DNA from: a virus
Virus record (IMG/VR): IMGVR_UViG_3300028008_000076
Location: 1 to 29,314 of that record
Strand: one strand, 5' to 3'
DNA: 29,314 bases
Numbering within the stretch: position 1 is the first letter of the stretch; the number at the start of each line of letters is the position of its first letter. The notes under the pieces were generated by a model. It was not told where the DNA came from. It saw only the letters and a list, made by a program, of their open reading frames with translations, and made no database searches. Of the stretch, positions 1-29,314 are shown piece by piece. Made by a program: the position numbers and the translations under genes.

Positions 1-644
1 GCTCTAGTATTTCTTTCGTAAGTACTATAAACACTGAATGTAGATGCTGTAGTTTCTAAGTCTAATTTTATTGATTTACCATCAATAAGTTCAGAATACT
101 CATTATCATCTATACCAATAACTAAAATTTTTGTTTGAGCTAAACCACTATATGCTGTATCTTGTAAACCACCAATATTAAGCGTTTTACCAGTGAATAA
201 ATCAAAATCTGTAGATGTTATAGGTAAATCAAAAGAATGGAACAAGTTAGTTAACGTATCTGAATTAACATCAGCTAAATCAACAATATTTTGTGTTATA
301 CTTCCACCACTATAATCCAAAGACTTGTAACCTAAATTACTGAATGATGTGGATATGGCGATTGAAGCTGGGTCAACTGATTTTAATGTAGATGATGGTG
401 AAGCAACTACAAGACTTCTAAGAGAATAACCAACACCCCCATTATTAACATCTAAACCATTATTGTCACCACCCATACTAGGTACTTGACCTATGGTTAG
501 ACCACTATAAGAACCATAATAAGCATCTGAGTCACCTAATGCAAAGTTCTTAATAAGTGTATTATCATTACTAACTAATTTTCTCCTACCTGTAGGAGTT
601 AATTTAGCTTTAAGTTCTATTGTTGTTCCAGTTAAAAATCCCAT
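1..644 (-). CDS. Tail fibre/collar-like structural protein, C-terminus outside window
   Basis: The reading frame starts at ATG 644 and stays open to the left edge, so about 214 N-terminal residues are present and the C-terminus is missing. Near residues 14-45 it carries KLTxxGRxKL followed by ALGDSDAYY. The same arrangement opens the upstream gene product (657-2834), so the two are paralogous at their N-termini. It resembles the N-terminal module of phage tail-collar fibre proteins (DUF3751-like, by recall of the motif only). The rest is Ser/Thr/Gly/Asn-rich with alternating hydrophobic residues, as expected for a beta-rich virion appendage. It starts 12 bases after the previous stop, so it is probably in the same late operon. 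Structural role is likely; the specific role is inferred. Confidence 0.7.
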   Translation of the reverse strand, partial: MGFLTGTTIELKAKLTPTGRRKLVSNDNTLIKNFALGDSDAYYGSYSGLTIGQVPSMGGDNNGLDVNNGGVGYSLRSLVVASPSSTLKSVDPASIAISTSFSNLGYKSLDYSGGSITQNIVDLADVNSDTLTNLFHSFDLPITSTDFDLFTGKTLNIGGLQDTAYSGLAQTKILVIGIDDNEYSELIDGKSIKLDLETTASTFSVYSTYERNTR

Positions 645-656
645 AATTAAATTTTA

Positions 657-2834
657 TTAGAAATCCATCGCTAATTCAAGCATTATTGTTTTACCAGATT
701 CTAAAGTAACTGGTTTACTTAATTTACCAATCATAATTAACGAACCAGTAGTATCATAAATACCTATCTCACTAACTCTAATGTCTGGTTCATTTACAGA
801 TGAATTATCTCTAGTTGTGTTTCCAGTTCTTTTAAAATCATCACCGTCAATCTCTAAGTTAAATATAGTCTTATATATTGTAGCACCAATATATGTTTCT
901 AAATTACCATAGAAGAATCTTTCATCACCAAACTGTAGTAAATCTGTATTGTTGTTTGGTGCCATGCTTAATGAATCTATAATACTGAATGTTGTTGAAC
1001 CTGTAACAACGTTAGTGTCAATTAAGAAATCATTTGCAGTAGGGTTTTGATTTTCTAATAACTTAGGGTCAATAGTTTCACCAGGGTTTGTAGTTATACC
1101 GCTAGTAGTGAAATCATAAACATTCCAACCATCAGATAATGGTCTTGTATTTATTCCAGATACAATCTGATATAATAGTTTAAATTCTCTAGCAGAGAAT
1201 CCCATTCCATCATAACCAGACTTCTCTTCTTTTCTCATGTAAGGTAATAAATCAATATCAGATAATCTAAATTGAATATCCTTAGAGTTAGAAGTGTTAT
1301 TAGTTATCTTAGTATAATATTGACAAGGTAGTGTAGTTGTTAAACCAGTACCCGTACTATTTTCAAAAGTATATGTTAAATACATTGTTTCATTAGAATC
1401 TAACACACCATTATTAGCACCATTGGATGAACTAACCATGTTAGCGGCAAGTGATGGTAGTGTCCAGTTTCTATTTGATTTATATGACATTGCAGCAACA
1501 ATCTCATCATCATCGAATACAACAGTCTTTAATTGTGTAAATACCTTACCAACAACTCTAGGTGTATCACTAACCATTGTTGGGTCTTCAATAAGGTCAA
1601 CATATTTAATTTCAGAATCAGTAATTAATTTAGTTGTACCTGTAGCTATGAATGTCATACCCATTGTTGTACCACTCTCAGTCGAGTAGTCTCTTCTATG
1701 GTACATAAGGTCTGGTAAATGTAATTTAAGTGATTTATTATTATCACCATCAATAAAGAAATACTCACCATAATAATTTGATATTGTGTTATTTGTATAA
1801 TGTAAAATCGATATTGATTTTTTAACATTATCAATTACTGATTCACCAGGCGTAGCACAAATGTCAGTATCATTCTCTGTATCACCAGAACAACCATAAC
1901 TAAAGTATGGATACTTTTGACCAGCATACTCATTTGAACCAAACTTCTCATATGATTCATTAGGTGTTGCTACCGTATTATTAATACTAGTACCAGTCAT
2001 ACCAGCTAAGTTTTCACACCAAACATTATTCATGTTCCAAACAGGAACATCTGAACATGAAATATCACAACAAGATGAGAAATCTAAAACGTTAGAATTC
2101 CAATATGGTGTTGTGTTTTCAGAACCAAACCCATTATATACTTCATTACTAGTGTAAACAATATATTCTGTTGTTGCTGTTGTTGAATTGACATTTGGTA
2201 ATTCTCTATCAAGGGTTAATGTATCACCAGGTGAAACTGTTGTACCACTTGATTGAATCTTATACCATAAGTGTGGTGTTGGTGTGGTGTTCCCGTTAAC
2301 AACTTGACTACCAACTGTGTCGTTACCAATCTTTAATAAGATATAATCACCGACATTATATGTTGCACCGCTATCAATAACTAGAGTAGTACCACCAGTA
2401 ATACTTGAACCACTGATAGTTCCAAAATATTTTGTGTAGTCATCACCTGTTTTAGTTGTAAAAGTTGTGTGAGTTGAGTTTGGTGTAAAGAATCCTCTTT
2501 CAGTTGCTTCATTATTAACAATAGCTTTAATAGTTCTTATTTGGTTGGCGTTTAAGTTATTAAGATTGTCATTGTTATTACTATTTGCAGTAACAAAATG
2601 TCTAATATCTGGTTGTTGGTCGACAGGTCTAAGTATTTTAGAAGTACCACTTAATGGTCCACCATAAGTTATTGATGATGATAAATCAAAATTACCTTCT
2701 CTATCGTAGTTAATTTCAGAATCACCAATTGCCCAAGAACTAAAATTTAATTGCCCTTGCGCTAATTTTTGCCTACCAACCTCTGTTAATTTTATATTAA
2801 CGAAAGCACTTGTATTGTTTATAATGTAACTCAT
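657..2834 (-). CDS. Probable tail fibre / host-contact structural protein (725 aa)
   Basis: The N-terminus (residues 14-43) has KLTEVGRQKL and AIGDSEINY, a motif shared with the next gene downstream and resembling the N-terminal module of phage tail-collar fibres that docks fibres to the baseplate. The body is rich in Thr, Asn, Gly and Ser and looks beta-structured. A small Cys cluster (CC at 255-256, then C260 and C273) is followed by a second Cys group soon after residue 310. No enzymatic motif was seen. The ATG at 2834 has no Shine-Dalgarno sequence; an AT-rich TATTTATAAGAT precedes it. It lies between the PA14-containing protein and the truncated paralogue at the end of the late cluster, where fibres are often encoded. 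The structural assignment is fairly secure, the fibre role inferred. Confidence 0.65.
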   Translation of the reverse strand: MSYIINNTSAFVNIKLTEVGRQKLAQGQLNFSSWAIGDSEINYDREGNFDLSSSITYGGPLSGTSKILRPVDQQPDIRHFVTANSNNNDNLNNLNANQIRTIKAIVNNEATERGFFTPNSTHTTFTTKTGDDYTKYFGTISGSSITGGTTLVIDSGATYNVGDYILLKIGNDTVGSQVVNGNTTPTPHLWYKIQSSGTTVSPGDTLTLDRELPNVNSTTATTEYIVYTSNEVYNGFGSENTTPYWNSNVLDFSSCCDISCSDVPVWNMNNVWCENLAGMTGTSINNTVATPNESYEKFGSNEYAGQKYPYFSYGCSGDTENDTDICATPGESVIDNVKKSISILHYTNNTISNYYGEYFFIDGDNNKSLKLHLPDLMYHRRDYSTESGTTMGMTFIATGTTKLITDSEIKYVDLIEDPTMVSDTPRVVGKVFTQLKTVVFDDDEIVAAMSYKSNRNWTLPSLAANMVSSSNGANNGVLDSNETMYLTYTFENSTGTGLTTTLPCQYYTKITNNTSNSKDIQFRLSDIDLLPYMRKEEKSGYDGMGFSAREFKLLYQIVSGINTRPLSDGWNVYDFTTSGITTNPGETIDPKLLENQNPTANDFLIDTNVVTGSTTFSIIDSLSMAPNNNTDLLQFGDERFFYGNLETYIGATIYKTIFNLEIDGDDFKRTGNTTRDNSSVNEPDIRVSEIGIYDTTGSLIMIGKLSKPVTLESGKTIMLELAMDF

Positions 2835-2891
2835 ATCTTATAAATATTCTCTTTTACCTTATTTTAATAATAAATACTAAAAAATAAACAT

Positions 2892-5624
2892 TTAGTACGA
2901 ATTATATGCATTTGTTTGTATTGTTATTTCATTAACTTCACTATAAGCTGTAGTAATTATAGGATTACCACATAAATCTATATAACGTTTTTTATTTTTA
3001 ACTCTATAGTATTGAGTATCACCAACAGAACCAGATAAAGGAATTGTTGCTGAATATCCAACTTGGTTTATTGTATAGTCTACATCAGTACTACTTAATA
3101 TAGTTCCAAAATTATCACTATCACTAATCTCAACACTAAACAAACCTTCAGTTGTTTGTGGTGGTATTACTATTGACCAGTTAACACCAAACGATGTTGT
3201 AAATACATCACCAACTAGTGAACCGTTTGAATTATAGAATACATTAATTATATCACCTAGAACTAACCCACCTTGGAATATAATTCTCTTAGGATTACTA
3301 GTTGATAAGTAGTAATCTATATTGTTTGCTAACGTAATACCATTTAATGTTACAATAACATCATTTCCTGGTACTACAGTATATGTTGTATAGAATTCAT
3401 ACCTACCAGTTGTTGTATTAAAGTAAACTGTTTCACTACCTTGGTTATTTGTAGTACCACTTGTTATTGCTGAGTCTATGCTGTACCCATCGAACCTAAT
3501 ACCATTTTTTTCTTGGTTATTAACCAAAGCGTATGTTAACACATCACCATCATAAGTATCACCACTAAGTGTTAATACAGCAACAGTTTGAGCAGCACCT
3601 GTTATTGGTGCTATAGTTTGTATCGAATAGTCTTCATTTTGAGAAAGTGTTAAACCATTTAATGATACAATATAACCACTATTAGCTAATGGCACATCAT
3701 ATTGATTAGTAGTACCATCAAGTATAAGACTATTAACTATTAACGAACCTATTTCTCTATCACCACTATCAACTTCACCTAACAATGGTGTTTCAGCTTT
3801 TGTGAAACTTACAAGGTGAAAGTCCTTATACGGTTGGTACATTAAGTATTCAGTACCACTCTTTATAGGTGGACTAACTTTTCTATCACCATTTAAATTG
3901 GCAAACTGAGTACAAACATCGTGTATATAATAACCCTTAACTAAATAGTCACCATCTAAATCTAATGAACTAACTGGTACTGTAGTTGTGAAAGCACTAG
4001 TCCCACTAAAGTTAGACCAATAGAATTCTTCAGACCTGTATGATGGGTTACTAAAAAAGTAACCAACGGTTTTATTAAATTTATATATATCAAACTTAAA
4101 TGTCGTATTACCTGTAAGACTATTTGTGTTTGCTGTAAATGTGAAGTCTAATGGTATAGTTGTTTGACCAGTTATTACGTGAACATTCGTATCACCACTA
4201 GTTAAACCGTTAAAATCTAAATCACAAACTATTTCTGTGTTACCACTACATGTTCCAGTAAATACACAAACCGTGTCTGTATAATTTAACTGAGTACATG
4301 TATATCCAGTACCACAAACATCTAAAGAGTAACCAGCTGGACATGAATATCCAGAAGATTCACCTAAATCTAATACCTGTATTCCAGTAGTACCACTAAC
4401 CACATCACTCCTATAATCAGCTGTGGTAAATATTGTTACAGCACTCAACTGAGATTCGGTTGTCATACTAGTAAGACTAGAAATACCAACATTATATATT
4501 TCAGCACCAAATGACGCATAACTACCATTATTTTTACCTTCCATCTCAATGATGTGTTTACCAGATGTTAATTGGACTTCAAATACCCTCCAATAACTAA
4601 GTGATTCTGTACCACCAGCAGCATTTTCAGATGTAAAAAACGTCTCTCCATCGAGTCTAAATCTAGCCCAATTATCGGCAGAAAGACCTATAGAATAAGT
4701 TCCACTTGTGTTTATATCAATACAAGCTGAAAATCCTATCCATTCTAAGTTTGGTTGTCCTATACCAGGTTCTGTTGTCCATATACCACAATTATTAAGT
4801 CTACCATAAAGAGTACTACCATTTGCATCCCATAATTGATTTGTTGAGGAAGCATTAGGTGATATTGCTGTACCACCACTTGTTCTAAGTGTTGTTGAAG
4901 TACCTGTAAGAATATACGGTATTTCACCTGTAAGATTAGTACTAAAAAAATGGGTACCATTATTGGCATAACCAGCATTAAGGTTACCAGTAGTCGCTGT
5001 ATAAATTGTACCATTAAGTGTTGCGGCAGTTGTTGTTGTAAAAACACAACTATCGTCTTCTGGTGTTGGGGTGTATCCGACTGGGCATGAGCAGAATGTC
5101 TCACCTATAGTACTACCAGTTACTGGACAGTTATTATCATAATTAATTTCAGTTACAATACTTAAATTAAAGTTTTTAAAATCTTTTTGATTTAATGTAT
5201 ATTGAGTACCGTTAATTGAATAGTCATATCCTAAACTATCAAATGCTGTTACAACAGAACCAGTAAAACTACTTTCAGTTGCGGCATCACCTATATTTGA
5301 TGAAGTATAAAATATATTAGAATAAACTAATTCACTATCTTCATATATATTTGTACTCCATTCTATGTTATTAAAACATGTACCACTTAACTCATTAGAT
5401 ATGAAACAATCTGTAGTCGCTGTTAATACATTATTGTATGAAACACCACTTAAGTCACATGTTAGTTCAATACAGTCTATCTTACTACCACCAGTCATGG
5501 TAAATAAAGGGATATCGAATGTGCAGATATCTGAACTAGTGTTAGGTAATGCTATTGTATGATTCCTAACATTATTTGTGTTTTGATTATATATTCTATC
5601 TTGATATCTCATCTTATATAACAT
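2892..5624 (-). CDS. Large beta-rich tail appendage protein with PA14-like domain (910 aa)
   Basis: Several modules are visible. Residues about 178-193 and 427-443 are small Cys motifs of the CPxGY type. Residues about 215-380 look like a PA14-type lectin fold: GTYSIGLSADNWARFRLDG, then WRVFEVQLTSGKHIIEMEG, the usual pattern of a damaged-sugar- or glycan-binding beta barrel. Residues about 640-700 and 735-797 are two related units with V(S/T)LNGxTLxxNxDY, a motif common in phage fibre proteins. The C-terminus (about 815-905) is fibronectin/Ig-like. The likely job is binding a surface polysaccharide of the host. The start is ambiguous: ATG 5624 overlaps the upstream stop by 11 bases, while ATG 5612 (residue 5) lies just after it. 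Binding specificity cannot be read from sequence. Confidence 0.65.
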   Translation of the reverse strand: MLYKMRYQDRIYNQNTNNVRNHTIALPNTSSDICTFDIPLFTMTGGSKIDCIELTCDLSGVSYNNVLTATTDCFISNELSGTCFNNIEWSTNIYEDSELVYSNIFYTSSNIGDAATESSFTGSVVTAFDSLGYDYSINGTQYTLNQKDFKNFNLSIVTEINYDNNCPVTGSTIGETFCSCPVGYTPTPEDDSCVFTTTTAATLNGTIYTATTGNLNAGYANNGTHFFSTNLTGEIPYILTGTSTTLRTSGGTAISPNASSTNQLWDANGSTLYGRLNNCGIWTTEPGIGQPNLEWIGFSACIDINTSGTYSIGLSADNWARFRLDGETFFTSENAAGGTESLSYWRVFEVQLTSGKHIIEMEGKNNGSYASFGAEIYNVGISSLTSMTTESQLSAVTIFTTADYRSDVVSGTTGIQVLDLGESSGYSCPAGYSLDVCGTGYTCTQLNYTDTVCVFTGTCSGNTEIVCDLDFNGLTSGDTNVHVITGQTTIPLDFTFTANTNSLTGNTTFKFDIYKFNKTVGYFFSNPSYRSEEFYWSNFSGTSAFTTTVPVSSLDLDGDYLVKGYYIHDVCTQFANLNGDRKVSPPIKSGTEYLMYQPYKDFHLVSFTKAETPLLGEVDSGDREIGSLIVNSLILDGTTNQYDVPLANSGYIVSLNGLTLSQNEDYSIQTIAPITGAAQTVAVLTLSGDTYDGDVLTYALVNNQEKNGIRFDGYSIDSAITSGTTNNQGSETVYFNTTTGRYEFYTTYTVVPGNDVIVTLNGITLANNIDYYLSTSNPKRIIFQGGLVLGDIINVFYNSNGSLVGDVFTTSFGVNWSIVIPPQTTEGLFSVEISDSDNFGTILSSTDVDYTINQVGYSATIPLSGSVGDTQYYRVKNKKRYIDLCGNPIITTAYSEVNEITIQTNAYNSY

Positions 5625-6138
5625 TTAATTGTAGTGTGCTAGTACTGAAACAACCTGGACTAGTTATTACTTTAACATATATTAGTGCAGTTGCACTCAC
5701 ATATGATGATGTAGTTAAAATAGGTATTGTTAATGTAATATCTTCATACCATTCAAAAGTAGCTGTTGTATAATCAAATGGGGCAACACTAGATTCAGTT
5801 GAGTCTAGGTCAAAAGTAGACAAACCTCCACCCTCATCAGCATTATCATATACTCCATTAAATATTGTTGGTGGTGTGCATGGTATTACTGAACTAGCTT
5901 CTGATACTTCTACAACTTTAAACTCACTATCTCTATTATAACTAAGACCAAAATCTCTAGTCTTATTTAAATCTTCACTAGCAATAACCTTCATTAAGTT
6001 TTGTATATATGCCTCGTAACAACCAACTTCAAACCAATCACCATAACCAAAAGAACCCTTAACTAGTTTAAACATACTAGTAGTGTCTTTTAAGTTATCA
6101 ATTATATTTGCATTTATATTTTGTATTAAAACTGGCAT
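5614..6138 (-). CDS. Small structural protein with Ig-like C-terminal domain (174 aa)
   Basis: The first 85 or so residues are alpha/beta mixed and not recognised. After a short linker with CTPP (residues about 87-90), the C-terminal half looks like an Ig-like/adhesin repeat: FEWYED near the middle and PGCFSTSTLQLNV at the end, a pattern frequent in Bacteroidota surface and gliding-related proteins. The ATG at 6138 sits 3 bases after an AT-rich TATTTATA octamer, and the gene starts 12 bases after the previous stop. Its stop overlaps the start of the 910-residue gene, so the two are probably translationally coupled. A decoration or linker protein of the tail tip is plausible; no function is proved. 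Confidence 0.55.
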   Translation of the reverse strand: MPVLIQNINANIIDNLKDTTSMFKLVKGSFGYGDWFEVGCYEAYIQNLMKVIASEDLNKTRDFGLSYNRDSEFKVVEVSEASSVIPCTPPTIFNGVYDNADEGGGLSTFDLDSTESSVAPFDYTTATFEWYEDITLTIPILTTSSYVSATALIYVKVITSPGCFSTSTLQLNVI

Positions 6139-6150
6139 ACCTATAAATAT

Positions 6151-7218
6151 TTAAAGTCTAGAATAAAATGAAGACTCACCGTCATTATTAATTATATCTA
6201 TTGTACCTAAAAATTCTGGTGAACAAGTGTGTTGCATTTCCCATACACCAGTAACTTCTCTAGTTTCTCTATTACAATCAAATGTTTCCGTACCTCCAGT
6301 AGCGTTTGGTAGTGTTTCAAGTATAACACTAACCGAGTTGTCAGTAGACACCGCACTGAAAGGAAAATCGTTTGATGGGTCTTTCGCCCAATAAATATTA
6401 TTGTGTCTATATTTATACTTCTGAGTATCAAATACAGTGTTTCTATATTCGTAAGTCGATTCCCATATTGTAGTTGCTGGAATAACTTGCTCTATTAAAT
6501 CAACCCAATAATTATTTACATTTAAACCAAAGCTATCCATATCAAAATAATCATATTGACTACTTTGATAAACTGAGAAATCTAATGCGTTGTATCTATA
6601 TCTCTCATAAAGCATTTTAAGTGTCGGGTAAGCACTTATAGTTTGTCTATTCTTAACATCTATTAATTCACTACTAATAGTGTTTGTAAATTCTTCAACA
6701 GAATCAACTTCAACTAAATCAGTAGTTAATTTACCACTAAGGTCTATACAGTCATCACCACATTGTGGTAATGGACAACAAGCTATGCCCCAATAATCCC
6801 TTTTCCATTGTTCTGGGTATGACCAATATGTTGTAATTTCTTGACCGCTGAAATAATAAAATATTTCATTAGTGGCACACATCACTTCATTTATTAGTTG
6901 GGTGTAGTTATCATATATTTGAGGTGTTAACTCATCCATTCTGTATTGGTTAGCTAAATCCCAAAAGTTGGTATATCTGACATCTGTTGTCATTCCACTA
7001 ATTGTTTGCCATGCTGTAGTGTAACCAGTACAACCACTAAGACCAGGTTCAGCTGATAATGCCAATCTAAGTTCATTCATAGCCTTAACAAAAGCATCTT
7101 TAGTAGCTCTAGCGGTTGTTTGAAGGTCACTCCAATCACCAATAAGTCTATAATCTTGGTTATCGCAACCAATAACATCGCTAACTGTATAATCACATAA
7201 ATCAAAAAATAGTATCAT
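6151..7218 (-). CDS. Unrecognised phage structural-type protein (355 aa)
   Basis: I do not recognise the family. The protein is rich in Tyr, Trp, Asp and Asn and has a Cys cluster near residues 147-157 (CCPLPQCGDDC), with further single Cys at 8, 18, 63 and 114. The segment after this (about 160-220) looks helical with many charged residues. No signal peptide, transmembrane segment or catalytic motif is visible. It lies 12 bases downstream of the 696-residue gene and 12 bases upstream of the Ig-like gene, inside a same-strand run of appendage genes. The Cys-pair style matches its upstream neighbours, so it may belong to the same particle substructure. That is context, not proof. Confidence 0.5.
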   Translation of the reverse strand: MILFFDLCDYTVSDVIGCDNQDYRLIGDWSDLQTTARATKDAFVKAMNELRLALSAEPGLSGCTGYTTAWQTISGMTTDVRYTNFWDLANQYRMDELTPQIYDNYTQLINEVMCATNEIFYYFSGQEITTYWSYPEQWKRDYWGIACCPLPQCGDDCIDLSGKLTTDLVEVDSVEEFTNTISSELIDVKNRQTISAYPTLKMLYERYRYNALDFSVYQSSQYDYFDMDSFGLNVNNYWVDLIEQVIPATTIWESTYEYRNTVFDTQKYKYRHNNIYWAKDPSNDFPFSAVSTDNSVSVILETLPNATGGTETFDCNRETREVTGVWEMQHTCSPEFLGTIDIINNDGESSFYSRL

Positions 7219-7230
7219 ATTGTATCTTGT

Positions 7231-9321
7231 TTATTCACCATCACCTATTATGTATTTTTTTACCTGGAAATCTGGTATATATTTATTTGCAAATAAGAAT
7301 GGTTTAATTGCTAGTATAGCTTCATTATAGGTTTTAAGTCTAGCATCCCTCCTAGCCCTTCTTGTTATTTGCAAATCTTCTATAAGGTTTGCAATGTCAT
7401 TCGTACCATCACTTGTGTCTTCCCAATCATTTGTTAATGGGTTCCAGAAATAATATGTTGCGGCTGAATATGGTTCAACACCTCTTATATCACCTGGATT
7501 ACCAGTTATACCTGTAAGTGTTGTTAGACTATCAACTACTGGTTGATATGTTACATCACTGCCACTAAACACAACATTTAAAGAATTACCACTAGGGCTA
7601 ACTGTGTAATATTCAGTATATGCTGATGCATGATACCAATAAACCATTGGTATATTCTTAATGTCAGCTATACTGTAACCACCTAATACAGATGTATCTT
7701 GTTGCAGACCACTAATACTAGTTACTGGGTATTCTGGATTCTGAGCGTCACTCCAACCTATAGACTTAATAAGATTATACTCGTTTAAATCTTTTGCATA
7801 ACTATCTCTATTAGCCCTGTACAAAATAGATTCATCTTCATCACAACCATATAAATAGAATGGGTTGTATAATGATGTTGTATCACATGCACCAAACGTT
7901 TCAAAAATATCCTTAGTCCATATACCAGAATAATCTGTCATTGTATCATGTGGTAATGGGTAATCTACTATATTTTTAACAACATCACATGTTGCTGAAT
8001 AAGAACATTCAACTGGATGTGAATAATACTCATCACTAGTTATACCTGTTGTTGTACCAGTAGTTGCACTACAAGTAAGTATGTTATTATCTTGCATATA
8101 ACACCAAATATCTTGTTCAACAGCTCTAGCTGGTGAAAGATTTAAATCAACTTCCTTAGTGTTAATAACTAATTTATGATGATTAACATCGTATTCTGCT
8201 GGTCTATATTTTAAATCATAGAACCTTTCATCCTTTGTATCTAAAGCTACCCATGATTTCTTATTATCAATAATCTTGGTTACTTCAAACTTAGGTGGTT
8301 CTGAAATAAATGTTTCAACATTATTAACAGTCTCACATCTCTTATTTAATTTAACTCTATCTAATAGTATTTGGAAATCAGTACATGTATTATTAACATA
8401 GAAAGCCATGTTGATATCCTGATTAATAATCTGATTAATCGTTTCTTGGTCACATATTGTTTTCTCAAACTTTAACCAACAAGAATCCCACCAACCACTA
8501 ATTAGACTTTCTAGATTAGGTATATCTCTTTCTTCTTCTGGAACTATATCGTATATTTCGTTAGCTAAAAGTTTTAACAAATATTTGTTACAAGCGGTTT
8601 TTTCGTTAGTTTGTTCATCACAAAGGGTGTTTAATGTTGTATTTTGGTCACCTATTATAATACCTGTGGCACCACTACTGGATTTAATATATTCCCATAA
8701 GTTACCCTCACCAATATTAAATATATTTTCTTGGTATACTGGTTGACTATCAACTTCAATAGCAAAAGAAATGCTGAAATTCTCAAACAAGTCAACATAC
8801 GATGTACAAGAAGCTTCATTTGTGATTGTAGTTGTTTGACTTTCTAGAAATTCTATTTCTTCAGTTATTTCTTCATTTTCTCTTTCTAATTCTTTAATTA
8901 CTTTTTTATAATATTCTATTTGTTCTTCAGCTTCACTTCTAGAGTATATAGTATACTCACAATCTGTTGTATATAATTCTTCATTTATTGTTGCTTGAAT
9001 CCCTTCTAATTCAGTTATCTCAGAGCAACCGTATAATGTTGTGTTTGAACCGTGTGCGTTAAACCAAGTTTGATACGTTGATGACCCTAACACCTCTTCC
9101 CAATAAACAAGACCTCCATCTGTTAAACATAGTTTCTTGTTTATTGATTCTCCAGTTCCAGGGTCTATTGTACCATCTATTGGGTCATCTATTGGGACTC
9201 TCCCACCACAACAGTAAATACTATCGTGTATATCTATGACTCTACCTGGGTATTCTGAAACTCCATAACAAACATCACCTTGTGTTTTACACCCTCTATT
9301 TGGTTCTACATCTTTAGCCAT
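7231..9321 (-). CDS. Cys-rich coiled-coil structural protein (696 aa)
   Basis: The N-terminal 100 residues are Cys-rich (C11, C18, CC at 37-38, C65, C99). Residues about 128-166 form a strong coiled coil of Glu/Lys/Ile heptads containing YYKKVIKELEREN. The remainder is a long mixed region with scattered Cys, and residues 540-640 look beta-rich with Ser/Thr/Gly-rich loops. The coiled coil resembles the one in the preceding 203-residue protein (RYKELIEELEK), so the two may be related or may assemble together as a trimeric fibre or a baseplate extension. The start codon is ATG 9321, 5 bases after the preceding stop. No known family was recognised; a structural role is inferred from composition and neighbours. 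Confidence 0.5.
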   Translation of the reverse strand: MAKDVEPNRGCKTQGDVCYGVSEYPGRVIDIHDSIYCCGGRVPIDDPIDGTIDPGTGESINKKLCLTDGGLVYWEEVLGSSTYQTWFNAHGSNTTLYGCSEITELEGIQATINEELYTTDCEYTIYSRSEAEEQIEYYKKVIKELERENEEITEEIEFLESQTTTITNEASCTSYVDLFENFSISFAIEVDSQPVYQENIFNIGEGNLWEYIKSSSGATGIIIGDQNTTLNTLCDEQTNEKTACNKYLLKLLANEIYDIVPEEERDIPNLESLISGWWDSCWLKFEKTICDQETINQIINQDINMAFYVNNTCTDFQILLDRVKLNKRCETVNNVETFISEPPKFEVTKIIDNKKSWVALDTKDERFYDLKYRPAEYDVNHHKLVINTKEVDLNLSPARAVEQDIWCYMQDNNILTCSATTGTTTGITSDEYYSHPVECSYSATCDVVKNIVDYPLPHDTMTDYSGIWTKDIFETFGACDTTSLYNPFYLYGCDEDESILYRANRDSYAKDLNEYNLIKSIGWSDAQNPEYPVTSISGLQQDTSVLGGYSIADIKNIPMVYWYHASAYTEYYTVSPSGNSLNVVFSGSDVTYQPVVDSLTTLTGITGNPGDIRGVEPYSAATYYFWNPLTNDWEDTSDGTNDIANLIEDLQITRRARRDARLKTYNEAILAIKPFLFANKYIPDFQVKKYIIGDGE

Positions 9322-9326
9322 AATTA

Positions 9327-9938
9327 TTAACTGATACCATCATTGTTATATGCACTTTTAATTTTAACACCATCATACAGTTGAACGCCTTCACCAAAAC
9401 TGTCAATATTAGAGGAGCTTTCGTTACATTCAACAACATACGGTGTTTTTTCTAATTCTTCTATTAATTCTTTATACCTAGCAATAATTTTTTGATTTTC
9501 TTTAAGTTTTTCTGTTAATTTAGTCACTTGTTCTTCATTAACATTTGATACTGTTGTAGTTGTTTCACTTGTTGCTTCAAGTAAATCGGCACAATCAAAC
9601 TTAAACATATAATCAAATGATACATCTAAACAACATGTTTGGTTTTCATCAATATTAAATAAAGTACCATGGTTACCTTCTGGGTTTAATATGATTTTAA
9701 AATCATTTTTACCTTCACTTTCTGTTTTCCATAAACATTTTTGATTAACTATATCAAAATTGTAACCTAAAGCTTCACAACAAGGTTTAGTGTTGATTCT
9801 ATATGTCATATTCCTATTTTCATAATCAAATAGAAAAACAGAGCCACTAGTATCTTCAACTAGTGTTAACTTGTTACTTACTATACTTTTTCGTGTTAAA
9901 CAACTGGTCCTATAATCTTTTAAATCAAACTTAAACAT
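9327..9938 (-). CDS. Small Cys-rich coiled-coil protein sharing a module with its 914-aa neighbour
   Basis: Residues 53-105 carry PCCEALGY, then CLW, then a segment ending NPEGN and a CC pair at 102-103. A similar order (VCCDAKAQGY, CKW, DPEGN, Cys-x-Cys) occurs in the C-terminal part of the gene just upstream (9991-12735), so a shared module is likely. Residues about 135-164 are a predicted coiled coil (KLKENQKIIARYKELIEELEK region). There is no signal peptide or membrane segment. The ATG at 9938 is preceded by TATATAAAAGAA, A-rich with no Shine-Dalgarno core. It probably sits with the 914- and 696-residue proteins in the same baseplate-associated structure. Function is unknown. Confidence 0.55.
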   Translation of the reverse strand: MFKFDLKDYRTSCLTRKSIVSNKLTLVEDTSGSVFLFDYENRNMTYRINTKPCCEALGYNFDIVNQKCLWKTESEGKNDFKIILNPEGNHGTLFNIDENQTCCLDVSFDYMFKFDCADLLEATSETTTTVSNVNEEQVTKLTEKLKENQKIIARYKELIEELEKTPYVVECNESSSNIDSFGEGVQLYDGVKIKSAYNNDGIS

Positions 9939-9990
9939 TTCTTTTATATAATTATCTTTTAATATACTTTATTTTGTCATTTAGTAAATC

Positions 9991-12735
9991 TTATTCATAA
10001 AGAGATTTAACAAAGCTAGGTATTGTTTCACTATTACAATTAATCTTACCAGCTTTTCTATATCTAAATAGTTTATAATAATAATTAGTTTCTTTAGTTT
10101 TTCTTTCACCAAATTCAAATAACCCTTTTTCATTTAATTTACAAGCATACCCATTTTTATTTGTATATGGGTCTAAAATAACTTCTGGGTTTGTATTTGT
10201 TGGACAGAAACATGAATCAGCTTCATTAACAACTCTATTATTACCTTCTGGGTCTATGAATTTTAAGTAATAAAAACCATTAAGTTCGTATTGGTCTTGT
10301 ATTGTTGGTCCAGCTAACTCCCACTTACAAGAAAGTGTACAACCACAACCCCTTTTACTAATATCTTTTATAATACCTGGTGATTGGCAACAAATGTAAC
10401 CTGTATTTACTTCGGTTAATGGCATTCTACGAGTAGTTATTTGAGTGTTATCGTTCCCTATGAAATATGATGTTACATAATTTGTGTGTAGGTAAGAATA
10501 CCCCTGAGCTTTCGCATCACAACATACTGGGTTTACAAATTCAGTATTAATATAAAATGGCGTACCTAAATTATAAAATGTTTGTTGCCAGTAAAAGTAA
10601 TTTTCACCTCTTATGGTAATATATTTATTTTCTGGGTCTAAATTAACATTTTCACAATCAACAACCTCCGTAGTTTCTTGCTTAAGAAGTGTTACATCAA
10701 TAAAAAGTGATTCATCATCTTCTGGGACATCACACCCACAATCAGTTAATTCAGGTTCTGGACATAAATCTTCATCTATATTAGTTTCTAATAAAACAAC
10801 ATCTGATAAATCAGCACCATCAAAGCTCTGAGCGTCAACATAAGTGTTGCCACTATATTGATTCATTAAACCACTATTGTAATTTGTAAATAAATTTGTT
10901 GTTCCAGTAGTAACTGTTGTTGATGTAAGTGTAAATGCCGAAAAATTAGGTATTATATTATCTAACTGAGCGATATATTCCTTACCGCTATCATATGGAC
11001 CAACATGAGGGTTATTACCTACTAATGTGTATTGAGTTGCAGCTGAACCAGCTGTTTCTCTATACCATCCACCACCTTTTTGGAAGTACATATCTGGTGT
11101 ATCTCTAAAAAACTTAGGATAACCTTCACTATCAACATTATAATTTTCTAAATCAGTATCTAAATCATTATATTCTAATACCTTATAGAATAAATCCATA
11201 TCAATAGGTTCTTTAACCCTGTATATATACTCATTGAAGTTAATTAGACCATCTGGCGTACCAATTAATTTAAAAAAGAACTCAATAGGGTTTCTAGTAC
11301 CCTTAGTTTTCCATATATGAGCTGAATTTAATACAAGTCTTCTCCATAATTCAACTTCAGCCTCTTGTGGTGTATATCCCCTACTATAACCTGGATATGT
11401 TGCTGTACCAACCTTCAAGTAGTTAGTTATTAAATCATTACCAACTAAAGAAGATGTTAATTCCCAACCAAGTATTCTAGCTAAATACTTAACCAGTTGG
11501 TCTGGCATATTATTTTTCTTATCGTATGTTACAATATTAGCGAATTTAATACCATCAATGTATTTTTTAATTTCATCAAACTCTCTACCATATATTCTTA
11601 GAGTTTTATTTACTTTTTCACCTTCGCTATCGATAGTACCACCATCACATGTTGGTGCTGTATCGAAGTCAGTTATAGAATCAGACGTTAAGAATCTAAT
11701 TATTAAATCTGAACATGTAGAATCCTTAGCGTTTGTTACCTCTAATAAATCTGAAACATAATTTATGTACTCAGTAGTGTTAAAATCAATATTATAACCA
11801 TCTGTTACTGGCCAAGTAAGTTTCTTACTAGTACTAATTATATCACCACCATCCGTTTCAATTTTGTATTTATACGTTGAACTGTATTTTGGTGATGTAA
11901 ACCTGTTTAATAGGTTGTTCTCAAACTCACTTAATGAATTAAAATATTTTTCCTCTGTTAATTCATTTGGTTTTATATGATATTCTATTTGTCCACTAGT
12001 AGAACCACTAAATGGGTCACCTATAACTCTAAAATGGATAAAGTCATCTGTATTACTAGTTGAACCTGTAAACTCTATAACGCTATACTCTTTATCATTA
12101 GTTAAAACAGAGTAACTATCATAACTAACCGATAAATTTCTTAACATATTATCTTGGTTAAATGTGTTAAGGGTTGTACCGTTTTGCTTATAATTTATAT
12201 TAAAATTATTAATTATAAAATTAACATCAACTCTAAATGTAGAAGTGTCTGTTATAACATCATAAGAATAATTGTCAAAAGTATTACCAACTACCGTTTG
12301 AAAACCACTATCTCTTAATGGGTTTAAATATAATGATGCTGGCCAATTAGTTATTATATTCTCTAAACTAACCCTTATGTATTCAGTTGCTGAACCAAAA
12401 TAAGCAAAACTACATAATTCAGAACCGTCTAGGTTAAGAGTAGTTTTAATGTTATTATTTAATAATGTATTTGATGAATCGCTAGTTAGGTCTAAGGTTT
12501 GTAATGTATAAAATTTAGTAAATTTCTTCATACTAAATAATCTACTTATTCTACCTTCAGTATTTACTGTAGTTACAAAATTACCAAACGTAAATGTTGA
12601 GTCAGTTCCGTCAGCATCACTTGTTAACTGATTACCAACTAAATCATCACTAAAGTTTCTATACTCAATTCCGTTATCGTAAAAAACTCTTTGAGCGTAA
12701 CCAACTACTTTTATTCTATCATTATTATTAGGCAT
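9991..12735 (-). CDS. Baseplate protein with P2 gpI-like segment and Cys-rich C-terminus (914 aa)
   Basis: Residues about 375-510 read like the core of phage tail protein I and its relatives: a helix with DQLVKYLARILGWEL, then EAEVELWRRLVLNSAHIWK, then the characteristic KGTRNPIEFFFKLIG and a following FNEY. In P2-like phages gpI follows gpJ and forms part of the baseplate wedge; T4 gp7 contains the equivalent part. The first 370 residues are beta-rich and unrecognised. The C-terminal 260 residues are Cys-rich (CC at 738-739 and 782-783; CxC at 666/668, 797/799, 842/844) and share a module with the next gene product. At 914 residues it is much longer than P2 gpI (under 200), so it is a wedge core with added outer domains. 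Order gp25-gp6-gpI supports the call. Confidence 0.65.
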   Translation of the reverse strand: MPNNNDRIKVVGYAQRVFYDNGIEYRNFSDDLVGNQLTSDADGTDSTFTFGNFVTTVNTEGRISRLFSMKKFTKFYTLQTLDLTSDSSNTLLNNNIKTTLNLDGSELCSFAYFGSATEYIRVSLENIITNWPASLYLNPLRDSGFQTVVGNTFDNYSYDVITDTSTFRVDVNFIINNFNINYKQNGTTLNTFNQDNMLRNLSVSYDSYSVLTNDKEYSVIEFTGSTSNTDDFIHFRVIGDPFSGSTSGQIEYHIKPNELTEEKYFNSLSEFENNLLNRFTSPKYSSTYKYKIETDGGDIISTSKKLTWPVTDGYNIDFNTTEYINYVSDLLEVTNAKDSTCSDLIIRFLTSDSITDFDTAPTCDGGTIDSEGEKVNKTLRIYGREFDEIKKYIDGIKFANIVTYDKKNNMPDQLVKYLARILGWELTSSLVGNDLITNYLKVGTATYPGYSRGYTPQEAEVELWRRLVLNSAHIWKTKGTRNPIEFFFKLIGTPDGLINFNEYIYRVKEPIDMDLFYKVLEYNDLDTDLENYNVDSEGYPKFFRDTPDMYFQKGGGWYRETAGSAATQYTLVGNNPHVGPYDSGKEYIAQLDNIIPNFSAFTLTSTTVTTGTTNLFTNYNSGLMNQYSGNTYVDAQSFDGADLSDVVLLETNIDEDLCPEPELTDCGCDVPEDDESLFIDVTLLKQETTEVVDCENVNLDPENKYITIRGENYFYWQQTFYNLGTPFYINTEFVNPVCCDAKAQGYSYLHTNYVTSYFIGNDNTQITTRRMPLTEVNTGYICCQSPGIIKDISKRGCGCTLSCKWELAGPTIQDQYELNGFYYLKFIDPEGNNRVVNEADSCFCPTNTNPEVILDPYTNKNGYACKLNEKGLFEFGERKTKETNYYYKLFRYRKAGKINCNSETIPSFVKSLYE

Positions 12736-12739
12736 ACAA

Positions 12740-13654
12740 TTATACGTTTGCTATATCATCAAATCCCTTAGTGAAATCAATGTTATTAAATCTATTTTCT
12801 TTAACCTCAAATAATGGTTTACCGTCAAACCTATCCTTAATTTCAAATAGGTTAAATTGTTTATAAATATCATTATTAAAGTTGTAGACAGTATAAATAC
12901 CATCTTCAAGACTCTTAGTCTGATTACCAAATAATCCAATAGCTAATGACTCAACATCGTAATCAACCATTTCAACCTCTAAAACAAATGGTGTAAAAAA
13001 TGTATTCGTTATTATTACATCCTGATTTGGTGTGCCAATGAATGGTAATACATTTGGTTTAACATTCGTAGGTGAAGACGGTGAAACTGTACAAAACACT
13101 AAATTAGACGAATCCTCAAACCTATATCTAATAGCTTTTTGACTTGTATCTGATAAGTTCTGATTAACAGGTTCTGATTTATTATTTGAAGTAATTATTC
13201 TAAAAGTATTTTTAATTTTTCTATCTTCAGTAGTTGTGTTTGTTGTAATATACTCAACCCTATAACCAATAAGATTATTGTTTTGGAATTTATCTAGGAA
13301 TGGTGCTAAATTAATATCTGTTGTATCAAAAACAATACCCTTAACATCTGGAAATGCTGATAGTACACCACAATCTGAAATTCTAGTTCTTATTTCAACA
13401 GGTTTAAATACTATAGTGTATATCCCTTTATCACCAAATTCAGTTACAGGTAATCTAAGTGTGTATAAACCACCAAATATCTCAAATGTATTTGAGAGGT
13501 TATTTGGGTTATTAATAGGTATTAAATTACCAGAATCTAGTTTAAAAACATTAGTATTTTGACTCTGCCTATTTGGTGCGTAAAACACAGTTATCTCCAC
13601 GTCACTTGGTGACATGTCTGCGGGTCTAACTGTTCCGTAAATTCCTGTTGCCAT
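12740..13654 (-). CDS. Unrecognised structural-type protein (304 aa)
   Basis: No family is recognised. The sequence is beta-rich with many Asn, Thr, Phe and Ile, no Cys cluster, no membrane segment and no catalytic motif. It begins MATGIYGTVRPADMSPSDVE, and a glycine-containing beta segment (GLYTLRLPVTEFGDKGIYTI) lies near residues 62-82. It ends 4 bases before the gpI-like gene and begins 35 bases after the preceding stop; that gap contains TATATAAATAT. Its place between gp6-like and gpI-like genes suggests a baseplate or tail-tube-end component. Confidence is good that it is a real gene and low for any role. Confidence 0.55.
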   Translation of the reverse strand: MATGIYGTVRPADMSPSDVEITVFYAPNRQSQNTNVFKLDSGNLIPINNPNNLSNTFEIFGGLYTLRLPVTEFGDKGIYTIVFKPVEIRTRISDCGVLSAFPDVKGIVFDTTDINLAPFLDKFQNNNLIGYRVEYITTNTTTEDRKIKNTFRIITSNNKSEPVNQNLSDTSQKAIRYRFEDSSNLVFCTVSPSSPTNVKPNVLPFIGTPNQDVIITNTFFTPFVLEVEMVDYDVESLAIGLFGNQTKSLEDGIYTVYNFNNDIYKQFNLFEIKDRFDGKPLFEVKENRFNNIDFTKGFDDIANV

Positions 13655-13689
13655 CTTTTATTAATTTTAACTCTTTTATATAAATATCA

Positions 13690-14475
13690 TTACTTTATTA
13701 TTTTATAGTAACCATTACCATAATTTATTAAATCAGACATATTCTTAATCTCACCCATCTGTAGGTGACTTTGGAATGCCGAATTTATACCTCTATCTAT
13801 ATCAACATCACTATACACTGTAGGTGTTGTTGTTATACCAAAAAGATATTCTTGTTTCGTTATAGCTGAAAGTGTTGTGTTTGTATTATTAAAACCTTCA
13901 CCTTTATAATACATCTCAGTTACTGGTATGTCTATATTACCATTAATACTATCTACTATAGGTCTTGTTAACCCACTATATGTTTTATAAAATATACCTC
14001 TAGTTTGATTTGGGTTATTTGGGTTTATTGTATAACTATCATCACCACCAATAACATATGTAATTGGCATCTGATTATCGTCACTAACCACTCTGTCTAC
14101 AGCTGTATATGAATTACCTTGGTAGTCGTCAACAGTATTATTAGACATATTAAGACCTGGTTGATATACTTGTGTAAATGAATAAGATTTAACTAAATCT
14201 AATTTATCTCTGGTATACCCAGTTATAAATAAAGATGGTGTGAAATAATCTGATAGTGTTTTATTTACATATCTAACATCTGGAGTGTATGGGTCCATTA
14301 TTGTTGTTGTATTAGTGTCTGCTGTAAATTCTACATTAGTACCAATACCCATATCATCCATATCTTGTTTGAAAAATACATTAACATAGAATGTTGTTGC
14401 GGTCATTTGACCCCAAGTATTCTTTTTCCTACTAGTGTAGTTATCTAATGATATTTTTCTTTTTATTATCTCCAT
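13690..14475 (-). CDS. Unrecognised structural-type protein (261 aa)
   Basis: The start overlaps the preceding stop by one base (TAATG at 14477-14473), which points to translational coupling with the 272-residue gene. The N-terminus is basic (KRKISLDNYTSRKKNTWGQ); the rest is rich in Asp, Asn, Thr and Tyr and looks beta-structured, with no Cys and no membrane segment. No family was recognised. Tight coupling with the two genes before it (TAATG and a short overlap) suggests that the products are needed in fixed ratio in one assembly, most likely the baseplate. Confidence 0.55.
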   Translation of the reverse strand: MEIIKRKISLDNYTSRKKNTWGQMTATTFYVNVFFKQDMDDMGIGTNVEFTADTNTTTIMDPYTPDVRYVNKTLSDYFTPSLFITGYTRDKLDLVKSYSFTQVYQPGLNMSNNTVDDYQGNSYTAVDRVVSDDNQMPITYVIGGDDSYTINPNNPNQTRGIFYKTYSGLTRPIVDSINGNIDIPVTEMYYKGEGFNNTNTTLSAITKQEYLFGITTTPTVYSDVDIDRGINSAFQSHLQMGEIKNMSDLINYGNGYYKIIK

Positions 14476-15287
14476 TATTGAACCTTTATCCTATATAATT
14501 GTACTTGTACCTCCCTTTGGTTATTTGAATTAACATTACTACTATAACCTTTATCTATGTAATATCTATACCCATCAACCTCTCTAGTTAATATATATTT
14601 TGTGTATAACCTATTGATAGGACCTGGTTCTATCAATTCGTTTATTGGTAATTCAACGTCTGTACTCATTAAATTATGTGCCTCACCAGTCTTAGCGTTT
14701 AAAAAACTTGCTCTCATATATATCTCTTTACCAACAGTTGGTAATACTTCGTCTTTAAAATAATATAAAAAGAAGCCTTCACCGTTCTTATCTCTATTTT
14801 TAAGTGAATCACCAAGTTTAAACTCTAAGTTTATATTGTTAGGGTCTTGTTCTGTTTCACCAATAAGTACCTTAGGGAATAGTGTTATAAAAAATAATAA
14901 ATTTTGTTTTGTATTAGAATCACTATCATAAAAATCTAACCTTAAAAATGTTTTAGTAAATGAATTTTTAAGGTTTTGTATATCTTCTAATACAAACTCA
15001 GCATTACCCCATGTAGTTGTTGCATAATAATCTTTGTTATCATCATATAAGTTAACCACATATGTTACATCATCAATTAGATTTTTGTCAATATTAATTG
15101 GTAAGAACTTTACTTTTTCATAATCAATTATTTCATTTATTGATTTCTTAACTTCAACATCAACAAATTCATTTTCAATAATCTCTGTTTGACCAGCTAA
15201 ACCAGGGACTTGACTAGTAGGTAAGTTTATGTTGATACTACTATCATCATTTAATGGTCTAATTATTTTATACTTATTAACAAACAT
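14475..15287 (-). CDS. Unrecognised structural-type protein (about 270 aa)
   Basis: The open frame can begin at GTG 15293 or at ATG 15287; I chose the ATG, which gives MFVNKYKII and an 11-base overlap with the end of the 575-residue gene. The protein is acidic and rich in Asn, Asp, Leu and Ile. A hydrophobic stretch in mid-protein (LLFFITLFPKVLIG) is too short and too strand-like to be a convincing membrane segment. The C-terminus is basic (YRYYIDKGY and QREVQVQLYRIKVQ). No known domain is seen. It is coupled to genes on both sides, consistent with a baseplate or tail assembly partner. Confidence 0.55.
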   Translation of the reverse strand: MFVNKYKIIRPLNDDSSININLPTSQVPGLAGQTEIIENEFVDVEVKKSINEIIDYEKVKFLPINIDKNLIDDVTYVVNLYDDNKDYYATTTWGNAEFVLEDIQNLKNSFTKTFLRLDFYDSDSNTKQNLLFFITLFPKVLIGETEQDPNNINLEFKLGDSLKNRDKNGEGFFLYYFKDEVLPTVGKEIYMRASFLNAKTGEAHNLMSTDVELPINELIEPGPINRLYTKYILTREVDGYRYYIDKGYSSNVNSNNQREVQVQLYRIKVQ

Positions 15288-17004
15288 CTTCACTATTTTT
15301 AGTTATAAACTTATCTGTTATTCTTTCACCTCTTGGGTCTGCTGGGTCATCTTTATCAGAATCACCCCCATAATACAACCCATATAAGTTAAATGGGTCT
15401 TGTCTTTTCATAACAAAACATATGTTATCATAAATATAATGAGAATTGTTTGTGAAAGGATATTCTAATGTTTCACCATTAGCTAATGAAGCACCAATCG
15501 TTAATAAATCTCTCCAAATATACTTACCACCATTTAACTCTTCAGAATAATCTGGTATATTACCAGTAGTAGCTGTATACCCTTGCTCTATGAAACTAGA
15601 ATAAAGTCTTATAGGTATTTCATAATGTGGTTTATACATGTACCCTTCTCTTCTAGGTCCCTTTGCTAATGTATTACTTTGTGTACTACTATCTCTTTTA
15701 CTAGTGTTAAATCTATGTAACACATCACTAAGAATATTCTCAACTAATTCAGTCTTATTATATTCAACAACATCACCGTAAAACTCAGTATCTGCTGATA
15801 GGTCCCCCATCTTTACATCTGGGTTTAATGGTGTGTGTGTTGTAAATGGTGTGGAACTACCATTATGTATTCTCCTTATATTAGATAACTTTATATCATT
15901 TAAGTTCCCAGATAGATATTCTAAGTCTAAACCAGATTTAATTTTTGACATAAAGTTATCATCTCTAGTCTTAACAATCGTTAAATATAATTCACTTAAT
16001 GGTCTACCTAAATTATCTTTAAGGTCAGATATATCAACTTCTTTATTAAATGTTACTTGATAATTTTGGTCATTAAATATTGTGTTACTAAAAGCCAATG
16101 GGTCTATAGAATAATCTATATCAGTAAATTTTTTAAACTTTCTTAAATAATACTCAGATTCATATCCATTCACATATCTAACCATTCTACCAGATATGGT
16201 GTTAGTGGTGATAACGGTTGGGTCTACATCTATTGCAAAATAATTTTCTTTATAATCACCATTATCTAACCCAACCCTCTTAACAGTAAATTCACCGTTT
16301 AATTGGTTATCACTCATAGCGCTAATTCTAACTTTTTCACCAGTACTTAATCCATGTCTTGTTGCGGTACCTAACGCAACCATTGATTTACCACCAACTT
16401 CAACCTCTTCAATATTAACGATTAATAAACCGTCTTTAACTATATGGTGTTGGTCATCAATGCTTGATGGATAAGTAATACATATATCCCAATTCTTTTT
16501 AGTATTTGAATTTAAATCAAACCTTTTTTTTGTTGGTTCGATATTAAAAAATTTTTTAATACCTGGTTTAGTTATATCTGGGTCTATAAACCCAAACCAA
16601 CCATCTCTTTCTATTAAATTTTCATTTACAGATTCAAGATAATTTAGTTTTTTATACTTTGAATCAAATTGTTCATTAGAATACGCATTTCTTTTAAAAG
16701 TGTCTTGGTCGAATATATCAAGTCCATTACCATTTTCACTACCCCCATTATCAGAATCCCAGTTTGTGGTACCCGCTGGGTTCATTAATACGTTACTAAA
16801 AAGTGGGTTAATAGTAAAAATAAAACGATATCTAGTACATAAATTTCTTTCAATATTAAGTTGTTCACCTACATTAAGAACATAGTTTATCTCACCTGGT
16901 GGTAATTCTTTGTCATTAGCAACAAAGTTTACATTTGTGAATGTATTTATATTCACATCACTCTTAGATTTACTACTATTTAAATTAATCTTCTTCCTTT
17001 CCAT
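15277..17004 (-). CDS. Virion structural protein, likely baseplate/tail associated (575 aa)
   Basis: The ATG at 17004 overlaps the stop of the 1328-residue gene by one base (TAATG), so the two are coupled. Residues about 210-262 carry ATRHGLSTGEKVRIS, then LNGEFTVKRV and a beta segment. This HGLxxGDxVxI...NGxFTV pattern is a small beta domain seen again and again in phage tail and virion proteins. The N-terminal 60 residues include VLNVGEQLNIERNLCTRYRF. The remainder is mixed and not recognised. No enzyme motif or membrane segment is visible. Its location within the gp6-to-gpI interval fits a baseplate structural role. Confidence 0.6.
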   Translation of the reverse strand: MERKKINLNSSKSKSDVNINTFTNVNFVANDKELPPGEINYVLNVGEQLNIERNLCTRYRFIFTINPLFSNVLMNPAGTTNWDSDNGGSENGNGLDIFDQDTFKRNAYSNEQFDSKYKKLNYLESVNENLIERDGWFGFIDPDITKPGIKKFFNIEPTKKRFDLNSNTKKNWDICITYPSSIDDQHHIVKDGLLIVNIEEVEVGGKSMVALGTATRHGLSTGEKVRISAMSDNQLNGEFTVKRVGLDNGDYKENYFAIDVDPTVITTNTISGRMVRYVNGYESEYYLRKFKKFTDIDYSIDPLAFSNTIFNDQNYQVTFNKEVDISDLKDNLGRPLSELYLTIVKTRDDNFMSKIKSGLDLEYLSGNLNDIKLSNIRRIHNGSSTPFTTHTPLNPDVKMGDLSADTEFYGDVVEYNKTELVENILSDVLHRFNTSKRDSSTQSNTLAKGPRREGYMYKPHYEIPIRLYSSFIEQGYTATTGNIPDYSEELNGGKYIWRDLLTIGASLANGETLEYPFTNNSHYIYDNICFVMKRQDPFNLYGLYYGGDSDKDDPADPRGERITDKFITKNSEDVC

Positions 17005-20000
17005 TATGGTAAATTAATATATTGCTCTTTATTACAGCCATTATCATCTGTAATATCTATAACAGCAGCATTAACACCTTGTTTACTTAAAGATATTAGT
17101 TCTATAAAAGTATGTGAACCAGCACTAATATCATTTAATTCATCTATTGGTGCATCAGAAGGGTTAGTTATATAATCATAGTCATATAAATCAACATAAT
17201 ATGGTGGTGTACCACCATTAATTGTGAATGAAACTTCATATCCAGTACTTCCAGAGATAACTGAGGGTGTTATAGTAATAGCTGGTGGTTCGGTTATTGT
17301 AAACCCTTCTGTAACTGATTGGTTTAACGAGTCAGTATATGTAACTTCGTAATCACCAGCATATAAATTAAATATTTGAGTATCACCTGTTAGTATGATA
17401 CTTCCATTTGAGTCTTTCCATTCAATTGTTGAGTCTCCAGTACCACTACCATCTTGTGGATAAAGCGTTGCTGAACCTGTTTGGTTAAAACACGTTGGTG
17501 ATTCACCTGAAACAGTTATACTAGGTAAGTCTGGTTCAGAAAATGATACTAATTCTTCACATTGTGTTTGTATTATACCATTATCTTTAACAACAACTTT
17601 ATAATCACCAACACCTATATTAGAAAAAGTTGTACCCATTGCTACTGTTGTTGTGTTATTAATAAGGTTATTTGTGTCGTTATCATATAATTCATATGTG
17701 TACCCTGGCACACCACCTTCAACATCAATTATTATTTTACCATCATCTTCACCGTTTTTTGTTATAGGTTCAATTGTTACGTTACATTGAACACCAGTAG
17801 GTCCGCTTACTTGAAATGAACATTCTATTACATTACCGACATTATCAGTAGTTTTAAGGTTATATGTTCCAGAATACAATTCAGTTATTGTTGTAATTCT
17901 ACCGTTATTATTTATATTATTACTAAGTGGGTATTGTTGACCACCAAATGTTGGTCCATTCCATTCATAAGTTAATGGTTCAACACCACCAATAATTTCA
18001 ACCTCAAGTGCACCTGTTGGATTATTACCATCATCATCTGCTATTGAGTATTCTAGTTGGCATTGGAAGTTATCATCAACTTCCTTAATACAAGGTGTCA
18101 AAAATTCTTTATTTAACTTAGTTAGTGCAGTATTATTAGACCTTAAACCAAAATAAAAATAATATGAGTTTTCGTATTGCCAAATAGAGTCACTATCGTC
18201 TGGGAAAACTCTAAAACTTCGATAGTTTTCATCATTGTAGTCGCTACTACTGCTACCATCAGCGGCTAGACTACCACTATCAATATAAACTAGAGGTACA
18301 CTTGTACTCCCAGTTGAATTTAAATAAGAAAAAAGACCTCTAACAAATGGGTTTTCAACATCTTGATTATTTATTTTACCGTTTATTGGTCCTTTACCTT
18401 CATCTTCTCTATTTTCATCAAGACCCATACCTAATTCACATAATCTTTTCACATTATTACAATTTCTATAGTCACCCTTTAGGTAAATTCCTATTGGAAA
18501 TAGATACCCAAATTTAAATAATAATGTTTCACTATCACTAATACCAGAAGTTTCTATTGTAAAATCTACTTTTTCATCAAGTAATGGTGGTATATTAAAT
18601 GTCGTGTCAACTAAAAATCTAGACATCTGTGGTTTACCTTCCCAGTCATATTTATTTATGGAACCTAAATTAATAATATCTGTAGCAAACAACTTATATT
18701 TACTGTGCTTTGAGTGTGATGCATAATATAATTCACTATCAGGGGTTCTCTTTATATACCCTTCTTTTATCTTTTCTGCTCCACCATCACCAAAACTACT
18801 TAATGAATCAATATTACTAAAATTAAATTGTTCGGGTGATTGTGGGCAACTATCAATAATAAAATTATTTTTACATTTATTATCTATTTCACTATCATCA
18901 TTGTAGTCGCCTAAATCTATATTACCACATTCTATGTCACAAAATTTTTCACCATTACTTTTATATTTATACTGTAATAAGAATAAATATAGAGAACCGT
19001 TAACCCAGTCATTATAAAAATCAAGTTTAAACATGTTTAAAGAATCTGCAAGACTAACAGCAGAACATCTTAAATATTCACCTACTATAATAGAACCATT
19101 TTCACCACAGGCTTTAGTACAATCAATCTTTTGACCAGCTTCATTATTTAGCTGGTAACAGTAGATTTTATTTGGGTCATCCTCACTCCCTGGGTCTCCA
19201 TTGGCGAGCGACCATATAAAATATTTTACATTACCACAGCTTAATTTAAAGTAAGGGATTAAAGAATCAGCTTGATATTTTTTACAGGCTTTTTTATCAC
19301 AATCACTACAATCCAAATTTGGATTATTACATAAATCACTTTTATCGATATCTGATAAATCAGCATCTAAATCTTCATAATAAGCTTTAGCACAATCAAT
19401 ATCAGTTTGATTTTCATCTTTTTGATATAATTTATAACACCTACAAGCAGCTCTCTTTTTCTTATTAGTTGGCCACTGTATTAAACAACCTAATTTTTGT
19501 ATTCCCCAAACTGCCTTAACTAATGGGGTTAATATAAGGTTTAATAAATATATTACCGACCTATTTAGTATCCAAACAATAGTAGTTATAGTGCTTAGTA
19601 TTGCCAATAAAAAAAACGCTAAAACATCTACATTAACATCAATTCTATTAAATGGGAATGGACTGTTACTCCCTGGGTCATCGGTAACTTTAATACCAAT
19701 AAAATTTCTATTATCAATCTGCTTATTTGGTTGAACTCTAGTTATTAGATTTTTAACACTATATAGTTTATTCCAAGATAATTCTGTAAAACTTTCATCT
19801 TTGGTTGTACTATCAAAAGTATAATCAGCCTCTTGATGTGATTCTGGGTTGTTTGGTATCAAGAATTTAGCTCTTCTCCTTAATTTACCTTCTGTTCCTG
19901 AAACATCCATACCGATTCTAAACCTAACTTTTGATTTGGTAGGTATACCAATCTTAGGGTTATTAGAAGGAACTAATTCTCCAGATTCAGACGTTACCTT

Positions 20001-20990
20001 ATATTCTAAGTTCATTGGTATCTGATAACACCAAACACCATTTTCATCAATAACCCTACCACCTTCAACATCATACCTTTCTATAGACCCTGTAGGTGTT
20101 TTCCTAATCATTTCAATTTTACCTGGACCAGTTGTTAATTCGTCCATTTTACCTAAATTTTTTCTAGGTCTACAATTCTTATTGACACTATTTTTTTCGC
20201 TGTCTGTAATAACAGAGCCCATAAATATAGCTACAGGGTTTATGTTTGTTAATAAATCAACATCAAGCCTTGTTATACCAATTTCAAATTGTTCTTCATC
20301 ACCCCAAAATGGTATTACATTAACAGAAACTGGTGATACTTTTTTTAATTGCACTGGTGTTACGGTTTCTTCTGTATTTTTAAATTGACTAGGTGATTTG
20401 AATAAGTTTTCATTTGACCCTTCACTAATTAAATTATACGGTTTTTGACTTAAGAAACCTATGTCAGATAAATCAGCTTCAACATGTAGGTTATACGAAC
20501 CAACTGGAATACCAAAAATCATATAGTCACCAGAATCGTTTGTTGTAGTTGTAAACTTATAATATTTACAATAAATCATTTCACTTTCTGGGTTATCTTG
20601 TATTTGTCTTTTTGATTCAAATCTACCTACCGTAGAATAACATTCGTCCTTACCTACATTGTTTGATGGTAAAAGACTATAAGGTAAACCTTCATCATCC
20701 TTATCAGTCACAACTTCAAATGGGTATAAACCAAATATTTCTGGGTCTAGTTTATCTTCTTCATCTATCGGTATAAAAATAGATACTTTAGCGTTAGGTA
20801 CTCCAACACCATTATTAACTATTACTCTACCAATAACAACACCATAGTCAGAACTAAACCTTCTATAGGTTTCATCTTGGGATATTTTTAACGACAAAAC
20901 CTCAATAAAGTCAAAGTCTTGATTTATTGAGATATTAATATTTTGATTTACACCTCCTGGTGTTGTTCTTAACCTGATATTATTAGACAT
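17004..20990 (-). CDS. Giant mosaic host-contact protein with SprB-like repeats (1328 aa)
   Basis: Domains in order: residues about 50-175, a carboxypeptidase-regulatory-like beta sandwich (GRVIVNNGVGVPNAKVSIF ... GDYMIFGIPVGSYNLHVEA); about 230-450, an unassigned region; about 455-475 and 477-495, two strongly hydrophobic segments separated by an Asn-Arg, looking like a membrane hairpin; 502-715, a region with 17 Cys; about 975-1328, four SprB-type/Ig-like repeats, with the hallmark GGVEPLTYEWNG and GGVPGYTYELYD. SprB repeats occur in the gliding adhesin of Flavobacterium and in other Bacteroidota surface proteins. The start is ATG 20990, 2 bases after the stop of the 118-residue membrane protein. 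It most likely protrudes from the tail tip to meet the host surface; the hydrophobic pair is unusual for a virion protein. Alternative: a phage-encoded host-envelope protein. Confidence 0.65.
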   Translation of the reverse strand: MSNNIRLRTTPGGVNQNINISINQDFDFIEVLSLKISQDETYRRFSSDYGVVIGRVIVNNGVGVPNAKVSIFIPIDEEDKLDPEIFGLYPFEVVTDKDDEGLPYSLLPSNNVGKDECYSTVGRFESKRQIQDNPESEMIYCKYYKFTTTTNDSGDYMIFGIPVGSYNLHVEADLSDIGFLSQKPYNLISEGSNENLFKSPSQFKNTEETVTPVQLKKVSPVSVNVIPFWGDEEQFEIGITRLDVDLLTNINPVAIFMGSVITDSEKNSVNKNCRPRKNLGKMDELTTGPGKIEMIRKTPTGSIERYDVEGGRVIDENGVWCYQIPMNLEYKVTSESGELVPSNNPKIGIPTKSKVRFRIGMDVSGTEGKLRRRAKFLIPNNPESHQEADYTFDSTTKDESFTELSWNKLYSVKNLITRVQPNKQIDNRNFIGIKVTDDPGSNSPFPFNRIDVNVDVLAFFLLAILSTITTIVWILNRSVIYLLNLILTPLVKAVWGIQKLGCLIQWPTNKKKRAACRCYKLYQKDENQTDIDCAKAYYEDLDADLSDIDKSDLCNNPNLDCSDCDKKACKKYQADSLIPYFKLSCGNVKYFIWSLANGDPGSEDDPNKIYCYQLNNEAGQKIDCTKACGENGSIIVGEYLRCSAVSLADSLNMFKLDFYNDWVNGSLYLFLLQYKYKSNGEKFCDIECGNIDLGDYNDDSEIDNKCKNNFIIDSCPQSPEQFNFSNIDSLSSFGDGGAEKIKEGYIKRTPDSELYYASHSKHSKYKLFATDIINLGSINKYDWEGKPQMSRFLVDTTFNIPPLLDEKVDFTIETSGISDSETLLFKFGYLFPIGIYLKGDYRNCNNVKRLCELGMGLDENREDEGKGPINGKINNQDVENPFVRGLFSYLNSTGSTSVPLVYIDSGSLAADGSSSSDYNDENYRSFRVFPDDSDSIWQYENSYYFYFGLRSNNTALTKLNKEFLTPCIKEVDDNFQCQLEYSIADDDGNNPTGALEVEIIGGVEPLTYEWNGPTFGGQQYPLSNNINNNGRITTITELYSGTYNLKTTDNVGNVIECSFQVSGPTGVQCNVTIEPITKNGEDDGKIIIDVEGGVPGYTYELYDNDTNNLINNTTTVAMGTTFSNIGVGDYKVVVKDNGIIQTQCEELVSFSEPDLPSITVSGESPTCFNQTGSATLYPQDGSGTGDSTIEWKDSNGSIILTGDTQIFNLYAGDYEVTYTDSLNQSVTEGFTITEPPAITITPSVISGSTGYEVSFTINGGTPPYYVDLYDYDYITNPSDAPIDELNDISAGSHTFIELISLSKQGVNAAVIDITDDNGCNKEQYINLP
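17007..18068 (-). repeat. Four degenerate SprB/Ig-like protein repeats
   Basis: The 3' part of the 1328-residue gene encodes four units of about 80-95 residues, beginning near residues 975, 1066, 1155 and 1237. Each has a beta-sandwich pattern with GG-x-P-x-(L/Y)-(T/Y)-Y or an equivalent strand in the middle, a (Y/V)(S/G/A)G(T/D)Y turn and a terminal strand followed by Pro. The DNA copies are too diverged to be direct nucleotide repeats, so recent slippage is unlikely. Confidence 0.65.
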
Positions 20991-20992
20991 AT

Positions 20993-21349
20993 TTAACTTT
21001 TAACATCATCCACATATAACAATTCGATTTCAGATTCATCTAATACACCATCGTCATCATCATCATCATCATCATCATCATCGTGTTCATCTTCTTTATT
21101 TTTTTTCTTAAACATATTAGTTAGTTTTGATATGTCTTTAGCAACATCCATAATACCGTTACTGAATGATACCTTAATTGACATATACAAACCAATAGGT
21201 ATTGCTAATACTGTAATAATAGCAAATAAAAAAACTGATAATAAAATTCTTAAAACAAAATGTGTTACTTTGGTTATAGGACCTCTTTCAATCTTTAACT
21301 CATTTAAACTAGTAACACTATTATTCTTATTTTTACAATTACAACCCAT
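20993..21349 (-). CDS. Small membrane protein with Asp-rich tail (118 aa)
   Basis: It has three parts. Residues 1-30 are short and polar and include MGCNCKNK (C3, C5), a possible metal- or thiol-reactive tip with no signal peptidase site. Residues about 31-58 form a long hydrophobic segment (VLRILLSVFLFAIITVLAIP and onward), one or two membrane helices. Residues 81-118 are charged: basic KKKNK, then eleven Asp in a row (90-100), then more acidic residues. The gene ends 2 bases before the start of the 1328-residue gene, which itself has a hydrophobic pair, so the two could act together at the host membrane. No family is recognised; a small envelope-acting or assembly protein is possible. Confidence 0.6.
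   Translation of the reverse strand: MGCNCKNKNNSVTSLNELKIERGPITKVTHFVLRILLSVFLFAIITVLAIPIGLYMSIKVSFSNGIMDVAKDISKLTNMFKKKNKEDEHDDDDDDDDDDDGVLDESEIELLYVDDVKS
21050..21082 (-). repeat. GAT-type trinucleotide tract encoding Asp11
   Basis: Eleven Asp codons in a row (ten GAT, one GAC) occur in the 118-residue membrane protein. The pure run of nine GAT codons (21056-21082) is a microsatellite that could gain or lose units in frame by replication slippage, changing the length of the acidic tract without breaking the gene. Confidence 0.9.
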
Positions 21350-21411
21350 AACTTAATTTTTATACCTTAATTATAACAATATTTAACCAAAAGTGAATAA
21401 TACCGTATGAT

Positions 21412-23229
21412 TTACTTTACCCTTATTTTCACGTCAGTTTCTGGATATTTTATCTCAAACATACCTATTGGGTCACCGAAAAGTGTGTATTCACCCAATA
21501 AATCTATTTGTCTTGTTGCATCATCAATGTATGGTTGTGGTATCTCATTTGATGAGTATTTACCTTGACCAACCTTATTATAAACTCTAAGGTCAACAAC
21601 ATTTAAAACACCAGGAACATTATTAATATCCTCAATTAGTTGAGCTAAATAAATGTTATCACCCATACCCCACTTATTTATATCAAAATAACTTGTTATC
21701 GTTGATATAGCTTGAGTTATTATTTCTGATTGTGAAAACTGCTTATCAACAAATAAATCAACTTCAAATCCTAAATTATATACTCTACCATTATCAACTT
21801 CAACATAATCATTAAGCATTCTATAATCAGATAAATATGTTGCTATATTTCTCTTAAGTGTTGTTGTTGATGTTGTACTTAATTTTGAACCGCTATCAAG
21901 AGTTAATGTATATATTTTAACCTTATTTTGTTCTTCGATAACATTATTTCTAAAAGGAATTCCAAATTCACCTGGCATTAATGCTATTCTTGTTTTATAA
22001 TCTTCAATAGTTACACATCTTTCTTGAGATGCGAAATTATATCTAACTAAGTTTCTTAATTCTTCAATACTAGGTTCATCTTTACCACCTAAAGCTGGTA
22101 ACGGGTTATTTACTTTCAATGAATTAATTACTTGTTGGTTTATTGTAGTATTTGACCCATTAACAAACATTTCTTTTTTAGTTACAGTAGATATTGTGTT
22201 AGGTCCAACATTAGTGTCTGAACCACCACCAACTCTATAAGAAATAAACATGGTTTTATTAGCACTAAGTGTAAGCCCTAACGCTGTATTATTAATAAAA
22301 TCACCAATTCTATCAACCAACTGCTTATTTACGTCAAAATCACACAATGATGAAATATCTTCAGTACCACCACCAAAAATTATCTTAGTAAAACCATTAT
22401 CTGTATATTCTCTTATAAATCTTTGGTCTATTCTTTTAAATTTACCTGGTTTTACTGTTGAATTATCACTTAATTTTGTATTATCTGGCACAAAAATTAA
22501 ATCATCAGCTAATGCGTTAACCTCATACCATCTAAGGTCTTCATTGTAAAATTGACCTGTACTAGGTGTGGTTGTATAGTTTGTACCATCTAGCGTTATG
22601 ATTGAATTAATAGATAAAACATTATCATCTGGTAAAACAACCTCAAAGAATGGTCTAACATCAGCGGCACTTATAGTTCTACTGAATATCTTAGTTATAC
22701 CATTATAAACCATTTCCCTCTTTGTAATAGTATAATTTATTATGTTATCATTATTATCTAAATTAGGTACTACGAGTCTATTTGGTATTCCTCCAGTTGT
22801 AAATGGAGATGAGAAATCAATTTCTTCCATTGTTTCGAATATCTTACCAGCACCACTAACTTGAGCCCCAATAGATAATACTGGACAATAAGAAATATCA
22901 AACGTATCACCAAGTACTGGCACTGTTACTGAAAAGTCTACTATAGTTACTGACGGTTTCTTACCTGGGACTCTTAACCCAAAAGTTCTAGCCATAGCTA
23001 GTAATGAATTTCTTTCTTGAGCAAAATCGATTTGTGTCTCTTGGAACATTCTGTCAGTATGGAATGATAACATATCACCAACAGCAGCATTTAATTCTAA
23101 AAGCATCATACCAACTGACGCATCATTAAAATCATTAAAAATATCTGGGTAATATTCTCTTACAAAATTAACTAATTCTGTTCTTACATCAGCAAAGTTT
23201 CTACTATAATAATTTATTTTACGTGCCAT
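21412..23229 (-). CDS. Baseplate wedge protein, gp6 / Baseplate_J-like
   Basis: Homologous to T4 gp6 and the P2 gpJ family, which form the wedge ring of the contractile-tail baseplate. The N-terminus (about residues 5-75) has the typical YSRNFADVRTELVNFVREYY, then NDASVGMMLLELNAAVGDMLSFHTD, matching the gp6 helix that begins each wedge subunit. Later, ERCVTIEDYKTRIALMPGEFG and a C-terminal beta/alpha region match the Baseplate_J pattern. The frame is open back to a TTG at 23256, but the ATG at 23229 is preferred: it yields MARKINYY directly before the conserved block and is preceded by AAAAAGAAATGTTAT. Length 605 residues is close to T4 gp6. It follows gp25 in transcription order, interrupted by the endonuclease gene. 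Confidence 0.9.
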   Translation of the reverse strand: MARKINYYSRNFADVRTELVNFVREYYPDIFNDFNDASVGMMLLELNAAVGDMLSFHTDRMFQETQIDFAQERNSLLAMARTFGLRVPGKKPSVTIVDFSVTVPVLGDTFDISYCPVLSIGAQVSGAGKIFETMEEIDFSSPFTTGGIPNRLVVPNLDNNDNIINYTITKREMVYNGITKIFSRTISAADVRPFFEVVLPDDNVLSINSIITLDGTNYTTTPSTGQFYNEDLRWYEVNALADDLIFVPDNTKLSDNSTVKPGKFKRIDQRFIREYTDNGFTKIIFGGGTEDISSLCDFDVNKQLVDRIGDFINNTALGLTLSANKTMFISYRVGGGSDTNVGPNTISTVTKKEMFVNGSNTTINQQVINSLKVNNPLPALGGKDEPSIEELRNLVRYNFASQERCVTIEDYKTRIALMPGEFGIPFRNNVIEEQNKVKIYTLTLDSGSKLSTTSTTTLKRNIATYLSDYRMLNDYVEVDNGRVYNLGFEVDLFVDKQFSQSEIITQAISTITSYFDINKWGMGDNIYLAQLIEDINNVPGVLNVVDLRVYNKVGQGKYSSNEIPQPYIDDATRQIDLLGEYTLFGDPIGMFEIKYPETDVKIRVK

Positions 23230-23334
23230 AACATTTCTTTTTACAATAAATATCAATATAACGATAAATTTGTAAAAATAAATATTTTTAATTATATTTG
23301 TTAATAGTTATAAGTACGTAACATTAGGAATGAT
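23230..23334. promoter_or_regulatory. Divergent gap between gp6 and endonuclease genes
   Basis: These 105 bases separate two divergent start codons and are very AT-rich, so promoters for both directions could lie here. AATAAATAT occurs twice (about 23246 and 23278), but no certain Bacteroidota promoter (TTG plus TAnnTTTG) or phage promoter could be fixed. The gap contains no hairpin that I could see. Confidence 0.35.
23326..23329 (+). promoter_or_regulatory. Shine-Dalgarno AGGA of the endonuclease gene
   Basis: AGGA lies 5 bases before ATG 23335. The resident phage genes in the window mostly have A-rich leaders without such a core, so this site supports the start and marks the gene as different in style. 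Confidence 0.6.
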
Positions 23335-24960
23335 ATGAAAAAAAAGTCTCAGGAAGAATTTATTAAGGAAATTATGAATATCCATAGTGATAAGTATGAT
23401 TATTCAAAAGTTAAATATATAAATAACAATACTAACGTTATTGTTATATGTCCAGAGCATGGTGAATTTTTAAAAAAACCAATACACTTGATTAATAGGG
23501 GACAAGGTTGTCCTTTATGTTCAAGAGATGAGATAAGTTCTAAACAAAGAATGGGTTTAAATAATTTTATAACCAAAGCTAAAGAAATACATGGTGATAA
23601 GTATGATTATTCTTTAGTTAATTATAAAAATAATAGAACTAAGGTTAAGATTGTGTGTCCAGAACATGGTGAGTTTGAGCAATTACCAACTAATCATTTA
23701 AGAGGTAAAGGGTGTAAGTATTGTGGTGGAACTAGTAAAATGGATACAAAACTTTTCATAATTAAGGCTAAAGAAATACATGGGGATAAATATGATTACT
23801 CTTTAGTTAATTATAAAGTAAGTAGAGACCCAGTAACCATAATATGTTCAGAACATGGTGAGTTTGAACAAACACCTAATAATCATTTATCTAAGGGTCA
23901 AGGTTGTCCAAAATGTTTAGGTAAGATAATTGACACTGAAACTTTTATTAATAAAGCTAAGGTTATTCATGGAGATAAATATGATTACTCTAAGGTAGAG
24001 TATTCTAGTCAATTTGAAAAAATTAAAATAATCTGTCCAGAACATGGTGAAATTAACGTAACACCTCATTATCATATAAATGGGTTTGGTTGTAAATCTT
24101 GTTCTAATAGTTTGTCTTTATTAGAAAAGTCTATACATTCTTTTATAACTGATTTAAAAATTAATTGTATTGAAAATGATAAAGCAGTGCTTAACGGTAA
24201 AGAGTTAGACATATATATACCATCACATAAGGTAGCCATTGAATTTAATGGTCTTTATTGGCATTCTAATTTATTTGTTGATAATGACTATCATTTAAAT
24301 AAAACTGAAGAATGTGAGAAGTTAGGTATTCAACTTGTTCATATATTTGAAGATGAATGGCTCCATAATGAAGGTATTGTTAAATCTAGAATTAAGAATA
24401 TACTAGGTCTTACTAAAAATAAATTTTATGCTAGAAAGTGTGAAATTAAGGAAGTACCAGTAAAGGTTAAAACTAAATTCTTAAATGATAATCACATACA
24501 AGGTGCCATTGGTAGTAAAGTAAATTTAGGTTTGTATCATAATGATGAATTACTATCTATTATGACTTTTGGTAAAAGACCTATATTAAATTCGTTAGAA
24601 TTTGAATTATTAAGGTTTTGTAATAAATTAGATACAAGTGTTGTTGGTGGTGCTTCTAAGTTACTTAAACACTTTATTAAACATTATCAACCGAAAGAAA
24701 TAATAAGTTATGCTGATAGAAGGTGGAGTCAAGGTAATATGTATGAACAGTTAAAATTTAAGTTTATTGAAAATACACAACCTAATTGGTTTGTAGTTAA
24801 AGGTAAATATAGAGAAAATAGAGTTAATTATCAAAAACACAGGTTAGTTGAAATGGGTTATGATAAAAATAAAACAGCTAACCAAATACTTAATGAAAAT
24901 AATATGTATAAAATATATGATTGTGGAACTAAAAAATTTACTTTATATTTACAATATTAA
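23335..24960 (+). CDS. Free-standing homing endonuclease with DUF723 repeats and Vsr/EDxHD-like domain
   Basis: Four repeats of about 55 residues (about 7-63, 77-131, 140-195, 203-257) have the form IHGDKYDYS...(V/I)(I/V)C-P/S-EHGE...GxGCxxC. These are DUF723-type units, each with a Cys-x-x-His and a Cys-x-x-Cys that could hold zinc and help bind DNA. Residues about 262-355 look like a Vsr/EDxHD nuclease core: E265, D292 in ELDIYIP, then AIEFNGLYWHS (H310), then KLGIQLVHIFEDEW. Residues 380-541 are a C-terminal region often attached to such phage endonucleases (YADRRWSQGNMYEQLKF). It is the only plus-strand gene here, lying between the gp25 and gp6 genes, with its stop 5 bases from the gp25 stop. 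It probably promotes its own spread by cutting phage genomes lacking it. Target and activity are not shown. Confidence 0.85.
   Translation: MKKKSQEEFIKEIMNIHSDKYDYSKVKYINNNTNVIVICPEHGEFLKKPIHLINRGQGCPLCSRDEISSKQRMGLNNFITKAKEIHGDKYDYSLVNYKNNRTKVKIVCPEHGEFEQLPTNHLRGKGCKYCGGTSKMDTKLFIIKAKEIHGDKYDYSLVNYKVSRDPVTIICSEHGEFEQTPNNHLSKGQGCPKCLGKIIDTETFINKAKVIHGDKYDYSKVEYSSQFEKIKIICPEHGEINVTPHYHINGFGCKSCSNSLSLLEKSIHSFITDLKINCIENDKAVLNGKELDIYIPSHKVAIEFNGLYWHSNLFVDNDYHLNKTEECEKLGIQLVHIFEDEWLHNEGIVKSRIKNILGLTKNKFYARKCEIKEVPVKVKTKFLNDNHIQGAIGSKVNLGLYHNDELLSIMTFGKRPILNSLEFELLRFCNKLDTSVVGGASKLLKHFIKHYQPKEIISYADRRWSQGNMYEQLKFKFIENTQPNWFVVKGKYRENRVNYQKHRLVEMGYDKNKTANQILNENNMYKIYDCGTKKFTLYLQY
23353..24105 (+). 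repeat. Four tandem DUF723-type coding repeats
   Basis: Units 2 to 4 share long identical stretches such as HGDKYDYS and (C)PEHGE, while unit 1 is a little more diverged. Spacing is about 190-205 bases. Similarity is clear in protein and partly in DNA, consistent with tandem duplication of a zinc-binding DNA-recognition module. Confidence 0.85.
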
Positions 24961-24965
24961 TTTTT

Positions 24966-25355
24966 TTAAATCTCTATAATGATAAAGTTTGTTTCTTGGA
25001 AAACACCCTCTGTAACTGTATAATCAATCCTAACCTTAGCAGCGTGTTCACTTCTTTCGCTTTGTTCAACACTAACTTCGTTTATTTGTAGGTTAGGTAA
25101 GTATTTTTTCACTGTTTCAGTTATTTCATTTTTTATATCGTTTCTAGTTAATGTATCGTTTGGTTCAAATATGTATTTTAATAAATTAGTTCCGAAGTCT
25201 GGCATATAAAGTCTTTCACCTTTCTTAGTTAGGATTAAATGCATTAGGTCTGACTTAATAGCCTTACTATCTTCATTATTTAATAATATGAAATCACCTC
25301 TATTACTTTCTTTAAATGGAAATGCTATATTTATAAACTTACCTTTTTGAGCCAT
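24966..25355 (-). CDS. Baseplate wedge protein, gp25 / P2 gpW-like
   Basis: 129 residues, the usual size of the gp25/IraD fold family. In T4, gp25 joins the wedge subunits to the central hub and sheath; the P2 equivalent is gpW. Conserved features are the helix SKAIKSDLMHLILTKKGERL followed by PDFGTNLLKYIFEPND (about residues 30-66), and the C-terminal beta strands with AAKVRIDYTV. The acidic residues linked to the family's old lysozyme label cannot be judged here. The ATG at 25355 is preceded by TATTTATCTATAAAGTAATTGTT. It follows the terminator after nrdA, so it should be the first gene of the baseplate transcription unit. Confidence 0.92.
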   Translation of the reverse strand: MAQKGKFINIAFPFKESNRGDFILLNNEDSKAIKSDLMHLILTKKGERLYMPDFGTNLLKYIFEPNDTLTRNDIKNEITETVKKYLPNLQINEVSVEQSERSEHAAKVRIDYTVTEGVFQETNFIIIEI

Positions 25356-25420
25356 AACAATTACTTTATAGATAAATATGATAATAAAAATTTTTGAAAA
25401 ATAAATAGAACTATAAAAAC
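25356..25420 (-). promoter_or_regulatory. Probable promoter/leader region of the baseplate unit
   Basis: These 65 bases lie between the terminator and the gp25 start and consist almost wholly of A and T. Reading along the coding strand, CATATTTATCTATAAAG stands 8-24 bases before ATG. A promoter must lie here or further upstream if the terminator works, but no consensus could be confirmed. Confidence 0.4.
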
Positions 25421-25448
25421 AAAAAAAGGGAAATCTTTCGAAATCCCC
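25421..25448 (-). terminator. Probable intrinsic terminator after nrdA
   Basis: On the minus strand the RNA reads GGGGAUUU-CGAAA-GAUUUCCC followed by seven U. The stem has three G-C pairs, a G-U, an A-U, one U-U mismatch, then U-A and U-G, closing on a CGAAA loop. It lies about 22 bases after the nrdA stop codon. The position and U tract fit a rho-independent terminator separating the nucleotide-metabolism genes from the baseplate genes. Confidence 0.65.
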
Positions 25449-25470
25449 TCTTTTATTATCTTAATAACAT

Positions 25471-27639
25471 CTACGCAGAGCATCCACCACCCGCACAGTC
25501 GAACATTGAGTTCTCTGGTTTCTTAACAATATTAACTTTTGCATTATCAGAAGCTGATAGTTTCTTATTCTTACCTAATTTGGATTCGGTTCTGGTATAA
25601 TAAGCACCAGTCTTAAGTCCGTTTTTCCAAGCGAATACTAAAGCACTAGATATCTTACTGTATTTAGCATCTCTATGATAAACATTCATACTTTGGGATT
25701 GGTCTACGAATTTATTTCTAATAATAGCCAAATCTAACAAAACTTTTTGTGGTATTTCCCAAACTGTTTTATATCTATACCTAATATCTTGTGGTATTTC
25801 TTGTATTTCTTGCACACTACCTTCATTTGCGATAATTTGGTCTCTAATATCTGCTGTCCAAAGACCTAATTCATCTAATTCTCTAGCTAAGTATTTATTT
25901 ACCACAATAAACTCACCATCACCAACCATTCTTGTGAATATATTAGATGTTACAGGTTCAAAACATTCAAAAGAACCTAAAAGTATAGCACTTGATGCCG
26001 TAGGCATTAAACCAATTAAAAGAGAATTTCTCATAGGAATTGGTACACCTTTTTCCATTGGAGACCATCCATCAACATATGTTTCACCTTTAGAATACTT
26101 AGAACCTTCCCATGCTGGGTAGTTTTTACCTTCTTCCATGGCTAATTCCATACTTTCTTCAACAGCAGCCTTATACATTGTTTCAAATATGTCATGATTC
26201 CATTGTTTAGCCTCTTCACTTTCAAAAGAAATCTTTTTCTTAGCAAAGAAATCTGCTAAACCAGCAACACCGACAGCAATTGCTCTTTGGTCTTCACCAG
26301 CTTTCTTACTCCAATCATCTGACCATTTATTATTATCAATAACTTTATTTAATGCTCTTACTAAAACCTTAACAGATTTAGCAATACTCTTTAAAGAATC
26401 ATGTTCAGCTAAATTAACTGATGCAAGTGTACATTGAGGTGTATACCCTGGTAAACTTGCTTGCATGATTTCAATACATAAATTACTTTGGTTGATAATA
26501 CCGATATTATCTTGCATATTAATTTTATTAGCATTGTCTTTAAAGAAAACGTATGGTGTTCCACTCTCTACTTGAGAGCGAATAATAGAATCCCAAATCT
26601 TTTTAGGGTCAACTTCTTCACCCAACCCTAACATTACTGCTTCATTATAAACTTCTTTAAATTCTTCACCATGAATTTCATAAAATGGTTTTAATCCCGC
26701 TTTTTTAATGTCGTTAGGACAAAATAAGTAGTATTTATTACCATTTATTAAAGCATTCATGAATACATCATCTATGGTTACAGCAGTAAATAAATCTCTA
26801 GCTCTATTTAATTCTTCACCAATAGGTAGTCTTAACTCTAAGAATGGTAAAATATCTTTATGCCATGTCGATAGATATAAAGCACAACTACCTGACCTAT
26901 TACCTTGCTTAAAGAATCTCATTTTAGATTGTACCATATCTGCAAATCTAACAACACCACCAGCATAACCTTTAAAACTACTTACCATGCTCTTAGAGCT
27001 CCTAAGTCTATCAATACAAAGACCAATACCAGAACCTTCTTTAGAACCATGAGCAATCTTATCTAGAGTAGCGTTAATACCTTCAATACTATCATCCATT
27101 AATGTAGTTAAATTACAACTAATTAAACCATTTCTACCTTCAATACCAGAGTTTGATAAAATAGGTGTAGCAAAATTAACTTTTTTTTCGTATAGTTCAT
27201 TAAGTAACTTTCTTCTTTCTTTAAAAGAATCTGGATATAAATGGTTTGCCACTCTACCGTGCATCATAGAGGGGATTTCAATAGGTTTTTTATCTTGATT
27301 TTTTTGGGAGTATTTTGTTAAAAATGTAGAAGCAGCAAAAGAGTCAAATTTTTCATCAACTTCTTTTGTTTCCACTTCAAGTATCTTAGCTTGTCTAGAG
27401 ATAAGTATTCTACCACCCAATATAGCGTAATCTGGATGTTCAATCTGTAAATCAGCAGATTGGAACGCTATAATCTCATCGATATCTGTAGCGGTCATCT
27501 CATCCTTAATATGTGGGACAACTTTTTGAAACAATTTATCAGCCTTAATATTTAAATCTTTAGATTGTTGTTTAATCCTAGTCAATATTTTATTAGGCAT
27601 AAACGATTGTTTCGAGCCATCTCTTTTTATAATTTTCAT
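25471..27639 (-). CDS. nrdA: Class Ia ribonucleotide reductase, large (alpha) subunit
   Basis: Reduces ribonucleoside diphosphates to deoxyribonucleotides with NrdB, supplying phage DNA synthesis. Residues 1-90 are an ATP-cone (KIIKRDGSKQSFMPNKI ... YAILGGRILISRQA), so allosteric activity control is likely kept. All key residues are seen: C175 (LISCNLTTL), N386-C388-E390 (NLCIE), C403 (PQCTLASVNL), Y680-Y681 (GAYYTRT) and the C-terminal pair C715/C720 in CAGGGC, which relays electrons from thioredoxin or glutaredoxin. There is no intein and no split, and 722 residues is a normal length. The ATG at 27639 follows AAAAAAAATAAATTT; stop TAG. It lies 29 bases after nrdB and is followed by a terminator. 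Confidence 0.96.
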   Translation of the reverse strand: MKIIKRDGSKQSFMPNKILTRIKQQSKDLNIKADKLFQKVVPHIKDEMTATDIDEIIAFQSADLQIEHPDYAILGGRILISRQAKILEVETKEVDEKFDSFAASTFLTKYSQKNQDKKPIEIPSMMHGRVANHLYPDSFKERRKLLNELYEKKVNFATPILSNSGIEGRNGLISCNLTTLMDDSIEGINATLDKIAHGSKEGSGIGLCIDRLRSSKSMVSSFKGYAGGVVRFADMVQSKMRFFKQGNRSGSCALYLSTWHKDILPFLELRLPIGEELNRARDLFTAVTIDDVFMNALINGNKYYLFCPNDIKKAGLKPFYEIHGEEFKEVYNEAVMLGLGEEVDPKKIWDSIIRSQVESGTPYVFFKDNANKINMQDNIGIINQSNLCIEIMQASLPGYTPQCTLASVNLAEHDSLKSIAKSVKVLVRALNKVIDNNKWSDDWSKKAGEDQRAIAVGVAGLADFFAKKKISFESEEAKQWNHDIFETMYKAAVEESMELAMEEGKNYPAWEGSKYSKGETYVDGWSPMEKGVPIPMRNSLLIGLMPTASSAILLGSFECFEPVTSNIFTRMVGDGEFIVVNKYLARELDELGLWTADIRDQIIANEGSVQEIQEIPQDIRYRYKTVWEIPQKVLLDLAIIRNKFVDQSQSMNVYHRDAKYSKISSALVFAWKNGLKTGAYYTRTESKLGKNKKLSASDNAKVNIVKKPENSMFDCAGGGCSA

Positions 27640-27668
27640 AAATTTATTTTTTTTGTATTAGTTACTAA

Positions 27669-28628
27669 TTAAAAATCTGCATCATCAAAAATACCTACAT
27701 TACTAGTAGGGATATCAACTCTAGTGTATCCACCACCAGTTCTTCTTTCGAAGAAATTGTTTTTAGATGATAACCCAATCTTTTTCATAAAATCAAGTGG
27801 GTTTTTAGTTTTAAATTCTGTTTCACCAACAAAATCATTTAAAACAACATCAGTTACGAATTCAACATACTCAACCATCATTTCTTTTGTCATACCTTGT
27901 AAACCGTCTGGTAGACTTTCCTCAACAAATTTCTTTTCAGTATCAAAACAAGAAAGAATTACCTCTCTTATTCTATCTTCAGATGGTTTATATTCATCCT
28001 TAATATAGTTTTTAAACATTTGTACTGCGAATTCATAATGAAATGATTCATCTCTAAGGATAAGTTCATTCATTTCAGCTAATCCTGGCATCTTGTTTCT
28101 GCTTCTAAACCAGAATACCCCAGCAAAAACTGATGAAAATGCAATACCCTCAACGCAAGCAAAAGCGATTAGTTTTTCAACAAATGTACCATTATTTAAC
28201 CAATTCTCAGCCCAAGCTGCTTTAGATTTAACCGCATCGTTTGTTAACATTGAATTAAATAAGTCTGATTTTTCATTAGGGTCTTTAATATATGTGTCAA
28301 TTAATAATGAGTATCCATTAGCGTGTACTTGTTCCATGAACATCTGGTGGTTATAATAATATTTAGCTTCTGCTATTTCAACATTATCAATAACGTTATC
28401 ACATAGGTTGTCAATAACTAACCCATCCGATATTGTAAAAAATGCTAAGATGTTTTTTAAATAAAACTTCTCGTCATCGTTTAATGATTCGTAATCATCT
28501 TGAGCTAAATTAACTTCTTCAGCTACCCAAGTTTGTTTTTCAGCTGCCTTGTAGGCATCCCATAAGTCTTGGTTCTTAATTGGGAAGATAGAATATCTTT
28601 TTTCTGTGTCTGAATTTTTTAAATACAT
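27669..28628 (-). CDS. nrdB: Class Ia ribonucleotide reductase, small (beta) subunit
   Basis: Carries the di-iron site and tyrosyl radical used by NrdA. The ligands line up with the class I set: D44 (EEVNLAQD), E99 and H102 (MEQVH), E160 (CVEG), E194 and H197 (RDESFH). The radical Tyr is present as Y106, four residues after H102. The C-terminus ends GIFDDADF, the flexible acidic tail expected to dock on NrdA. The length of 319 residues is slightly short but complete. It lies 21 bases after the helicase gene and 29 before nrdA, in the order nrdB-nrdA. The ATG at 28628 is preceded by a run of A. Confidence 0.96.
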   Translation of the reverse strand: MYLKNSDTEKRYSIFPIKNQDLWDAYKAAEKQTWVAEEVNLAQDDYESLNDDEKFYLKNILAFFTISDGLVIDNLCDNVIDNVEIAEAKYYYNHQMFMEQVHANGYSLLIDTYIKDPNEKSDLFNSMLTNDAVKSKAAWAENWLNNGTFVEKLIAFACVEGIAFSSVFAGVFWFRSRNKMPGLAEMNELILRDESFHYEFAVQMFKNYIKDEYKPSEDRIREVILSCFDTEKKFVEESLPDGLQGMTKEMMVEYVEFVTDVVLNDFVGETEFKTKNPLDFMKKIGLSSKNNFFERRTGGGYTRVDIPTSNVGIFDDADF

Positions 28629-28649
28629 ATTTTTTTTAAAAATTAAAAT

Positions 28650-29314
28650 TTAATTATTATTTTCTGTGTCGCCACTTTGTCTATTAAGCATTGCTAATCT
28701 CATAGTGTTTGCTCTTTCATTTTCTCTCTTTTCTTTCATTTCATTGGTTTGTAAGAATGTCATACCTTGGTCTCCACCTTCGGTCATGTCAATCTTTATT
28801 CTACCATTATCAAAAACAATATCTTCGAATACAATACCATCCTTACCAAATCTAGATTTAAGAATAGCCATATTAGCATGACCACTTTCTTTTTGGTCTA
28901 ATGACTTAGCAATAGAAACAATGAAGTGTCCAATTTGACCCTTTTTGATAGAACCACCAATCATTGTTGAGTCAACTGTTTCGGCATTAATAGCACTCCT
29001 ATTACCTTGTACCGCTGTCCATCCAGCAAGATTTAATTCAGCTAACATAGTTTCAAATTGTCTCATAACATTACCTTCACCACTCCACTCATCATTAAAT
29101 GATTTTGTTGGTACAACACAATCAATATAATCAACCAACACAATATCTGGTCTAAAACCTTGTGAAATTAATTTTTTAATATATTGCTTTATGTGTGGTA
29201 TTGTAGTACCATCACTTGGGAACTTTTTCAACTTAATAACACCTGGTTGTTCTTTCCTTCGTTTAGCGATATCAAAAACATAATCACTATTCTCAGATAA
29301 ATCATTAAGTGTTA
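28650..29314 (-). CDS. Replicative DnaB-family helicase (T4 gp41-like), C-terminal part
   Basis: The frame is open to the right edge, so the N-terminal and Walker A parts are outside the window; the TTG at 29231 is not a real start. Visible: VIKLKKFPSDGTTIPHIKQY, matching the gp41 segment before Walker B; then VLVDYID (Walker B-like); AGWTAVQGNRSAINAETVDS, the DnaB glutamine sensor with Q-x-N-R; then MIGGSIKKGQIGHFIVSIAK, and KSRFGKDG, where the Arg is the probable finger acting in trans. DnaB-type helicases unwind the replication fork as hexamers. The C-terminal 35 residues are charged and polar. It is followed by nrdB, so replication and deoxynucleotide synthesis genes lie together. Confidence 0.93.
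   Translation of the reverse strand, partial: TLNDLSENSDYVFDIAKRRKEQPGVIKLKKFPSDGTTIPHIKQYIKKLISQGFRPDIVLVDYIDCVVPTKSFNDEWSGEGNVMRQFETMLAELNLAGWTAVQGNRSAINAETVDSTMIGGSIKKGQIGHFIVSIAKSLDQKESGHANMAILKSRFGKDGIVFEDIVFDNGRIKIDMTEGGDQGMTFLQTNEMKEKRENERANTMRLAMLNRQSGDTENNN

Follow-up and report, generated by a model that had tools for sequence, protein, structure and literature searches.

The passage of the DNA of contractile-tailed phages across the host envelope, and across the inner membrane in particular, is to our knowledge poorly understood, and membrane-type segments of phage tails are known mostly from tape measure proteins. For phage T5, it has been proposed that, after triggering, 46 hydrophobic residues of the tape measure protein pb2 build a channel in the outer membrane (PMC10038345). 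Deletions were used to probe the hydrophobic regions of the tape measure protein of TP901-1, the first of which proved necessary for infection (PMC5099701). To the authors of that study, chaperone recruitment and assembly seemed a likelier role for these regions than membrane insertion (PMC5099701).

The window analyzed here is a viral record of 29,314 bases in which an open reading frame with an ATG start (17004-20990, stop included) encodes a protein of 1328 residues, BIG. All features of BIG and of its neighbor SMALL lie on the minus strand. BIG resembles T5 pb2 (taken with the hub protein pb3) in that a hydrophobic stretch of a tail protein is proposed to enter the host membrane. However, pb2 is the tape measure protein of a siphophage, no small partner gene is described there (PMC10038345), and no sequence relation between the two was seen. 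Hydrophobic regions in a tail protein are likewise shared with TP901-1, whose tape measure protein has repeats and a role in tail length and is not a baseplate protein beside gp6. The T4-like wedge module (gp25, gp6) of Flavobacterium phage immuto and Microcystis phage Mel-JY01 is of the same type as that around BIG, and a profile search of their gp6 regions gave no match to a BIG relative. A distinct window protein of 914 residues (9991-12735, minus strand) has a KTKGT-containing domain in common with the large protein that follows gp6 downstream in Mel-JY01 (E = 2e-8) and, weakly, in immuto; the large protein is presumably gp7 or tail protein I-like. BIG was rejected as the large wedge protein that generally comes after gp6, since the 914-residue protein matches instead and BIG is without a profile match.

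The window also encodes a gp6-like (21412-23256) and a gp25-like (24966-25355) baseplate wedge protein, both on the minus strand and used as markers of the module, together with ribonucleotide reductase subunits, a DnaB-like helicase fragment and an HNH endonuclease. In the relatives, the order gp25-gp6-SMALL-BIG-g575-g272-g261-g304-g914 persists to the ends of the loci wherever its genes can be recognized, and relatives of gp25 and gp6 adjoin BIG in nearly all loci, as in a T4-like contractile baseplate module. This synteny is what points to BIG as a probable structural protein of the virion. It would assign BIG to the baseplate module and to no finer position, such as the tail hub named in the preliminary description of this DNA. 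The 575- and 272-residue proteins (window 14475-17004) have relatives that differ strongly in length, about 527-1193 and 269-1277 residues, respectively; therefore, BIG is not the sole expandable protein of the module. The HNH/homing-type endonuclease gene stands between gp25 and gp6 on the opposite strand (23335-24960, plus strand), and similar endonucleases occupy varying spots of the module in relatives, for example between gp6 and BIG in L004, L005, L006 and L037. Upstream of gp25 in L001 and L003, the large ribonucleotide reductase subunit is spread over several open reading frames (521, 328 and 219 residues in L003), suggesting intervening sequences. In L063, BIG itself is divided into two open reading frames (9941-10354 and 10415-13591); the gene may be broken, carry an intervening sequence or contain a sequencing error.

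Relatives of BIG confirmed by tblastn are abundant in viral contigs, with 160 to 590 stretches per scan, and filtering leaves 118 distinct loci. The contigs reach 412,753 bases (~413 kb), a size that argues that many members of the family are jumbo phages. Metagenome-assembled contigs with BIG were binned as Bacteroidales and Paludibacteraceae and others as Clostridiales and Mycoplasmatota; because such labels cannot be trusted for phage contigs, a Bacteroidota host is no more than likely. The family is common to many giant phages of gut and lake, whose hosts are probably Bacteroidota. When 50,697 named phages were searched with the window BIG, there was one weak match, to the SprB part only, and a search of the same phages with a more typical relative gave none. 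The only named relative was found by a structure search of BFVD with the BIG model. This protein, A0A8S5LA66 of Myoviridae sp. ctPuP5, is uncharacterized and full-length, and its fold matches that of BIG throughout the core (E = 2.7e-74, TM 0.70, 29% identity); judged by the predicted models, it is a true member of the family. A literature search found no mention of ctPuP5 by name, and searches on these phages and on SprB repeats in phages returned nothing relevant.

The preliminary description had presented the 1328-residue product as a mosaic of modules. The reading frame was confirmed. However, the term is misleading, as residues 1-975 (18066-20990) behave as a single conserved core, with dozens of invariant positions that include WCYQIPMNL, IEMIRKT, DWxNG and an NS...FG block. 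The most invariant motif of the family is GVWCYQIPMNLEY, at residues 318-330 (20001-20039). A one-off mosaic was rejected because the core is kept as a unit across the family. The modules do not all stay together: the core is constant, the C-terminal tail differs between members and the hydrophobic insert is optional. No curated model of Pfam, PHROG or NCBIfam spans the core, the matches being confined to the end domains, and searches by sequence found no solved relatives. Near the amino end, residues 49-173 (20472-20846) form a predicted beta-sandwich of the carboxypeptidase-regulatory/CnaB-like type. For the carboxypeptidase-regulatory-like domain claimed earlier, the Pfam model PF13620 scores 23 bits, below its cutoff of 32.3 bits, but the predicted core matches the beta-sandwiches of SdrD-B/CnaB pilins (Foldseek E ~1e-4 to 1e-5, with low global TM-scores), which makes a domain of the CnaB/carboxypeptidase-regulatory class credible.

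The tail that follows the core is 0-1883 residues long across the family and evolves about twice as fast as the core; its identity is typically 30-55% where that of the core is 66-80%. Since the tails diverge faster than the cores, as expected of host-facing parts, they are probably exposed to the host.

The facultative insert occupies residues 449-657 (19020-19646; 209 residues, 13 Cys) between the conserved PFPFN and FYNDW. In most relatives it measures ~115-260 residues and has several Cys, up to 18; in one clade it has shrunk to ~42-68 residues with few or no Cys and no hydrophobic helix. The insert was delimited with loose flanking motifs, strict motifs having missed many rows. It starts with a hydrophobic helix, and the larger clades add a recognizable Cys mini-domain, for example CPDLENWYFAPGC or SEFCDDG...YYPGC, as well as a helix with CxExxLAxE that runs into the next strand. 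The 17 Cys previously counted in this part of BIG were all found, 13 of them inside the insert.

The hydrophobic region of BIG has a best 19-residue Kyte-Doolittle mean of 2.47, the highest among the large proteins of the window; the next is NrdB with 1.98. The region had been described as a hairpin. The hydrophobicity was borne out, but AlphaFold2 predicts one continuous helix of 38-48 residues, with no turn, in both proteins modeled as monomers. In the window BIG the helix spans residues 456-503 (19482-19625; mean pLDDT 70.5, pTM 0.73), and in the better modeled L055 relative residues 464-501 (mean pLDDT 84.0, pTM 0.84; helix blocks 79-93). Judged by secondary structure, both monomer models thus show a long helix here, and the refuting outcome named in the preliminary description, a hydrophobic region within the core of a normal globular fold, was not seen. 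In the average over 62 relatives, polar residues are tolerated along a stripe of the helix that repeats every 3.5-3.6 residues (permutation p 0.0005, 37 positions). An Asn within it (N476 in the window) is present in 62/62 relatives, and Lys is tolerated at its middle. The window helix is more uniformly hydrophobic than the family average; judging from the models and the stripe, a long amphipathic helix is a better description of the family than a hairpin.

Directly upstream of BIG lies the gene of SMALL (20993-21349), a protein of 118 residues with an N-terminal MGCNCK, a predicted membrane helix and an acidic tail. The CNCK motif is at 21332-21343, and the membrane segment comprises residues 35-58 (21176-21247) with the central Pro51. 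Membrane-type segments were judged by hydropathy instead of a trained topology predictor. In the first set of 97 insert-bearing relatives, the hydrophobic run has a median of 24 residues free of charged or Asn/Gln residues, a Pro lies inside it in all 97, and polar residues are nearly absent from about 20 positions in a row. With this conserved, uncharged, bilayer-spanning segment, SMALL is predicted to be an integral membrane protein. BLAST with the window protein finds few relatives, and they were recognized by position, hydropathy and the CxC motif, which was a search criterion; homology of SMALL across all clades, resting on these features rather than on an alignment, is likely. One sub-clade has a second short hydrophobic protein between gp6 and SMALL with a motif like TxEPxxxKxVTxRKxxRIRxLTK (L044, 9418-9717; L062, 9409-9684; L066, 9464-9784; L073, 9425-9715; L078, 9396-9680).

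The presence of the insert is coupled with that of the membrane helix of SMALL. A counterpart of SMALL lies upstream of BIG in 102 of the 102 insert-bearing loci having upstream sequence, and its helix exceeds the hydropathy cutoff of 1.8 in 101 of these. The sole exception, L237, has a hydropathy of 1.71 and still possesses a hydrophobic segment with Pro. The membrane-type helix was found in none of 13 insert-lacking loci, of which seven retain SMALL, its CxC still present and its hydrophobic part weakened or cut short; in the other six the gene was not found. No other strongly hydrophobic protein replacing the module was seen in the neighboring region of the insert-lacking loci. Among the module proteins recognized by BLAST, only BIG and SMALL attain membrane-type hydropathy; the recognized relatives of gp25, gp6, g575, g272, g261, g304 and g914 do not attain the level of these two, and none reaches 2.0. 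Across the first 42 loci, the hydropathy of the insert did not vary significantly with that of SMALL (Spearman 0.21, p 0.18), and the coupling is therefore one of presence and absence only.

A branch with a support of 85 separates the insert-lacking rows from all others, which corresponds to a single state change of the insert. The primary association therefore has just one independent contrast and proves little alone. The SMALL gene, by comparison, was lost four separate times, all within the insert-lacking clade and never in the remaining 82% of the tree length, a count that could shift by one or so because the tree was built in a quick mode and several insert-lacking rows sit on long branches. 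That clade makes up 18% of the tree length, and the probability of four losses falling there by chance is ~0.001. Statistically, nothing argues more strongly for a dependence of SMALL on the insert than these four losses, with the root not fixed and loss of the module, as opposed to gain, being an assumption. The data support the view that the BIG insert and SMALL would act as one unit. The preliminary description had already hinted that the hydrophobic region and its 118-residue neighbor are linked; the two occur together in every informative locus and are lost in the same clade. A membrane role, which that description also raised, has gained support from this co-occurrence and joint loss and is still to be called possible. 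Coordination between the CxC of SMALL and the Cys of the insert was also considered and is disfavored, since the CxC outlasts the insert in insert-lacking loci.

From these observations we infer that BIG and SMALL belong to the virion, that they pair physically and that the pair inserts into a membrane upon infection. The core of BIG would dock to the baseplate, and the fast-evolving C-terminal tail, Ig/SprB-like in the window, would face the host. In most members the core would carry a hydrophobic module of two parts, to which BIG contributes the long, mostly hydrophobic amphipathic helix followed by the Cys-rich mini-domain, and SMALL the Pro-kinked membrane helix behind its N-terminal CxC motif. 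The helix of BIG and SMALL would be paired and stowed in the baseplate, and upon infection the module would enter the host envelope, where it might anchor the tail or line a passage. Entry into the envelope is proposed because of the analogy with T5 pb2. That BIG is a lineage-specific structural protein in the contractile, T4-like baseplate of giant phages that form a large group, probably of Bacteroidota, and that the two-part module enters the host envelope on infection, is given a joint probability of about 0.42. A mixed bundle in the host membrane, built of the amphipathic helices of BIG and the Pro-kinked helices of SMALL and anchoring the tail or lining a passage, with one clade that discarded or never had the device, is unlikely as it stands. 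Several findings argue against envelope entry. The helix of BIG, amphipathic and with Lys tolerated in its middle, would suit a soluble bundle as well, the insert-lacking clade manages without the module, and the CxC of SMALL remains in seven loci that have neither the insert nor the membrane helix, so that the CxC serves more than the insert.

In the main alternative, SMALL would be a partner or chaperone dedicated to assembly that shields or folds the helix of BIG while the baseplate is built, with the helices ending as a protein-protein contact and never in a membrane. The TP901-1 tape measure protein offers a precedent, as its authors favored chaperone recruitment and assembly (PMC5099701). 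The 3.5-residue stripe fits a helical bundle, and a dedicated partner predicts the loss of SMALL after loss of the insert, as was found. However, a complete Pro-kinked helix of membrane type, with its median uncharged run of 24 residues, exceeds the need of a typical soluble chaperone, and the CxC end of SMALL outlives the insert. This alternative is regarded as somewhat unlikely.

Less probable still is that BIG and SMALL act inside the infected cell, tethering baseplate assembly to the host inner membrane, with the membrane parts having no role in entry. Some tailed phages assemble virion parts at a membrane. By eye, neither BIG nor SMALL has an obvious signal peptide, and basic residues flank the helix on both sides in the relatives of SMALL, which makes an inner membrane location possible. 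The fast-evolving tails of BIG, however, suggest a host-facing place in the particle, and tethering of this kind is considered quite improbable.

The composition of the tail was also evaluated. SprB repeats (L001), BspA-type LRR (L015) and Fn3 (L012) were identified, most of the scanned tails are of no recognized type and three cores end without any tail. In the window BIG, the Pfam SprB model (PF13573) scores 32.6 bits, above its cutoff of 28 bits (E = 6e-8), in the C-terminal tail only. The four SprB-like repeats reported earlier can be laid over 17007-18062 as tandem Ig-like units, namely unit 1 (residues 977-1064, 17799-18062), unit 2 (1069-1153, 17532-17786), which is the best Pfam SprB match, unit 3 (1157-1236, 17283-17522) and unit 4 (1237-1328, 17007-17282), the weakest; however, similarity beyond that of shuffled sequences holds only for units 1-3 and for the pair 2/4. 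Bacterial surface proteins with SprB repeats or CnaB domains have the same domain types that BIG has at its two ends, building blocks in common and nothing more. The earlier idea that BIG imitates or binds host gliding adhesins through these repeats deserves hardly any weight, for, although the Pfam match is present in the window and L001, SprB repeats are Ig-like spacers of many Bacteroidota surface proteins and among the scanned relatives were seen only in the window and its nearest relatives L001-L003, the other tails being of the LRR, Fn3, unrecognized or missing kinds listed above.

BIG belongs to a widespread family that has not yet been annotated, and its members divide clearly into a fixed core and a tail that can be exchanged and probably faces the host. 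It would represent a case in which a membrane-type segment belongs to a protein of the baseplate module and is tied to a separate, small, predicted membrane protein. The natural clade that has neither the insert nor the membrane helix of SMALL can serve as a control.
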